In this document: one piece after another, positions 1 to 64,000 of the stretch
How the letters are laid out: each line of letters starts with the position of its first letter
Numbering within the stretch: position 1 is the first letter of the stretch
Assembly (NCBI RefSeq): GCF_000190595.1
Contig: NC_015167.1
Location: 3,456,501-3,520,500 of the forward strand
From: Cellulophaga lytica DSM 7489
Lineage (GTDB): Bacteria > Bacteroidota > Bacteroidia > Flavobacteriales > Flavobacteriaceae
Direction of reading: 5' to 3'
Length of the DNA stretch: 64,000 nt
Notes under the pieces: generated by a model
The model's input: only the letters and a program-made list of their open reading frames with translations
Told to the model about the DNA's origin: nothing
The model's database searches: none
Position numbers and translations under genes: made by a program

Positions 1-2052
1 TGGGGCTTAATATTTATTTTATGGTTTTCTGTGGCTTTTGGTTTTTTTGCTGAAAAATGGCCGCTTTTAGGAGGTTTAGTTGGTTTTGAAATGAATGATT
101 TTCTGCAAGACTATACTGGTAAAATTGGTGTACTACTTCTTTTAATTTTTGGGTTGATATTTATTTTAGTAAGGCTATTTAAATTTACTCCAGAAAGCAC
201 CTTACAATACTTTAAACAGAAAAAAGCTGCATTAACAGATGAGTTAAACAATTCTGGCGATGATGAAAATTCTTCTGCAAATGCTACAAGCAAACAAACG
301 GCAGAAACAGTTGAAGAAGCTACTGTAGAAGAAACTCCTGTTGTTGTAGATACTTATACTCACAAAGAAGAAATACCTCCAATAGAAAAAGAAGAAGTAC
401 CTGCAAATGATGGTTTTGAAGTTACTGTTGCTGAGGATGAAGAAAACGTAGAAGAAAGCCTAAATATTGAGGTAGAAAAAATTACCGAAGAAAAAGAAGA
501 AATAGATAACCTAGCAGACAAGTTAGTTGATGATTTTGGTGAGTTTGACCCTACTTTAGAGCTAGCAAACTACAAATTTCCACATATAGATTTGTTAGAT
601 CAACACGGAGCAGGTGGCGGAATAACAATTAACCAAGAGGAATTAGAGGAAAACAAAAATAAAATTGTAGAAACTCTTAAAAACTACAAAATAGGAATTG
701 CACAAATTAAAGCCACTATAGGACCTACAGTTACACTGTATGAAATTGTACCAGATGCTGGTGTGCGTATTTCAAAAATTAAAAATTTAGAAGATGATAT
801 TGCATTATCATTAGCTGCATTAGGAATACGTATTATAGCTCCAATACCAGGTAAAGGAACTATTGGTATAGAGGTTCCTAACAAAAATCCTTCTATAGTA
901 TCTATGCGTTCTGTAATAGCAAGTACAAAATTTCAGAAAGCAGAAATGGAACTGCCAATTGCTTTTGGTAAAACCATTAGTAATGAAACTCTTGTGGTAG
1001 ATTTAGCTAAAATGCCTCACTTGCTTATGGCAGGTGCTACAGGTCAAGGTAAATCTGTTGGTTTAAATGCTGTATTAACATCTCTCTTATATAAAAAGCA
1101 TCCGGCAGAGGTTAAATTTGTATTGGTAGATCCCAAAAAAGTAGAACTAACGCTATTTAATAAAATAGAGCGCCACTTTTTAGCCAAACTGCCAGACTCT
1201 GAAGATGCCATTATTACAGACAATGCAAAAGTTATAAATACATTAAATTCTCTTTGTATAGAGATGGATAACAGGTACGAACTGCTAAAAGCTGCAATGG
1301 TACGTAACCTAAAAGAATACAATGCTAAATTTAAGGCTCGTAAACTAAATCCTAATGATGGACATATGTTTTTACCATACATTGTATTGGTAATAGATGA
1401 GTTTGCAGATTTAATTATGACCGCTGGTAAAGAGGTAGAAACACCTATTGCTCGTTTAGCACAATTGGCCAGAGCCATTGGTATTCACCTAATTATAGCT
1501 ACACAAAGACCATCTGTAAATGTAATAACAGGTATTATAAAAGCCAATTTCCCGGCACGTATTGCGTTTAGAGTTACTTCTAAAATTGACTCCAGAACTA
1601 TTTTAGATGCACAGGGTGCAGACCAATTAATTGGTCGTGGAGATATGCTTTACACACAAGGTAATGATGTTATACGTGTACAATGTGCTTTTGTAGACAC
1701 CCCAGAGGTAGAAAAAATTACAGGTTATATAGGATCACAAAGAGCATATGCAGAGGCACTTTTACTGCCAGAATATGTAGGACCAGATGACTCTGGCACA
1801 AGTATTGATAATAACATAGCAGATCGTGATAAATTATTTAGAGAAGCGGCAGAAGTAATTGTAATTGCACAACAAGGTTCTGCGTCTTTAATACAACGAA
1901 AACTAAAATTAGGATATAACAGAGCAGGTAGAATTATAGATCAACTAGAAGCTGCCGGCATTGTTGGTCAGTTTGAAGGTAGTAAGGCAAGGCAAGTTTT
2001 AGTACCAGATATGTTGGCGTTAGACCAATTACTAGATAACGAAAAAAAATAA
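1..2052 (+). CDS. ftsK: DNA translocase FtsK (5' end cut by window)
   Basis: FtsK/SpoIIIE translocase, which pumps chromosomal DNA through the closing septum and helps resolve chromosome dimers. The frame is open to base 1, so the GTG at 31 is not the start and the upstream membrane segments are missing. Visible parts, numbered from base 31: one last membrane helix (about 30-50), an acidic Glu-rich linker (about 70-180), and the RecA-like motor with Walker A GATGQGKS (about 334) and Walker B VLVIDEFADLIM (about 453). A C-terminal winged-helix gamma domain follows (about 605-665, GSASLIQRKLKLGYNRAGRI), the part that reads polar DNA motifs in this family. It heads a same-strand run with the LolA-like gene 20 nt downstream. 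Identification is secure. Confidence 0.95.
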   Translation, partial: WGLIFILWFSVAFGFFAEKWPLLGGLVGFEMNDFLQDYTGKIGVLLLLIFGLIFILVRLFKFTPESTLQYFKQKKAALTDELNNSGDDENSSANATSKQTAETVEEATVEETPVVVDTYTHKEEIPPIEKEEVPANDGFEVTVAEDEENVEESLNIEVEKITEEKEEIDNLADKLVDDFGEFDPTLELANYKFPHIDLLDQHGAGGGITINQEELEENKNKIVETLKNYKIGIAQIKATIGPTVTLYEIVPDAGVRISKIKNLEDDIALSLAALGIRIIAPIPGKGTIGIEVPNKNPSIVSMRSVIASTKFQKAEMELPIAFGKTISNETLVVDLAKMPHLLMAGATGQGKSVGLNAVLTSLLYKKHPAEVKFVLVDPKKVELTLFNKIERHFLAKLPDSEDAIITDNAKVINTLNSLCIEMDNRYELLKAAMVRNLKEYNAKFKARKLNPNDGHMFLPYIVLVIDEFADLIMTAGKEVETPIARLAQLARAIGIHLIIATQRPSVNVITGIIKANFPARIAFRVTSKIDSRTILDAQGADQLIGRGDMLYTQGNDVIRVQCAFVDTPEVEKITGYIGSQRAYAEALLLPEYVGPDDSGTSIDNNIADRDKLFREAAEVIVIAQQGSASLIQRKLKLGYNRAGRIIDQLEAAGIVGQFEGSKARQVLVPDMLALDQLLDNEKK

Positions 2053-2072
2053 CAATTAACAAATCATACAAA

Positions 2073-2714
2073 ATGAAAAAATTAGGAGTTTTAGTATTCA
2101 TATTAATAGCAAATGTTTCTTTTGCGCAAAATTCCGCTAAGGCAAAAGCTTTATTAGACCAAGTTTACAATAAAGTAACTAGTTATAATAATATTTTTGT
2201 GGACTTTAAACATTCACTTAATAACAGTGAAGCCAATATAAACAGAGAAACCAGAGGTGATGTTACCTTACAAGGTGAAAAATACTTGTTTAACTACCTA
2301 GGATCTATGCAATTGTTTGATGGTAAAAAAGTATACACCGTTGTTCCTGATAACGAAGAGGTAACTATAGAAGATAAGTCTATAGATGATAACGCTATAA
2401 CGCCATCTAAAATGCTAACTTTTTATAAAACAGGCCATAATTATGCCTGGGATAAGTTGCAGACTATAAACGGAAGAAAAATTCAGTATATAAAATTAAT
2501 TCCTATAGATTCTAATTCAGAAATTAAATCTAGACTTTTAGGTATAGATGTAGAAACAAAACACATTTACAACCTTATTGAAACAGGAGATAATGGCACA
2601 AAAACCACAATTACTGTTAATTCTTTTAAAACAAATCAAACTTTATCAAAAAGCTTATTTACTTTTGACTTAAAAAAGTACGAAGATAACGGGTACTATA
2701 TCATAAGAAATTAA
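2073..2714 (+). CDS. lolA: LolA-like outer-membrane lipoprotein carrier
   Basis: A 213-residue secreted protein with a clean signal peptide (KKLGVLVFILIANVSFAQ) and the LolA/LolB-type pattern: a short N-terminal helix (AKALLDQVYNKVTSYNNIFV), then beta strands including GSMQLFDGKKVYTVVPDNEEV. LolA proteins carry lipoproteins across the periplasm to the outer membrane. It lies between ftsK and an LptF/LptG-family permease, a setting that fits an envelope-transport role. Bacteroidota have several LolA-like paralogues, so assignment to true LolA rests on context and fold only. Confidence 0.8.
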   Translation: MKKLGVLVFILIANVSFAQNSAKAKALLDQVYNKVTSYNNIFVDFKHSLNNSEANINRETRGDVTLQGEKYLFNYLGSMQLFDGKKVYTVVPDNEEVTIEDKSIDDNAITPSKMLTFYKTGHNYAWDKLQTINGRKIQYIKLIPIDSNSEIKSRLLGIDVETKHIYNLIETGDNGTKTTITVNSFKTNQTLSKSLFTFDLKKYEDNGYYIIRN

Positions 2715-2718
2715 GCCA

Positions 2719-4224
2719 TTGAAATTATTAGATCGTTACATTCTAACAAAGTTTCTTTTTAACTTTTTCAGTTCGTTTGCAATATTGATGTTAATCTTCA
2801 TATTTCAAACGATCTGGTTGTATATAGGAGACTTAGCAGGTAAAGGATTAGACCTAGAAATTATAGGTAAGTTTATTTTTTACTTTATGCCAAGTTTAAT
2901 AGACAAAGTATTGCCTTTAACGGTAGTACTTTCCTCTATTTTAACCTTTGGTACACTAGCAGAAAATTATGAATTTGCCGCTATGAAAGCCTCTGGTATT
3001 TCTTTACAGCGTGCAATGCGTACAATAATAATTTTTGTTTTGTTCCTTGGTGTTGTTGCCTTCTTTTTTGCAAACAACGTTGCCCCTGCTGCAGCTCATA
3101 AAATTTACAACCTTAAACGTAATATTGGTAATGTAAAACCAGCTGCAATTATAGCAGAAGGTATTTTTAGTGATTTTGAAGGAATGAATATTAAAGTTGA
3201 TAAAAAGTCTGGTGAAAACGACCGCTTTTTAGAAAACATTATTATCCACAAAAAATCTAACAATGTTATTAGTAATGTTGTTATTAAAGCAAAAAAAGGA
3301 GAATTAGTTAGTAGTGAAGATTCTGATATTGTACAACTTATACTTAAAGATGGTAATTATTATGAAGACGTACAATCTAAAAATAGTAAAACCAAACTAA
3401 AAGTACCTTTTGCTAAAGCTAAGTTTAATGAGTATATCATTAACATACAGCTTACAGATATGAGCGATCAGGATTTAGAAGAAGACCGTAATGTAGATAC
3501 TGAAAAAATGAAAAAAGTATCTAGACTTATTGTTGATATAGACTCTATAAGAAACGACAATATAAAAACCATAAAAGCTTTTTCTAAAAATATATCTATT
3601 AGAGCAGGTGCTTTTAAATCTGATTACGGTTACAAAAAGCCAAAACCTATGTTAGATGAAGCTTCTAAAAAAGAAACTCCAAACAACAAACAAAAAGAGG
3701 TTGTAAAAGATACAGTTACCTACACAGGAGACATTGCTAGTTTATATAATGAGTCTATGCAATTGCAATTGTACAGCTCAGCACATAGTGCAACTACCAA
3801 TGTTTTAAGTTCTGTTTCTGCAAGAAAAAAAGAGTTAGACATAAAATATCAGCGTTACAACATACATATTTTAGCCCTGCATAGTAAATATGCTTTGGCT
3901 TTTTCTTGTATCATTTTATTTTTTGTTGGTGCGCCTTTGGGTGCAATTATTAGAAAAGGCGGTATGGGGTTACCAATGGTAATTGCCATTATACTTTTCT
4001 TGGCCTACTACTTTTTAGGAGTATTTGTGGGCAACTCTGCTAAAGTTGGCAAAATACCACCTGCACTAGCTGCTTGGATACCTACACTGGTTATGCTACC
4101 ACTAGGTGTATTTTTAACTATAAGAGCAACAAATGATAAAGGCTTAATTACTTTTGGCGATATCATTTACCTAATAAAAAAACAGTTTACTAAAAATTCC
4201 AAGACTAAAACTAATGGAAAATAA
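2719..4224 (+). CDS. LptF/LptG-family permease (YjgP/YjgQ)
   Basis: A 501-residue inner-membrane protein of the YjgP/YjgQ family. LptF and LptG form the membrane part of the exporter that moves lipopolysaccharide to the outer membrane. Three N-terminal helices (about 12-35, 55-75 and 100-120) are followed by a long soluble periplasmic-type region (about 125-380) with a charged linker. A C-terminal helical block (about 385-480) includes SCIILFFVGAPLGAIIRKGG, a family hallmark. The start is TTG at 2719, 4 nt after the lolA stop; no ATG lies closer to the conserved N terminus MKLLDRYIL. Its 3' end overlaps ribBA by 11 nt. LptF and LptG cannot be separated by eye. Confidence 0.9.
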   Translation: MKLLDRYILTKFLFNFFSSFAILMLIFIFQTIWLYIGDLAGKGLDLEIIGKFIFYFMPSLIDKVLPLTVVLSSILTFGTLAENYEFAAMKASGISLQRAMRTIIIFVLFLGVVAFFFANNVAPAAAHKIYNLKRNIGNVKPAAIIAEGIFSDFEGMNIKVDKKSGENDRFLENIIIHKKSNNVISNVVIKAKKGELVSSEDSDIVQLILKDGNYYEDVQSKNSKTKLKVPFAKAKFNEYIINIQLTDMSDQDLEEDRNVDTEKMKKVSRLIVDIDSIRNDNIKTIKAFSKNISIRAGAFKSDYGYKKPKPMLDEASKKETPNNKQKEVVKDTVTYTGDIASLYNESMQLQLYSSAHSATTNVLSSVSARKKELDIKYQRYNIHILALHSKYALAFSCIILFFVGAPLGAIIRKGGMGLPMVIAIILFLAYYFLGVFVGNSAKVGKIPPALAAWIPTLVMLPLGVFLTIRATNDKGLITFGDIIYLIKKQFTKNSKTKTNGK

Positions 4225-5344
4225 AATACAGTTAAATACAATTGAAGAAGCAATAGAAGACATCCGTAAAGGAAAGGTTATTATTGTTGTTGATGATGAA
4301 GACAGAGAAAATGAAGGTGATTTTGTAGCTGCTGCAGAAGCTGTAACACCAGAAATGATAAACTTTATGGCCACTCACGGTCGTGGTTTAATTTGTGCTC
4401 CTTTAACAGAAGGTCGTTGTAAAGAGTTAGGTTTACACGTAATGGTAACCAACAACACAGACCCTATGGAAACTGCTTTTACCGTTTCTGTAGATTTAAA
4501 AGGAAAAGGTGTTACTACAGGAATCTCTGCAGGAGATAGAGCTGCAACAGTTAAAGCATTTACAGAAAATGAAACTAAAGCACAAGATTTAGCAAGACCA
4601 GGACATATTTTTCCGTTAATTGCCAAAGAAGGTGGAGTTTTACGTAGAACAGGGCATACAGAAGCTGCAATTGATTTTGCTCGTTTAGCAGGATTTAAAC
4701 CTGCTGGTGTTATTGTTGAAATAATGAATGAAGATGGCTCTATGGCCCGTTTACCTCAATTGATAGACGTTGCCAAAAAGTTTGATTTAAAAGTTGTTTC
4801 TATTGAAGCTCTTATTGCTTACAGAATGGAGCACGACAGCCTTATTGAAAAGAAAGAGCAATTTACAATTGAAACTCGTTTTGGAGAGTTTAGACTGCAC
4901 GCTTACCAACAAACTACTAACGACCAAGTACATATTGCACTTACCAAAGGTAGCTGGAATAAGGATGAACAAATACTTACGCGTATAAATTCTACCTTAG
5001 TAAATAATGATATTTTAGGTACGCTTACCAATAATCCTGATCAGAAATTAGAGGATATGTTTGCAGCAATTAATAAAGAAGGTAAGGGAGCTATGGTTTT
5101 TATTAATCAAGAATCTCAATCTCTTAATTTATTAAACAGATTATCTCAACTTAAAAAATTACAAGGAAACGGCTTAGTAAAAGCCCCTAAAGTAGATATG
5201 GATAGTAGAGATTTTGGTGTTGGTGCACAAATTTTACACGATTTAAATATTAGTAAAGTAAAACTACTAACAAATACTACACAGTCTAGACGTGTGGGTA
5301 TTGTTGGTTATGGTTTAGAAATTATAGATTACGTTAAGTATTAA
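4214..5344 (+). CDS. ribBA: RibBA: DHBP synthase with degenerate GTP cyclohydrolase II domain
   Basis: The N-terminal half (about 1-205) is 3,4-dihydroxy-2-butanone-4-phosphate synthase, which makes the four-carbon unit of riboflavin. It keeps DDEDRENEGD and the HTEAAIDFARLAG block. The C-terminal half (about 212-376) aligns with GTP cyclohydrolase II (start TRFGEFRLHAY, end GIVGYGLEIIDYV). However, the usual HSECLTGD...CDCG zinc-cysteine segment reads NSTLVNNDILGTLTNNPDQK, with no cysteines, and the RQEGRGIGL loop reads INQESQSLNLL. I infer an inactive cyclohydrolase half kept for structure or regulation, so a separate RibA would be needed elsewhere. It overlaps the permease gene by 11 nt and ends 21 nt before a strong hairpin. 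Confidence 0.9.
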   Translation: MENKIQLNTIEEAIEDIRKGKVIIVVDDEDRENEGDFVAAAEAVTPEMINFMATHGRGLICAPLTEGRCKELGLHVMVTNNTDPMETAFTVSVDLKGKGVTTGISAGDRAATVKAFTENETKAQDLARPGHIFPLIAKEGGVLRRTGHTEAAIDFARLAGFKPAGVIVEIMNEDGSMARLPQLIDVAKKFDLKVVSIEALIAYRMEHDSLIEKKEQFTIETRFGEFRLHAYQQTTNDQVHIALTKGSWNKDEQILTRINSTLVNNDILGTLTNNPDQKLEDMFAAINKEGKGAMVFINQESQSLNLLNRLSQLKKLQGNGLVKAPKVDMDSRDFGVGAQILHDLNISKVKLLTNTTQSRRVGIVGYGLEIIDYVKY

Positions 5345-5365
5345 TTAACTTAACCACTACAAATA

Positions 5366-5400
5366 AAAAATCCCTTAAAACTAAGTTTTAAGGGATTTTT
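5366..5400. terminator. Bidirectional intrinsic terminator between ribBA and aminotransferase genes
   Basis: A 12-bp perfect inverted repeat (5371-5382 with 5384-5395, TCCCTTAAAACT) is flanked by A5 on the left and T5 on the right. It can terminate both the plus-strand ribBA operon and the convergent minus-strand aminotransferase gene. Confidence 0.9.
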
Positions 5401-5424
5401 CTATTTTTAATAATCTGTAATAAA

Positions 5425-6618
5425 TTATAATACAGATTTTATAGCTTTAACCATATTAGCAGCTCTTTGCTCTACCTCTTCTTCGGTCCATCCTAATTTA
5501 ACCAAACAAGAAATTGTTCTACTAATCCATTGGTCTGACTTAGAAAAGTCTGACTTGCTATAGTCTGGCAATTGTTCTTTAACTTCATTTGGTAATTTAC
5601 CTAAAGAAGTTAAGTTAGTTAAGTGAGCCCATTTTTTGTAATAATGCCAGTTATTAGCATACCAGTAAAAACAAGCGTCAACACTGTGTTCACCTAAAGC
5701 TTTGTGTGCTTTTCTTGTCTGTTCTTCTGTTGGTAAAAATATAGATAAGAAAGAGTAATTTTCTTCACCACCTTCTGGTACTGCTCTAAACGTTACTTCT
5801 GGTATTGTAGACAATGCATTGCGTAAAATAGTATATGTTTTTTTCTGTATTGCAATAAACTCATCTAATCTTTGCACCTGAGCTACACCAACAGCAGCGT
5901 GTAATTCTGATATTCTGTAGTTGTATCCTAAAAACGGGTGATCTTCTGCTCCCCTATCTTTTCCAATATGATCATGACCATGATCTGAATAATGATCAGC
6001 ATTTTTGTAATACTGCTCATTGTTAGTAATTACAGCACCACCTTCACCACAAGTTATTGTTTTTACATAATCAAAAGAAAAACAACCTAAATCTCCATAA
6101 CTACCTAAAGGTTTACCTTCATACGTACCACCAATTGCTTGGCAAGCATCTTCTAATAACAATAAATTGTGCTTATCACAAATGGCTTTTAAAGCACTTA
6201 AATTAGCCATAGAACCACACATATGTACAGGCATAACTACCTTTGTTTTTGGTGTAATTGCTTTTTTTACCGCTTCTGGATCTAGTGTTAATGTATCATC
6301 TACATCTACTAAAATAGGTACAGCACCTAAAGCTAAAATAGACTCAAAACTAGCAACAAATGTAAAAGTTGGCATAATAACTTCATCACCAGCACCAATA
6401 CCTGCACTAGCCAACGCAACAGTTAATGCTGCTGTACCACTACTAACTAATTGTGCGTAACCTACTTCCATTCTTTTTGTTAAGGCTTCTTCTAGTTCTA
6501 ATGCTTTCCATTGGTCACCACGCATACCGTCAAAACCATAACGCATTAAAACACCTGAGTCTAGTACTTTTTGTACTTCTGCTCTTTCCTTATCTCCAAA
6601 AAATTCAAATCCTGGCAT
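5425..6618 (-). CDS. DegT/DnrJ/EryC1/StrS-family PLP aminotransferase
   Basis: A 397-residue fold-type I PLP enzyme of the sugar-aminotransferase family. The family makes 4-amino or 3-amino sugars on nucleotide sugars for surface polysaccharides or secondary metabolites. It shows the cofactor-pocket segment SSGTAALTVALASAGIGAGDEVIMP, the DACQAIGG motif, and SFDYVKTITCGEGG, where the Lys should bind PLP. The substrate cannot be told. There is no adjacent sugar-nucleotide gene; the nitroreductase gene lies 79 nt upstream on the same strand. Length is normal for the family. Confidence 0.9.
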   Translation of the reverse strand: MPGFEFFGDKERAEVQKVLDSGVLMRYGFDGMRGDQWKALELEEALTKRMEVGYAQLVSSGTAALTVALASAGIGAGDEVIMPTFTFVASFESILALGAVPILVDVDDTLTLDPEAVKKAITPKTKVVMPVHMCGSMANLSALKAICDKHNLLLLEDACQAIGGTYEGKPLGSYGDLGCFSFDYVKTITCGEGGAVITNNEQYYKNADHYSDHGHDHIGKDRGAEDHPFLGYNYRISELHAAVGVAQVQRLDEFIAIQKKTYTILRNALSTIPEVTFRAVPEGGEENYSFLSIFLPTEEQTRKAHKALGEHSVDACFYWYANNWHYYKKWAHLTNLTSLGKLPNEVKEQLPDYSKSDFSKSDQWISRTISCLVKLGWTEEEVEQRAANMVKAIKSVL

Positions 6619-6697
6619 ATTGTATATTTTTCTTGTTTTTTATTCTTTCTAATGCTATTAAAACAATAGCTTTAATTGATTTGTAAAGTTAGCAATT

Positions 6698-7330
6698 TTA
6701 GGCAATTTCTATCACACTTTCTACAGTCTCTTTACGTACTTTTTTAAAGGTTGCAAACACATCATCATCTGCCCTAATACCTATTGGCATAGTTAATACA
6801 GATGCTAAATTTAATTTTTGTAATCCTAAAAGTTTATCGTACTCGGCAGGAATAAAACCTTCCATTGGGCAAGCATCTATTTCTGTAGCTGCACAAACGG
6901 TTAACAAATTACCTAAAATAAGATAGGCCTGGTTGGTTGCCCACTGCGCTACTTCATCACTAGTTTTTTTACTAAAACTACCAATTAATTGCTGTTTAAA
7001 CGGATCTAAAATATCATTACTAGTGCCTCTAACCTGCTGTACACGTTTAAAGTAGTTGGCAATATAATCTGCATTTATAGTAGTTTCTCTGCACAATACC
7101 AAAACGTGAGACGCCTGTGCTACTTGTTGTTGATTGTATGAGCTTACCGCCAATTGTTGCTGCAATGCTTTATTTTTAACAACTACCATTTTTATTGGCT
7201 GTAAACCGTAAGATGTAGCTGTTAAATTAAAAGCCTCTTTAATTGCCTCTATTTTAGCATCTGGTAGTACAATATTTTCATTAAATTTTTTAACAGCGTA
7301 ACGCCATTCTAACTTTTTAATAATCTCCAT
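6698..7330 (-). CDS. Nitroreductase-family NAD(P)H oxidoreductase
   Basis: A 210-residue flavin (FMN) enzyme of the NfsB-like nitroreductase family. The start WRYAVKKFNENIVLPDAKIEAI is the family's N-terminal RxSxRxF-type block with Arg replaced by Ala-Val-Lys. TATSYGLQPIKMVVVKNKAL forms the FMN-site region, and CAATEIDACPMEGF is the typical helix near the active site. Members reduce quinones, nitro compounds or dihydropteridine; the physiological substrate is unknown. It lies 15 nt downstream of the TauE/SafE permease gene on the same strand, probably in one transcript. Confidence 0.85.
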   Translation of the reverse strand: MEIIKKLEWRYAVKKFNENIVLPDAKIEAIKEAFNLTATSYGLQPIKMVVVKNKALQQQLAVSSYNQQQVAQASHVLVLCRETTINADYIANYFKRVQQVRGTSNDILDPFKQQLIGSFSKKTSDEVAQWATNQAYLILGNLLTVCAATEIDACPMEGFIPAEYDKLLGLQKLNLASVLTMPIGIRADDDVFATFKKVRKETVESVIEIA

Positions 7331-7345
7331 TTTTCATCTATTGCA

Positions 7346-8098
7346 TTAAAAAAACCAAAGTTTAACAGCCATAACAATAATCATTAGCATTAAAAACTTT
7401 TTTATAAAACCATCACCTTTAGCTACAGATACTCTACTTGCTACCCAAGCACCAGAGCCATTACCAATAGCTAAAACAAGGCCTATTTCCCAAATTATTT
7501 TATCGTAGTAAATAAACACCGCTAGCGCAGCTAACGTATAAATTAAAACTACTGCTACTTTTGTTGCGTTTGCACGTACCAGCGTCATATGATTAGCATA
7601 ATGCAAAAACAAAATAATAATAAAACCTAAGCCTGCGTTAATAAAACCACCATAAACACCAAAAAAGAAAAAAGCAATTATACCTATCCATAAATGCTTG
7701 CCTGTTATACGTTCTTGTATGTCTTCAGCCTTTAATTTTGGTTTAAATATTATAATTAACAATACAACTATCATTACAATAGCTAGTATTTTATTAAAAG
7801 TTTCTCCGCTTACTTCTACTGCTATATTTGCCCCAACAATAGAGCCCAACATTGCAGATATGCCTAGGTAAATATTAAACGGAAATGTACTTACACCCTT
7901 ACTTTTAAATCCTGCTACGCCTAACATTGACTGTATTGCTATAGCTACTCTATTGGTACCATTAGCAACACTTGGCGGTATACCAAAAAAGATTAAAACC
8001 CCTAATGAAAGTAGTGAACCACCACCGGCTACTGTATTAATAAAACCTACAATAAAGCCTACTGCTATTAATAATAGGTAATGATACCATTGATCCAT
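7346..8098 (-). CDS. TauE/SafE (TSUP) family membrane permease
   Basis: About 250 residues with seven to eight hydrophobic helices and the family's Gly-rich first helix GFIVGFINTVAGGGSLLSLGVL, repeated in degenerate form in the second half (GGFINAGLGFIIILF). TSUP proteins move small sulfur- or carbon-containing anions across the inner membrane; the substrate is not visible. I place the start at ATG 8098 (MDQWYHYLL), not at TTG 8107. A near-perfect -7 box (TATTTTTG, 8112-8105) overlaps the TTG and leaves a leader of only a few bases before the ATG. Likely cotranscribed with the nitroreductase gene. Confidence 0.85.
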   Translation of the reverse strand: MDQWYHYLLLIAVGFIVGFINTVAGGGSLLSLGVLIFFGIPPSVANGTNRVAIAIQSMLGVAGFKSKGVSTFPFNIYLGISAMLGSIVGANIAVEVSGETFNKILAIVMIVVLLIIIFKPKLKAEDIQERITGKHLWIGIIAFFFFGVYGGFINAGLGFIIILFLHYANHMTLVRANATKVAVVLIYTLAALAVFIYYDKIIWEIGLVLAIGNGSGAWVASRVSVAKGDGFIKKFLMLMIIVMAVKLWFF

Positions 8099-8104
8099 AG
8101 CGTA

Positions 8105-8112
8105 CAAAAATA
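8105..8112 (-). promoter_or_regulatory. -7 box (TATTTTTG) of the TSUP/nitroreductase transcript
   Basis: On the minus strand TATTTTTG matches the Bacteroidota -7 consensus TAnnTTTG. It sits six bases before ATG 8098, so the expected transcription start falls within a few bases of the codon, giving an almost leaderless mRNA. No clear TTG is found at the usual -33 distance. Confidence 0.55.
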
Positions 8113-8246
8113 CGGTTTTATGGTGTTTTTATATAGATTTTGCATAATTAGTGATTTAAAATTATAAAAATAACCCCACTCAACACATTACCGTACAACA
8201 ATTTTATATGCAATTTTACTATGTAACCAACTAACTATCAATTGTT

Positions 8247-8289
8247 TTGCATTTAAGTATAATTATACTATTGCATCAATGTTGCATTA
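8247..8289 (+). promoter_or_regulatory. Candidate Fur-family operator, repeated TTGCAT boxes
   Basis: Three TTGCAT boxes occur at 8247, 8271 and 8282. The last two are 11 bp apart (TTGCATC, AATG, TTGCATTA), one helical turn. The same arrangement (TTGCATT, CCAG, TTGCATTA) lies in the promoter of the Fur-family gene at 12633-12651. The 8282 box supplies the -33 TTG of the promoter, so bound repressor would block RNA polymerase. The 8270-8288 segment is also an imperfect 19-bp palindrome. Confidence 0.6.
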
Positions 8290-8311
8290 AAGCAAAATAA
8301 TAATATATTTG
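8282..8311 (+). promoter_or_regulatory. Promoter of the metal-uptake operon
   Basis: TTG at 8282-8284, a 19-nt spacer, then TATATTTG at 8304-8311: an exact match to the Bacteroidota promoter (TTG, about 19 nt, TAnnTTTG). The expected start is near 8315, leaving a leader of about 50 nt before ATG 8365. A perfect 8-bp palindrome GTTGCAAC lies in that leader at 8333-8340. Confidence 0.7.
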
Positions 8312-8364
8312 CACTTTAATTAACAAAACTAAGTTGCAACAACAAAAAACTGTAACGGTTATTA

Positions 8365-8688
8365 ATGAAAATATATCAGTTTAAAAATAGTATTACATAT
8401 GTGTTGCTTGCTTTTTTTATTGTCATAAAAATTGCAGGACTACATTCTATATCTCATATTAATGAGCATACTGTAGATGGTGACCATCATGAATGTACTA
8501 TTTGTGATTATATAAATACCCATAACACTATACCCGTTGTACCTACACAGGAAGCATATACTAAAACCTGTATTACAACTTACAATCCTGTAAAAAAAAT
8601 ACAAGTAAGCTATAACAATCAGTATTTTAAAACAGAAAGTAACACACTACTATTCTCTAGGCCTCCTCCTCTTTTTAGCCTCACATAA
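8365..8688 (+). CDS. Small Cys/His-rich membrane-anchored protein, possible metal binder
   Basis: A 107-residue protein with one N-terminal hydrophobic helix or signal (YVLLAFFIVIKIAGLHSIS). Next comes a cluster of possible metal ligands, HSISHINEH...DHHECTICDY, with a CxxC motif. The tail RPPPLFSLT is Pro-rich. Similar small proteins with a CxxC and a Pro-rich tail precede TonB receptors in Bacteroidota, as far as I recall, but I cannot name the family with confidence. It is first in the operon behind the repeated TTGCAT operator, 161 nt before the TonB receptor gene. Metal handling is inferred from ligands and neighbours. Confidence 0.65.
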   Translation: MKIYQFKNSITYVLLAFFIVIKIAGLHSISHINEHTVDGDHHECTICDYINTHNTIPVVPTQEAYTKTCITTYNPVKKIQVSYNNQYFKTESNTLLFSRPPPLFSLT

Positions 8689-8783
8689 ACCTTTATTGTT
8701 TGGTATTTAGGTGTAATAAAAATTAAATTACATACAGAATTGATTCTACATTATTTGCCTTAATACCAAACAACTACAAAAAA

Positions 8784-8817
8784 GTGTATACCCTTATTGT
8801 CTACAAGGCTTGTACAC
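8784..8817 (+). other. Hairpin between small ORF and TonB receptor gene
   Basis: An imperfect inverted repeat: GTGTATACCCTT with AAGGCTTGTACAC around an internal loop. No T-run follows, so it is not a clear terminator. It could adjust expression of the receptor relative to the first gene; function unknown. Confidence 0.3.
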
Positions 8818-8849
8818 TAAACATTATTAAAATTATATAACAGCTAATT

Positions 8850-11219
8850 ATGCTTTATAAAATGCTGAGTATATGCTTATTTATTAGCGTATGCTCTATT
8901 GCAACTGCACAAAATTCTTTTAAAATTAAAGGAATTGTGCTAGATGCCAACACTTTACAACCTGTAGAAGGTGCTAATATTATTGGAGATCACCTATTTG
9001 CAGTTTCTTCTTCTAAAGGTGAATTTACCATAGAAGATAATAAAAAACAAGCTAGTTCTTTTACCGTATCTCACGTTGGTTACAGCACAAAAGAGTTTAC
9101 TGTTATCCCTAAAAATACACAGGAACGCATTAAAATTTACTTAAAAGAAACTTCTACTGTTTTAAACGAGGTTAAAGTTGTTGGTACTTACCATAATAAA
9201 GACAAAGAAACACCTATGGTTACGCAAACGGTTACCAAAAAGTTTCTTAACAATAACAGAGAAAACAGCTTAATGCAAACATTGAGTAAAATACCTGGCA
9301 TAAGCACTATAAACATTGGCTCCGGACAAAGCAAACCTGTTATAAGAGGACTTGGTTTTAATAGAGTTGCGGTTGTACAAAACGGAATAAAACACGAAGC
9401 ACAACAATGGGGCAATGATCACGGATTAGAGATAGACCAACAAGGAATTGAAAATATACAAATTATAAAAGGTCCGGCTTCATTACTTTTTGGATCAGAT
9501 GCTATTGCTGGTGTGGTTCATATTCAACCAAATAAAGTCCCATTACAAAATTCTTTTAATGGCGAAGTAAATATTCTTGGAGAAAGTAATAACGACTTAT
9601 TGGGCATTTCAGCAGGTATATCAGCTAGAAAAGAAAAATGGTTTTACCGTACTAGAGTAACGTACAGAGATTATGGTGACTATAAAGTACCTACAACTAA
9701 AATTAACTATGAAAATTACGTTTTTGAGCTTCACAATAATAATTTAAGAAACACTGCCGGCAGAGAAGCTAACGCTAGTGTTAGTATTGGCTACGTAGAC
9801 AATACCATAAAAACGGAAACACTATTTAGTAATGTAAATGCTAAAAACGGATTTTTTGCAAATGCACATGGCTTAGAAGTTAGAACGTCTAAAATAGATT
9901 ATGATACCTCTAACAGAGACATAGATCTTCCGTACCATAATGTAAATCATTTTAAAATTAGCAATAATACTACGGTAAACACCGGTAATCACGTATTGCA
10001 TTTTGATCTTGGTTTTCAAAATAATAAAAGAGAAGAACACTCAGAGCCTATTCCGCATGGGTATATGCCCAAGCCGCCAAATACTAAAGAACGTGTTTTT
10101 ACTAAAAACACCTACTCTTTAAATGCCAGAGATGCATTTAATATTAACAACAAGCATAATGTTGTTGTGGGTGTAAATTTAGAGCACCAAAAAAATACTA
10201 TTGGTGGTTGGGGATTTTTAATTCCGGAATATAGCCGTTTTACTGCTGGTGCTTTTGGCTACAATCAATATAAAATAAATAAAAACTGGCACATTTTAGC
10301 TGGTGCTAGGTATGATTATGGCGTTCTTAAGACTAACGCTTATAACGATTGGTTTAGATCTACTGTAAAAAATGAAGATAATACCACTTCTCAGGTATAC
10401 TTGCAAAGAGCAAAAAACAAAACACTAGATTTTAAAAATATAAGCGCTTCATTTGGTGTTAGTCACATTAAAAACAACACCACGTACAAAGTAAACTTAG
10501 GCAAAAGTTTTAGAATGCCACTTGCTAACGAGTTGGCTTCAGACGGTGTAAACTACCACATGTATAGGTTTGAGAAAGGTAATCTTGACCTAAAACCAGA
10601 GGTTGCTTATCAACTAGACCTAGATATAAATCACACTAAAAAACAGTTTAGTTTAGGCATTAGTCCTTTTCTTAATTTATTTGAGAACTACATCTATTTA
10701 AATCCTACCTCTAATTATTTTGAAACCTTACAAATTTACGAATACACACAAAGTAAAGTTTTTAGAATTGGTGGCGAACTTAGTGCTAGCACTACTGTTA
10801 TTAAAAACCTAGAGTTGACAGCATCTGCAGAATATGTGTACTCCAGACAAACAAGCGGATTAAAAAAAGACTTTACACTTCCGTTTTCGCCTCCTTTATC
10901 TGGACTCTTTTCTGCGAGCTATAAAATTAAAGATTTTTCAGTTTTTAAAACACCTGCAATTAACGCGGACTATAGAATTACTGCTGCACAAGAAGATATT
11001 GTACCACCAGAGCAAACAACAGACGGTTACAATGTGCTACATATGTCATTTACATCAAAATTAGACATTTTTAAAAATAGTGCACCTATAGATGTACGGC
11101 TAAAATTAAACAACGTATTCAATACCACATATTACAATCACACTAGTTTTTATAGGCTGATAGACGTTCCTGAAGCTGGTAGAAACATTTCGGTGTCATT
11201 AACAATTCCATTTAAATAA
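8850..11219 (+). CDS. TonB-dependent outer-membrane receptor (probable metal uptake)
   Basis: A 789-residue receptor. It has a signal peptide (MLYKMLSICLFISVCSIATA), a CarboxypepD_reg-like beta-sandwich (about 25-105, GIVLDANTLQPVEGANI), and a plug (about 115-230, MQTLSKIPGISTINIGSGQ and IQIIKGPASLLFGSDAIAGV). A beta-barrel follows to a C-terminal aromatic strand (ISVSLTIPFK). Such receptors import scarce ligands using TonB energy. His-containing stretches (HEAQQWGNDHG; EEHSEPIPHG) and the His-rich lipoproteins downstream suggest a transition metal, with zinc most likely given the Fur-family regulator; heme or a siderophore remains possible. The DUF4625-like gene starts 28 nt after its stop. 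Confidence 0.88.
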   Translation: MLYKMLSICLFISVCSIATAQNSFKIKGIVLDANTLQPVEGANIIGDHLFAVSSSKGEFTIEDNKKQASSFTVSHVGYSTKEFTVIPKNTQERIKIYLKETSTVLNEVKVVGTYHNKDKETPMVTQTVTKKFLNNNRENSLMQTLSKIPGISTINIGSGQSKPVIRGLGFNRVAVVQNGIKHEAQQWGNDHGLEIDQQGIENIQIIKGPASLLFGSDAIAGVVHIQPNKVPLQNSFNGEVNILGESNNDLLGISAGISARKEKWFYRTRVTYRDYGDYKVPTTKINYENYVFELHNNNLRNTAGREANASVSIGYVDNTIKTETLFSNVNAKNGFFANAHGLEVRTSKIDYDTSNRDIDLPYHNVNHFKISNNTTVNTGNHVLHFDLGFQNNKREEHSEPIPHGYMPKPPNTKERVFTKNTYSLNARDAFNINNKHNVVVGVNLEHQKNTIGGWGFLIPEYSRFTAGAFGYNQYKINKNWHILAGARYDYGVLKTNAYNDWFRSTVKNEDNTTSQVYLQRAKNKTLDFKNISASFGVSHIKNNTTYKVNLGKSFRMPLANELASDGVNYHMYRFEKGNLDLKPEVAYQLDLDINHTKKQFSLGISPFLNLFENYIYLNPTSNYFETLQIYEYTQSKVFRIGGELSASTTVIKNLELTASAEYVYSRQTSGLKKDFTLPFSPPLSGLFSASYKIKDFSVFKTPAINADYRITAAQEDIVPPEQTTDGYNVLHMSFTSKLDIFKNSAPIDVRLKLNNVFNTTYYNHTSFYRLIDVPEAGRNISVSLTIPFK

Positions 11220-11247
11220 ATATAAACAACAATTAAAATTAAAAACA

Positions 11248-12036
11248 ATGAGAACAAACATTAAAATGTCCAACTTTAAACTTTTAGCAATAGTTGCTTT
11301 TCTAGGACTCTTTTTACAATCATGTAGTAGTGATGATGACAGTAACTCTTTAAACGCGCCAATTATTACTGATTTTGAGTATGGTGAAGGTGGTGATCAT
11401 TCTACAGAACAATACGTTTATAAAGGATCTGACATTCATTTAGAAGCAAAAATTAATGCTGAAGCTACAGTAAAAAGTATTTCTATTAGCATTCATGCAC
11501 ACGACTTAGAAATAGGTGAAGATGAAGTTGACTGGGATTTTGAAAAAGTATTTACAGATGAAAAATACCTAGCAATAAACCCTACTTTTCACGAACATGT
11601 AGATGTACCTGCAAACATACCTGCTGGTGAGTACCATATAGAGTTGGTAGTTACAGATGAAGAAGGTAATAGTACAGAAATTGAAGGCCATATAGATGTT
11701 AAAGATCCTATTACTTTAGGTGAAATGTCTATTGATGAAAGCGTTGCTAGAGGAACAGATTTTCACGCAGAATTTATGATTAATGCTGTTAATGGCATAC
11801 ATAATATAACTGTAGATATTCATGCTCACGGACTTACTTTAAAAGACGGTGAAGTAGAATGGGATTTTGAAAAAGAATATTTAGAAAAGTACCATGAGAA
11901 AACTGAAGCAGAATTTCATGAACATATAGATGTACCTGCAACTGCACCTGCTGGTGAATACCATATGGTTTTTACTGTTGAAGATGAAGACGGTAACACC
12001 AAAAAATACGATACACATATTGATGTAACTGAGTAA
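11248..12036 (+). CDS. DUF4625-like His-rich lipoprotein with two internal repeats
   Basis: A 262-residue lipoprotein with signal and lipobox ending LFLQSCSSDD. The mature part contains two copies of a roughly 110-residue module, about 38-150 and 155-261. Both carry the signature xIHAHxLxxxxxEVxWDFEK, then FHEHxDVPAxxPAGEYH and a D-E-x-G-N loop. The paired histidines (HAH, HEH, EYH) recur at matching places, as expected for a metal site. It follows the TonB receptor directly and is followed by a hairpin and a second, single-module relative. Role inferred: surface or periplasmic metal capture. An internal ATG at 11266 is an alternative start. Confidence 0.75.
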   Translation: MRTNIKMSNFKLLAIVAFLGLFLQSCSSDDDSNSLNAPIITDFEYGEGGDHSTEQYVYKGSDIHLEAKINAEATVKSISISIHAHDLEIGEDEVDWDFEKVFTDEKYLAINPTFHEHVDVPANIPAGEYHIELVVTDEEGNSTEIEGHIDVKDPITLGEMSIDESVARGTDFHAEFMINAVNGIHNITVDIHAHGLTLKDGEVEWDFEKEYLEKYHEKTEAEFHEHIDVPATAPAGEYHMVFTVEDEDGNTKKYDTHIDVTE

Positions 12037-12040
12037 TAAA

Positions 12041-12077
12041 AAATACCGCATAGAGTAAAACACGCTATGCGGTTTTA
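12041..12077 (+). terminator. Hairpin between the two DUF4625-like genes
   Basis: ACCGCATAG (12045-12053) pairs with CTATGCGGT (12065-12073) around an 11-nt loop and is followed by T4. It may act as an attenuating terminator, giving less of the second lipoprotein. Confidence 0.7.
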
Positions 12078-12089
12078 AAATTCTTAAAA

Positions 12090-12569
12090 ATGAAAATTAC
12101 ACTTAAATACGTCTTCTTTTTATCGTTGCTTGCTATTATTACTTCTTGTTCTAGTGATGACAGCAATGATAAGGATGAAGAAAAACCAACAATTAGTATT
12201 AATTATACTCAAGGTTTTCCACAGCCTTGTACGCTACTAAAAAAAGGAGAAACCTATAACTTTAGAGCGCAGGTTACAGATAATAAAGCTTTAGCTTCTT
12301 ATAGCTTAGATATGCATCATAATTTTGATCATCACACCCATGATGATCAAGAAGGAGAGTGTAATTTATACCCTGTAAAACAAGCCGTAAACCCGTTTAT
12401 TTATATGGAGAATTTTACCGTTCCAGAAGGTTCTACCAGTTATGAAATAAACGTAAGTTTAACAATTCCGGATGATATTGATACGGGTGATTATCATTGT
12501 GCTTATTCCGTTACAGATAAAACAGGATGGCAATCTAGAACATCTATAGACATAAAAATAGTAGATTAG
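12090..12569 (+). CDS. DUF4625-like His-rich lipoprotein, single module
   Basis: A 159-residue lipoprotein (lipobox LLAIITSCSSDDSND). One module resembles those of the preceding gene: INYTQGFPQPC, an ALASYSLDMHHNFDHHTHDD segment very rich in histidine, and a closing DIDTGDYHCAYSVTDKTGW strand pair. Two Cys residues at the module edges (PQPCTLL, EGECNLY) could form a disulfide or bind metal. It is the last structural gene before the Fur-family regulator. A metal-binding role is inferred from composition and operon. Confidence 0.75.
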   Translation: MKITLKYVFFLSLLAIITSCSSDDSNDKDEEKPTISINYTQGFPQPCTLLKKGETYNFRAQVTDNKALASYSLDMHHNFDHHTHDDQEGECNLYPVKQAVNPFIYMENFTVPEGSTSYEINVSLTIPDDIDTGDYHCAYSVTDKTGWQSRTSIDIKIVD

Positions 12570-12632
12570 TTTTGCTATAAATTGCTACTCAACTGCTTGT
12601 TAATTAAGTTAAAAATAGACGGTTTCTTTTTT

Positions 12633-12651
12633 TTGCATTCCAGTTGCATTA
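12633..12651 (+). promoter_or_regulatory. Candidate autoregulatory operator of the Fur-family gene
   Basis: TTGCATT, four bases (CCAG), then TTGCATTA: the same 11-bp direct repeat as at 8271-8289 in the operon promoter. It overlaps the -7 element (12650-12657), so binding would shut the gene's own promoter. Confidence 0.6.
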
Positions 12652-12657
12652 TTTTTG
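12650..12657 (+). promoter_or_regulatory. -7 box (TATTTTTG) of the Fur-family gene
   Basis: TATTTTTG fits TAnnTTTG and lies four bases before ATG 12662 (TGGT then ATG). That arrangement predicts a leaderless message and rules out the upstream TTG at 12644 as start. A -33 TTG at 12633 is closer than usual (14 nt spacer). Confidence 0.55.
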
Positions 12658-12661
12658 TGGT

Positions 12662-13042
12662 ATGGGAGTGATTAGAAAAACAAAATCGGTTAAAATTTTA
12701 CTTGATGAATTTGATAAGAGTTCAGCGGCTATTTCTGTAACTGCTTTAATAGAACGTTTTAGCTCTAAAATGAATAAAACCACTATTTATCGTGTTTTAG
12801 ACAAGCTTGAAGACGATGGCTATTTGCATTCTTTTTTAGGTAAAAACGGTCACAAATGGTACGCAAAATGCAACGGATGCTCATCTAGCAATCATTCAGA
12901 TGCCCACCCTCATTTTCAATGTTCTAACTGTGGTAAGGTAGATTGCCTGCCTGCAGATGTTGTAATACCTAAAATTCCTAACAGAATTGTAGATGTTTCA
13001 CAAGTACTGTTACAAGGTAAGTGTGAGCAGTGTTACTCATAA
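12662..13042 (+). CDS. Fur-family metal-responsive repressor (Zur-like)
   Basis: About 126 residues. The winged-helix DNA-binding half holds ISVTALIERFSSKMNKTTIYRVLDKLEDDG. The dimer and metal half has HPHFQCSNCGKVDCL, plus upstream CNGCSSS and terminal KCEQC cysteines of the structural zinc site. Fur-family proteins repress metal-uptake genes when their metal is bound. The position after His-rich lipoprotein genes and the shared direct-repeat operator make a zinc regulator the best guess. Start chosen at ATG 12662 because the -7 box overlaps the TTG further upstream. Confidence 0.85.
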   Translation: MGVIRKTKSVKILLDEFDKSSAAISVTALIERFSSKMNKTTIYRVLDKLEDDGYLHSFLGKNGHKWYAKCNGCSSSNHSDAHPHFQCSNCGKVDCLPADVVIPKIPNRIVDVSQVLLQGKCEQCYS

Positions 13043-13066
13043 ACAATTAATGTACTTAAAGTATAT

Positions 13067-13098
13067 AAAAGAGGTAATTGTGATTATCTCTTTTTTTT
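13067..13098 (+). terminator. Terminator after the Fur-family gene
   Basis: AAAAGAGGTAAT (13067-13078) pairs with ATTATCTCTTTT (13083-13094) around TGTG, followed by more T's to 13098. Typical intrinsic terminator. Confidence 0.85.
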
Positions 13099-13128
13099 GT
13101 TTTTATAAGTAGGTAGTAAATAAAACAA

Positions 13129-13240
13129 TATTACTTATCCAAATGGTGCAACTCGTGTTAGTTTTACTTCTGTTTTCTTAAAAGTTGATTATGATACTGC
13201 ACAAAGTGTGATTGAGTACATTATAATTACCTTTATTATT
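13129..13240 (+). pseudogene. Possible gene remnant (about 35 codons, no start)
   Basis: The stretch reads as protein-like sequence (YPNGATRVSFTSVFLK, then VDYDTAQSVIEYI) with no start codon and an upstream in-frame stop just before it. It runs into a strong terminator hairpin at 13225. I read it as the 3' scrap of a deleted gene; family unknown. The rest of the 13043-13467 gap shows AT-rich sequence without other genes. Confidence 0.35.
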
Positions 13241-13259
13241 TAAACAAAGGTAATTTTTT
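13225..13259 (+). terminator. Terminator after the gene remnant
   Basis: AATTACCTTT (13225-13234) pairs perfectly with AAAGGTAATT (13246-13255), followed by a T-run to 13259. Confidence 0.8.
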
Positions 13260-13467
13260 GGTATATTTACCCTCGTTAAGACAACGCAAGTAATATTTAC
13301 CCTTGTTTAAAATGGCGAAATTTTAAAAAAATATACCTTATAACAGTCTACCGCTATTACCACCTAAAACAACTTTAGAAACTACTAAAGTTTACCAATC
13401 TATATATTCTATATTTAGTTTGTATGCACTACATTAGTATACTACAATCATTAAAAGCAGAAATAAT

Positions 13468-13965
13468 ATGGGATTATTTTCATTCTTTAATAGTAAAAAG
13501 AAAGAAGAAAAAAAAGGTTTTGAATTTGTTACAGATTTTAAAAAACACTTGATAGACAACTTACTTCTTGTTAATCTACCAGTGGATTGGATACCTTATG
13601 ATAGCGATAGGTTTAGAGCAAAAACAGATGATGGAATGTTACAAATGTCTCTTGTAAACTATCAGAATAATGGAAAAAACACTATCGAAATAAATAGTCA
13701 ATTTTTTAAGGAATTAAAATTGGACTTGTATGATAATTTTGTAACCGAAGGTGAATATGAAGCTTATGATGACTTAAAAGTAACAGATTCATTCATAACC
13801 AAAAGTTTTAAGGTTGATGAAGAAACTCAATATTACTATACAACTGCCAAACACGTACACGGAAGGTTAATTATTACAGATATAATTGTTAGAGAAATTG
13901 GTACCTACAACAAAAAAATGCAACCATTACTCCAAGTAATAGGTAGTTCTATTGCTATAAAATAA
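13468..13965 (+). CDS. Hypothetical cytoplasmic protein
   Basis: 165 residues, no signal peptide or membrane helix. A Lys/Glu-rich N terminus (SKKKEEKKG) precedes a mixed alpha/beta region ending MQPLLQVIGSSIAIK. The layout (charged start, a domain with FKKELKLD and TQYYYTTAKHVHGR, and a final helix) is reminiscent of small immunity- or stress-type proteins, but I do not recognise the family. Codon use resembles the neighbours. It stands alone between a terminator and the RDD gene 95 nt downstream. Confidence 0.65.
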   Translation: MGLFSFFNSKKKEEKKGFEFVTDFKKHLIDNLLLVNLPVDWIPYDSDRFRAKTDDGMLQMSLVNYQNNGKNTIEINSQFFKELKLDLYDNFVTEGEYEAYDDLKVTDSFITKSFKVDEETQYYYTTAKHVHGRLIITDIIVREIGTYNKKMQPLLQVIGSSIAIK

Positions 13966-14060
13966 CTCTAGATTTACTTGATAACCAGAAAAAAGTTTTT
14001 TGTTTTAAATAGTTTTTACATTTACTAACTAAGCCAATCATAAATATTACCCACCAACTA

Positions 14061-14825
14061 ATGAATCAAAATTTAGAAAATACCTATAACTTATCTAGCA
14101 GAAAAAGACGAATAGTAGCATTTATTATTGATCACTATATATTTTCATTTCTAATTACAAGTATTACTTTTTTATCTCTTGGATCAGACTTTATAAACGA
14201 AACTAATTTTAGTAATATTTTGTCTAAAATGTTACCAGTAATGGGTATTGGTTTATTTCTATATTTTTCAAAAGACGCTATAAAAGGCATTAGTCCAGGT
14301 AAATGGATTATGGGAATTATGGTTCGTGATGAAAATAACTCGTCTAATGTTCCTTCTTTTGGCAGATTATTTATTAGAAACTTATATTTAATTATTTGGC
14401 CTGTAGAATTTATAGTTCTTGCGACCAATCAACATAAAAAAAGATTAGGAGATAAAACGGCAAAAGCTATTGTAGTTAAAAACCCTAACAAACCAGCAAA
14501 ACTACCTAGAATACTAGCATTAGTAGTAGCAGGATTTACATTTTTTATAGTTGTATTTTTCTTTGTTGGCTCTGTAATGAAAAATTCTGACGCTTATAAG
14601 ATTGCTATTATTGAAATTGAAAAAAATGAAAAAATACAATCTGAAACTGGAGGTATTAAAGACTATGGTATAATGCCTACAGGAAGCATTAATATCACTA
14701 ACGGCAATGGCGAAGCTCTACTATCAATAAAAGTAATTGGTAATGATAAAGATGTTAATGTAGATGTTTACCTAATAAAAGAGGGCAATGGTGAATGGGA
14801 ACTAATAGAGCTTAGTAAACAATAA
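14061..14825 (+). CDS. RDD-family membrane protein
   Basis: 254 residues. The RDD-type start RRIVAFIIDHYIFSFLITS has Arg and Asp in the first helix. Further helices lie at about 55-72 and 105-122, with GISPGKWIMGIMV between them, a family hallmark. An extra helix at about 150-175 leads into a C-terminal soluble domain (about 180-254) with GNGEALLSIKVIGNDKDVNVDVY, like a cytochrome-oxidase-assembly Coa1-type fold. Function is not established for most RDD proteins. The gene stands alone upstream of the structured repeat region. Confidence 0.8.
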   Translation: MNQNLENTYNLSSRKRRIVAFIIDHYIFSFLITSITFLSLGSDFINETNFSNILSKMLPVMGIGLFLYFSKDAIKGISPGKWIMGIMVRDENNSSNVPSFGRLFIRNLYLIIWPVEFIVLATNQHKKRLGDKTAKAIVVKNPNKPAKLPRILALVVAGFTFFIVVFFFVGSVMKNSDAYKIAIIEIEKNEKIQSETGGIKDYGIMPTGSINITNGNGEALLSIKVIGNDKDVNVDVYLIKEGNGEWELIELSKQ

Positions 14826-14835
14826 GAAAACTAAT

Positions 14836-15020
14836 CTATCCCTATTACTGCATTTTGCAAATGCATAAATATTAAAACATTTTGCCTTAAATCAATAAGA
14901 GGATTCACTGCGTGCATCCCAGATAAGTATCCTTGGCAAGCATAAAACCTTAACAAACTACGTTTGTAGGTTTTTGTTTTTTAAACTACTTCTGAAATAC
15001 AAACAAAAGGGATTACTACT
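14836..15020 (+). repeat. Tandem structured repeat, copy 1
   Basis: First of two adjacent copies with a period of 185 bp. Both share CTATCCCTATTAC, the block AGGATTCACTGCGTGCATCC (a partial palindrome), AAGTATCCTTGGCAAGCAT, and a terminator-like hairpin (ACAAAC-TAC-GTTTGT nested in AAAACC/GGTTTT, 14944-14974, then a T-rich tract). No reading frame is conserved. May encode small RNAs or be a duplicated terminator region of the convergent RDD and tRNA genes. Confidence 0.75.
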
Positions 15021-15205
15021 CTATCCCTATTACCGCATTTTACAAATACATAAATATTAAAACATTTTACAAATGCCTAAATCTTAAATCAATAAGAAGG
15101 ATTCACTGCGTGCATCCCAGGTAAGTATCCTTGGCAAGCATAAAACCCTAACAAACTACGTTTGTAGGTTTTTGTTTTTTAAAACTACTTCTGAAAATAA
15201 ATTTT
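15021..15205 (+). repeat. Tandem structured repeat, copy 2
   Basis: Second copy, starting again with CTATCCCTATTAC and holding the same conserved blocks. The hairpin at 15142-15175 is followed by T's. Right of it a long hairpin, AAAACTAC-CTGAAAAT with ATTTTCAG-GTAGTTTT (15181-15217), is complete here but truncated in copy 1, so copy 1 looks like the derived duplicate. Confidence 0.75.
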
Positions 15206-15226
15206 CAGCGTAGTTTTAAAAAACAA

Positions 15227-15252
15227 AAACCCGTAACTTTCGTTACGGGTTT
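15227..15252 (-). terminator. Terminator of tRNA-Ser
   Basis: AAACCCGTAAC (15227-15237) pairs perfectly with GTTACGGGTTT (15242-15252) around TTTC. In the minus direction it is followed by TTTTTGTTTTTT, seven bases after the tRNA 3' end. Confidence 0.85.
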
Positions 15253-15258
15253 CTTTTG

Positions 15259-15343
15259 CGGAGAAAGAGGGATTCGAACCCCCGGAGGTGTGACCCTCAA
15301 CAGTTTTCAAGACTGCCGCATTCGACCACTCTGCCATTTCTCC
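15259..15343 (-). tRNA. tRNA-Ser (anticodon UGA)
   Basis: The minus strand gives an 85-nt class II tRNA. The 7-bp acceptor stem GGAGAAA/TTTCTCC, D-arm region GGTCGAATGC, anticodon loop CTTGAAA with anticodon TGA, a variable arm (GAGGGTCACACCTCC region) and T-loop GTTCGAATC are all visible. CCA is not encoded. A -7 box lies 35 nt upstream (15385-15378) and a terminator directly downstream. Confidence 0.97.
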
Positions 15344-15377
15344 AAGTGTCTCATAAGGTATTCCCTTAATGCGGGTG

Positions 15378-15385
15378 CAAATATA
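15378..15385 (-). promoter_or_regulatory. Likely -7 box of the tRNA-Ser gene
   Basis: Minus-strand TATATTTG fits TAnnTTTG and is 35 nt before the tRNA 5' end. No TTG at the expected upstream distance, so tentative. Confidence 0.45.
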
Positions 15386-15497
15386 AGAACCTTTTTTTAT
15401 TCTATAAAACTATTTTATGCTTTTTTCTGTAATTTTTATTGCTGTATTAGATAACTCTTTGTTTCTTAAAAAATTAGACGCTAAAAAAAATTACAAA

Positions 15498-15956
15498 TTA
15501 ACTTCTTGGTTTGCCAAGTTGCCTATCATATAAAACAATACTGCCCGCAACTGCTACATTTAAGCTTAAGGTAGATTTAAATTTTACTAAAAAGTGCGAC
15601 TCCTCTATAGCTTCTTTGCTTAATCCGTGATCCTCTGCTCCTAACAGGTACACACAGCGTCTAGGATGCTCAAAGGTTTCTAAATCTACCGCAGTATCAT
15701 CTAGCTCTACTCCTACTATTCTAGTGCCAACTGGTATGTTATTTTTAAAATCATTAAACGTATTGTAGTGGTAATATGGTATAGATTTTACCGCATTGTG
15801 TGTATCACAAGCTTGTTTTGCATACCTGTTGCCTATGGTAAAAATAAAACTAGCCCCTAAGTTTTGAGCTGTACGCCATAAAACACCTAAATTTTCTGGT
15901 GTTTTTCCGTTTTGTATGCCTATACCAAAGTATTCATTTACAAAATTATCATTCAT
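15498..15956 (-). CDS. SpoU/TrmH-family RNA 2'-O-methyltransferase (TrmL-like)
   Basis: A 152-residue SPOUT knot enzyme without an added RNA-binding domain, the size of TrmL, which methylates the wobble base of certain tRNA-Leu. The three motifs are intact: NLGVLWRTAQNLGA (motif 1), VYLLGAEDHGLS (motif 2) and STLSLNVAVAGSIVLYD (motif 3, the AdoMet-binding knot). The substrate is not decided by sequence alone. The ATG at 15956 sits four bases after a TATTTTTG box, which suggests a leaderless mRNA. Confidence 0.88.
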   Translation of the reverse strand: MNDNFVNEYFGIGIQNGKTPENLGVLWRTAQNLGASFIFTIGNRYAKQACDTHNAVKSIPYYHYNTFNDFKNNIPVGTRIVGVELDDTAVDLETFEHPRRCVYLLGAEDHGLSKEAIEESHFLVKFKSTLSLNVAVAGSIVLYDRQLGKPRS

Positions 15957-15960
15957 ACCG

Positions 15961-15968
15961 CAAAAATA
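15961..15968 (-). promoter_or_regulatory. -7 box (TATTTTTG) of the SpoU methyltransferase gene
   Basis: Minus-strand TATTTTTG, then CGGT, then ATG. This nearly copies the start of the Fur-family gene (TATTTTTG, TGGT, ATG). Predicted transcription begins at or next to the start codon. Confidence 0.55.
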
Positions 15969-16076
15969 TTAAACTTTTGCTATTTTAAACAGCCATTTGG
16001 CTAGTTCTACAACTATTACATAGTCAAATTACTTTTTTATGGTATATTACCACTTTAACATATTATTATATTGTTT

Positions 16077-17126
16077 ATGCACGGAAACAATTCTTTTACA
16101 AAACACCTAATTTTTAGGTGTATAGCAACACGCCTATGCGTTATTTTTAGTTCTTTATTTTTTGTTATTTCTTGTAGTTCTGGTGATGGTTCGTCCTCGG
16201 AGAAAAAAGACCCTACAGAAGACACACAGGCTGAAGAACAAGATGTTAACCAAGATAACAACACTAACAATAATGAAAATAGCAATGGTTTAAACGCCAA
16301 TATGCCGCCTTCTACAAATTTTAATTTAGCTACCTGGAATATTAGTATTCCTATAGATGAAGATAACAATAACAAAGCCGATACCGTTAAGGAAAACGAA
16401 CTTAACAATGGGTTTACTAATGACAATTACTTTTATACCGCAGCAGATGGTGGTATGGTATTTAAATGTCCTATAGATGGCTTTAAAACTTCTGAAAACA
16501 CCAAGTATACCAGAACAGAATTGCGAGAAATGCTACGCGCTGGCAATACTAATATAGACACACAAGGTGTTACTAAAAATAACTGGGTTTTTGGTAGTGC
16601 ACCACAACAAGATATAACCAATGCTGGCGGTTATGATGGCGAATTACACGCAACATTAGCCGTAAACCACGTTACCACAACTGGTGACGATGACCAAGTA
16701 GGAAGAGTTATTATTGGCCAAATACACGCTAATGATGATGAGCCACTGCGTATTTACTACCGCAAATTACCTAATAACACTTTAGGGAGTATTTATATAG
16801 CACATGAAGAAAATGCTGCTGCCGAAACCTATTACGATCTTATAGGTAGCCGTTCTAAAAGTGCAGCCAACCCAGAAGATGGTATTGCTTTAGATGAAAA
16901 ATTTAGCTACAGTGTAAAAGTTACAGGCAATAATATGTGGGTTACCATTAACAGAGACGGCAAAGATGCTATTGAACAATTTGTAGATATGACCAACAGT
17001 GGTTACGATGTTGGCGGACAGTATATGTATTTTAAAGCTGGCGTGTACAACCAAAACAATACCGGTACTGCTACAGATTATGTACAGGCTACTTTTTATA
17101 GCTTAGAGAGTGGGCATAGTGAATAA
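16077..17126 (+). CDS. PL7-family alginate lyase lipoprotein
   Basis: About 349 residues. A lipobox (FFVISCSSGDG) follows a signal peptide, then a low-complexity Glu/Asn linker, then a jelly-roll polysaccharide lyase family 7 domain. The three catalytic blocks are present: YTRTELREM (about residue 145), GQIHAND (about 216, the Q-[IV]-H motif) and YMYFKAGVYNQN (about 318, YxKxGxYxQ). PL7 enzymes cleave alginate or related uronates by beta-elimination; Ile in QIH is often linked to guluronate preference, which I treat as a hint only. Surface-anchored in Flavobacteriaceae, it would feed on brown-algal alginate. A TTG at 16071 is an alternative start. It ends 4 nt from convergent mcrC. Confidence 0.9.
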   Translation: MHGNNSFTKHLIFRCIATRLCVIFSSLFFVISCSSGDGSSSEKKDPTEDTQAEEQDVNQDNNTNNNENSNGLNANMPPSTNFNLATWNISIPIDEDNNNKADTVKENELNNGFTNDNYFYTAADGGMVFKCPIDGFKTSENTKYTRTELREMLRAGNTNIDTQGVTKNNWVFGSAPQQDITNAGGYDGELHATLAVNHVTTTGDDDQVGRVIIGQIHANDDEPLRIYYRKLPNNTLGSIYIAHEENAAAETYYDLIGSRSKSAANPEDGIALDEKFSYSVKVTGNNMWVTINRDGKDAIEQFVDMTNSGYDVGGQYMYFKAGVYNQNNTGTATDYVQATFYSLESGHSE

Positions 17127-17130
17127 GGAG

Positions 17131-18381
17131 TTATTTTCTTAATTCTAATAATTTTAAAATAGATTCTCCTACAGTTGTAGATAATTCTCCGTTTTCATTT
17201 AAAACAGAAACATAACCCAATTTACATTGATGATCTATTTCTGATGCTTCATTTGTATTATAGAGGGAATAATCATCTGTTTTATAGGTTTTAAATGAGT
17301 TATTCCTGAAATTACCAGGATATAACAAAAGAGCTTTTTGGGCGTCCCAGAAACGACAGTAGGCATACATTTGACGCAAATCACCAACTGAAGCAGAACT
17401 TTTTTGAGGTCTTTTCCATTTAGTATCAATAATAAAGGCCTTATCTCCTGTTCTTAAAACAATATCTGGTTTTAAATAATTGGCTCCCCAAAACGATTTT
17501 GTTTCTTGTCCAGAAATATCTATTCCGCTTGCTTCTGATATTTCTTGCAACTGCTTTAAAATATAAGTTTCCCAAAGCTCGTTCATATCAAAAAGTAAAG
17601 ACAACATTTTTTCTTTGCCACTGGCAATATCTGGCGAATAGTTTAAAATAATTAAACGTGCTAACTCTAAAGCATAACTATATCCATTAGACTTTCTGTT
17701 TAATTGTATTGTATTTAACTCCTTTGCAGTTATAGTTTTATTAGCTACTTCCGGAAAATTTAATTGTATTCTATTGGCTAAATCTTGCAGTCTAGAACCA
17801 TTTGTAAAAAGAGATACAATACCTAATGCTTTTTGTAGCACTTGATGTAGTAAATGATCAGCATCATATACTTGGTGTTTTGTATAAAAACGTTCCTTGT
17901 GTATTATATTACGACGTAAATGACCTGCAAACTCTAGCTTGCCCTTTAATGCTTTTGTATTTTTAGTCTCCTTTCTATATTGCTTAATAAGTCCTTTACG
18001 CATCAGACTTTCTACTTCTAACAAGTAAAGTTCAAAATAGACCTCCAAAAGGTTTAAGTGCTTTCTTTTTACATTTGCTGCTCCAGTAGATTTTGCCTTT
18101 AATTTACCACAAGATTGAAGCATTTTTAACAGAACTCCCTTCCATTTAGCGTCATCATCGTCTCTATCTGCTTTAGGGTTGATTTCTATTGTTAAACCAT
18201 CTACTTGGATAACCCCAACATATTGGTTAAATTTTATACCTTTTGCTATAGGCTGAAAATAAGTACCGTTATGGTACTCATTTAATCTTAAAAGCGCATC
18301 TAAATGAGCTTGTTTAAAGCCTTGTTCACCAATAGTTAAGCGTTGGTGTTCAAAAACAGATATCGCCTTTAGAGTTTTCAA
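17131..18381 (-). CDS. mcrC: McrC-family nuclease subunit of a McrBC-type restriction system
   Basis: 416 residues. The N-terminal half resembles the McrC region that contacts and stimulates McrB (FNQYVGVIQVDGLTIEINPKAD). The C-terminal half is a PD-(D/E)xK nuclease: LKPDIVLRTGDKAFIIDTKWKRP (about 304-328) supplies the D and the D-x-K pair. McrC cuts DNA when the McrB GTPase ring stalls at modified cytosines. The start codon abuts the mcrB stop, so the two are co-expressed. Confidence 0.9.
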   Translation of the reverse strand: MKTLKAISVFEHQRLTIGEQGFKQAHLDALLRLNEYHNGTYFQPIAKGIKFNQYVGVIQVDGLTIEINPKADRDDDDAKWKGVLLKMLQSCGKLKAKSTGAANVKRKHLNLLEVYFELYLLEVESLMRKGLIKQYRKETKNTKALKGKLEFAGHLRRNIIHKERFYTKHQVYDADHLLHQVLQKALGIVSLFTNGSRLQDLANRIQLNFPEVANKTITAKELNTIQLNRKSNGYSYALELARLIILNYSPDIASGKEKMLSLLFDMNELWETYILKQLQEISEASGIDISGQETKSFWGANYLKPDIVLRTGDKAFIIDTKWKRPQKSSASVGDLRQMYAYCRFWDAQKALLLYPGNFRNNSFKTYKTDDYSLYNTNEASEIDHQCKLGYVSVLNENGELSTTVGESILKLLELRK

Positions 18382-18382
18382 A

Positions 18383-20614
18383 TTAATTATTATCGGTGTT
18401 AAAAATGTTTTTTACAGCTTCTATTATGTTTTCAGAAGTTACTTTCTTTAAGTGATACGTAGGCGTAATAAAATCTTCTTTACCTTCATATTTAAAACTT
18501 GAAAAATTGAGGTCTTTATTCTTTTTTTCCTCAACAAAACCATCTCCTAAAACCAAACCTATTTTTCCATAATCGCCATAAAAATACTCTTGTAGTAAAG
18601 GCACTATTTTATTATTAAAAACATTAGCTAATTTCTTTTTTTTATCTAATCCAATAAAGTAAGAGTGCCCAATAGTGTGGTCTCTATCTATTAACAAGGC
18701 TATACGTTCATTAATTGTTTTTAAAACATCAGCTAACTTTATACCATCTACTTCTTCACTCTTAATAACATTATAGTTAGGCATCATTTCCTTAAACTCA
18801 AACCTACGTCTTAAAGCTGTATCTAAAGCCTCTACAGATCTATCTGCGGTATTCATAGTACCATAAATATCTAAATTTTTTGGCACACTAAATTCTTTTT
18901 TAGAATATGGCAATGTAATACTCATTTCATTTTTGGTGCCTTTTCTTTTATCTGTCTCAATAAGGGTTATTAATTCTCCAAAGATTGCTGAAACATTCCC
19001 CCTATTTACTTCGTCTATAAAAATAGCATATCTTTTAGATGGATCATTTTTAGCTTTAATACATAAATCTTTAAATATCCCATCTTCAATTCTATAGCCT
19101 AAATCACCTGCTTCCTCAATATTTTCAGGAAGAATTGGTTTTATACCTTCAATAAAGTCTTCATAAGCAAAGGATTGATGAAAAGTAACAAAATTATAGT
19201 GCTTAACAACTTTATCTGGATCTGGATTGTAGTTTTCTACTGAATCTCTAAAATCATATAGTTCAGGAGTCAACTCCTTTACTTCTTCTTCTAAAATTTC
19301 CCAATAAGAATCTTCCGTTTTATTAAAAATTAGAGGTTGTTGTCTACTAGACACATTTACGTGTTTACACTCATTAACTGTATGACTTTGCAATTGCCCC
19401 CAAAGTGTTGGTCTTATTGTTTTAGAGTTTGATAAGCTAGCTTTTTTCTGAACCCACTTATGCTCAAAAATGTTAGTTACTTTAGATTTACCTAAATCTA
19501 ATAGAGCTATAGCAATTACCTGCCACCAAGAACAATTACCTACTACTGTTTCAAAATGTTGTTCTTTGGTAATTGATGTTTGTTTGGATGTATACTTTTC
19601 AAACAATTCATTTTTAAAAAAGTATGTTTTTCCTGTTCCTGGAGGACCGTATAATATTTGGTTAATAGGTTTAAACTCTTTGTTGCTTTTTGTGCTAATT
19701 ATAGATTCTTCATTTAAAAAATCTATAAAGGATTTTACAGATGCAGAATAAAAGCCACTATTACCATAAGAAGGAGCTTTTTCGTAATAATATCTACCAC
19801 TCTCATTTCCTTGATGTTTTATTAAATCTTTGTATAATAATGTAAGGGACTCTATATCGTTTTCTAAATAAATATCTTTGGCTAAAATTTCATTTAAAAT
19901 TTCAATGGCTCTTAAGTAAGAATTAACTTTATTACTCTTTTCATTTCCTTTTAACCAATTAGAATATTTTTCCCTTATTAAAGTTGATTGATCAGTTTTA
20001 GAATGCTTTGTTGGTGCAGTTTTAAGACGCTTTTTAAGCTTGTTTAGCATTTTATTAAACTCATTTGTTGTAAACCTGTAACCTTTAAATTCTGGATTAT
20101 CTAATTTAATTTCTGCAATTGCATTATTTACAGCAGGTATTAAAATATTTAATTCTTTGTCTACATCAACTAACATAGTTTCTAAGGATGTATAACTACT
20201 TTTTATTTGCTTTGTATGAAGTATTAGTTTTTTATTTTCATCAGGACTTATATAGGAAAAACCTATGGAACTTTCAATAGATTTTTTTACTTTGAGCAAA
20301 AGTTCTATGATAGATTTATTTTGAAGATCGTTGTAATTTTTACTCTGTACAAACTCAAATCTGTAACTATATGTATCTTTTGAGTAACTAAAAATAAGGG
20401 TTATACAACCACCCGTTGACCCTGGGTAACCACCTGTTGGTATATTCCAAAAGGTCATTCCAAAATATTTTGATTTTTCCCTACCAATAAAATAATCTTC
20501 CTCTGCCCCTTTAGAACCTTTTTTCCTTAAAGAAAACGTAAAATCAGAATCTTTTTTGTGTTTTTGAATTAACCATTCAAAAACTGCCTTTTCATATTCT
20601 TTGTAGTTAATCAT
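18383..20614 (-). CDS. mcrB: McrB-like AAA+ GTPase subunit
   Basis: 743 residues. The C-terminal AAA+ motor has Walker A YGPPGTGKTYF (about 321), the McrB-type Walker B FIDEVNRGNVSAIFGELITLI (about 530) and the sensor stretch MNTADRSVEALDTALRRRF (about 588). The N-terminal 300 residues differ from classical EcoKMcrB. A first domain (about 1-110) has SLRKKGSKGAEEDYF and GYPGSTGGCITLIFSY, then come helical segments that may be the DNA-recognition part; I do not recognise the target. The decayed gene ends 14 nt upstream. Partner of McrC in cutting modified foreign DNA. Confidence 0.88.
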   Translation of the reverse strand: MINYKEYEKAVFEWLIQKHKKDSDFTFSLRKKGSKGAEEDYFIGREKSKYFGMTFWNIPTGGYPGSTGGCITLIFSYSKDTYSYRFEFVQSKNYNDLQNKSIIELLLKVKKSIESSIGFSYISPDENKKLILHTKQIKSSYTSLETMLVDVDKELNILIPAVNNAIAEIKLDNPEFKGYRFTTNEFNKMLNKLKKRLKTAPTKHSKTDQSTLIREKYSNWLKGNEKSNKVNSYLRAIEILNEILAKDIYLENDIESLTLLYKDLIKHQGNESGRYYYEKAPSYGNSGFYSASVKSFIDFLNEESIISTKSNKEFKPINQILYGPPGTGKTYFFKNELFEKYTSKQTSITKEQHFETVVGNCSWWQVIAIALLDLGKSKVTNIFEHKWVQKKASLSNSKTIRPTLWGQLQSHTVNECKHVNVSSRQQPLIFNKTEDSYWEILEEEVKELTPELYDFRDSVENYNPDPDKVVKHYNFVTFHQSFAYEDFIEGIKPILPENIEEAGDLGYRIEDGIFKDLCIKAKNDPSKRYAIFIDEVNRGNVSAIFGELITLIETDKRKGTKNEMSITLPYSKKEFSVPKNLDIYGTMNTADRSVEALDTALRRRFEFKEMMPNYNVIKSEEVDGIKLADVLKTINERIALLIDRDHTIGHSYFIGLDKKKKLANVFNNKIVPLLQEYFYGDYGKIGLVLGDGFVEEKKNKDLNFSSFKYEGKEDFITPTYHLKKVTSENIIEAVKNIFNTDNN

Positions 20615-20627
20615 AAATAATAGTATA

Positions 20628-21413
20628 TTATTTTTTAAACTCTAACTCCTCATAACAGTCAAAAAAATGATTAGCATTTACTACAAAATTTTTTAATTCT
20701 TTAATTTTATACAAAGGCTTATCAATATCACCGCTACGGTAAGCTAAATCTTTACTATGTGCTAACCTGTTTTACTGCTTCTATATTTTTTTTAAATTTA
20801 TCCGACACTAACTTTTTTGAAGCAGCAAAAAGCAGTAAGTCATTTAAATAAAAGCTTTGAAATTCTACTAAATCTTTACGCTTTTTTATGAGTTGCTCTC
20901 ACTTCTCATTATTACTTGGCATACATTGATTATATATGTTTTACCAAAATTTGTTGGTGCTTCCTTTTTCTTGCATCCAATTCAATAATGAATTATTAGT
21001 TTCTCCTACAACAATCAAGTACTCTCTTAACATGCGTTCAATATTGTAACTAGCTTTGTAAAACTCTATATTTAAAAAATCATTATTATAATCTACAATG
21101 TGTACACTCCTTTAATAATATCTTCCTCAATCACAAACATAACTTCATCATGATCACCATTTTCAAATTTATTTATGGTGTTTTCATCAAATAGCCGGTT
21201 AAAAGGATGACATATAAGGTTATCTGTTAAAGGTACTTTAGTAAATTTATTTTCATTTAATTTATAAATAGTTTTTCTGTCTGCACCTGGTAAATGAGAT
21301 ATTCCATTCTTTTCACAAAACGCTATTAAGCTCTACTCTTTTCCCTTATCATAAAAGATAAGATCTTTAACATATATATTTGAAATTGTAGCATACTTTA
21401 CAGATTCTATCAT
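20628..21413 (-). pseudogene. Decayed gene inside the restriction island
   Basis: Reading the minus strand from ATG 21413 gives protein-like sequence interrupted by an in-frame TAG at 21335, a frameshift near 21105, further stops near 20942 and 20895, and a second frameshift near 20760, ending with TAA at 20628. Conceptual pieces: MIESVKYATISNIYVKDLIF; NGISHLPGADRKTIYKLNE; NIERMLREYLIVVGETNNS; DLLLFAASKKLVSDKFKK. The ancestor had about 260 residues, was helix-rich and belongs to no family I know. Its position between hsdS and mcrB suggests a former accessory defence protein. The 800-base stretch holds no intact gene. Confidence 0.75.
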
Positions 21414-21425
21414 TACATAATACTT

Positions 21426-22658
21426 TTACAAATCTCCCTTAAAAGCTTGATCTAACAAACTGCTCTTTAAGGCTTTTAAATGATTTAGTTTTTGGTTTTG
21501 GGTTTCCAGTACTTTTGATTGTAATTCTAAAATACCATCTATTCTTTTAGCAGCAATTACCTGGTCCTCTCTTTTGAGCATTGGTAACTGCATTGCTCTT
21601 ACTTCCTTTAATGTAACCCTTGGTCTAGTTGAACCTTGAGTTTTACTTTTTAATTGTTTTATAAAAAATTCTGAATTTATTCCTGCAACTACATAAGGTT
21701 TGTAATGTTTACTTTCATCAATTCTAATTCTGATAATATCTGATGAGATTACTCCTCTATCAACTCCATGGACATCTTCCACAACACAACATTTACCCAA
21801 AGGATCTCCTAGTTTTGTCATAACAATATCTCCAGAGATATAAGAATGACTTGAAAGAAATTCTGCTTTCTCTTCAGTTACAAACATTATGTTTTTCTCT
21901 TTAAAATTAAATCTATCAACGTTTTGAAGTCTAATTATAGGATAGCCTTTATCGACATATTCTGATGCTTTAAGATTAGAACCAAATGGACCACCAACCA
22001 TATCCTTTTTCGGATTTTTACAAAAAGTCATTAAAGGTTTATTATATTTCTCCAACCTCCCAAACTCCTCATCCAAAACACTCCCCATCAAAGCCTGCGT
22101 ATGTGCAATATTGTCTTCCAACAAACCAATAGCTTTATCTATTTTGGCAAATAAACCATCTAATTTAGCAACGATGCGTTGTTGTTCTGCTAATGGTGGT
22201 AATGGGATTTTGAGGTTTCGAGCTGTACTAATAGTTAAGGTTCCGACAGTTGCACCAGAGGATTTTTTGTTGATTTGATTTTTAATTAATCTTGTTTTAA
22301 AAGCATATTCAATAAACCTAGAATCAGTATCACTTTTCTTTTCAAACCATAAAACAGAGGCATCTTTAAAGTAAAACTTATCCGATTTCTTAACTAAATA
22401 ACATTGACCTAAAGTACCAACAGCGGAAATAATGATATCATCCTCTTTTGGAAAGCCTCTATCCTTAGTGTATTGGTCATACAATTTTTCAGAAATAAAT
22501 AATTCATTATTTACAAAACCATTTTGAGCAAGTTTCACAACTTCTCTTGCTCTATAAAAAGGAACCCCTTCAGTTTTCCAATCTGATTTTAACACTCTCT
22601 TACTTGATTTGATTTCAAATAAATTCGATAAATTTTCTTCTTCCCACTTACCCATCAA
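21426..22658 (-). CDS. hsdS: Type I restriction-modification specificity subunit HsdS
   Basis: 410 residues with two target-recognition domains, each followed by a conserved helix. The central spacer is IPLPPLAEQQRIVAKLDGLFAKIDKAI (about 148-175), and the C-terminal one is MQLPMLKREDQVIAAKRIDGIL. HsdS reads the two halves of the bipartite DNA target and bridges HsdM and HsdR. Both halves are intact. The start overlaps hsdM by 11 nt. Only one hsdS copy is present and I see no invertible repeats next to it. Confidence 0.93.
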   Translation of the reverse strand: MMGKWEEENLSNLFEIKSSKRVLKSDWKTEGVPFYRAREVVKLAQNGFVNNELFISEKLYDQYTKDRGFPKEDDIIISAVGTLGQCYLVKKSDKFYFKDASVLWFEKKSDTDSRFIEYAFKTRLIKNQINKKSSGATVGTLTISTARNLKIPLPPLAEQQRIVAKLDGLFAKIDKAIGLLEDNIAHTQALMGSVLDEEFGRLEKYNKPLMTFCKNPKKDMVGGPFGSNLKASEYVDKGYPIIRLQNVDRFNFKEKNIMFVTEEKAEFLSSHSYISGDIVMTKLGDPLGKCCVVEDVHGVDRGVISSDIIRIRIDESKHYKPYVVAGINSEFFIKQLKSKTQGSTRPRVTLKEVRAMQLPMLKREDQVIAAKRIDGILELQSKVLETQNQKLNHLKALKSSLLDQAFKGDL

Positions 22659-24147
22659 TCAACTGTTCTATTTGGTTTAGTAATGTGTTTATTTCGGTAT
22701 CATTTTGCTTAATCGCAGTTAATAGCTCTTTTGGGCTTTGGTGTATTACTTCAACTACTTTGTGTGGGTTTTTGGCGCTCAGGTCGAAGTCTTTTATGTC
22801 TGTAACGTTTACTGTCCAATCGTTGCACTCGTTACCAGTCTTAGCATTGGTTGCATTACGTTTTTTTGGGTTGTGAAATAGGTGTACAAACTCTTTAATA
22901 TGCTCGTAAGCAATCGGCTTATTTTTGGTAAGCTTGTAAGGTGGTGTTACGTCGTAATACCAAATATCACTGGTTGCACCTTTTCTATCAAAATATATAA
23001 TATTGGTTTTTACACCACTATAAGGCAAAAACACACCAGATGGTAAACTTACAATAGTATGTACATTAAAGTTTTCTAGCAAGGTTTGTTTTACTTTGGT
23101 AAAGGCATTATTGGTTTGAAACAATACCCCTTCTGGCACTACAATTGCTGCCCTACCTTCTAGCTTTAGCATTTTCATAAAATGCTGCATAAAAAGTATT
23201 TCGGTAGCGTTACTTTCTACAGGAAAGTTTTGTTGTATTTGCTTTTTCTCTTTCCCGCCAAAAGGTGGATTTGCTAAAATAACATCGTGTCTGTCTTTTT
23301 CTTGATAATCGCGTATATTTTGGGTTAAGGTATTACCTTTATATACGTTTGGACTTTCTATACCGTGGAGAATCATATTCATCATACCCATTACGTAACC
23401 CAAACTGGTTTTTTCTTGCCCGAAGAAGGTGTCGTTTTGTATGGTTTCCCAATCTTTTGCAGAGAGTTTTTCTTTTTTATCGCCAGCAGTTAAGAAATCG
23501 AATGCTTCTACCAAAAAACCACCAGAACCAACAGCTCCATCGTAAATGGTATCGCCTACTTTAATGTCTGTAGTTTCTACCATAGCTTTAATAATGGCTC
23601 TTGGTGTGTAAAACTCACCAGAATTTCCACCATCACTACCCATGCTTTTTAGTAAGTTTTCGTACACTTGAGATAGCTCAAACAACTCATCACTACTCTG
23701 GAAATCTAAGGCATCTATAATATCTAAGACTTCACGTAAAGTATGTCCGCTTGCAATACGGTTATCTAAATACTCAAAAATGGCACCTATTTTATAGGTC
23801 AATGTTTTTGGGTCATTAGTCGTGCTTTTAAACGCTTTTAAATACGGAAACAAGGTATTGTTTACATACTCTATTAAATCGTCTCCAGAATTGGCACGTT
23901 TAACATCTAGTTTTCCGTTTTCATCTTTTGGGCACGCCCATTGGTGCCAACGTAAATCTTTACGTAGTACATAATTATAGTCTGTACCTTCTAAAAAGGC
24001 TTCGTCTGCTTTATTGTCTTCGTAATCGTTTAGGAACTTAAGAAACAGAATCCAAGAGATTTGCTCTGTGTAGTGCATAGCACCAGAAATACCATCGTCT
24101 CTACGAAGGATATCCGTAATTCTATCTATGTTGTTTTGTATGCTCAT
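22648..24147 (-). CDS. hsdM: Type I restriction-modification methyltransferase HsdM
   Basis: A 499-residue N6-adenine DNA methyltransferase. It has the HsdM N-terminal helical domain (SWILFLKFLNDYED), AdoMet motif I YDGAVGSGGFLVEAF (about 198) and catalytic NPPFGGK (about 290). It modifies host sites with HsdS and forms the core of the restriction complex with HsdR. A coding overlap with hsdS and a 66-nt gap to the upstream nuclease gene indicate one transcript. Confidence 0.95.
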   Translation of the reverse strand: MSIQNNIDRITDILRRDDGISGAMHYTEQISWILFLKFLNDYEDNKADEAFLEGTDYNYVLRKDLRWHQWACPKDENGKLDVKRANSGDDLIEYVNNTLFPYLKAFKSTTNDPKTLTYKIGAIFEYLDNRIASGHTLREVLDIIDALDFQSSDELFELSQVYENLLKSMGSDGGNSGEFYTPRAIIKAMVETTDIKVGDTIYDGAVGSGGFLVEAFDFLTAGDKKEKLSAKDWETIQNDTFFGQEKTSLGYVMGMMNMILHGIESPNVYKGNTLTQNIRDYQEKDRHDVILANPPFGGKEKKQIQQNFPVESNATEILFMQHFMKMLKLEGRAAIVVPEGVLFQTNNAFTKVKQTLLENFNVHTIVSLPSGVFLPYSGVKTNIIYFDRKGATSDIWYYDVTPPYKLTKNKPIAYEHIKEFVHLFHNPKKRNATNAKTGNECNDWTVNVTDIKDFDLSAKNPHKVVEVIHQSPKELLTAIKQNDTEINTLLNQIEQLIDG

Positions 24148-24213
24148 TTAGTGTTTTAATTTGTGTCTTTTTGCTAGCTAATAAGTTGTAGATAATTAAG
24201 GTACATTGCTTAA

Positions 24214-25095
24214 TTAAGAAATATTAATTCCATATTTCTTCAATTTTCTAGGTAAAATATCATCAATGCTTTGTATATCTTTATCGTTAAGTTCAATTAA
24301 ACTAAACCCCTCACGTGCATAAATCTCAAGTTTCTTTTTTTTACGCGCAGCATACTTTTCATTCTCTTCCAATCCCCAAAATTCAATAAAAACATTGCCT
24401 TTAAGTATATAAAAATCAGAAAGCACATCTTCATCAATACCTGGAAGCCTACGCTCATAAGCGTGTGCAATCCCGTTACGATATAAATAATCATCAATCA
24501 TTGCCTCTGCTCTACTCCTAACTCTATGACCATCTTGTGTTCTGTAATCAGCAGAATATTTTTGTCTATATTCATCTACATCTGTATACTTCTCGTTAGA
24601 AGATAAATTATTTTCTTTGTAATTATTTCCTGTAGCAACATTTATAGAATCGAGAAAGCTCCTGTTTTTCAATATACTTTTATCCCAAATTACATAAGGT
24701 GATCCATTTTGGGCTTCCAATTCAATTCCTCCATTTTTAGAACCAAACTTAGTTACATTCCAACCTCCAACATTCGATTTCTCTATCCAACCTAATTCTG
24801 CCAAAATAGTATTTATTTTTTGAGCCGAAATACTAAATTCCTTTCCTATTGTTGAAGAGTTTATTTTATCTGATTTATTTATTTTTTGATTAATGTCAAG
24901 ATTTATTGGCCACACTACATAATCTCCATATCTGGGGTTATATTTTGTATTTCCACCTGCAATTTTTCCTTCTTTTGTTAACGTCCAAATGCCTTCTTTT
25001 TTAATTAGCCATCCTTTTTTTTTAAATTCATTAAATAATTCTTTAGAATCTATTTCTCTTTCTTTAGCTAAAGCCGTCGTTGATACGTATTTCAT
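24214..25095 (-). CDS. Uncharacterised nuclease with two N-terminal winged-helix-like modules, inside type I operon
   Basis: 293 residues. Two similar N-terminal modules (about 1-65 and 75-150) each have a TALAKEREIDSKELFNEF / STIGKEFSISAQKINTIL helix pair, then a GW-(hydrophobic) turn, a short beta wing, and an ending like YVVWPINL / YVIWDKSI. They look like paired winged-helix DNA-binding units. The C-terminal part (about 175-290) has a PD-(D/E)xK-like pattern: RSRAEAMIDDYLYRNGI with a Glu, LSDFYI with Asp, VFIEFWG with Glu, then a basic helix ARKKKKLEIY and GFSLIELND. That matches nuclease domains seen appended to helicases and repair enzymes. It sits between hsdR and hsdM on the same strand. 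I infer an accessory, site-directed nuclease; no named family. Confidence 0.7.
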   Translation of the reverse strand: MKYVSTTALAKEREIDSKELFNEFKKKGWLIKKEGIWTLTKEGKIAGGNTKYNPRYGDYVVWPINLDINQKINKSDKINSSTIGKEFSISAQKINTILAELGWIEKSNVGGWNVTKFGSKNGGIELEAQNGSPYVIWDKSILKNRSFLDSINVATGNNYKENNLSSNEKYTDVDEYRQKYSADYRTQDGHRVRSRAEAMIDDYLYRNGIAHAYERRLPGIDEDVLSDFYILKGNVFIEFWGLEENEKYAARKKKKLEIYAREGFSLIELNDKDIQSIDDILPRKLKKYGINIS

Positions 25096-25184
25096 TAATT
25101 ATTTATTGCTTTTATTTTATATATTAAATACTGAAAACTCTTAACTTTTTAAGAGAATTCATCTTTACTTAATTCAGTTTAATT

Positions 25185-27479
25185 TTATCCTGCTCTATAA
25201 ATATTTTCTTGTAGTTTATAATATGCACCTAAAAGTGTTTTCATATCACCAAAAGCAGTTTTGGCATCTTTAGGTGTACCCAGTTTCAGTTTTACTAAAT
25301 CGCCTAGTTTGTCACGTTGTAACTCCTCAATACCATAATCTTCGTAATGTTTTAATATAAATTCTAAAAAATCACGAGCTTCTAGGTTTTTGTAAACTTC
25401 AAAAAATTCGGGTTCATCTTTAACAAATTTCACACGTTGTTTACGTGTTATTAAATTAGAATTGAAAGATATATGAGATAAGACATCAAAAATATCACAT
25501 TCTTGTGTAGCAATCATATTTCGTAAGTCATTTAATTGTTCATTATCAAAACCTAAATCGCCTAATTGTTTTAGTAAATCTCCACGAGTATCCGGGTTAG
25601 ACCAGATTTTACGTAAATGTTCTTCGTTTTTATAAATTGAAGGTAATTCCCCTATTAGTTTCTCTAAAAACTCACGAGCTGTTAATGGTTTTCCGTTTTC
25701 GTCAATATAACGCGTATCTATATCTGTTACTTTTAATTTTCGTCCATTGCTTAAAGAAATTATTAATTTTTCTTTACGCTCATAAGGTTCTCCTGGCTCG
25801 TTTACTTTTCGTGGTGGTCTTGTCTTTGGCCTCCCTCCTTTTCCTGTGGGGTCTACAGGTTCTCCATCCCAATCTTCATCATAAAACAAGTTGGTTGCTC
25901 CTACAAAATCGATGATGGTAAAAAAATCTTTACCATCAAATACACGTGTACCACGACCTATAATTTGTTTAAACTCTACCATAGAACCAATAGGTGCTGT
26001 TAAAACAATATTGCGTACATTTCTAGCATCAACACCAGTAGTCAACATTTTAGAAGAGGTTAGTATTACCGGAATGTCTTTATCATTATCTTGAAAAGCT
26101 TCTAATAATTCTCTTCCGTGTTTACCTTCGTCACTGGTAATACGTACACAGTAATTTATATCTGTAACTGTTTTGTATTTGTTAATGTAATCTCTTAAAT
26201 CTAACGCATGATCTTGATTGGCACAAAAAACAATGGTTTTATCCATTTTACCTATTTGCTTTAAAATGGTTTGTGCTACTAATTCAATTCTTTGCTTTAC
26301 AGTAATACTTTTGTTAAAATCATCGATTTCATATCGATCTTTTGTAATTTCTCCTTGCAAGATTTTGCTATCGTTTGTATGAATATATTCATCAATATTT
26401 GTAGTTACTCGTTTTACCTTGTAGGGCGTTAAAAATCCATCTTGTATTCCTTCTTTTAGGGAATACTCATAAATAGGCTTTCCAAAATATTTATAGGTAT
26501 CAACATTGTCATCTCTTTTTGGAGTAGCAGTTAAACCCAAATGTATGGCAGGTTTAAAATGATCTAGAATCTCTCTCCATGATCCTGCTTCATTTGCACT
26601 TCCTCTGTGGCACTCGTCAATAACAATTAAATCGAAAAAGTCACTAGGATACTCTTTGTAAAAACCACCAATATCTTCACGTTCTGCAATGGCTTGATAA
26701 ATTGCAAAGAATATATAGGCATTAGTTGGTACAACTCCATTACGTTTACGTACTTCTTCTCCATCAATCTTAATAACATCTTTTTCGTAAGGATTAAAAG
26801 TGTTAATAGCTTGGTCTGCTAGTACATTTCTATCTGCAAGAAATAAAACTCTTGGTCTTCTGCCGTTTCCATCTAGATTCCATTTTGCTGTTAAAAGTTT
26901 ATGCACGATCTGAAATGAAATAAATGTTTTTCCTGTACCGGTAGCTAGGGTTAAAAGGATGCGGTCTTCACCATCAGCAATAGATTCCATTACCTTGTTT
27001 ACCGCAATTTCTTGATAGTAGCGTGGACCAAAATTACCCGTTAATAAAAACGGAATTTTATGAAGTTTTTCTTTTAAGGCATTCTTTTTTCCAAAAAGCC
27101 TATTGTATAAATCTTGTGGTGTTGGAAAATTATCTACATAATCTCCCCTCCCCGTTTGTCTATTAAACTCATAAATTTGATCTCCATTAGTGGCATAAAC
27201 AAACTTAATTTTTAACTTCTTTGCATAATCTAAAACTTGTTGTAGGCCTTTTGTTGGGTGATCACTAAGTTTTTTAGCTTCAATAATAGCCAAATTGGTA
27301 TTATTATATTTTAATAAATAATCTAGAAATAAACGTTTACCTCTTTTATTGCCTAGTAATTTTCTACCATCAGTAAAATAATACTCTCTAACAATATGTA
27401 CCGGTTCCCATTGACTATCAACTAATTTAGGATCTATAAAATTAGCCCTTGTGTCAGATTCTGAAATATGTTTGGTCAT
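25185..27479 (-). CDS. hsdR: Type I restriction endonuclease subunit HsdR
   Basis: 764 residues. An N-terminal PD-(D/E)xK nuclease (about 45-70, with NNTNLAIIEAKKL) is followed by a superfamily 2 translocase. The translocase has Walker A TLATGTGKTFISF (about 178), DEAH-type IDECHRGS (about 287), LGLTATP, and the QIIGRGTR motif VI. The C-terminal part resembles the EcoEI-type HsdR end (about 600-760). It pumps unmethylated DNA and cuts it at a distance from the HsdS target. First gene of the operon; the ATG is followed by intact motifs and no frameshift is seen. Confidence 0.93.
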   Translation of the reverse strand: MTKHISESDTRANFIDPKLVDSQWEPVHIVREYYFTDGRKLLGNKRGKRLFLDYLLKYNNTNLAIIEAKKLSDHPTKGLQQVLDYAKKLKIKFVYATNGDQIYEFNRQTGRGDYVDNFPTPQDLYNRLFGKKNALKEKLHKIPFLLTGNFGPRYYQEIAVNKVMESIADGEDRILLTLATGTGKTFISFQIVHKLLTAKWNLDGNGRRPRVLFLADRNVLADQAINTFNPYEKDVIKIDGEEVRKRNGVVPTNAYIFFAIYQAIAEREDIGGFYKEYPSDFFDLIVIDECHRGSANEAGSWREILDHFKPAIHLGLTATPKRDDNVDTYKYFGKPIYEYSLKEGIQDGFLTPYKVKRVTTNIDEYIHTNDSKILQGEITKDRYEIDDFNKSITVKQRIELVAQTILKQIGKMDKTIVFCANQDHALDLRDYINKYKTVTDINYCVRITSDEGKHGRELLEAFQDNDKDIPVILTSSKMLTTGVDARNVRNIVLTAPIGSMVEFKQIIGRGTRVFDGKDFFTIIDFVGATNLFYDEDWDGEPVDPTGKGGRPKTRPPRKVNEPGEPYERKEKLIISLSNGRKLKVTDIDTRYIDENGKPLTAREFLEKLIGELPSIYKNEEHLRKIWSNPDTRGDLLKQLGDLGFDNEQLNDLRNMIATQECDIFDVLSHISFNSNLITRKQRVKFVKDEPEFFEVYKNLEARDFLEFILKHYEDYGIEELQRDKLGDLVKLKLGTPKDAKTAFGDMKTLLGAYYKLQENIYRAG

Positions 27480-27813
27480 TGGTTTTAAAAAATAAAATCG
27501 GGGGCTAGTTAAACTAAAATTTAAATATACTTATTTACTATAAATTCTTACTCGTAAATATCCTAAAAAACAATATGCTTTTTTTACACATTTCCGTATT
27601 CCTGTAAAACAATACTACTAAAAAAAATTACAATTAACTGCTGTTATTTACTACACTAACAACTGTAATTGTAAAACTACTGTTGCTTAGTTTTAACCTA
27701 GTAATGTAAATTTATTTTACGTAATAACACTCCATTATTGTATAACTGGTAGTGTTTTGTTTATAAATGGCACCTAAATACATAAAACCTTAGAAAAAAA
27801 GGTTACAAAACAA

Positions 27814-27834
27814 AAAAGCCCAAAAAGGGCTTTT
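27814..27834 (-). terminator. Terminator after the universal stress protein gene
   Basis: AAAAGCCC pairs with GGGCTTTT around A5, with a T6 tract in the minus direction, 26 nt past the stop of the gene at 27860. The rest of the 27480-27859 gap is AT-rich and should hold the hsdR promoter, but I see no convincing TAnnTTTG box there. Confidence 0.85.
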
Positions 27835-27859
27835 ACAACTAAATTTATATAGGGTTGCT

Positions 27860-28711
27860 TTAGTGTTCTAAATTATGCAATGCTAGTATAGGCACATTTG
27901 TATTGTTACCCAGGTCTTTTACCATTGGGTTAGAGAATATACTGCCAAAAAAACTGTGTTTTTTGTTTACAAAGGCTATCATACCGCTATCTCTACTCTG
28001 CACAAAAGAACGTACACCATTATGCAGGTTTTGGTTGTATAGTTTATGGTGTGTATATGTAGTGGGCTCTAACAGTGTGTTTAGTAGTGCTTTGTTTTCT
28101 ATTTGCTTAGTACTAAAATCTAAGTTTTTTTGGATGTACAATACGCGTATTGGTGCATTGGTTAGGCTTGCAATTTCTACTAAAACAGCCAATTCTGCCT
28201 TAGTATAGGTTGTTTTAAAACTGGTAGGAAAAACAATTTCTGATGGTGCTTTGTATGTAATATGCCCCGGAATGGCTAGTACTGGGCAACCTCTAACTTT
28301 TTCCATAGTTACTACTGCATTACTGCCTAAAATTAGGTGCTTGCTGTCTGTTTCTCCTCTTGTACCCATTACCACCAATGTAATAGTATTGTTTTTTATA
28401 GTGTTTTTTAGGTTGTCTGTAAGGTCGCCAATTTCTATAAGATATTTAAATGTATGGTTGGTGCTTGTAACAGTAAACGGAGGTTGAGTTTTTAATTCTT
28501 CCATCTTTTTTTCTGCTGCTTCTTTTGCTGCCGTTAGAGTTTGATCTACATTATCTACGCTTATAAGATTGCTTTTAGCATAACCTGGTACATAGCAAGA
28601 ATGTAGTATAAAAAACTCACATTGCTCTTCTTTATATAGCTGAACGGCATAGTGTATTGCATTAGTAGAGTTTTTAGAAAAATCTGTGGGTAATAGTATC
28701 TTTTTTTTCAT
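27860..28711 (-). CDS. Tandem-domain universal stress protein (UspA family)
   Basis: 283 residues with two Usp domains. The first (about 1-145) starts KKKILLPTDFSKNSTNAIHYAV and has the ATP-binding pattern GTRGETDSKHLILGSN (G-2x-G-9x-GS). The second (about 150-283) lacks the full pattern. Usp proteins help survival under starvation, low oxygen or oxidative stress. It follows a close paralogue by 141 nt and the pair looks like a recent duplication. Expression is probably tied to the Crp/Fnr-like sites upstream in the cluster. Confidence 0.92.
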   Translation of the reverse strand: MKKKILLPTDFSKNSTNAIHYAVQLYKEEQCEFFILHSCYVPGYAKSNLISVDNVDQTLTAAKEAAEKKMEELKTQPPFTVTSTNHTFKYLIEIGDLTDNLKNTIKNNTITLVVMGTRGETDSKHLILGSNAVVTMEKVRGCPVLAIPGHITYKAPSEIVFPTSFKTTYTKAELAVLVEIASLTNAPIRVLYIQKNLDFSTKQIENKALLNTLLEPTTYTHHKLYNQNLHNGVRSFVQSRDSGMIAFVNKKHSFFGSIFSNPMVKDLGNNTNVPILALHNLEH

Positions 28712-28852
28712 AACAACTGGTTTTTAACTGATTAAAATTTTAAATGCGTGGTACTAAAAATGCTATGTAAACGTGCTTAGTGTTTTAAAAACTAAAACAC
28801 ATCAACCTATAAAAAAACAAACCTAACTTTTACAATTATTGGTTGTAAACTA

Positions 28853-29698
28853 CTAACGACTAAGGTTTTGTAGTACTAAAAATGGTATTTTAATTTGCAA
28901 CCCTATTTCTTCTATAGTAGAGCTGTAAAGTATGTTTTCTAGGTAGGAGTGCCTGCGATTTACCATTACTAACATATCTATTTTGTGTGCTGCTATGGTA
29001 TTATTTATACTTGCTGTTATGTCTGTACCAGAGCTATTTAAGTGACTAAAGCTATTGTCTTTAAATGTGGCATCTAAAAACATTTTATTGTCTAGTTGCC
29101 TGTATGATGATGGTTTAAAGTCTGACACATACAAGAAGTTTACCGTTGCACTATAGTTTTTTGCCAACGTACTTAGCAACTTTAACTCTCTGCGTTTATA
29201 GGCCAGCATATAGTCCGTAGGAAAAAGTATGTTTTTAGGGTACTCTCTGTGGTAACCTGCTGGTACTGCCAAAACCGGACACTCTACATATTTTATAACT
29301 TGTAATGTGTTGCTACCAAAGGTTATGTTACGGCTATTTGTTTTGCCTTTAGTGCCCATAACAACCAAATCTGCATTTTGTTGTTCTAAAATTTGATTTA
29401 CCTCGTCTACCAAGCTGCCAAAGCAAGATACATAGGTGTATTTGTGTTTTGGATTAGGAGATGCTTCTAGTATTTCTGCAACTTCTTTTTGTAATGCTGT
29501 TTCTATTTTTTGTTGATAAGCATTTTTATATTCCTCAAAACCTTCCCTATCTAATGTAGTTGTGTTTTTATACACTTCATCTGCAAAGGCGTGTATTATT
29601 GTTATTTCGCTAATATCATGTTTAAATAAATGTATGGCATACATTATGGCATTCATAGCAGTTTCTGAAAAATCTGTGGGAATAACTATTTTTTTCAT
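28853..29698 (-). CDS. Tandem-domain universal stress protein (UspA family), paralogue
   Basis: 281 residues, the same layout as the downstream gene: N-terminal KKIVIPTDFSETAMNAIMYAI, ATP motif GTKGKTNSRNITFGSN, and a second, degenerate Usp domain beginning KNILFPTDYMLAYKRRELKL. A Crp/Fnr-like half-palindrome pair (TGAC, four bases, ATCA, 29754-29765) lies about 61 nt upstream of the start, which suggests oxygen- or redox-linked control. Confidence 0.92.
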   Translation of the reverse strand: MKKIVIPTDFSETAMNAIMYAIHLFKHDISEITIIHAFADEVYKNTTTLDREGFEEYKNAYQQKIETALQKEVAEILEASPNPKHKYTYVSCFGSLVDEVNQILEQQNADLVVMGTKGKTNSRNITFGSNTLQVIKYVECPVLAVPAGYHREYPKNILFPTDYMLAYKRRELKLLSTLAKNYSATVNFLYVSDFKPSSYRQLDNKMFLDATFKDNSFSHLNSSGTDITASINNTIAAHKIDMLVMVNRRHSYLENILYSSTIEEIGLQIKIPFLVLQNLSR

Positions 29699-29753
29699 TA
29701 CATAGTGGTTTTTAATTACACACTAATATAACCGCTAAACACCAGGTATAAAA

Positions 29754-29765
29754 TGACTTATATCA
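29754..29765. promoter_or_regulatory. Crp/Fnr-like site upstream of usp pair
   Basis: TGAC-TTAT-ATCA matches TGAY-N4-RTCA, the core of Fnr-type sites (TTGAT-N4-ATCAA), with one mismatch from the perfect palindrome found at 30904-30915. Confidence 0.45.
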
Positions 29766-29787
29766 TACAAATGCATTTAAAAATGCA

Positions 29788-30153
29788 CTAAATTTTAAGG
29801 ATGTCTGTTGGTGTTTCTATTAAAATGGTAATATCACCTCTTACTGCAATGGGTTGCTTCATTATAGTAGGGTTGTGTTGTATCATTTTAATCCAATCGT
29901 TGGTAGAAAAGTTATGAGGCTCAAAATTTTTCTTGTATTCAGGGTGCTGCTGGTTTACCAAGTCTGCAACCGAGATCTGCAACCTATCTGCAAGCTCTAT
30001 AATTTGTGTGCCTGTAAGTTTTTCTTTTAAAATGTCTACTTCTTGCACTATAAAACCTTCTGTTTTTGCATACGCTATGGTTTGCTTTGCCCTAACAGAA
30101 TCTGAACTATAATACAACGTAATTTGCCTATAAGACGTAGCTATTTCTCCCAT
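29788..30153 (-). CDS. ArsC/Spx-fold protein lacking the active-site cysteines
   Basis: 121 residues with the arsenate-reductase-like thioredoxin fold. An ITLYYSSDSVRAKQTIAYAK segment stands where ArsC or Spx proteins have CxxC or CxT, then EVDILKEKLTGTQIIELA and the closing NPTIMKQPIAVRGD with the cis-Pro region. The cysteine positions are Ser/Tyr, so redox catalysis by the classical mechanism is not expected. A regulatory or binding role is possible. It closes a three-gene minus-strand operon ending 89 nt before the usp gene. Confidence 0.8.
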   Translation of the reverse strand: MGEIATSYRQITLYYSSDSVRAKQTIAYAKTEGFIVQEVDILKEKLTGTQIIELADRLQISVADLVNQQHPEYKKNFEPHNFSTNDWIKMIQHNPTIMKQPIAVRGDITILIETPTDILKI

Positions 30154-30184
30154 ATTTTTGTATTTATATATTGCAGCTTACTTT

Positions 30185-30379
30185 TTAAGTATGGTGCTTT
30201 AATAGTTGTTTTAAACGCTCTAAATAGTCTTGCAGTGCCTTTTTGTTTAAATGCGAACTATGACTTTCTTTAAGTGTAGTTGGGTTTTCATTTAAATTAC
30301 GATAAAGCTCTGGGTAATTGGTCTCTATCTCTGTAGTTAGGTCTGTAATCTCTTTTAAAATATGGTCTGCACTTTCCAT
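30185..30379 (-). CDS. Small helical hypothetical protein
   Basis: 64 residues, soluble, helix-rich and acidic in the first half (ADHILKEITDLTTEIETNYP), with a Lys-rich end (KKALQDYLERLKQLLKHH). No family recognised. It lies between the 152-residue hypothetical gene and the ArsC-fold gene in the stress cluster, with 17-nt and 31-nt gaps, so it is probably cotranscribed. Confidence 0.6.
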   Translation of the reverse strand: MESADHILKEITDLTTEIETNYPELYRNLNENPTTLKESHSSHLNKKALQDYLERLKQLLKHHT

Positions 30380-30396
30380 AACTTATGTGTTACTAT

Positions 30397-30855
30397 TTAA
30401 TCTGCTAGGTTGGTAAATTGCTTTACCAATTGCTCACCATCTATAATATACTCTGTTATACTAAAAATTTCTTTTCGGTTTTTTCTAAAGTCTTTTACAA
30501 AATGTGCCAAACTGTCTTCTAAAGCTGTGTGTTCTGATCTAAACTTATGAGAATCGTACGCAAAAGGGTTTTCTATAAGCTCTGTTAAGTGGTGTAAATG
30601 ACTAGTGGTTTTTTCTAACAAACCGGTACATTGTTTATCTACAATTAATAAACTTATTTCTATTTCTTTTACCAAGTCTACGTTTTCCTTTTTAGAAATC
30701 CATAACAAGTACTTTTTTATTAGTCGGTGTAAAAACCGTAAATCGTCTTTATAAAACAACAAATCAGATTTCCAATGCTTTGTTAAAAGGTACAGTTGTT
30801 GCCAATTGGCTTCGTTAATATAATTGTCTGCAGGTCTGTTTCTAAAATTACTCAT
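30397..30855 (-). CDS. Hypothetical helical protein of stress operon
   Basis: 152 residues, no signal or membrane segment, almost all helix with heptad-like spacing (LHRLIKKYLLWISKKENVDL; SLAHFVKDFRKNRKEIFSI). Family not recognised. First gene of the operon. The perfect Fnr-like palindrome at 30900-30919 is about 55 nt upstream of its start, so the group (this gene, the 64-residue gene and the ArsC-fold gene) is a good candidate for low-oxygen control. Confidence 0.65.
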   Translation of the reverse strand: MSNFRNRPADNYINEANWQQLYLLTKHWKSDLLFYKDDLRFLHRLIKKYLLWISKKENVDLVKEIEISLLIVDKQCTGLLEKTTSHLHHLTELIENPFAYDSHKFRSEHTALEDSLAHFVKDFRKNRKEIFSITEYIIDGEQLVKQFTNLAD

Positions 30856-30899
30856 ACTAAATTATTTTCTAGTAAAAGTAAAAGCATAAAATTGTTTTA

Positions 30900-30919
30900 G
30901 GTATGATATTTATCATACC
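30900..30919. promoter_or_regulatory. Perfect Crp/Fnr-type palindrome
   Basis: GGTATGATA-TT-TATCATACC, a 9-bp perfect inverted repeat containing TGAT-N4-ATCA. It lies between divergent genes: center about 55 nt from the minus-strand start at 30855 and about 150 nt from the plus-strand start at 31058. Confidence 0.65.
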
Positions 30920-31057
30920 CAGAACTAAAAAATTTACATAAGTTTTTGCAAAAATGTATTGTTTTAACACCTTATAAATATGGGTAGATGCGCTACAAAT
31001 AAAAATATATGTAGTACTTTTATGGCCTAAAAATAACTTGTAATTAGAGGAGCTTTT

Positions 31058-31450
31058 ATGCAGTATACAGACGTTTTTATTGAATTTTGGGAACAAGTAA
31101 AACAAAGTGTTGAAGAAGAACGTTTTGCTAAGCTTACAATGGCTAAAACCATTGGTAAACCTAATTTGAAAAACATTTTTGTACGTCCTGTATATTCTAA
31201 TGATGGTTTTATGGTATTACTTAAATTACGTTACAGATCTAGAGAAACCGAAGATATAGAGCAAAAATTGACTTTAGATGAAGCTTTCCCAATACTACAA
31301 AAGCACTTAAAAACTTCATTTTTTTCGGTATTACTTTTTACAACTACCAAAGACGTTACTTTTAAAATAAACAAAAAAGGCGCAGGTAGCATTACCGAGG
31401 GGTTACCAACTTTTACAAATATTACACAAGCAGAAATAGACGATAATTAA
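31058..31450 (+). CDS. Hypothetical protein
   Basis: 130 residues, soluble, mixed alpha/beta: MQYTDVFIEFWEQVKQSVEE, strands VYSNDGFMVLLKLRYRS and FFSVLLFTTTKDVTFKIN, and an acidic tail. A good ribosome site (GAGGAG, 6 nt before ATG) supports the start. It is divergent from the stress operon and may share its regulatory region. Family unknown. Confidence 0.7.
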   Translation: MQYTDVFIEFWEQVKQSVEEERFAKLTMAKTIGKPNLKNIFVRPVYSNDGFMVLLKLRYRSRETEDIEQKLTLDEAFPILQKHLKTSFFSVLLFTTTKDVTFKINKKGAGSITEGLPTFTNITQAEIDDN

Positions 31451-31580
31451 ACCCTTTACAATTCTATTAAAAAATCACCATAATTTAACACTGATTTTCT
31501 TACTTATTACATTAAATACCTAAAAAAACCTTTAAAGCTAGAGCTGCAAGGTCTTTATTATATTGTTGTATTGGTAAAAA

Positions 31581-32123
31581 CTACCACTTACGATTTTTAG
31601 TTGCTTTTTTGCTTTTAGTTGCTAAGTGTTTTTGCTTACGGTATTCTGGTGAAGCAATATGCGCTTCTATACTGGCAATAATATTGTTTTTTACGCCAGT
31701 TATCAGCTTTGTTTTGTAGTTTTTTCTCTCGTACCACCAAGCCCATAAAAATAGTAAAACAACCAATATAATTTCCAAAGGATTATTACCAACTACAGGA
31801 ACTTTATAGTAAACACTTACTCCTATAACTGGTTTTAAATATTTAATTCCAAAATATAACAGTACCATAGCAGCAAAGGCAAAGGATAAAAAAATTCGCT
31901 GTTCATATTTCAATTCTTTTTTAACCTTATTATTAATTTTTAAGATAGATGCGTCACTTAATAGCGTGTGCTTATTGGTGTACATTTTGGTTATTGTGTC
32001 TAACCTAGATGCTATATTGCTTTCTGAAACCTTGTCACTAGTATGCTTTACAACATAGGTATTGTAGTCCAGATAATCTTGTTTGGTAATTTTTAGTTTT
32101 GGGTATAGAGCGTATAAACTCAT
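31581..32123 (-). CDS. Hypothetical two-helix membrane protein
   Basis: 180 residues. A soluble N-terminal helix region (about 1-70), two hydrophobic segments (about 78-97, FLSFAFAAMVLLYFGIKYL; about 112-130, LEIILVVLLFLWAWWYE) and a very basic C terminus (KHLATKSKKATKNRK). Not recognised. It lies upstream of a run of small accessory genes on the same strand. Confidence 0.65.
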   Translation of the reverse strand: MSLYALYPKLKITKQDYLDYNTYVVKHTSDKVSESNIASRLDTITKMYTNKHTLLSDASILKINNKVKKELKYEQRIFLSFAFAAMVLLYFGIKYLKPVIGVSVYYKVPVVGNNPLEIILVVLLFLWAWWYERKNYKTKLITGVKNNIIASIEAHIASPEYRKQKHLATKSKKATKNRKW

Positions 32124-32206
32124 TTGTAATATTGATGCTTTTGTGGTTGTTTAGCTCATAAATATAGAAAAACTGTCTACTACTTACTACTAGTTCTAGA
32201 ATAAAA

Positions 32207-32236
32207 AAACCTCAAAAACAGGTTGTTTTGAGGTTT
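32207..32236 (-). terminator. Terminator downstream of the 84-residue membrane protein gene
   Basis: AAACCTCAAAA (32207-32217) pairs with TTTTGAGGTTT (32226-32236) with an 8-nt loop; T's follow in the minus direction. It lies 26 nt after the stop at 32262. Confidence 0.8.
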
Positions 32237-32261
32237 ATAATATCAATGAGGTACTGTTATT

Positions 32262-32516
32262 CTATTTCTCTAACACTTCTTCTTTTGTAGCTGCACCTTC
32301 TTCTTTAGGTTTTTTCCATAAAGCATAAGAAATACCTGCCCAAGATAGGTTTAAAATAATCATACCTATAAAAAATGGGTTACGCCCACGGTCCATACTG
32401 TAATCTGCTATTCCAAAAAGGTAAACTGCCAATAAGGCAAATAATACCACTACACCTACAAAATACCCTATTTTTCCTTTTTTAGTTAAATGCTTTAATA
32501 GTAATCTTTCTAACAT
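32262..32516 (-). CDS. Small two-helix membrane protein
   Basis: 84 residues: two hydrophobic segments (IGYFVGVVVLFALLAVYLF and NPFFIGMIILNLSWAGISYA) joined by a short charged turn, with a Glu-rich tail. Function unknown. It follows the 269-residue hypothetical gene by 47 nt. Confidence 0.65.
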   Translation of the reverse strand: MLERLLLKHLTKKGKIGYFVGVVVLFALLAVYLFGIADYSMDRGRNPFFIGMIILNLSWAGISYALWKKPKEEGAATKEEVLEK

Positions 32517-32563
32517 AATTTTATTTATATGGTTATTTAACTTTTAATTAATCTAACAATTGG

Positions 32564-33373
32564 TTACTTACCAATTAATCGTTTAAAAAAACTCTTTTTT
32601 ACTTTTTCTTCTTTTGGCTTAGTCGTATCATTTGGGTCTATATTGGTAACCTTATACTCTGCCTTAGATGCTATATGACCTTCTGGTAAACCTTCCTTTT
32701 TTTCTATTTGTGCAAGTTGTTCCATTGCTGCTTGTTGGTAGAGCAATGCACCTTCTGGATCGCAGTTAAACAAATTAGAATAACAAACAGATTTATTTAA
32801 ATCCATAGGGTTAGGCTCTACTACTTCAGTTGCCTCTAAAAGTCCTAAATTGTGTTCTTTAGCATAATTTAGAGCCTTTAAAAAAACAGTAATTCTATTG
32901 TAAGAAAATAAATTATCGAGCTCACTTTTAACGTCCACATTAGTATCATAATCCTGTAACAACTGAACAACCATATTAGCTGGTATATAAACACCAGAAC
33001 TATAATTAGTACTTATACTATTGCTTATACTGTTGGGGTATTTACCAGGATCTATTATTTGATTCCATTTTTTATAGTATTTTTTAAAAAATGGTTGTTC
33101 TATAAAAGATAGAGCTGAACCTCTAGTGTAAAAAAACTTACTAAAGAAACCTTGTATTACAGCTACATAAAAGCCGTGTGTGGTATCAAAACTATCTTCT
33201 TTATTGGTCTCTAAGGCAACTTTTATAGTATCTATATATTTTTCTTTGTAAAAATCATCTAGACTGTGCTCTTCTGCAAGTGTGTTTATTAAATTTTGAT
33301 TATCCATTACATCAAAATACCAGCTCTTTATTTGCTTTTCATTAATTGGATGATAACTTATATCCCAACCCAT
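32564..33373 (-). CDS. Hypothetical protein of accessory region
   Basis: 269 residues, soluble. It starts MGWDISYHPINEKQIKSWYF and has a conserved-looking middle GFYVAVIQGFFSKFFYTRGSA and QPFFKKYYKKW; the end is Lys-rich (KKSFFKRLIGK). Similar MGWDISYHP starts occur in Bacteroidota hypothetical proteins, but I cannot name a function. It is the first gene of a minus-strand pair with the small membrane protein. No toxin gene accompanies it. Confidence 0.65.
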   Translation of the reverse strand: MGWDISYHPINEKQIKSWYFDVMDNQNLINTLAEEHSLDDFYKEKYIDTIKVALETNKEDSFDTTHGFYVAVIQGFFSKFFYTRGSALSFIEQPFFKKYYKKWNQIIDPGKYPNSISNSISTNYSSGVYIPANMVVQLLQDYDTNVDVKSELDNLFSYNRITVFLKALNYAKEHNLGLLEATEVVEPNPMDLNKSVCYSNLFNCDPEGALLYQQAAMEQLAQIEKKEGLPEGHIASKAEYKVTNIDPNDTTKPKEEKVKKSFFKRLIGK

Positions 33374-33600
33374 ATGTTTACTATTTAAATCTTTAAAAAT
33401 ATTATAAGCTAAAATTACATTTAATGTCTACTGTTTAAAATATCTAACCTATAAGCGTAAGTACAAAAACTATATTCGTGCAACTTTTTAATTAACGCAG
33501 TATTTTTATACATATTTTAATTTTTAGGTTGTTGTAATTTAATTTTTTAATATCCTTAGTGGTTCGCAAGCAATTGTTTAAAGCTTTACTGCTTACTTCC

Positions 33601-33630
33601 TTGTTGGTCTAAGTAATGTTTCTACTTTTG
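33601..33630 (+). promoter_or_regulatory. Promoter of the flavin monooxygenase gene
   Basis: TTG at 33601-33603, a 19-nt spacer, then TACTTTTG at 33623-33630: a consensus Bacteroidota promoter. It covers the ATG at 33616 and places transcription start near 33634-33637, so translation must begin at ATG 33655. Confidence 0.7.
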
Positions 33631-33654
33631 CACAAATTAAAACAACGCAGTTTA

Positions 33655-34689
33655 ATGTTAGATTATGTGGTTATTGGTGGTGCACAAGCAGGATTAGCTA
33701 TGGCGTATCATTTAAAAAAAATGAATAAGAACTTCTTAGTTGTAGATGGCGAAGACCAAATTGGGGCTTCTTGGCTAAACAGGTGGGACTCTTTAAAACT
33801 ATTTACCTCTACCACTTATAATAACTTACCTGGTTTAAAATTTGATGCTCCTAAAAACCACTACCCCTCTAAATTTGAAGTTGCAGACTACTTTAAGGCT
33901 TACGTTAAGAAGTATGATATTCCTGTACAATTAAACACACTGGTTACTGCTGTACGCAAAACCAATAAAGGTTTTTTTATTACCCATAAAGACGGAGAAA
34001 TTAGCGCTAAAAATGTTATTGTTGCTACTGGTCCTTTTCATATACCATACACTCCGCCTTGCCATACAAAACTTGCTAGTAGCATATTACAAATGCATAG
34101 CAACTATTACAAAACACCAGAACAATTACAAAGCGGAGATGCTTTGGTTGTTGGCGCAGGAGACTCTGGTTACCAAATTTTAAATGAACTCTCTAAAGAT
34201 GGTTCTAGAACTGTTTATTTTTCTGGTGATACCACTGTAAAATCTATTCCGCAACAATTTTTAGGTAAAACCATTTGGTGGTGGTTTACAGTTACTGGTT
34301 TTTTAAGCTTTACCAAATATAGTTGGCTTGGTAAGCGTATTAATGCTGCTAAACAACCTGTTATTGGTACTAATGTAAAAGAAATTTTAGCTAGAAAAAA
34401 TGTTATTGCTGTTGGTAGAACTAATGATGCTTTAAATGAAAAGCTATTTTTTGAGAAAAAGAAGGTATCTACCATTAAAAATATCATTTGGGCTACGGGT
34501 TACCGTCCTAATTTTAACTGGATTGAAGGTTTGGAGCTAGATGCTGATAATTACCCTAAAAACAAACGTGGTGTTAGTAATATTAAAGGTTTGTACTTTA
34601 TTGGCTTACCGTGGATGTATACGCGTGGTTCTGCTACTTTAGGTGGTGTGCAAAAAGACGCTAGTTATTTGGCTAGTGTTATTAGGTAA
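33655..34689 (+). CDS. Flavin-containing monooxygenase-like FAD/NAD(P) oxidoreductase
   Basis: About 344 residues. The FAD-binding Rossmann start YVVIGGAQAGLAMAYHL is followed by the second nucleotide site ALVVGAGDSGYQILNEL and the ATG motif WATGYRPNFNWI near the C terminus. Members oxidise nitrogen- or sulfur-containing small molecules or reduce disulfides; the substrate cannot be read from sequence. Start fixed at ATG 33655 because the promoter overlaps the earlier ATG. The gene stands alone. Confidence 0.88.
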   Translation: MLDYVVIGGAQAGLAMAYHLKKMNKNFLVVDGEDQIGASWLNRWDSLKLFTSTTYNNLPGLKFDAPKNHYPSKFEVADYFKAYVKKYDIPVQLNTLVTAVRKTNKGFFITHKDGEISAKNVIVATGPFHIPYTPPCHTKLASSILQMHSNYYKTPEQLQSGDALVVGAGDSGYQILNELSKDGSRTVYFSGDTTVKSIPQQFLGKTIWWWFTVTGFLSFTKYSWLGKRINAAKQPVIGTNVKEILARKNVIAVGRTNDALNEKLFFEKKKVSTIKNIIWATGYRPNFNWIEGLELDADNYPKNKRGVSNIKGLYFIGLPWMYTRGSATLGGVQKDASYLASVIR

Positions 34690-34730
34690 AGTTTTTTGTT
34701 TTGAAGAAATTCTTTTATGTTCCTTTTTTT

Positions 34731-34748
34731 AGGTCGGACTTAAAATTA
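34731..34748 (+). repeat. 18-bp direct repeat, copy 1
   Basis: AGGTCGGACTTAAAATTA, identical to 35128-35145. The 34690-35251 gap holds these repeats plus two related half-hairpin segments (near 34895 and 35185) and no gene. May be a remnant of an intergenic repeat element. Confidence 0.7.
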
Positions 34749-35127
34749 AACTGCTCGTTTTTAATTAGAAGCATTGTGAAATTTACCTTTAATTAATTCT
34801 ATTATTTATTCAAGTACTAATACTTAGGGATTTATTACAAAGTAACATTTACCTTTTTAATAAGCTTATTCATTTTTTTCATTGATAAAAAAACGAAATC
34901 GCAGATTGAGATTGCCACTAGGCAAATCACAATATAGATTCACGAACTCCTTTAAAAACAATAAAAATCTTGTGAGCTATCCCAAAAAATCTAGACTCAC
35001 GAACACATTGCTAAACTATACGTCTCAATTTCTAAATAATCGCTAACTTCTTCAAACGCTGTTTGAATTCATAACAAACGGATTATTTGCACGAAATCTC
35101 AACTTTAGTTTTACGCAATACTTTCGT

Positions 35128-35145
35128 AGGTCGGACTTAAAATTA
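35128..35145 (+). repeat. 18-bp direct repeat, copy 2
   Basis: Exact second copy of AGGTCGGACTTAAAATTA, 397 bp from the first. A hairpin with ends ATCGTAAA and TTTACGAT (35185-35227) follows. Confidence 0.7.
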
Positions 35146-35184
35146 GAATCCTATCTAAAAAGAGTGTTATCTGTACAAAACAAA

Positions 35185-35227
35185 ATCGTAAACTGAAATT
35201 GCCTTAAGACAAATCTCAATTTACGAT
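35185..35227. other. Imperfect hairpin downstream of the PLP enzyme gene
   Basis: ATCGTAAA ... TTTACGAT with a further partly paired AAATTG/CAAAT stretch around CCTTAAG. It lies 25 nt past the stop of the minus-strand gene at 35252 and lacks a T-run. Confidence 0.4.
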
Positions 35228-35251
35228 GTATACATAAAGTTTTAAATAGGT

Positions 35252-37120
35252 TTATATTGATGCTACAAACTCTAAAAACACTTGTTTGTGTAGATCTAAA
35301 TCTAAATTAGGAGATAAAGAGGCACGTACTATATAGTCTTTATCACCTTCTTTGGTTGTTCCTTGTGTAGAGGTTGCTGGTATGGTCCAATAACACCCTT
35401 TTAATTGTCCGTAACTCACACAAAACTTACTCTCGTTTGGTATTTTGGTAATCATTAAATTAATCAACTTTAAGTTTAATGCACGTTTATACGTTTCCCT
35501 TTCTTCTTCTGTGTCTCCTTTTGTTGGTAGATCTAATGAAAAAACAGATGGTGTAAAGCCTTCTGCTGCTAACTCTTGAGATACAAAGTTAATTTTTGCT
35601 CCTGGTAAGTTAGCGTGTATAAAGTTTACAAAATCTCGTGTGTTTGTATACGCATCTGCAATCCTTTGGTTCATACTTGGCAATTGTTCTGCCAATATGC
35701 TGTACTGTAAGGCTGTTGCTTCGTTATCACAAAGTGTTAAGTGTGCTTCAATATTAGCCATTAAATCTGCCGCTTTACTATTACCAACACAGTAACCAGC
35801 TGTACATTTTCCTCCACTAGGAAATTTAGAGCCACTAGCAAAAGAAATAGTTCTAACCGAAGCCAATATATCATCTTCGCCTAAAAAGTGCACATTTGGA
35901 CAAAATGTCTGATCTAAAATAAAAACAGGATCTATAGCCATTGCCCCAGACGGTGTTTTACGTTCCTTACTTAATGCATCTTTTAGTGCTACTAAATCTG
36001 GCACTTCTACTCTTGGGTTTGTTGGTATTTCTGCAATAATTAATGGCACTGCATCCTCTGTAGCAATAGCATCTAAAACAGTGTGTATGCTTTGTACCAT
36101 ATCATTATCACCATCTACAGGCAAGTCTACAATAGCTACATTTGGCAAACAAGCTGCTACTCTCCTAGCCTGGTCATTTGTACCGCCGTAACAATTTGGT
36201 GGCACAACAATTTTTATAGCTTTTCCTTTATAATTTTCTAATGCATCATTAATTAAGCCCATTAAAATTGCATACTGAATAGACAATCCGCTAGAGGCAA
36301 CCAATGGTTTTGTACTTGCACGTGTAATATCTTTTATAGAAGCTAAAACACTTGCTTTATCTGCCTTTACGTCTTCTTCATTATATGTATACTCCGCTTC
36401 TGTAGTAAGTGAATTTAATGCTAAAAGCGAGTTTGCAGGTGTCATTGCAATGGTTTCTCTTCTGCGTACATGCTGTATGTCTTTTACGTATGCTGTAGCG
36501 TTATCTGTAGCGTTATCTGTAGTATTTACAACTAAAATGCTACCCAATTTACCGTGTAGGTTTATGTAAAAATCTATGTTAGAATTTAATGTAACTGCAC
36601 CAATGGTTTTCTGCTCTTCAATAAAAACAGTGCTACCATTAGTAGCTTCAATTTCATCTGTACTACTTATTTTTTTAAGATTGAAGTTGTATCCGTAAAC
36701 ACTTTTTATAACTTCTTCATTAAAATTACTAGGTAAACTGCTTTTGTAGTAGATATTAGTGTCTTTTTTATCAAATAAATTTTTACGTAATATTGATAAA
36801 ACAGGAACAGTATTAGAATCAAAACTTATAACATTTTGTGTATCTAAACCTTGTAATTTTGCTATTCCCCACTCCAACACACAAGATAAAGGATGACCTA
36901 ACCTAATATAGTCATAAGCAGTGTGTAGCTCACTTAAAGCAGCTGTAGTGCTGTTATTTGCTACATATAAAGCTTCTAGCTCGTTTAAAAACTGAACTTT
37001 AGCCAATTCTTCATTGTAAATATCTAGACGGTGTGTAGTTAAATTTAACCAATCTGTTGGCATATTAGCTACTACGTCTTTTATATAATTTAGTGTTTTA
37101 TTGTCTTGCATAAGATTCAT
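35252..37120 (-). CDS. Long PLP-dependent enzyme of the Cys/Met-metabolism type with duplicated N-terminal half
   Basis: 622 residues. The C-terminal part (about 260-622) is a fold-type I PLP domain like cystathionine gamma-synthase/lyase: SSGLSIQYAILM, PPNCYGGTNDQARR, IIAEIPTNPRVEVPD and SFASGSKFPSGGK, where a Lys near residue 425 should hold PLP. The N-terminal part (about 60-240) repeats the first half of such a domain (AYDYIRLGHPLSCVLEWGIA; EEVIKSVYGYN) but lacks catalytic residues. Family members are about 400 residues, so this looks like a fusion with a degenerate copy. Reaction not assigned; a C-S lyase or transfer enzyme is likely. Confidence 0.8.
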   Translation of the reverse strand: MNLMQDNKTLNYIKDVVANMPTDWLNLTTHRLDIYNEELAKVQFLNELEALYVANNSTTAALSELHTAYDYIRLGHPLSCVLEWGIAKLQGLDTQNVISFDSNTVPVLSILRKNLFDKKDTNIYYKSSLPSNFNEEVIKSVYGYNFNLKKISSTDEIEATNGSTVFIEEQKTIGAVTLNSNIDFYINLHGKLGSILVVNTTDNATDNATAYVKDIQHVRRRETIAMTPANSLLALNSLTTEAEYTYNEEDVKADKASVLASIKDITRASTKPLVASSGLSIQYAILMGLINDALENYKGKAIKIVVPPNCYGGTNDQARRVAACLPNVAIVDLPVDGDNDMVQSIHTVLDAIATEDAVPLIIAEIPTNPRVEVPDLVALKDALSKERKTPSGAMAIDPVFILDQTFCPNVHFLGEDDILASVRTISFASGSKFPSGGKCTAGYCVGNSKAADLMANIEAHLTLCDNEATALQYSILAEQLPSMNQRIADAYTNTRDFVNFIHANLPGAKINFVSQELAAEGFTPSVFSLDLPTKGDTEEERETYKRALNLKLINLMITKIPNESKFCVSYGQLKGCYWTIPATSTQGTTKEGDKDYIVRASLSPNLDLDLHKQVFLEFVASI

Positions 37121-37171
37121 CTTTAAAAGAAGCCTGCAAGATACGTTAATTAGATTTTTTTATGAAGTGAA

Positions 37172-37214
37172 ACAAGGCGCATTGTTCTATTTTACAATAG
37201 ATTTAACGCCTTGT
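37172..37214. terminator. Hairpin between DUF4272 and PLP enzyme genes
   Basis: ACAAGGCG (37172-37179) pairs with CGCCTTGT (37207-37214), with a second inner pair ATTGT/ACAAT. It lies 35 nt after the stop at 37249; T's are present on both sides, so it is probably a terminator. Confidence 0.65.
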
Positions 37215-37248
37215 ACTTTTTACTGTCTTGGTATTTTTTTAATACTGT

Positions 37249-37848
37249 TTATGTATCTGTTGGCACACTGTCCCAATCATCTCCATAACCAATTATCCAA
37301 CTAAGTCCGTATCTTCTTTCATACACAACACTAGGATTTAATTCTTCTGGCATTTCTTTACCAAATAATTGTGCATCTCTTACGCGCCAATGTTGATTGT
37401 ATAACTCTGTTTCCATAGCTGTTAAATCTTCATCTGGTCTTAATGTAATAGTTGTTATAAATTCTTTTGGATTGCCTATTATTTCTGCGAGTTGTTTAAT
37501 ACTGTACACATCAAACTGTGCATTTAAGGCTGGCATTTCTTCAATTAAATTTGCTGCCCAAAATAACGATGTTAAAGCTTCTGCACGCCAACTAAAATTA
37601 ATAATAGCATTTTGTTCTGGTTCATTAGAATTTATAAATTCTGTTTCCTTAAAAGACAAATAGTTTTTTATATCATTAGTAGCAATCCAAGCTTTAAAAT
37701 TTGGATCTTCTCCTTGGTGGGCTTTACCAATAACTGCTAGTAAACCTAAAATACGTTCTGCTACTGCTTTTGGTGTTCTTACTTGCATATCCTCTTCTAA
37801 CTCTTCGTTATCCATATCTGTATATTTATTATCAAAATTGTCTTTCAT
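37249..37848 (-). CDS. DUF4272-family protein
   Basis: 199 residues, soluble. Family features: VRTPKAVAERILGLLAVIGKAH, an INFSWRAEALTSLFWA helix (Trp-rich), WRVRDAQLFGKEMPE and the closing VVYERRYGLSWIIGYGDDW, then DSVPTDT. The C-terminal end matches that of the larger gene at 50780. Function of DUF4272 is not known; the domain is scattered among small accessory genes such as those here. An 8-nt gap to the upstream membrane gene suggests cotranscription. Confidence 0.85.
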   Translation of the reverse strand: MKDNFDNKYTDMDNEELEEDMQVRTPKAVAERILGLLAVIGKAHQGEDPNFKAWIATNDIKNYLSFKETEFINSNEPEQNAIINFSWRAEALTSLFWAANLIEEMPALNAQFDVYSIKQLAEIIGNPKEFITTITLRPDEDLTAMETELYNQHWRVRDAQLFGKEMPEELNPSVVYERRYGLSWIIGYGDDWDSVPTDT

Positions 37849-37856
37849 TACTATTC

Positions 37857-38159
37857 TTATATCTTTTTTTTATGATTTTTGTGTTTTTTTATTTTTAATT
37901 TTAGTTGCGCTAACCCAACTAAAATAAGGCACGGAATTATTATCATTATAAAAAACAAAACACTAAAAACCCACCAAGAAATGTCTATACCGTGACTGTA
38001 GGCTGTACCTATTAAAAGGCCCAGAATTAGACTCACAACCAAACCTATAGCAGAAACTGTAATTAAATATTTTTTTGGATGTAGCGTAGCGTATTTTTTA
38101 AACATACCAAGCGCTATTACAATTATTATAGTGAGTATGGTTGTTATAATGTAAAACAT
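37857..38159 (-). CDS. Small three-helix membrane protein
   Basis: 100 residues with three hydrophobic helices (FYIITTILTIIIVIALGMF; ITVSAIGLVVSLILGLLIG; WWVFSVLFFIMIIIPCLIL) and a basic Lys/His tail. Not recognised. It directly precedes the DUF4272 gene. Confidence 0.6.
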   Translation of the reverse strand: MFYIITTILTIIIVIALGMFKKYATLHPKKYLITVSAIGLVVSLILGLLIGTAYSHGIDISWWVFSVLFFIMIIIPCLILVGLAQLKLKIKKHKNHKKKI

Positions 38160-38372
38160 CTTACAGTTTTATTTTTTTAGCATTTGTAACTACTATTAAT
38201 TGCTTAATAGGTCATAAATATCATTATCATTAGTTGTCGCTGTAAGCTTAGTGATAGTGATTTTTTTCTGATTATTTCATAGTTAATAACGCAACAAAGT
38301 TGAAGATATTTAGTTTAAAAAAACAACCTACTTGTAGTAAAAATAAAGTAGCAGTTTACAGGGTAGTGAAAT

Positions 38373-38957
38373 TTATATTTTATACCTATAATGACCAATA
38401 ATTTTAAAAGAAAATAGGCAATCTTGCAAAACTTGTCCGCCTCCTATATTATGTACAATTAAGTTTCTTTTACCATCTTTAGATTTTTTATCTACCACAA
38501 TCCCAATATGTGTAATTGCTCCTCCTAAATTCCAACAAACAATGTCACCAGCAACATAATCTTCTGCTTTTTTAGATATTAATTTTTCTTCTCCTTTTCG
38601 TTTAAAATAAGTCATTAAATTGGGCACTCTACGATGGTCTATGTTTCTGTCTGTTGTTTTTAAACCCCACAATTTGGGGTATTTATTAAAGTTAGCTTTC
38701 ATATCTAAATGCACATTTTTTTGAAGATCTACACCTATTTTGCGATATGCGCGAATAACAACATCTGTACAAACACCTTTATTACTTGGCACATCACCAT
38801 TGGGGTAATCTATAGAAAAGTAACTAGGATCATAAGTAACCTTATCTTTTGTTAACTCTAAAGCAGCTTTAACTAAATTAGTTTTATTGCTACTTGCTTG
38901 TGAAAAGCCAAAGTAGCAACTTAAAAAGAGTACTAAGGCTAGGTTTTTTTTATACAT
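38373..38957 (-). CDS. DUF1287-type NlpC/P60-like secreted hydrolase
   Basis: 194 residues. A signal peptide (MYKKNLALVLFLSCYFGFSQ) is followed by a DUF1287-like domain: GVCTDVVIRAYRKIG with a Cys nucleophile candidate, then DIVCWNLGGAITHIGIVVDK with the candidate catalytic His. This arrangement resembles papain-like cell-wall amidases. It may cleave peptidoglycan or be an antibacterial effector; the signal peptide favours periplasmic action. The adjacent lipoprotein gene ends 1 nt before it starts. Confidence 0.8.
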   Translation of the reverse strand: MYKKNLALVLFLSCYFGFSQASSNKTNLVKAALELTKDKVTYDPSYFSIDYPNGDVPSNKGVCTDVVIRAYRKIGVDLQKNVHLDMKANFNKYPKLWGLKTTDRNIDHRRVPNLMTYFKRKGEEKLISKKAEDYVAGDIVCWNLGGAITHIGIVVDKKSKDGKRNLIVHNIGGGQVLQDCLFSFKIIGHYRYKI

Positions 38958-38958
38958 A

Positions 38959-39450
38959 TTATTTACAATTTCCTTCTACAATTTGATGTATTTTTAACAC
39001 ATTTACAACCTCATAAGTACCGTCATAATCAGCTGCAAAACCATATTTTTCTTTACCTTTATCTATAATTTCAACCTTTGCATTTATTGGTGTATAGGGT
39101 TCTTTTCCGTTAACCAATGCATAATACAGTTTCTCTAATCTGCCCGATTTTGTTTTATCATTAATCCAATACACCTTATCACTATTACAGGGTTTAAAAG
39201 TTGCAACTTCTACGCCAAAAGTTAATTTACCACTTAGCGTTTCTTTTTTATATCTGGTTAAAGAGTCTACTTCTTCTTTTAACCCCTTAATGGTATCTTC
39301 TAGCAGCATTATTTTATTATTCATATAACTATCACTAGTACTTATAGAAGTAGTTTCTATGTCTAAACTAGAAGCATATTGCTTGTTATTACAAGAAGCA
39401 AAAATTAAACCTATTAGAGCTATAAAGGGTAAAGTGTGTTTTAGTCTCAT
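38959..39450 (-). CDS. Hypothetical lipoprotein next to DUF1287 enzyme
   Basis: 163 residues with a signal peptide and lipobox (LIGLIFASCNNK). A short coiled-coil-like stretch (about 45-68, MLLEDTIKGLKEEVDSLTRY) is followed by a beta domain (TLSGKLTFGVEVATFKPC; YGFAADYDGTYEVV). It stands immediately upstream of and in the same transcript as the DUF1287 gene, so it could be a partner or immunity protein; no direct proof. Confidence 0.7.
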   Translation of the reverse strand: MRLKHTLPFIALIGLIFASCNNKQYASSLDIETTSISTSDSYMNNKIMLLEDTIKGLKEEVDSLTRYKKETLSGKLTFGVEVATFKPCNSDKVYWINDKTKSGRLEKLYYALVNGKEPYTPINAKVEIIDKGKEKYGFAADYDGTYEVVNVLKIHQIVEGNCK

Positions 39451-39589
39451 ACTATCATTTTAAATTTTGTTTCACTACCTTGACAAACAGTAGTTATACA
39501 CACCAAAGATGAAACTATTATAGCTGTATTATAAGCCTATTTCTAGTGAAAACAACACCCATTTTACAGGGTATTAGTGTAACTAATAG

Positions 39590-41047
39590 TTATTTTGTAA
39601 TTTGAATAATTTTTCCGTTTGATGCTATTTTAAAATACGTTATTTCTTCTTGTTTGTCATCAGTCCAAAGAATATCTGTAATTGTAAGTTTGTCTTTGTC
39701 AATTTTAGATTCTATTCTTGCCCAACCTTCTGCTATTTCGTCATAAGAAATTGTTTTATAATCTATTAATTTACCATTTAAACTGTAGTTAATTAAAGTA
39801 GATTCCATTTCATGATCTCCTTTGTAAGTAACTATTACTAGCGAATAAAAATCTTTAGAAAATTCTAGTTTGTATGATGCAATAGATTTGTTGTTATACC
39901 CTTCTTTAAAATAATTAGGGTATATTTTTTGTAAATGTAATACTTTAACTGCTTCTTTTTTATAGAAATTTGTTTTGCTAAAATTGTCAAAATTAGTAGT
40001 ATCTATAGTTGGTAATGTTCTTGTTTTTATTAAACTAGCTATAGCTTTAAAATTTTTTGTTTGCTGTGTTATTGGTGTTTTATCCTCTATTTCTCCTGAA
40101 TAATATGTTAGTCTAGGGGTCTTTTCTGCATAATCTTCAGGTAATATTAATGTGTATACAAACTGAGTATCACTAACCCAAGTAAAACTATGAAACACAC
40201 AAATATCATAATCTGGGTTAACCTTACCCAAATAACTATATTTACCATCTATTTTTTTTTGAAGAGAATATGTAACGCATTCCTGACCACCATAGTAACC
40301 GTTTAGGCGATACTTACCTGTAGGAGAAGTAATTAAATACTCTGGGTTACCAACAGTATTATTAGACTCGCCTGTTTTTATATGTATTACCATATCTGAA
40401 GAATGTCCGCCCTCTAGCATTAAAATACCTAGATCTGGATAATAACCAGACCACCCTTTAGAAAAACCATAATCATTAGATTCTTGATTTAACAAAAGTT
40501 TTTGTCCGTTAGCTAATGTAATGCTCTCTAGAGCATCATCTCTTAAATATTTTTCATCATAAAAAATCGTTTTCCAAGTAACCTTATCTTTTAATAAGGT
40601 TTTTACTGAGTCAAGATCTCCTATTTTTTTATAGGTGTGTGAAACTTTAGGTAGTTTAGAAACTATTTTAGTATACGCTAATTCGTTTATTTTTTTTGTA
40701 GAAATTTTTAAATTAGGATTATTATATTGTTTTAAATAGCCATCAAAAACATAACCTTCTTTTTGTATTTGTTGCTCTTCTTTAGAAACCAAATACAAAT
40801 AATTATCATATCTAATTTTAACCCATTTGCCCATTACAGGTGTGCCATTATCGTAAACTGTTAATGGTATAGCAGTATCTTCAATTTTTTTTACTAAAAC
40901 TCCGTAAGGTATTTTTGCCACTTTTTTTCCACTTACATTAGCACTTTTCCTAACATTTAGTCCGCTTTCTGCATTTATAATATAATACTCTTGCGCTTTA
41001 GTAGTAAAACATACAAAAAGGAAAATTAATATATAATATAATTTCAT
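39590..41047 (-). CDS. Secreted protein with SH3-like domain
   Basis: 485 residues. A signal peptide (KLYYILIFLFVCFTTKA) is followed by a bacterial SH3-type domain (about 20-100, YYIINAESGLNVRKSANVSG) and then a region unlike known families. It includes beta-rich stretches such as LRDDALESITLANGQKLLLN and GKYRLNGYYGGQECVTYSL, and a C-terminal half rich in Lys and Thr. The role of the SH3 domain is probably binding to cell wall or another protein. No enzyme signature seen. It stands alone between small operons. Confidence 0.75.
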   Translation of the reverse strand: MKLYYILIFLFVCFTTKAQEYYIINAESGLNVRKSANVSGKKVAKIPYGVLVKKIEDTAIPLTVYDNGTPVMGKWVKIRYDNYLYLVSKEEQQIQKEGYVFDGYLKQYNNPNLKISTKKINELAYTKIVSKLPKVSHTYKKIGDLDSVKTLLKDKVTWKTIFYDEKYLRDDALESITLANGQKLLLNQESNDYGFSKGWSGYYPDLGILMLEGGHSSDMVIHIKTGESNNTVGNPEYLITSPTGKYRLNGYYGGQECVTYSLQKKIDGKYSYLGKVNPDYDICVFHSFTWVSDTQFVYTLILPEDYAEKTPRLTYYSGEIEDKTPITQQTKNFKAIASLIKTRTLPTIDTTNFDNFSKTNFYKKEAVKVLHLQKIYPNYFKEGYNNKSIASYKLEFSKDFYSLVIVTYKGDHEMESTLINYSLNGKLIDYKTISYDEIAEGWARIESKIDKDKLTITDILWTDDKQEEITYFKIASNGKIIQITK

Positions 41048-41276
41048 TAGACAGTTCTTTAGGTTTATAATTTACAAATTAAGCATATCTAATTTATGAA
41101 TACATCACTGCATAAAGGGATTCTAAACTAATTATAAAATACGCTAACCTCCTCTAAATTAGTTTTATTGTTAATAATATAAAAATACTTTAATTGCTAC
41201 TGTTGGGTTTTTAAAGCCTGTTTACTTGTTGTAATATCCCAACATTTATACTATATAGTTGGCTACAACATAAAAA

Positions 41277-41302
41277 GCTCTGTAACAATTATGCTACAGA
41301 GC
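41277..41302 (-). terminator. Terminator after the DUF6882-like gene
   Basis: GCTCTGTA (41277-41284) pairs with TACAGAGC (41295-41302), followed by TTTTTATG in the minus direction. Confidence 0.75.
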
Positions 41303-41334
41303 CTTACTTATTTGGTTTAGTTGGATTCTAAATT

Positions 41335-42045
41335 TTAGAGTTTTCCCTTTAAAGATTCTAACCTATCTAATTCATCAAACTTAGCAGTTACTATTTTACC
41401 GTCTTTTAGTCCTTCTATTTCACTATCTGAAATATAAAGTTTAAAATCACGATCTATTAAGTAATTTTTAAAAGCTTGTTTGTGGTTTAGTACAACAGAA
41501 CTAATTAATTGCGGAAAAGAAGTTAGTACTTTCTCTAACTGACTTTTATCTATAGCTGGTATTTTTTCATCATCTATAGTTACAACTAATGTTCCTTGTC
41601 CGTAATTAGCGCAGTAATAACTTTTAGAGTTAAATAAACCACAAGCTACCATTCCTATTTTGTGTTCAAAACCTTCATCTGAGTTAAAATGTGGCTCTAC
41701 TAGCTCATTTATACCGTGCTCCTCTCCAAATTCTTTTAATTTGTTAGACTGTAACAATAAATTTTCTGGAATTCCGCTTTGGGTGTTTGCCCATCCCCAC
41801 ATCCAAGAGTTATTATTAAATGAGAAAGAACCTATTACTTGTATTGGAAAAGATACATCTCCAAAAACAATACTTGCAGTGTTCATATTTAGCTGCCAAC
41901 CATTGTCTCCTATTACATCTGCAAAAACAAATTGTTTCTCAAAAGACAAGCCGGCAAAAGCCTCTAACAAATCATTAAACGATTGTGGTTTTTGCTTAGC
42001 TATATTTGTAAATTTACTAGTATCTAAAGTATTATCGTTTTCCAT
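41335..42045 (-). CDS. DUF6882-like protein
   Basis: 236 residues, soluble, with a Trp-rich core SFSFNNNSWMWGWANTQSGI and a preceding FADVIGDNGWQLNMN, both typical of DUF6882 as I recall. The C terminus is charged (LDRLESLKGKL). The next two genes, on the same strand with small gaps, share an operon. Function unknown; the group looks like an accessory or immunity-type operon. Confidence 0.7.
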   Translation of the reverse strand: MENDNTLDTSKFTNIAKQKPQSFNDLLEAFAGLSFEKQFVFADVIGDNGWQLNMNTASIVFGDVSFPIQVIGSFSFNNNSWMWGWANTQSGIPENLLLQSNKLKEFGEEHGINELVEPHFNSDEGFEHKIGMVACGLFNSKSYYCANYGQGTLVVTIDDEKIPAIDKSQLEKVLTSFPQLISSVVLNHKQAFKNYLIDRDFKLYISDSEIEGLKDGKIVTAKFDELDRLESLKGKL

Positions 42046-42070
42046 TTTTAATTTTAAGTAATTGTTTTTA

Positions 42071-42625
42071 TTAATTTTTAGTTTCTAAAGACAAAAAAAG
42101 CTCACCATCATCTGTCATACCTATTGGGTGTTTGGTTCTTTCTAACCACTCTTCTTCATATAAAAACTTATTACATTCACTAACAATATTACGGCTAAAC
42201 CTGTCTTTTGCTAACTTAATAATTTGTTCATCTATAGCTGTGGTATTGTATTTAAAGAAAGGTACATACTCCATACTTAAATGTAGTAAAATAATATGTG
42301 TTTTGTTTTCTTCCTTATAAATATCTAACACTTTATAATACGCTGGTGCTCTTAAAACAAAAAAGCCAAACTTTGCTACATCCGGATTAATTTTAGCCAT
42401 ATTAATGGCCTTATTTGTTGCTATGGTAAAGCGTACATTTTTAGACAATCCTTCAGAAAACACAGATACATCTGTAAAACCTTCTTCTTTTAGTATTTGA
42501 TTTTTTTTATAGTTTAATAGTATTGATTCTTCTAAATCACAATCTCTATAAAACAATAGCAAACCAGTATAAGTATCCTTTTTTATTTGAGCATACTGGT
42601 CTGTACTTTTATCTCCATCAGTCAT
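42071..42625 (-). CDS. Hypothetical protein of DUF6882/DUF3806 operon
   Basis: 184 residues, soluble. It contains GLLLFYRDCDLEESILLNYK, APAYYKVLDIYKEENK and a hydrophobic strand THIILLHLSMEYVPFF. Family not recognised. Gaps of 25 nt and 14 nt to its neighbours indicate one transcript. Confidence 0.65.
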   Translation of the reverse strand: MTDGDKSTDQYAQIKKDTYTGLLLFYRDCDLEESILLNYKKNQILKEEGFTDVSVFSEGLSKNVRFTIATNKAINMAKINPDVAKFGFFVLRAPAYYKVLDIYKEENKTHIILLHLSMEYVPFFKYNTTAIDEQIIKLAKDRFSRNIVSECNKFLYEEEWLERTKHPIGMTDDGELFLSLETKN

Positions 42626-42639
42626 TAAAACAGTAATTC

Positions 42640-43101
42640 TTAATTTTTAGTAATATTATACCTCATTGTTTCCATAATTGGCGCAAAAAAGTTTGTTTCT
42701 TTAGAGTCTATTCTTTTGCTAACAATAGTATAAGGAAATGTGGTATACACAGGGTTTTTATGACGAATGCAAATCTCCTGCCCATACTCATCTGTAATAT
42801 GTTTCCAATGCGTAGCAAACTCTTCATTTAATACTTCACCGTAAGCTGCTCCCAAACCAAATTGCACCATTTTTGGTGTTGGTTTAGTAGCACATTTAGA
42901 ATTAAAATCTGCTATGTCTTCATTTGCAATAATATCTGTATTGTCTGCTAACCAAAGCTCAAAAACCTTGGTTAACAAACTAACAGTAAATTCGCCTTTA
43001 AATTCTGGCTCATATTTTTTACAAATAGAATATGCTAAATCTAAGTCTAACTCTAAAGTACTTAATTCCTCTTCTGTTAAATCTCTTAGTGTAGTTTGCA
43101 T
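42640..43101 (-). CDS. DUF3806-like protein
   Basis: 153 residues. The C-terminal half GAAYGEVLNEEFATHWKHIT then DEYGQEICIRHKNPVYTTFPYTIVSKR fits the DUF3806 pattern (conserved GxAxGE, W, DExG, FP, KR). An N-terminal helical segment precedes it. Function unknown. Operon with the flanking hypothetical genes. Confidence 0.65.
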   Translation of the reverse strand: MQTTLRDLTEEELSTLELDLDLAYSICKKYEPEFKGEFTVSLLTKVFELWLADNTDIIANEDIADFNSKCATKPTPKMVQFGLGAAYGEVLNEEFATHWKHITDEYGQEICIRHKNPVYTTFPYTIVSKRIDSKETNFFAPIMETMRYNITKN

Positions 43102-43113
43102 ATTACTTAAAAT

Positions 43114-43524
43114 TTAAAGGTTGTTTTCTAACAAATCTGTAAGTACTTTTACTCTGCTATTAACATCTGGAGCATTACTTACTGGGCAATGGTTTACTTC
43201 TAAAGTACCATCTGTAAAAGTATAGGCTCTTTCTGGATTGTGGTGATTATCTCTGTTTACAATTACAACTTTTTTAAGTCCTTCTTGTAATGCTTCTTTA
43301 CCCATATCATCTGTAGTAATTGCTGTAAAAGCTTGCACTAATGGCTCAAAATAAATTTGAGAATATGTATCCATATACAAATGCGTAAAACGGTCTTCAA
43401 ATAATGTTTCCCATTCTATTTCTAAAGGTACATCAAAGCCAGCTGCAGCAACAATTTGGTCTTTTAACGCAGGAAATTTTTCGTCTTGAAATGCTTTTGT
43501 AATTTTCTTTTCTTTAAGTCCCAT
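43114..43524 (-). CDS. Hypothetical protein of the same operon
   Basis: 136 residues, soluble. Basic start (MGLKEKKITKAF), PLEIEWETLFEDRFTHLYMD, VVIVNRDNHHNPERAYTF, ending LTDLLENNL. Not recognised. First gene of the four-gene minus-strand operon. Confidence 0.65.
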   Translation of the reverse strand: MGLKEKKITKAFQDEKFPALKDQIVAAAGFDVPLEIEWETLFEDRFTHLYMDTYSQIYFEPLVQAFTAITTDDMGKEALQEGLKKVVIVNRDNHHNPERAYTFTDGTLEVNHCPVSNAPDVNSRVKVLTDLLENNL

Positions 43525-43632
43525 AATAGTATGTTTTAGTGTTTATTTTAATAATCTAAGATTCTAAAATAGCACTAAAACACACCTTATTATAAACGGT
43601 TTTACAAGCGTTGTTTTTTGTTTTAAATCCGT

Positions 43633-44367
43633 TTATAAATTGGCTAAAAACTGTTTTAAATAACTTTTTTTTCTTGATGCCAATGGTATTTTCTCTCCGT
43701 CTTTTAGTAATATATTACTTAATATTATAGACTCTATATAATTAATGTTTACTAGGTGCGACTGGTGTACCCTAACAAAAATTTGATCACTTAAAATGTT
43801 CTCATAATATTTTAAATTACGTGCACTCATTATTTTTTTATCTGCAGTATAAAAAATGGTATAACTACCGTCTGACTGGCACCTAATTATATCATTTAAA
43901 GGCAAAATATGCTGCTCTTGAGTTGTTTTAATAAGTAAGTTTTTTTGCTCTTCTTTGGCCTCAAAAGCTTCAACTTTTTTTTCTAAGTTTTTTAATTTTT
44001 TATCTTGCTTATATGCAACTCTAAACCTATCTACACAAGCTGTAAGCTCATCAGAATCTATAGGTTTAAGCAAATAGTCTACAGCATCTACACGTATTGC
44101 TTGTATGGCAAAATCATCATAAGCAGTTGTAAAAATTATTTTAAAAGAAATATTTTTTAAAGCATCTAGTATAGAAAATGCATTACCACCAATTAGCTCT
44201 ATGTCCATAAAAACTAAATCTGGTGTATGCGTTTTTAAAAATTGTATGGCTTTATCAACAGAGTCTATTTTTGCTATAATTTCTATGTCTTTTTGTGTGT
44301 ATTCTAGTAATTTAGACAAGGTGTTTTGGGCATTAAACTCGTCCTCTATTATAACAACTTGTATCAT
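43633..44367 (-). CDS. LytTR-type response regulator
   Basis: 244 residues: receiver domain (about 1-120) with acidic pocket IIEDE, phosphoacceptor Asp in PDLVFMDIELIGG (about 55), TTAYDDFAIQAI and LLKPID; a coiled linker; then a LytTR DNA-binding domain (about 140-244) with IRCQSDGSYTIFYT and FVRVHQSHLVNI. It should act on genes controlled by the paired sensor kinase, whose gene overlaps it by 4 nt. Target unknown. Its stop lies within a 10-bp inverted repeat (TTATAAACGG/CCGTTTATAA). Confidence 0.92.
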   Translation of the reverse strand: MIQVVIIEDEFNAQNTLSKLLEYTQKDIEIIAKIDSVDKAIQFLKTHTPDLVFMDIELIGGNAFSILDALKNISFKIIFTTAYDDFAIQAIRVDAVDYLLKPIDSDELTACVDRFRVAYKQDKKLKNLEKKVEAFEAKEEQKNLLIKTTQEQHILPLNDIIRCQSDGSYTIFYTADKKIMSARNLKYYENILSDQIFVRVHQSHLVNINYIESIILSNILLKDGEKIPLASRKKSYLKQFLANL

Positions 44368-46208
44368 ACAATATTAATTTTAAATATAATTTTGGTTCCT
44401 ATAGCTTCATTATTTTCGCTATACAAATCTTGTATCTTAAAACTTTTTTCTTCTCCTTTTTTACGCAATTTTAATCGTTCTTTAAAAACATCTGTTGCGT
44501 GTAACTCTTTACTTTTTTTTGTTTTAGATTGATGTGATCTTCCCACGCCATTATCTTTTATCACAAAACAAAGTTTAGTATTTTCTTTGGTTATATTTAG
44601 TTCTAAAATACCACCATCTTTTTTCTCTTTTAACCCGTATTCTATAGCATTTTCTAAAAAGGGTTGTAATAGCATTGGCGGTACTTTTAAGCTTTTAACA
44701 TCACAATTTTCGGCTACATTTAAAATGTATTTAAAAGCATAATCAAAACGTAATTGTTGTGTTTCTATGTAGTTAGATATCATATTAATTTCTCGTTCCA
44801 AACTAATTTCTTCTTTACGTACATAATCAAAATTTTGGCGTATAAGCTTAGCAAATTTGGCAATATAATTTGATGATTTTACAGGGTCTTTTTCTAGAGT
44901 AATATTTTGTATTGCAGCTAGTGTATTAAAAATAAAATGTGGATTCATTTGCATTCTTAACAAGCTCTGCTCTAGTTCTGATGCCTTATTGGCCGCTTTA
45001 AGCTTGGTAATGTATAAATAAGCACCCAATAGCACTAAAAGTAATAACAAAGCAGCAACCAAACTACCATAAAGCAACCTGTTTTTAGCGCTAATTTGTT
45101 TTAAAAACAAAAGTTCTGCTTCTTTTTCTTTTGCCTTATATTTTACAGTAGAAAAGTGCAGTAAGCGTTCTGTTTCTTTAGTATGCTGTTTTATTTGTAA
45201 AGCATCCCTTTTTTCTTGATACGCCAAAGCTTCCTCTGGCTTATTAGTGCGTATTGCAATAGTTATAAGTTTATCTAAAATTTGTATTTGTTGAGGCGTA
45301 TCTTTATTCTGTTCAAAAATTTCTATTGCCTTTTTATAATATGCTTTAGCTGTAACAAAATCGTTATTTAAAAAATAGGTAAAACCAAGTCCCTTATACG
45401 GAGCTCCATTAATTACGCTAATATTTTTATTTACGCTAATTGCTGCCTGTAAAAATTTAGCTGCAGAAGCATATTGTTCTGTTTCTATATAAGTGTAACC
45501 TATATTGTTAAGCAATTTTACAATAGTTTGCGGAGATTTTATGTTTTTACCAAGTTCTAAAGCCTCCTGGTAAGCTAGTAATGCTTTGTTGTACTCTTTT
45601 TGTTTTAAATAAATACCAGCAATATTAGACTTTATAGCAATTACAGAAGTGGTATCGTTTTGGTTTGTAAAAATATTATCGGCCTTTTTTATATACTCTA
45701 AAGCCTTAGGATAATCTTTTAATGTAAAGTGTAACTGAAACAGTAAGTTATTTGCCTTAGCAAGTAGCCTTTTATCTTTTAATGAACTAGCATTTTTTAA
45801 TGCTTCCAAAGCAAATTCTTGTGCTTTTTCTAAATTATTAAAGCGTAAATTTGCGGCACTTAACGTTATTAAACTTCTGGTTGTATTGTAATTATCATTT
45901 AAATTTATAAATAAATCTTTTGCTTTTTTATGTGTATTAATAGCCTCTAAAAACAAATCGTTTACATAATAAATTTCTCCTTTTTTAAATAAAATTAAAG
46001 CGTATTGCTGCGGTGTAAGTCCTTTTAGGTTGCTTTGTAAGCTGTCTAAAATATTAATAGATTTTTCATAATTAAACTGTGAGAGACTGTCTGTAATTTT
46101 AAGAGTTTCATCAAAATCTATTTGGTTGTTTTCTGTGTTGGTACAACTAAATAAAATAAGCAATAAAACACTATAAACCAACCTATTAACAAAAAAGCAA
46201 TATTTCAT
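44364..46208 (-). CDS. LytS-type sensor kinase with TPR repeats
   Basis: 614 residues. Signal or lipobox-like N terminus (VLLLILFSCTNTENN), about seven TPR units (about 60-330: YNKALLAYQEALELGKNI, AKFLQAAISVNKNI, DFVTAKAYYKKAIEIFEQ), one membrane helix (about 375-397), then a LytS-type kinase core. The core has the His-box MNPHFIFNTLAAIQNIT (about 423) and ATP lid motifs PFLENAIEYGLKEK and VIKDNGVGRS. It senses an unknown signal, possibly by protein contact through the TPRs, and phosphorylates the LytTR regulator encoded in the 4-nt overlap. Confidence 0.9.
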   Translation of the reverse strand: MKYCFFVNRLVYSVLLLILFSCTNTENNQIDFDETLKITDSLSQFNYEKSINILDSLQSNLKGLTPQQYALILFKKGEIYYVNDLFLEAINTHKKAKDLFINLNDNYNTTRSLITLSAANLRFNNLEKAQEFALEALKNASSLKDKRLLAKANNLLFQLHFTLKDYPKALEYIKKADNIFTNQNDTTSVIAIKSNIAGIYLKQKEYNKALLAYQEALELGKNIKSPQTIVKLLNNIGYTYIETEQYASAAKFLQAAISVNKNISVINGAPYKGLGFTYFLNNDFVTAKAYYKKAIEIFEQNKDTPQQIQILDKLITIAIRTNKPEEALAYQEKRDALQIKQHTKETERLLHFSTVKYKAKEKEAELLFLKQISAKNRLLYGSLVAALLLLLVLLGAYLYITKLKAANKASELEQSLLRMQMNPHFIFNTLAAIQNITLEKDPVKSSNYIAKFAKLIRQNFDYVRKEEISLEREINMISNYIETQQLRFDYAFKYILNVAENCDVKSLKVPPMLLQPFLENAIEYGLKEKKDGGILELNITKENTKLCFVIKDNGVGRSHQSKTKKSKELHATDVFKERLKLRKKGEEKSFKIQDLYSENNEAIGTKIIFKINIV

Positions 46209-46365
46209 GTATGCAAGTACTATTCTTTAACAAACGAAACTAACATTTTTAAAGTGAAACAGAAATTTTTTTAACAACTATATGGCAAATATAAAACCGT
46301 TAGCGTCGGTTATAAAAAGCATCTATAAGTTTATAAAAATGAATGTTATTTTGGCTTTATAAAAA

Positions 46366-46824
46366 GTGAATATGGACTATACAGAAACTATTGAAAACAT
46401 AACAAAAGGTGGTGGTTTTGAAATAACACACAAAAAAGAAGTTACTAAAAAAATTACACCAAAAATTAGTATAGATGATGCTATGTTTTTAATTTATGAT
46501 TGGCCAGACGATAAGGAAGGTGCTAACACTAGTATTATAATTAACTTAAACTATTTTTTTATTTTAAATGATAAAAAGTATGAGATAAGCACTAAAAATA
46601 CTTTTTATGATTTTGGCAATAAATTTTATGACAACTTACAAAATTGGTTTTATAAAGATATGTATCCATTATTTGTAAAAAAAGCGTTAGAAGTTTCCAA
46701 AGAAAATATAGAAAAAGATTTTGGAGTTTCACTTTCCAATATTGCACCTTTTGACACACAAGAAACTAAAGCAAAAAGATTAGCAAACAAAGCAGCTAAG
46801 GGTACACTAGTAGATTATGTTTAA
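46366..46824 (+). CDS. Hypothetical protein
   Basis: 152 residues, soluble, mixed alpha/beta: FEITHKKEVTKKITPKISID, a strand pair TSIIINLNYFFILNDKKYEI, and an acidic C-terminal helix with LANKAAKGTL. No family recognised. It is transcribed divergently from the sensor kinase gene, followed by another hypothetical gene 47 nt later on the same strand. Confidence 0.65.
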   Translation: MNMDYTETIENITKGGGFEITHKKEVTKKITPKISIDDAMFLIYDWPDDKEGANTSIIINLNYFFILNDKKYEISTKNTFYDFGNKFYDNLQNWFYKDMYPLFVKKALEVSKENIEKDFGVSLSNIAPFDTQETKAKRLANKAAKGTLVDYV

Positions 46825-46871
46825 AAAATACATTTAAACAATAGGTGTAACTAGTTATTAAAATGAAATAA

Positions 46872-47672
46872 ATGAGCAATAGTTTATTAGAAAAGCAAAA
46901 TGAATTATATGGTAATTTAAATTTTGCAGCAGCAATTAAAAAAGACAATGTTGGTATTATAAAACATTTTATTGCGAGTGAAAAAGAGGCGTATGAAAAT
47001 AATTTTCAAGGACAATTTTACCCTTCATACCACTATGAAATAAGCAGAGTAATGAGTACCAAAATGTCTAAAATTGATGATGAAGATATTTATTTGGCAT
47101 TTTATTACCAACTTAAACTAGGTAACATATACAAGCCTTTAGAGAAACATTACCCTTTATTTTTAAAAGCTTTAGCTCACAATATAGATGACAATGATTT
47201 AGATAATACGTTTTTAGACGCAGATATACTGTATTTATTATTTGGTATAAAAAACAATGAAAACTCTGACTCTGTTTACGATATATTATATAATGACTAT
47301 GCTAATTTTTTACAATTTACAAAACTCTGTAATAGCTATACCACATTTCCTAATCTTAGAAAAAAACACGCTAAGTTTGCCCCTTTTTTAAATAACAAAG
47401 CATTGGTTAACCGTATAAAAAAAGGACTTCATTATTATTTTAAGAGTAGTTTTTTAACAGCTGGCTCATTAGTTTTACTGCTATTAGATACTAGTGATAG
47501 TGCTAAGGAAGTATTATACAACTTGCATAAAACAAATTTAAAAAATACAGATGTTTGGCTTTTAGGTAGCTTTTATATGGACTTTAAAAAAACAGATGCT
47601 AACAAAAAACTTTTAAAAGATTTATATGCTACTTACCCAAAAGAATGGATAGATGAATACCAAAAAAACTGA
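46872..47672 (+). CDS. Hypothetical helical protein
   Basis: 266 residues, soluble, strongly helical throughout (MSNSLLEKQNELYGNLNFAA; YLAFYYQLKLGNIYKPLEKH; FPNLRKKHAKFAPFLNNKAL). The layout resembles helical immunity-type proteins but lacks any signature I trust. It converges on the DUF3592-like gene with a 6-nt gap. Confidence 0.6.
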   Translation: MSNSLLEKQNELYGNLNFAAAIKKDNVGIIKHFIASEKEAYENNFQGQFYPSYHYEISRVMSTKMSKIDDEDIYLAFYYQLKLGNIYKPLEKHYPLFLKALAHNIDDNDLDNTFLDADILYLLFGIKNNENSDSVYDILYNDYANFLQFTKLCNSYTTFPNLRKKHAKFAPFLNNKALVNRIKKGLHYYFKSSFLTAGSLVLLLLDTSDSAKEVLYNLHKTNLKNTDVWLLGSFYMDFKKTDANKKLLKDLYATYPKEWIDEYQKN

Positions 47673-47678
47673 TTGGAG

Positions 47679-48284
47679 TTAAACTGCTTTTTTATAAAAT
47701 TTTTGCGAATTAATTTTAATGCCTTTATTTTTTTTATTGTAGATAAATGTATTGACAATATTAATAAGCAAAGACCATAAAACAAAGCCTATAAAGACCA
47801 ATAAAATAACTTTTAAAAAGTTTTCCTTAGTAACATCAGGTATTCCTAATACATTAAAATAATTACTATAAAAATTATACCCTTTAGAAATTCCTATACT
47901 AAAAAATATAAAGCCAATAAGTAAATACATATACTTAACAAAAAAATCTTTTTTGGGTAAAAAGTAATCTTTAGATGGGTTTTTAGGGTGATAGTAAACA
48001 GGTGTGATATCTCCTATTTTTACTTTAGAATTGCTTCTTCCTTTAATTCTACAACTTTTTATTTTTTCGTTTTTAAAATACTCAAAACTATAAACAGGAA
48101 CCTTTATAATACCAGAGAATCCTTCTTCATTCTCTGAACCTTTCTCAAAAGATATAGATACAACTTTTGCATTAGTTAATATACCGTTTCTTTTAATTCT
48201 TCCGTTTCTAAATAAGATGTACAGAAAACCTAAAATTAACAGCAACCCAATTACCAAAAAAATTGTACTTGCAATTATAGCCAT
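47679..48284 (-). CDS. DUF3592-like membrane protein
   Basis: 201 residues. N-terminal helix (IIASTIFLVIGLLLILGFLY), a soluble beta domain with IKVPVYSFEYFKNEKIK and VYYHPKNPSKDYFLP (the DUF3592 pattern), then two more membrane helices (about 115-135 and 165-185). Function unknown. Convergent with the preceding gene. Confidence 0.75.
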   Translation of the reverse strand: MAIIASTIFLVIGLLLILGFLYILFRNGRIKRNGILTNAKVVSISFEKGSENEEGFSGIIKVPVYSFEYFKNEKIKSCRIKGRSNSKVKIGDITPVYYHPKNPSKDYFLPKKDFFVKYMYLLIGFIFFSIGISKGYNFYSNYFNVLGIPDVTKENFLKVILLVFIGFVLWSLLINIVNTFIYNKKNKGIKINSQKFYKKAV

Positions 48285-48408
48285 ATAAAGCTCAAAAGTT
48301 ATAGTAGATAATAAATTTGATACTTAATATATGTAAAATATATCATAAAAAAAAGTGTTTTTATAGTAAATTCTCATCTAATACGCCATTTAACTGAAAT
48401 TTAAACAG

Positions 48409-49081
48409 TTAATTAACAAAAAACCATTCTATTTGTAAGTTTATCTTACTTTTTAATATTTTTTTTATTACATCTTCTAATTCAGTATAACTTACCACTT
48501 CTATTTGGCACTTTTCAGTATCTATACATAGTGTTTTATTATACTTAAATTTTTGTGATTTGGATAGTAAAACAAACTCGTTAAGTGTATTAGAATTTAT
48601 ATGCTTATTAGCTTCTTTATCCTTACTATTTTTAAGTTGTTTTTAATTTATTACTAGCCTCAACTAGCGCATAAAAATCTTTATTAATAAGTTTTGCTAT
48701 ATACTGTAGTCGTTTTTCATTTATACTTTTACCATATAAATTGTAATTATCTATATTGGCACTTATATAAGCAACATCTTTAGTTTTTAAATACTTTTTA
48801 AAGTTTTTATCATATAAACTGTGTAGCTCTTGATTGTATGCATTTACTAAATCACTAGATATTATATCTTCAATATAAGCACCATTAAAGTTTACCCAAA
48901 TTGGTGTAGAGGCTATTAACTCTATATGAATATTTATAAAATTATTAGCTTTATCCTTGGCTTTAAAATGATATTCATACGCCAAGGGAACTTGCTCAAA
49001 AGAAGTAAAATTGTAATTGTCTTGCAGAAATTTAAAATATGTTTCTACAGCATATTTAACCTCATAAAGCAAGTTGTTCAT
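48409..49081 (-). pseudogene. Hypothetical gene broken by a one-base shift in an A5 run
   Basis: The first 149 codons (49081-48632) read as a normal soluble protein ending SNKLKTT then stop. After the AAAAA run at 48644-48640, the frame one base on is open for about 75 more codons to TAA at 48409 (QLKNSKDKEANKH, KCQIEVVSYTELEDVIKKIL, then INLQIEWFFVN), with no start codon of its own. Skipping one A joins them into a protein of about 223 residues. Either a real mutation, a slippery site or a sequencing error. Family not recognised. A clean example of a homopolymer break. Confidence 0.6.
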
Positions 49082-49102
49082 ACCTTATATTTACTGAATA
49101 AA

Positions 49103-49486
49103 CTAGTTTGCTTGTGCCTTAAACTCGTTCATTTTTTTTAATACTAATGGAACAAATAGGGCAAATTTTGCATTAAAGTCTTCTTGAGATGTTGCTTTGT
49201 TCATAGTTGCAACCATTGTAGACCAAGCTTTATGCAACTCATCTTCTTTAGTTCCGTTGTTTTCTGAAAACTCTATATTTAAAGCCTTTAAAAGGCTCAT
49301 AGTGTCATTTTCTTCATAAAAGCCGGTGTCTTTTACCATAAAAAAAACGTTTTCTAATGTTGGTTCTCCTTTTAATAAGTCTGCAATAGATAAGTTTCCT
49401 TTGTTTGCTCCAACAATCTCAAAAGTATCAATCATTAGGTTTTGTACTTTTGAATTTATAGTTTCTTTTAACTGTAATGTACTCAT
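49103..49486 (-). CDS. Hypothetical helical protein
   Basis: 127 residues, helical, no signal: TINSKVQNLMIDTFEIVGAN, LLKGEPTLENVFFMVKDTGF, FALFVPLVLKKMNEFKAQ. Not recognised. It lies 21 nt before the broken gene and 23 nt after the kinase-like gene on the same strand, so it is probably in one operon. Confidence 0.65.
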   Translation of the reverse strand: MSTLQLKETINSKVQNLMIDTFEIVGANKGNLSIADLLKGEPTLENVFFMVKDTGFYEENDTMSLLKALNIEFSENNGTKEDELHKAWSTMVATMNKATSQEDFNAKFALFVPLVLKKMNEFKAQAN

Positions 49487-49509
49487 TTTTTGTTTTTATA
49501 GTTTAACCG

Positions 49510-49998
49510 TTATTCTTTAATAACAATTCCGTTTTTCATTTCATCATTGCTTGGCTTCTCAAACCAAGTTTCCATAAAGTCAAAATTTTCTTTGCTTACT
49601 TCAAATTCAAACGTATCTCCTTTTTGTGTGTTTCTTTGCATTACTCTTTTAAACCTAGTTTCTTTAGAAATATCTAAAAAATGAGTTTTTACTTTAAACC
49701 CATTTTCTTCTGCAAATTTTCTAAACTTCTCCCTATGACTATATTTAGAGAGTCCTAAATCTAAAATTGCAGCAACATTAGACTCCTGCAGTTGCTGCAC
49801 TACATTTAAAATAATATCCTCTGCCCTATTTATGCGTTCTAAAAACCACTCTAAACCATCTTCTGGTTTTTTATCTGCAAGAAACAATGTGTTGTTCCAT
49901 TTATCTATAGAAAATACAACCCCGTTTGTTTCTTTTTTTAATTTAGTTGCATAAGTAGTTTTACCAGATCCAGTATTACCAACAATTAAATGTATCAT
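49510..49998 (-). CDS. P-loop kinase-like ATPase (Zeta/AAA_33 type)
   Basis: 162 residues: Walker A GNTGSGKTTYATKL at residue 6, Asp at FSIDKWNNTLF, a helical lid, and IVLNVVQ...AAILDLGLSKYSHREKF as the Walker B region. The HFLDISKETRFKRVMQRN lid resembles shikimate- or polynucleotide-kinase-like P-loop kinases. Small molecule or RNA phosphorylation is possible. Substrate unknown; neighbours give no clue. Confidence 0.8.
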   Translation of the reverse strand: MIHLIVGNTGSGKTTYATKLKKETNGVVFSIDKWNNTLFLADKKPEDGLEWFLERINRAEDIILNVVQQLQESNVAAILDLGLSKYSHREKFRKFAEENGFKVKTHFLDISKETRFKRVMQRNTQKGDTFEFEVSKENFDFMETWFEKPSNDEMKNGIVIKE

Positions 49999-50038
49999 AA
50001 CTTTATACTTTATTTAAAAAAATAAAGAACGTAAATAA

Positions 50039-50656
50039 TTACTTATCTATAGGAATTGTACCAACAATTTGCCCTTCTTTAAGCACAAAAAGTAAATTTG
50101 ATATTGGTGCATTTCCATAACTATCATCTTCCCAAGTAGCAATATGTAGATTTACAAAAGTGCCTAATAGCGTAGCATCTGCGTGTCTAGATACAGCCAT
50201 CATACAGGTACGCCTAGGAATACTTACTAAAATTTCTTCAGCATCTAGCATTTCATGTGCTTTGCGCATATGCTTAGGTGATAATATGCGCTCACTAGAA
50301 AAATCTAAACCACTAGAAGTTAAAACTTTATTATCTAATTTTTCTAAAGCTGTAAATTCAGTTTCAAATTCTTCTAAATTTTTAAATGCTTCTTTTAATA
50401 CGGCATCCGGATCTAGTTTTTCTAAATGTTTGTGAGTTAAAAATATAAAATCATTTGGAGTATCATAACCAAAACCAATAACCACTTTTAAATCATCATC
50501 TGTACCTATAAAATTAGACTTTACAGCGCCTGCTTTAATACCTACCCAATCTCCTGGTTTAAGTATTGGGTAAATTTTATGTTCACCATTTTTTGCTTGC
50601 TCAGCTAATTTTTCTATTTCTTTAGATCTTTCATCTTCATTTAAAAAATCACTCAT
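50039..50656 (-). CDS. Hypothetical protein
   Basis: 205 residues, soluble, acidic start (MSDFLNEDERSKEIEKLAEQ), ILKPGDWVGIKAGAVKSNFI, IGFGYDTPNDFIFLTHKHLE and a C-terminal part with EILVSIPRRTCMMAVSRHA and HIATWEDDSYGNAPISNLLF. The end loosely resembles DUF1444-like sequences; I do not rely on this. It opens the minus-strand operon with the kinase-like gene 40 nt downstream. Confidence 0.6.
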   Translation of the reverse strand: MSDFLNEDERSKEIEKLAEQAKNGEHKIYPILKPGDWVGIKAGAVKSNFIGTDDDLKVVIGFGYDTPNDFIFLTHKHLEKLDPDAVLKEAFKNLEEFETEFTALEKLDNKVLTSSGLDFSSERILSPKHMRKAHEMLDAEEILVSIPRRTCMMAVSRHADATLLGTFVNLHIATWEDDSYGNAPISNLLFVLKEGQIVGTIPIDK

Positions 50657-50779
50657 TCTACTAATTTTATATTTAAACTAAGTATTAAAATAAGAAAACT
50701 ATCAGCTAAAAAAGAAAGCCTTTTATATGCGTTGCATTTTGTTTTGTATTTGAATATAAAATCAATTACTCTATAAATT

Positions 50780-51994
50780 TTAAGTGTCACACGTAACATT
50801 ATCCCACTGCGCGTTATTGTAATTTATAAGCCAGTTTAACGCATAATGACGCTCATACACTACTCCAGGGTGTACTTCTTCTATTTGTACACCATTAATT
50901 CTTGCGTCTACACAAGCCCAATCTAAACGGTAATATAAATCGTTTGCATTAAGTATTTCTGTAGTACTCCTAACTGTTGCTTGACCGTTTATAAAGTCCC
51001 AAGGATTTTTATTTTTACCAACCGGGTACTCCTCTGATGGTATATTATTTAGGTCTGCTAAAGTATTAGGAAAACCTATGTTATTTACCTTGTTTAAAGC
51101 CCAAAAAAGCACCCAAATACACTCACATTTCCAAGTTTCTTGACTTTTTTTGTCTTCAGTAGGGTCTTGTAAAAAATCCATTTCTGCTGGAGTAACCAAA
51201 CTTAATAAATTGTGTTCATTAATATATGTCAAAGCATCTGCCCCAGACATAGAATTGAATGCAACAAAGTTTGTAATAGCCAATATAGTTACACGTTCTG
51301 CTATTTCTTTTGCTGAACGAATTTCTACACTTTCTTCACTCTCTACAAATGGTAAATTCTTATTTACTTTTATATTTTTTGATGCTATAAAAGCATCATT
51401 TTGTTCTTTTCTTAATTTTTGATCCTCTGTAACATTATGCATTGGTTTATCATAATACTTAGTGTCTATATTCACTACCAGATCTTCTATTTCACAATTA
51501 CGTTCACCGTCTATAATTAAATCTAAATTTTTATCTAAAAAATGCTGACCATTAGATTTAGATATTGGTGTATCTGGCTGTACAAAAAGTACCGCGTCTA
51601 ACTCTTGTGCTAACTCTAAAATTATTTCTTTTAAGTTTTTAATACTACCCTCTTGCTGAATAGAAAACTCTGCATTTAAGGTTTGTACTTTGGCTAAAAA
51701 CAACCCTTTTACTTTGTCATTATTAGTAGGTAAAGAGTTTATATAACCATATAAACCTTTTAAATTCTCGTTTAAGGGGCAATCTTCTGTTGCGTGAATT
51801 TGATAATCTGGTTGTAAACGTTCTCTGTAATTAATAAGTAATTTACTGTCTTTACCAAACAAACCACCTTTGGTTTCTGCTACTATTATACTAGAATTTT
51901 CTGTAGTATTTACACTTACATTAGAAATGCTTTTTTTTAACACTTCTACAATTTTATCTACACCAACTTTATGCGTGTATACGGTACAAATCAT
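50780..51994 (-). CDS. Large DUF4272-family protein
   Basis: 404 residues. The last 190 residues are a DUF4272 domain: RSAKEIAERVTILAITNFVA, a Trp-rich helix WKCECIWVLFWALNKVN, and ending VVYERHYALNWLINYNNAQW, then DNVTCDT. This mirrors the smaller paralogue at 37249. The N-terminal 210 residues (YRERLQPDYQIHATEDCPLN; DAVLFVQPDTPISKSNG) are a separate beta-rich domain. Function unknown. Confidence 0.8.
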   Translation of the reverse strand: MICTVYTHKVGVDKIVEVLKKSISNVSVNTTENSSIIVAETKGGLFGKDSKLLINYRERLQPDYQIHATEDCPLNENLKGLYGYINSLPTNNDKVKGLFLAKVQTLNAEFSIQQEGSIKNLKEIILELAQELDAVLFVQPDTPISKSNGQHFLDKNLDLIIDGERNCEIEDLVVNIDTKYYDKPMHNVTEDQKLRKEQNDAFIASKNIKVNKNLPFVESEESVEIRSAKEIAERVTILAITNFVAFNSMSGADALTYINEHNLLSLVTPAEMDFLQDPTEDKKSQETWKCECIWVLFWALNKVNNIGFPNTLADLNNIPSEEYPVGKNKNPWDFINGQATVRSTTEILNANDLYYRLDWACVDARINGVQIEEVHPGVVYERHYALNWLINYNNAQWDNVTCDT

Positions 51995-52020
51995 ATGTAT
52001 TATTTATCTATTTACTCTTT

Positions 52021-52789
52021 TTAATTAATAGGTTCTCTGTATAATTGTTTACCCCACATTTGAATATCTATTTCTGGCAAATGAGAATGATTTAGTAAAT
52101 GTGATATTTCTTCTTTTATCTCACGTATTGCTTTTGGGTCTTCCGTTCTTATTCTTGTTTCATAATTATGTTTTGTTCCACTTGCTGTAAAGTTTAACGA
52201 CCCTAAATAAGCAATCTTATCATCTATTAGATATATTTTACTATGTATAAAAGTGTCACTTAAATAGTTTTTCCTTGGTGATAAATAAACTTTAAAAGGA
52301 AACAGCTGAGAATACCAATATGAATATATTCGTTTTAATTTAATTTTTCTCTTATAAATTTTAGCAATTAGAAAAATAAAAAAACGGGAAGTAAACCAAA
52401 AAAACATTGATGTTCCTAAGGTAATATCCTGAAAGAAATAGACTGGTAAATAAACCCCATCCAATTGAATTAAGTACTTTTTTTAACACCAACCATTCTT
52501 CTCTTTTTTTAACAGCTTCATCATCTACAACTCTGTTTTGAATAATTAACTTATGTATATTTTTACTACGACCATTTTTATTTATTTGAAAATCTTCAAT
52601 ATCATCAGTAGTAACCAATTCAATATCAATATTTTTTTCGTGAAAATCAATTAATTCTTTAATCAAAGAAGGTGATAAATATGGCGATACAATTTTAATA
52701 GAATTTTTAGCTCTGTTAATTTCTTTCATCAGTTTTGTACCAGCACCTTTACCTATATAAATATCACATATTGCTCCGTTATAATACAT
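52021..52789 (-). pseudogene. PLD-like gene frameshifted in a T7 run
   Basis: Two overlapping frames make one phospholipase D-like protein of about 255 residues. The first (52789-52361) starts MYYNGAICDIYIGKGAGTKL with PLD-like segments AKNSIKIVSPYLSPSLIKEL and a two-helix membrane hairpin. The second (from about 52380) carries HSKIYLIDDKIAYLGSLNF, a complete HxK(x)4D catalytic motif followed by GSxN. Dropping one T of the T7 run (minus strand, 52384-52378) fuses them in frame. One HKD motif only, so a dimer would be needed for catalysis. Could be a recent null mutation or an error. Confidence 0.7.
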
Positions 52790-52936
52790 TAAGTGTAATT
52801 GTTTTATAATTTACTTTTTTAAAGAACTACTTTTAATAGATATAACTGAAATACAAAAAAAAGAATTAACTCTCAATTACTAAAGATAGTTCTTACAGTT
52901 AGTAATTTAGAGATTGTTTTTTAATACAGCAAAAAA

Positions 52937-53131
52937 TTATTCTATATATGTGTTTATAGAGCAGTCTAACTTACAATTTTTAGCAAGCATTTTTCTAAAA
53001 CCTACTGCCAGGTCATATTCTTCAAAAATTAAAGCTTCTGTAATACTATCGCTAAGTATAAGTTGTTGCAACAAATACTCTACTACGTATTTATTGTCTG
53101 CGGTAAATAGTACAAATTTGGTAGTTCTCAA
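52937..53131 (-). CDS. Possible small protein upstream of the PLD gene
   Basis: 64 codons from TTG 53131: MRTTKFVLFTADNKYVVEYL, then a helix (LQQLILSDSITEALIFEEYD) and LAVGFRKMLAKNCKLDCSI. The composition is protein-like, and the frame stays open further upstream without an ATG, so the start is uncertain. No family recognised. Confidence 0.45.
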   Translation of the reverse strand: MRTTKFVLFTADNKYVVEYLLQQLILSDSITEALIFEEYDLAVGFRKMLAKNCKLDCSINTYIE

Positions 53132-53201
53132 CCTTAAAAGTTTGTTTTTATAAGATTTTTCAAATGTAATAAATACAATTTTAATTATAAGTGTAAAGAA
53201 A

Positions 53202-53228
53202 AAACCCTTCTAAAAATTAGAAGGGTTT
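53202..53228 (-). terminator. Terminator of the giant adhesin gene
   Basis: AAACCCTTCTA (53202-53212) pairs perfectly with TAGAAGGGTTT (53218-53228), followed by T's in the minus direction, 23 nt past the stop. Confidence 0.9.
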
Positions 53229-53250
53229 AGTAAAATTATAACAAAAGTTG

Positions 53251-56200
53251 TTATCTGTATAATGTAAAGTGACCCATAAATTCTCTGTCATCACTTTCAC
53301 CATTAAGCTTAATAACATACCAGTAATCTCCGGTTGGTAAATTTGTATTTTGGTATAAACCGTCCCAACCTTGCTCGTTATCCTCTAATTTATATACTTC
53401 TCTACCATAACGGTCAAAAATAGTAATGTAAATATCTGGGAACTGATCTATGTTTTTAGGTATCCAAAAATCGTTTTGACCATCACCATCTGGTGTAAAG
53501 AAATTAGGAATTTCAATATCTATAAACTCCATAAATATGGTTTGTATAGACTCACATCCGTTTTCATCTACAACACGTACTGTATACGTATCTGTTTTAG
53601 TAATATAGAACGTATTGTCTTCTCCGTTATCTACATCATTAAAGTAATATGTATAACCTGGCTTACCACCTGTTGCTAATGCAGTAATTTCATTAATACT
53701 TTGTTGCTCTACAATTAGTTGTAAAGGTGTAAAGTCTTCTATTTCAAAATCTACTGTATTAATACATCCGTTAGCGTGTGCAATAGTTATATAATGCATA
53801 CCTGGTGCTAAGTTTGTAAAGTCTGGATCTAATACCATTAACGCTGGGTCTGTAGTATCTAAACCATACAATACATCTGTTGCTACTGTAGGATCTTCAA
53901 AAATTATAGCAACACTATTGTTTGGTGTATCACCTGTACACTCATAAACAACCTCTGTACTTGCTGTTAAGTTTGCACCACCTTCAATTTCTACAACTTC
54001 GTTTGTTATACAACCCATAGCGTCTTTTACAAATATTACATAAGTACCAGCTGCTAAATCTGCAAATGACATTCTTCCTTCTACAAAATCTGCATCATCA
54101 TTACTATTTATACTTGTACTGTAAGGAGCTGTACCACCAGTTGCTGTAACTGTAATTGTACCATCTTCTTCACCAGCACAAATTTCTGCTGTAGAAGTTA
54201 AACTCATTTCTAGTTCTAAAGGCTCTGTAATTGTAAACTCTATAAGCTCAAAACAACCGTTAGCATCTTGTACAATTACGCTGTAATCACCAGCTACAAG
54301 TTCATCAAACGTATTTTCATCATCAAACCTGTTAAGGTCTGGAGATATTGCGTACTGGTAGTTACCCGTACCGCCTGTTACATTTAATACAATGCTACCA
54401 TCATCATCACCATTACAACTAACATTAGTAATATCTGGTGTTACACTTAAGGCAGTTGGTTCTGTTATATTAATTGCACTAGACAATGTTTCACAATCTT
54501 CACTCTGCACGTTTACATAATACGTACCCATTGGTAAATCTGCAAATGTTTCTGATGTTTGGTATGCTCTAACTTGGTTTGTTAATGCGGCATCAGCAAA
54601 CAATCCGTATTCATAATTACCTAAACCACCATCTGCTCTTGCAGTAATTACAGCTGTACTTTCTCCGTTACAATTAATAACCGCTGCACTTTCATCTACA
54701 ACCAATGTTAATGGCGCTATAGGATCTATAACTACTACATTAGAAACCGTAGAAATACAATTAAAGTTATCTCTAACGTAGTATTGGTACGTACCATCTG
54801 CAACACCACTAAATACGTGCGTATTAGCACCGTTTGCATTGTTCATTGGTGTAAACGTTACACCATCTGCACTCCAAGTATACGGAGCAGTACCACCAAC
54901 GGCAGACAACTCTAATTCTGCACCAATTGTACAACCAAGTGCTGCTGTAGTTATTAGTCTAGCATTAGGCTCTAAAGGATCTACAATTTCTACAATTGAA
55001 GACTCCACTGCACAGTTCATAGCATCTGTTACACTAATACTGTAAAAACCTGCACTTAAATTTGTAAATGTATCTGCAGACTGACTAACACTACTAGACT
55101 CTAAAGTACTACCACTAGCATCTGTATATTTATTTAAAACATACTTATATGTAGTAGTTACGTTTCTTGCATTTACTGTATACGTAGCAGTTGCATCTGA
55201 ATCTCCATAACAAACTAATGCTGTAGTAGAAATATTTCCTGTTATTGGATCTGGAACTACTAAGTTAAACGCATTAGAGAATGAGTTAGAACAACCTAAA
55301 GCATCATCTACAGTAACTGTATATTGCCCAGCAGCTAAGTTTTGGAACAAGTAAGAGTTAACTCCGTTTACTGTTTCTGTAGCCATTGTAACATTATTTA
55401 CAATGGTAATTGTATAAGGAGCCAAACCGCCAGTTGGTTTAATATTAGCTGTACCCATATCATTTGTACAACCAACATCTTCTGTAGCTATAGGATCTAA
55501 AGCTAAAACTGCGCTAGGCGATTTAATATTAAATAATCTATCTTGAGTACAGTCTGGGAAACCATCCTGTATAACCTCTACTCTATAATTACCAGCTGGT
55601 ACATTTATTGGAGCAGTTGGTCCAAAATCTACAGAAGTACCACTTCTAATAGCTATACCATCATCCGATGGATCTGCTGGTGTATTATTTGTTTGGTAAA
55701 CTCTATAAGTAAATCCTCCTGTATAAGTAGCATCACTCATAGTAAGACTAATTTGCCCTTCATCTCCAAAACATATTACGTCAGACAGTACATTAACCTC
55801 TACATCAAAAGTATTTGGTTCAGATACAATGTGTTCTGCTGTAATTTGGCAACCTGTAGCTGTGTTTTCTATTAAAATAGTATGCGTACCTGGTTGTAAA
55901 TCTGCAAATACATTTGATGCCTGTGGTGTACCACTTGGCAATACTGTAAATTGATAATCTCCTGGGTTAGCACCTGTAGTGTAACTAGTAATACTACCTG
56001 TAACTTCTACTCTAATATCTTCTCCTGCATTAGAACAAGCTATAGCATCTGTTACAACTACATCTGCAGATAATAATTGATTGTAAGCAGGTACGTTAAC
56101 CGTTTGTTCTGCACTACAGCCTCTATCATCAAAAACACGAACTATTACATCTCCACCTGCAAAATCTGTATATATATACGTTGCAGTTGTACCTGTTTGT

Positions 56201-59200
56201 AATATATCACCAGTAGCTACATCTTCAAACTCATAACGAGAATATGTGTTACTACCTCCTGTTATACTTGCTTCATTTAAAACAATAGTTGCGTTATTTG
56301 TACTATTGTCTGTTGTACAACCAAAGTTGTTTACAACTGGTGTATCAAATGCTACTATACTTGGTTCTGCTACCACTATAGATGTTCTAGTAGTTACACA
56401 ACCGTTTGGTCCTGTACCTGTAACATCATAAGATCCTGCAGGTAAACCAGAGAACGAATTTGTTGTAGCATCATACGTAGCAACATTCGGTACTATAGAA
56501 TATGATAAAGGATTATTTCCATTATTAACTTCTGTAATTTTAATTATTCCGTCTGCTGAACTGTTACACGTTAAGTCTGTTGCTGTTGCTGTAAAGTCTG
56601 GCTGTATTGCCGCAGGAACATTTACAGTAAACGTTCTTACACACTCTGGAGTTGTTGTATTTGTATCAAAAACCTCTACAGAATATATATCAGTAGCGGA
56701 TACAGTAGCGGTAACAGATGTTGTAAATGCTGTTCTACCTATTACTTCTACAGAAGATGAGTCTAAAATTCTATACTCATAATTACCAGAACCTTCTGAT
56801 GCGCTTATTAAAATTTCTGCATCATTAGTACAACCTAAACTTTGTTCTAAAGTTGCTGATGCTTGTAATGTTGGGAAAACTTCTGTAGCGAATGAATCTG
56901 TACAACCGTTACCATCTTTTACAAAAATAGTATAAGTACCTACAGCTACATTATTAAAAACTCCTCCGTTAGAAACGTAATTTGCACCACCATCTATAGA
57001 ATAAACTAAAGTTGATGAATCTCCAATAGTTGTATTCACTGTTACTGTTGCAGATGTATCACAATTATCTACATCAACACCATCAATAGTTGGGTTAGCA
57101 GCTAAAGACATATTAATTGTTCCTAAAGGATACTCACAACCATATTGATCACTAATACTAACTGTATAATTACCAGCTACAGAACCTGCAGGAATCTCTA
57201 ATGGATTATCTGGAGTACCCGTAGCAATAACTGTAGCTGAAGGATCTGTAAGTGTAAATGTATATGTACCTCCGCCACCTGTGATATTTTCTACAGCGAT
57301 AAGACCTGGAGAATCACAAGCAATATCTTCTAATTTTGTTAAAGTTGCAGTAATAGGTTCTAATTCTTCTAACAATACATTTTCTGATGCTGATATACAG
57401 GTATCTGTAGCACCGTCAATTTCTGTTACTACAATGTAATATTCATCTGGCGCCAAATTGGTTATTTGTAAATTACTATCAAAAGTAACAATTGTACCTG
57501 CCATACCAGGCGTGGTACCATTACCACTAGATCTAATAATATTACCTGCCATATTAAATAACTCCCATCTGTATTGTGTTCCAAATGGAGCGGCATTATC
57601 AGTAATTGTAAAATCTATAGTTGCATTATCTGATCCATCACAAGAAGGAGTAGATGTAAAGTCAACATCTAAAGGAAGTGGATCTACAATATCGTTCACA
57701 TTTACATCACTCTGGCGTACACAACCATTAAAATCACGTACATAAAACACATAAGTTCTACCAGGAGTTAAGCCCGTCCACAAGTAATTACCGTGTCCTG
57801 CCGGAACTGTTACAGCCGATCCAGAAGAATCATTAACTGAACCACCAGCTATCCAAGTAGCAGCAGCAGGGTTAAAGTTTGCTGGATCATCAGAAAATGC
57901 ATATTCATAACCTGGAGTACCTTGAGAACCTTGTACTTTAACTTGTAACTCATTACAATTTACAACAACAGCGTCTATGGTAATATCTAAGTTATCTAAA
58001 GGATAGGGAATTGTATATCTAGGGAAATCTGTTTGACAAATTGTATTTCCAGAGCCATCTACCGTTCTCATAGAAGGATAAACACTTTCTCCTGATAAAT
58101 AACCTGTTAACCTATCTGATGTTCCAGGAACCGAGTTATCTGCCGTCCAAGTAGCACCACCATCTGCACTAAACTCTATAGTTCCTAATGTAGATGGGTA
58201 AGCATCAAATCTAAAACCAAAATCACTAGCTGTACCAGTACACGTAACAGGTGTAACCCCTATAATATCTGCTGTTAATTCATCAGGATTATTAATAGTT
58301 ACATTAGGAGTTGTTGTTACTGTACAACCACTAGCATCTGTAATGTTAATTGTATAATTTCCTGGGTTTAGATTATAAAAAGTTTTGGTATTATTAATTA
58401 CATTGGTAACTGTCTCATTAGAAGCACCAGCGTTATCTATATCTATAATTTCATACGTATATGGTGCTATACCAGACGTTACCTCTACAGCTATAGTTCC
58501 TAAACCATTATAACATTCAGGATCTGTTGGTGTAGCAGTAAAAGTTAAAGGAGTTGCTGGATTTACTGTTACGGTCTCCATAAACTCACAATGTGGGTCT
58601 GCTGCACCGTTGTCCCATACATATACATCATAAGTACCTGCATCTGCTGCAGCCACCACAAATGTATCTGTTCCTGAAAAATCTGCAGCAGTAACAGGAG
58701 TTGTAGTTGGTACAAAAGCATAAGCTAAATTACCATCTCCGCCAGTTGCATCTACAGTTATACTACCATCTGCACAAGAACTAACATCTACAACATCTAC
58801 TGTTGCGTTTAAGTTTGGCTGAATAACAATTGTCTGTGTTGCAGATACACAACCAAATGCATCAGTTACTTCTACATCATAACTTCCATTAGGTAAACCT
58901 GTAAATGTATGTATGTTTGAAGTTGATGGCGTTGGAGTAATCCAAGCTCCACCATTTATTCTAAAGTTATAATTACCATTACCACTTGTAACTGTAGCAG
59001 TTACAGTTGCGTTGTTAGCCCCATCATAACATGATGTAGCAGTTAAATCAAAATCTATGTCTTCAAATTTATCTACTGTTACAGCTGTAGTTAATACAAC
59101 CTCACAGCCTTTTGCATCTTTAACACGAACTACATAATCTCCTTCAGTAACATTTATAAAATCTACTTCTGTTTGGTATGCTCTAACAATAGAGTTATCT

Positions 59201-62200
59201 GCAGCTCTTTCTAACTGATACTCATAACCAGGAGAGCCACCTGTAGCAGAAGCTGTTAATGTTGCTCCTGTATTAAAACAGGTGTATTCAGAAGTTTCAC
59301 CTAAACTAGGAACTATTACTGATGGCTCTGTTAGGGTTGCATTAAAGTTTGTAATACAAGCATTATCACTAACCTTACGAACTTGTACATTATACGTACC
59401 ATCTGCTAAACTTGCTGCAGTTGTTACTGGTGATGTTAATGAAGTTACCCAATTTGTACCTCCATCTACAGAATACTCAAATCCTGTTACAGCATCATAA
59501 TTAGTAACCTCAAAACGGATATTACCATCTGAACCTCCATTACAGCTAGGATCTGTTGTTCCTAATAAAGTAGCACTAAACTCTTTATTGTCTTCTACAA
59601 TTACTGTAATTTCTGCAGATTGTGCACAAGCTTCTGGCGCTTGTGTTGCTCTTAAATCATCTATAATTAAATCGTTACCATCATTACTATTTACATTGTT
59701 ACGTATAACAATACCTACTGTTGTATTAGCACCAGGATTAAAAGTAACTGTACGGTTATGCCAATCGTCTTCATTTGTATTTTTAGGAATTTCTGCAGTT
59801 GCAACACTAGAAATTACTGTACCAGAACCATCTACAAGTTCTATTGTCATTTCTGGATTATTACCACTACTACCAACCTGCATTAAGTTGTAAGCCCATA
59901 AAGAGAATGTAATCTCTTGATTAGGTAGTACTTCTATTCCGTTTCTAGACCATAACACTCCGTTTAAAACTGGCGCTGCATATACGTCTGAAAATGTACT
60001 AACATCAATAGCTAAGAAACGACCATCTGTTAAACCTGTATGGTCATTAGGGCTTCTAAAGCTAGGAACCGGATTGGTTACAAAATTTGTAACTGTATAT
60101 TCTCCGTTTACTAAAATACCAGCCGGACCACGATTACAAGCTGTTTCTGCACCACTTTGTGGTTCATAACAATAATCAGATCCTATTTCTGCTATTTGTG
60201 TAGTAGCACCAGATCCAAAGCTCTCGTAGAATAATGTAGACTGGCTAGCAGTAAGTGCACTTGCATAATCTACAGAAATAGTATGTGTGCCATTAGTTAC
60301 ACCTGTAAATACATTGTTATCTGCTGGTGTATTATCTACTGTATTTAGTTTGTAAACATATCTAAAATCTGATGTATTAGATGGTGTAACAGTTATTGTA
60401 CCATCTCCAATACAATCATAAGTAACATCAGTATCAAAAGTTGGTGCTGTAATTGGATCTGGAACAGTTATTTCCATCTCATAAGTACATCCTAAACCAT
60501 CTCTTAAAACTAACTCATAATCTCCAGGAGCTAAATTTGCTGTATCTGTAGCACTAAAAGTTCCTCCTCCATTAAAGCTATACTCGTATGTACCATCTCC
60601 TCCATTAGGGTTTAGTATTTTTACTAAAGCTCCAGCAGGGTTACAAGAAGCATCTTCTATTATAGCTGCAGAAGCTGTAAGTCTAAATGGCTGGTCTATT
60701 TCATAATCTATACTTTCTTTACAACCAGTATCTATAGTTTCGCCACTTGCATCCATAACAGTAATGGTATAAAAACCTGCTGCCAAGTTGCTAAACTCAT
60801 TAACTGTTTGGTAAGTAGTACCATCATCTAAACTATATCTATAAGGAGCTGTACCACCAGTAACATTTACTGTTAATGTAGATGTTGCAGAGTCTGCACA
60901 TGTAATTGTACTGTGTGTAGCTGTTATTTGTGGCGTTCCCAAATCTTCAACAGTTACCGGAGATGAAATAGCATAACAACCATTACCATCTTTAACTATA
61001 AATGTGTATTCACCATCTTCATTAGGGAAATAAGTTAAAGGAGAACCTTTATAACCAAATAAGAAACTAGTACTTTCTGTAAAAGCAGAATCTGGTATAG
61101 AAGCTTCATCAGTATATAGTTGACTACCATCTTTACTCCAAATAGCCATTTTGTATACTGGACTTGGTAAACCACCTGTTGGCGTTAAATCTACAACACC
61201 AGATGTACAAGTGATGTTTGCTGTAGTAACTGCTCCTAATCTTAGGTCTTCAATTTTATCTACAGTAATGTTTTTAGTATCTAAACAACCATCTTGTGTA
61301 GATGTAATTACAATATAGTCACCAGCTGTAACACCAGTAAATTCATAAGTATTATCTGTTTCTGTTGGGTGAATACGCAAAGGAGAACCAGCACCGCCAT
61401 TAGAGCCGTCATCTAAACGAAGCTCATAACTATAATTAGGCAATGCATTAGATACTTGTACTTTAATTGTACCACCATCATTACAATCTTCTGGAGTTGT
61501 AGTAATTTCTGTTGAAAAAATATCTTCTCTAACACCTATATCTTCGGTTTCAAAAATACAAGCACCATCTATAGGCGTATTATCTGCTGGGTTTAATTGT
61601 GTAACCTGTACTCTATAAGTACCAATAGTTGCTATATCAAAATTAGGACCGTTATTATCAGAAAAAGGAACTACTATAGCACCACTAACTGCATCTACTA
61701 ACTGAAAACCATAACCTGCACCTACGTTGGTTACTCTTATATTACCATCTGTATCACATAAAATGTTTTTAGAGGTATATTCTATATCTAATTCGTTTTT
61801 ATAAACTTTAAAGTAAAAACGACTAAAACATCCACCAGAATAACTTACAACAACTCTGTACTCACCACTTTCTGTTGCCGTAAAATTATCTACATTAGAA
61901 ACAGCGTTCCATGTACATGTTAAGTTTTTATTAGCACAATCATCACCAGCATCAGAACAACTAGCCTCATCTAATTTTTCCCAAGTAATACTTTCTGCAT
62001 CTGTAATACCTAGTTGTATTGTTGCTTCATCTGCTGCACCACATAAATAAATTTTTGGTAATAGACTACCATCTATAGGGCATTCTATAACTTCACCTTG
62101 CATATCATTATCCGGATTAGCATCACTATTTACATAATTAAAGTAGTCTAACACAGGGTTAGTTTGTGTTGTGCCAAAACGCTCTACAGTAATACGCTCT

Positions 62201-64000
62201 ACTAAATTAGGGCAACTACCGTCTCCTGTTTTTTCTACAATAAAATTGCCTATATCTGTTGTGCGGTATGTTCTTGGGGTACCATCTGGATCACCATCAT
62301 TTAACACAGTGTCACCAGCATCTACAACACCATTATTGTTATTATCTAGCACCCAGTTATATGCAGTAAACCCTTCACCTGCAGTTAATACTACAAAGTC
62401 TCCACATAATTGAACTGTTCTTGCTTGATTACAAGATGACAAGTCACTTAAAATTGAATTACTTGCTACTTCTGGATCTCTTGTACAAGCTCCAATAGAA
62501 GTTGCCCCTCCTTCATCTGTAAAAGTATTTGTATTTACTGTTCCTTGGTAGGTAGAATAAGCTACGTTTTCTAAAGTTGAAGAACAAGCTGCAACAAACT
62601 CTGAACAATTAGCTGTAATAGATACTTTTATTCTTATTACATATTCTGTATCCCCTACTTCTACCAGATTATCTGGTACAGTAAAGTTTAATGTATGGTT
62701 AGCAACATCATGTGTATAAGAAACTCCAGGAGCACCAGAAACATCTACACCATCTAAAATAACATTCTCTGGTAGTATATTTCTTATGGTATAATTTGTA
62801 GCATCATCATCTCCGGTATTTTGAAAACGCAACACATACTGCATTGTTTGTCCTAAAGTAACATCATCACCATTAATATCATTACCAGATAAATCTTCAA
62901 CAGTATTCCCTAGTAAAATTTCTGGAGCTAAAACTTCTACGTATGGTGCTGCTATTACAGTACCATCTGAAGGATCTACAACAGGTGTTCCTGCACCATA
63001 AAAGCCATCGTCTCCACCATCTGCATTATCGTCTTTATAATATTCATTAGCATCACTACAACCATCACCATCACTATCTAAATCTAAATGATCTGGAATA
63101 CCATCTCCATCTGTATCTAAATTAGCACAAAAACCAGAAAAAGAGTCTGTGTTATAAGCTAAAAAAGCGATATCTGCATCACTAGATAATTCTAAACGTA
63201 AAAATGCAACATCACCAATACTACTAGCTGGTATACCAAATTCTGATAATTCTATGGTTGCTAAACGGTAGTCTCTACTTGTGTTTGCAAAGAAAACACT
63301 ACCATTTGGGTAATACACATCTAAATCATAAGAACCAACTACGGTAGATAATGCTCCTGTACCTGAAGCACTTACTTGTACTGCATTACCTAAAGGAGCA
63401 CCACTAGCATCATATAAGCTAATAACGTGACCAGCTCCGCCTGGCTGGGCAATTTGTGTTAATAAAATATCTGGTATACCATCACCAACTGTAGCAGCTA
63501 CAATTGGGTCTATTTCATAAGTCCAACTGTTTCCTATATTTGCTATAGCTGTACCTAAATCTAAACCATTTTGTCCATTAGTTAATAATGGATTTAATGG
63601 ATCTGTAGTTGGGTCATTTACTACAGTTAAACCTAAAGCATTATTTACATCGCCATCATTAAGACTACCTTCTATAGTCATTTCACCATAGATATTATTA
63701 GAAGGTGTTAAGCCTAACCAATTAGATTCTGAAATAGTTAAGTCAGAGATACCATCATTGTTAGTATCAATACCATCCATTAAACCATTACTATTGGCAT
63801 CAAAAAGATCATCATCTATAACACCAGTAGAAAAAGTAGTTCCACCAGTAGTAAATGCCAATAACTCATGAGAAAGGTTTGGCCTTACGCTATTTTGACT
63901 TGCTGAAGAACTTCTCCAAAAATCATTAAAATTGGTAAAAATTTCAGTAACTGGAGTACCTCCCTGTATTGTTGAAGAAGGAGAAGTAAAAGTTACATCA
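53251..64000 (-). CDS. Giant SprB-like surface adhesin (5' end beyond the window)
   Basis: At least 3582 codons; the frame is open to base 64000, so the TTG at 63861 is not the start. In order from the window edge: a lectin-like region; calcium-binding thrombospondin type 3 repeats (TDGDGIPDHLDLDSDGDGCS, about 63130-63040); a DUF11-type domain (about 62920-62600); about 25 SprB-type repeats of roughly 80-90 residues with the pattern T-x-(IT)-x-C-N-G-D (e.g. ITNVSCNGDDDGSIVLNVTG); a jelly-roll inserted domain (about 60230-59610); and a C-terminal T9SS type B sorting domain (IPNFFTPDGDGQNDFWIPKN, then FDRYGREVYKL and GDYWYVIKL). SprB is the mobile gliding adhesin of flavobacteria. This one is a secreted cell-surface relative, for gliding or attachment. 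Ends in a strong terminator. Confidence 0.9.
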   Translation of the reverse strand, partial: DVTFTSPSSTIQGGTPVTEIFTNFNDFWRSSSASQNSVRPNLSHELLAFTTGGTTFSTGVIDDDLFDANSNGLMDGIDTNNDGISDLTISESNWLGLTPSNNIYGEMTIEGSLNDGDVNNALGLTVVNDPTTDPLNPLLTNGQNGLDLGTAIANIGNSWTYEIDPIVAATVGDGIPDILLTQIAQPGGAGHVISLYDASGAPLGNAVQVSASGTGALSTVVGSYDLDVYYPNGSVFFANTSRDYRLATIELSEFGIPASSIGDVAFLRLELSSDADIAFLAYNTDSFSGFCANLDTDGDGIPDHLDLDSDGDGCSDANEYYKDDNADGGDDGFYGAGTPVVDPSDGTVIAAPYVEVLAPEILLGNTVEDLSGNDINGDDVTLGQTMQYVLRFQNTGDDDATNYTIRNILPENVILDGVDVSGAPGVSYTHDVANHTLNFTVPDNLVEVGDTEYVIRIKVSITANCSEFVAACSSTLENVAYSTYQGTVNTNTFTDEGGATSIGACTRDPEVASNSILSDLSSCNQARTVQLCGDFVVLTAGEGFTAYNWVLDNNNNGVVDAGDTVLNDGDPDGTPRTYRTTDIGNFIVEKTGDGSCPNLVERITVERFGTTQTNPVLDYFNYVNSDANPDNDMQGEVIECPIDGSLLPKIYLCGAADEATIQLGITDAESITWEKLDEASCSDAGDDCANKNLTCTWNAVSNVDNFTATESGEYRVVVSYSGGCFSRFYFKVYKNELDIEYTSKNILCDTDGNIRVTNVGAGYGFQLVDAVSGAIVVPFSDNNGPNFDIATIGTYRVQVTQLNPADNTPIDGACIFETEDIGVREDIFSTEITTTPEDCNDGGTIKVQVSNALPNYSYELRLDDGSNGGAGSPLRIHPTETDNTYEFTGVTAGDYIVITSTQDGCLDTKNITVDKIEDLRLGAVTTANITCTSGVVDLTPTGGLPSPVYKMAIWSKDGSQLYTDEASIPDSAFTESTSFLFGYKGSPLTYFPNEDGEYTFIVKDGNGCYAISSPVTVEDLGTPQITATHSTITCADSATSTLTVNVTGGTAPYRYSLDDGTTYQTVNEFSNLAAGFYTITVMDASGETIDTGCKESIDYEIDQPFRLTASAAIIEDASCNPAGALVKILNPNGGDGTYEYSFNGGGTFSATDTANLAPGDYELVLRDGLGCTYEMEITVPDPITAPTFDTDVTYDCIGDGTITVTPSNTSDFRYVYKLNTVDNTPADNNVFTGVTNGTHTISVDYASALTASQSTLFYESFGSGATTQIAEIGSDYCYEPQSGAETACNRGPAGILVNGEYTVTNFVTNPVPSFRSPNDHTGLTDGRFLAIDVSTFSDVYAAPVLNGVLWSRNGIEVLPNQEITFSLWAYNLMQVGSSGNNPEMTIELVDGSGTVISSVATAEIPKNTNEDDWHNRTVTFNPGANTTVGIVIRNNVNSNDGNDLIIDDLRATQAPEACAQSAEITVIVEDNKEFSATLLGTTDPSCNGGSDGNIRFEVTNYDAVTGFEYSVDGGTNWVTSLTSPVTTAASLADGTYNVQVRKVSDNACITNFNATLTEPSVIVPSLGETSEYTCFNTGATLTASATGGSPGYEYQLERAADNSIVRAYQTEVDFINVTEGDYVVRVKDAKGCEVVLTTAVTVDKFEDIDFDLTATSCYDGANNATVTATVTSGNGNYNFRINGGAWITPTPSTSNIHTFTGLPNGSYDVEVTDAFGCVSATQTIVIQPNLNATVDVVDVSSCADGSITVDATGGDGNLAYAFVPTTTPVTAADFSGTDTFVVAAADAGTYDVYVWDNGAADPHCEFMETVTVNPATPLTFTATPTDPECYNGLGTIAVEVTSGIAPYTYEIIDIDNAGASNETVTNVINNTKTFYNLNPGNYTINITDASGCTVTTTPNVTINNPDELTADIIGVTPVTCTGTASDFGFRFDAYPSTLGTIEFSADGGATWTADNSVPGTSDRLTGYLSGESVYPSMRTVDGSGNTICQTDFPRYTIPYPLDNLDITIDAVVVNCNELQVKVQGSQGTPGYEYAFSDDPANFNPAAATWIAGGSVNDSSGSAVTVPAGHGNYLWTGLTPGRTYVFYVRDFNGCVRQSDVNVNDIVDPLPLDVDFTSTPSCDGSDNATIDFTITDNAAPFGTQYRWELFNMAGNIIRSSGNGTTPGMAGTIVTFDSNLQITNLAPDEYYIVVTEIDGATDTCISASENVLLEELEPITATLTKLEDIACDSPGLIAVENITGGGGTYTFTLTDPSATVIATGTPDNPLEIPAGSVAGNYTVSISDQYGCEYPLGTINMSLAANPTIDGVDVDNCDTSATVTVNTTIGDSSTLVYSIDGGANYVSNGGVFNNVAVGTYTIFVKDGNGCTDSFATEVFPTLQASATLEQSLGCTNDAEILISASEGSGNYEYRILDSSSVEVIGRTAFTTSVTATVSATDIYSVEVFDTNTTTPECVRTFTVNVPAAIQPDFTATATDLTCNSSADGIIKITEVNNGNNPLSYSIVPNVATYDATTNSFSGLPAGSYDVTGTGPNGCVTTRTSIVVAEPSIVAFDTPVVNNFGCTTDNSTNNATIVLNEASITGGSNTYSRYEFEDVATGDILQTGTTATYIYTDFAGGDVIVRVFDDRGCSAEQTVNVPAYNQLLSADVVVTDAIACSNAGEDIRVEVTGSITSYTTGANPGDYQFTVLPSGTPQASNVFADLQPGTHTILIENTATGCQITAEHIVSEPNTFDVEVNVLSDVICFGDEGQISLTMSDATYTGGFTYRVYQTNNTPADPSDDGIAIRSGTSVDFGPTAPINVPAGNYRVEVIQDGFPDCTQDRLFNIKSPSAVLALDPIATEDVGCTNDMGTANIKPTGGLAPYTITIVNNVTMATETVNGVNSYLFQNLAAGQYTVTVDDALGCSNSFSNAFNLVVPDPITGNISTTALVCYGDSDATATYTVNARNVTTTYKYVLNKYTDASGSTLESSSVSQSADTFTNLSAGFYSISVTDAMNCAVESSIVEIVDPLEPNARLITTAALGCTIGAELELSAVGGTAPYTWSADGVTFTPMNNANGANTHVFSGVADGTYQYYVRDNFNCISTVSNVVVIDPIAPLTLVVDESAAVINCNGESTAVITARADGGLGNYEYGLFADAALTNQVRAYQTSETFADLPMGTYYVNVQSEDCETLSSAINITEPTALSVTPDITNVSCNGDDDGSIVLNVTGGTGNYQYAISPDLNRFDDENTFDELVAGDYSVIVQDANGCFELIEFTITEPLELEMSLTSTAEICAGEEDGTITVTATGGTAPYSTSINSNDDADFVEGRMSFADLAAGTYVIFVKDAMGCITNEVVEIEGGANLTASTEVVYECTGDTPNNSVAIIFEDPTVATDVLYGLDTTDPALMVLDPDFTNLAPGMHYITIAHANGCINTVDFEIEDFTPLQLIVEQQSINEITALATGGKPGYTYYFNDVDNGEDNTFYITKTDTYTVRVVDENGCESIQTIFMEFIDIEIPNFFTPDGDGQNDFWIPKNIDQFPDIYITIFDRYGREVYKLEDNEQGWDGLYQNTNLPTGDYWYVIKLNGESDDREFMGHFTLYR

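Follow-up and report, generated by a model that had tools for sequence, protein, structure and literature searches.

Zur regulons described in Proteobacteria and Cyanobacteria combine a Fur-family repressor, paired palindromic operators and autoregulation. The divergent zur/znuA promoter of Paracoccus denitrificans carries two Zur sites, TonB receptors are among the Zur targets in Caulobacter, and the targets found in other phyla include a TonB receptor, AztD, a FolE paralogue and COG0523 proteins. The ZnuD operon of Neisseria (PDB 4rdr) encodes a TonB-dependent receptor together with His-rich loops and partners. The Zur protein of Corynebacterium glutamicum uses a 10-1-10 direct-repeat site at efflux genes (PMC6103462). 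Bacteroidetes are not mentioned in a 2018 review of Zur regulons, and no earlier description of a Bacteroidetes Zur motif was found in the open papers searched.

The locus analyzed here lies in the window, by which we mean the whole 64-kb stretch of Cellulophaga DNA under study. A TonB operon is followed there by a Fur-family gene, and the locus resembles the proteobacterial and cyanobacterial regulons in its Fur-family regulator, paired palindromic operators and predicted autoregulation. Taken across relatives, the putative regulon also shares with them the divergent zur/target arrangement of P. denitrificans, the TonB receptor target of Caulobacter, and an AztD-like protein, a FolE paralogue and COG0523 proteins as targets. 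ZnuD is the closest solved sequence to its TonB-dependent receptor, which likewise has His-rich loops and partners, and its sites have in common with those of C. glutamicum an 11-bp period and the overlap of the -33/-35 element. From comparisons of sequences across genomes, we consider it very probable that these sites are operators of a zinc uptake repressor (Zur) that the Flavobacteriaceae have and whose gene here is the Fur-family gene at 12662-13042. Table 1 lists the features.

Table 1. Features of the locus and of the predicted regulon (window positions unless marked as genome positions).
Feature	Position	Strand	Remarks
Putative operator O1	8269..8289	+	TATTGCATCAATGTTGCATTA; imperfect dyad, 8/10 mirror pairs; same position in G005, G007, G004 and G036
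-33 element TTG of TonB operon promoter, within O1	8282..8284	+	TTG-N19-TATATTTG
-7 element of TonB operon promoter	8304..8311	+	TATATTTG; Bacteroidetes consensus TAnnTTTG
Putative operator O2	8321..8341	+	TAACAAAACTAAGTTGCAACA; just downstream of predicted transcription start
Small HHxC-type membrane/secreted protein, first gene of operon	8365..8688	+	107 aa, 6 His
TonB-dependent receptor, ZnuD-like	8850..11219	+	Best PDB sequence match ZnuD 4rdr, 8e-21
His-rich DUF4625 lipoprotein, two domains	11248..12036	+	17 His; PF15418, 1e-59
Hairpin between the two DUF4625 genes	12045..12073	+	CCGCATAG..CTATGCGG; stem retained in two relatives
DUF4625 lipoprotein, one domain	12090..12569	+	DMHHNFDHHTHDD; PF15418, 3e-47
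Putative zur operator	12631..12651	+	TTTTGCATTCCAGTTGCATTA; between -33 region and -7 element; left half degenerate in Cellulophaga lineage
-7 element of zur	12650..12657	+	TATTTTTG; 4 nt 5' of ATG 12662
Fur-family protein, putative Zur-type repressor	12662..13042	+	126 aa; PF01475, 9e-9; two structural CxxC pairs, H56, C70/C73, H82, H84
Putative TonB operon operator	genome 3464769		R1 model
Weaker putative TonB operon operator (= window 8321-8341)	genome 3464827		R1 model
Putative zur operator	genome 3469130		R1 model
Putative tandem operators before MerC and second FolE	genome 2489461, 2489499		R1 model
MerC-domain protein and second FolE	genome C1:2489534-2490594 (L036:6535-7594)		MerC PF03203
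Putative operator between Fur2 and TrxB-like gene	genome 1055113		R1 model
Putative operator before His-rich AztD-like lipoprotein	genome 3693151		R1 model

Sites, Promoters and Genes of the Locus

The initial annotation of this DNA had pointed to two copies of a TTGCAT pattern, TTGCATYNNNNTTGCATTA, as the only such pair in the window. Both copies are real, with exact matches at 8271-8289 and 12633-12651, and the window holds no third. A genome-wide scan, which had also been suggested, returned only the same two exact matches in the 3,765,936-base (3.77-Mb) genome, while approximately 0.05 are expected from base composition. When one mismatch was allowed, 2 matches were found in the window (0.08 expected from shuffles), and at up to two mismatches the genome contained 69, compared to 27 for the reversed control. 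At up to three mismatches the window showed no excess (8 observed, 11.4 expected), which counts in favor of two chance matches in an AT-rich genome. However, both exact sites lie within promoters, their number far exceeds the genome-wide expectation, and conservation of the site position in other genera already refutes chance, an explanation that is left with next to no probability. A pattern search with TTGCAACNNNGTTGCAA and three mismatches was too loose to be of use (238 forward matches, 165 in the control).

The sequence TAnnTTTG is the established -7 consensus of Bacteroidetes promoters. As the initial annotation had stated, the first site supplies the -33 element of such a promoter, with the TTG in the right half of O1 located 19 nt 5' of TATATTTG, and the last bases of the second site fall within the -7 element of the Fur-family gene. 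Another site, O2, had not been noticed before. It lies 52 bp downstream of O1 and scores 15.4 bits, in a window where 0.25 sites above 14 bits are expected per 64 kb. O2 is stronger in relatives (TAACGCAACATAGTTGTAATA, TAATGCAATAAAGTTGCAATA), and the O1/O2 pair is retained 51-54 bp apart in the same four genomes that keep O1 in position (Table 1). In front of the regulator gene, the arrangement TAnnTTTG-N4-ATG was found in 25 of 30 zur orthologues, from which the zur mRNA is predicted to be leaderless or nearly leaderless.

The first gene of the TonB operon is kept adjoining the TonB gene in relatives, and its product has no Pfam or NCBIfam match. The TonB receptor matches the NCBIfam ZnuD model with 6e-40 and 137.5 bits, below the cut-off of 950. 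The hairpin between the DUF4625 genes is possibly a partial terminator or a processing site. A long stem (TTGTTTGGTATT..AATACCAAACAA) at 8696-8774, in the gap between the first two genes of the operon (Table 1), is poorly kept in relatives. In two congeners (G002:C34:279488-280510 and G008:C1:4527034-4528059), the gene for the TonB receptor is broken by a TGA near residue 340.

Symmetry of the Putative Operator

Upstream of regulator orthologues the operator takes the form of a 21-23 bp palindrome, TTAATGCAACTnAGTTGCATTAA. Orthologues with near-perfect palindromes in other genera share 48-95% identity with the regulator, and equivalent palindromes precede the gene in Lacinutrix, Kriegella, Algibacter and Maribacter records. 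This palindrome, TAATGCAACTAAGTTGCATTA and its variants, has a core that starts at -29 from the ATG, the place occupied by the zur operator in the window, where perfect palindromes are found in other genera; a second one usually lies at -67, in most cases 38 bp from the first. Most orthologues of the regulator gene are divergent from a MerC-FolE operon, and the palindromes are located in the intergenic gap.

These observations are at odds with the initial annotation, which had taken the pattern for a direct repeat with an 11-bp period that could place two proteins on the same side of the helix. Both copies in the window do read TTGCAT-N5-TTGCAT, and at 12631-12651 the direct matches (7/10) outnumber the mirror matches (5/10). 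Nonetheless, TGCA is self-complementary, and therefore any TGCA dyad at such spacing resembles a direct repeat of period 11. The orthologue sites separate the two symmetries. In about 0.9 of them, the C and G on either side of the centre agree with the mirror partner, the central C/G pair and the A/T pair are mirror-matched in 82-94%, and at no site does the conserved C agree with its direct partner. Among 22 sites in which the half-site G has changed, the mirror partner was altered to fit in four and the direct partner in none, and a test of mutual information gave significant co-variation of mirror columns 7-19 (p 0.02) but not of direct columns. A Zur direct-repeat site overlapping a -35 element is a known arrangement in C. 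glutamicum (PMC6103462), but for the sites described here the dyad in orthologues and the exclusively mirror-wise compensating changes speak against it, and two protomers binding a true direct repeat on one helix face are highly improbable.

Judged from the orthologue sites, the TTGCAT repeat is a slightly worn, degenerate inverted repeat, that is, a mirror-symmetric operator. The wear is in the left half of the window sites, which have TTGCAT in place of TTGCAAC, and in Cellulophaga the left half of the zur site has degenerated to TTGCATTC, a form kept by four species. The two window sites may be used asymmetrically in this genus. A more general warning is that a palindrome can pass for a "direct repeat" when its core is its own complement, as TGCA is.

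The Predicted Regulon

A sequence model, R1, was built from 44 operator sites, all of them from other genomes. Its best matches in this genome include the MerC-FolE tandem, Fur2/TrxB, the AztD-like gene, zur and the TonB operon, although the individual window sites are weak here (E about 0.2 each). The same set of targets recurs across the genus Cellulophaga. The promoter of the MerC-FolE pair also has the TTG-N19-TATATTTG geometry, and its O2 touches the -7 element. The FolE paralogue belongs to the ordinary zinc-type family and not to the zinc-free FolE2, the MerC protein is a candidate zinc carrier, and the AztD-like protein matches PDB 6cmk (1.6e-11) and, below the cut-off of 400, NCBIfam AztD (3e-26, 92 bits). 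In other genomes, genes for COG0523 GTPases and for a His-rich protein have the operator in front of them, and in one genome (L151) three DUF4625 genes followed by the TonB, HisP, FolE and MerC genes are contiguous and face the regulator gene. No ZnuABC operon with the operator was found. The initial annotation had proposed that a single regulator controls the operon and itself. This stands insofar as the same operator precedes both in relatives and tracks the regulator gene in congeners, but the regulon is wider than the locus, reaching MerC-FolE, the AztD-like gene and Fur2/TrxB in this genome and COG0523 GTPases in others.

Further sites at 389750 (in front of a TetR gene), 2027495, 2242170, 3300748, 628921, 532019, 2213109 and 1222085 are inside genes or without support and were dropped, as was a site at 3676311, within a small ORF near an integrase. 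Sites in G012:C14 lie within a gene.

Co-occurrence with the Regulator and Its Paralogues

Operators, counted as present in congeners at E up to 0.05, occurred in 13 of the 13 congeners with the regulator and in none of the five without it (18 congeners; p 1e-4). Across the family they were found in 21/22 genomes with the regulator and in 7/127 without (149 genomes; p 1e-18). Counts that include the zur promoter are partly circular, since zur's own promoter trained the model; with the sites beside the regulator gene left out, the family figures are 8/22 and 7/127 (p 2e-4).

Some of the regulator-less genomes have sites adjoining Fur2 or Czc genes. Furthermore, a similar palindrome, TATTGCGACnnnGTCGCAATA, is found at Fur2 genes, and there is a Zur-type site at Fur2/TrxB as well. 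The protein that binds could then be another of the Fur family, namely Fur2 (genome 1054781), Fur3 (3672194) or the main Fur (288653), with the gene at 12662 as a target only. However, operators persist in seven genomes (G076, G107, G050, G074, G026, G096 and G155) where no protein of the sub-family other than the regulator was found, and G107 has one at a COG0523 gene too. This speaks against a requirement for Fur2 or Fur3 in binding. In addition, none of the five regulator-less congeners has operators, though three of them have Fur3-like genes. It is thus quite unlikely that one of these other proteins takes the place of the protein encoded at 12662-13042, which most probably governs its own gene as well as the His-rich/TonB operon.

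The two paralogues have surroundings of their own. The Fur2 gene (within C1:1054691-1055136; L035, L091; L088-L092, L125-L130) is divergent from a thioredoxin-reductase-like gene and has its own palindrome, TATTGCGAnnnnnTCGCAATA, in addition to the Zur-type site. Given this related operator, Fur2 and Zur possibly share control. Fur3 lies within a CzcA/CzcB/ZntA-type efflux operon (C1:3666052-3675000; L045, L041:4165-4578) whose first gene, coding for a His-rich protein, has a weak TTGCAAC dyad; in G122 and G131 the sequence at this place is TTATGCAACTGGGTTGCAAAA. On an efflux operon, a Fur protein with zinc as its corepressor would act in the wrong direction. It is conceivable, if rather doubtful, that Zur, Fur2 and Fur3 share an operator alphabet (TTGCAAC/TTGCGAC dyads) and form one circuit of zinc uptake, a TrxB-like redox gene and Czc/ZntA efflux; the position of Fur3 on the efflux operon would then require an action opposite to Zn-corepression.

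The Regulator and the Sensed Metal

The regulator belongs to the Fur superfamily (PF01475, 36 bits with a cut-off of 23.1). The structural Cys4 site of Zur is present, with C87/C90 and C121/C124 invariant in 19 sequences. The protein matched the Streptomyces Zur protein ScZur (3mwm) in a phmmer search, and H56, C70, H82 and H84 align with the sensory residues D65, C79, H85 and H87. The Cys and both His are thus retained, and the Asp is replaced by a His that is invariant in the 19 aligned sequences; C70 is missing from two of them, both with a Cys nearby. An AlphaFold model (pLDDT 82.5) gave 57 PDB matches below E 0.001, of which all those listed are Fur-family proteins. The best is the cyanobacterial Zur 7ne9 (8e-8), with Fur structures so close behind that the fold alone leaves the sensed metal unsettled. 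The score against the NCBIfam Zur model PRK11639 is 21.5 bits, below the cut-off of 167; this model covers the enterobacterial type, and therefore the low score excludes that subfamily and not Zur function.

The assignment of the metal rests mostly on the content of the regulon; fold and residues fit Zur. Iron, manganese, nickel or cobalt might be sensed instead and served by the operon, since Fur proteins, like TonB receptors of this class, are used for several metals and the regulator scores about equally with Fur, PerR and Zur models. This is very unlikely: the partners AztD, COG0523, ZnuD and the FolE paralogue are zinc-specific in other bacteria, and the sensory site, with its Cys, resembles that of Zur.

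Discussion

We infer that the regulator binds these sites with zinc as the signal and that binding means repression, in marine flavobacteria very probably of its own gene together with zinc-uptake genes dispersed over the genome. When zinc is plentiful, a Zn-loaded Zur homodimer would bind the dyad TTAATGCAACTnAGTTGCATTAA. In the TonB operon promoter the -33 TTG falls within O1, and O2 is situated just past the start point, so that bound Zur would exclude RNA polymerase, whereas at its own gene the operator between -33 and -7 would bring about autorepression. The positions of the operators are consistent with this mode of repression. When zinc is scarce, Zur would leave the DNA and the ZnuD-like receptor and the His-rich proteins would be switched on, as would MerC with the second FolE and the AztD-like zinc chaperone. 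The Flavobacteriaceae thereby gain a testable zinc regulator, operator and regulon, and the DUF4625 and MerC-domain proteins, of unknown function, are given a probable zinc role.

This would be a known kind of system, a Zur regulon, in which the operator sequence and several targets appear to be undescribed in the open papers searched. The core found here, TGCAAC-n5-GTTGCA, is unlike the published E. coli Zur motif, TRWNAYRWTATAWYRTNWCA. In comparison with the regulons of Proteobacteria and Cyanobacteria, the targets here include MerC and DUF4625 genes, no operator-bearing ZnuABC operon takes part as far as could be found, and the zur mRNA is predicted to be leaderless. The receptor stands apart from Neisseria ZnuD in its approximately 137 bits to the NCBIfam model (cut-off 950) and in its companions, which are DUF4625 lipoproteins and a small His protein. 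In C. glutamicum apo-Zur represses efflux genes, while in this Cellulophaga genome the sites are dyads located at uptake genes.
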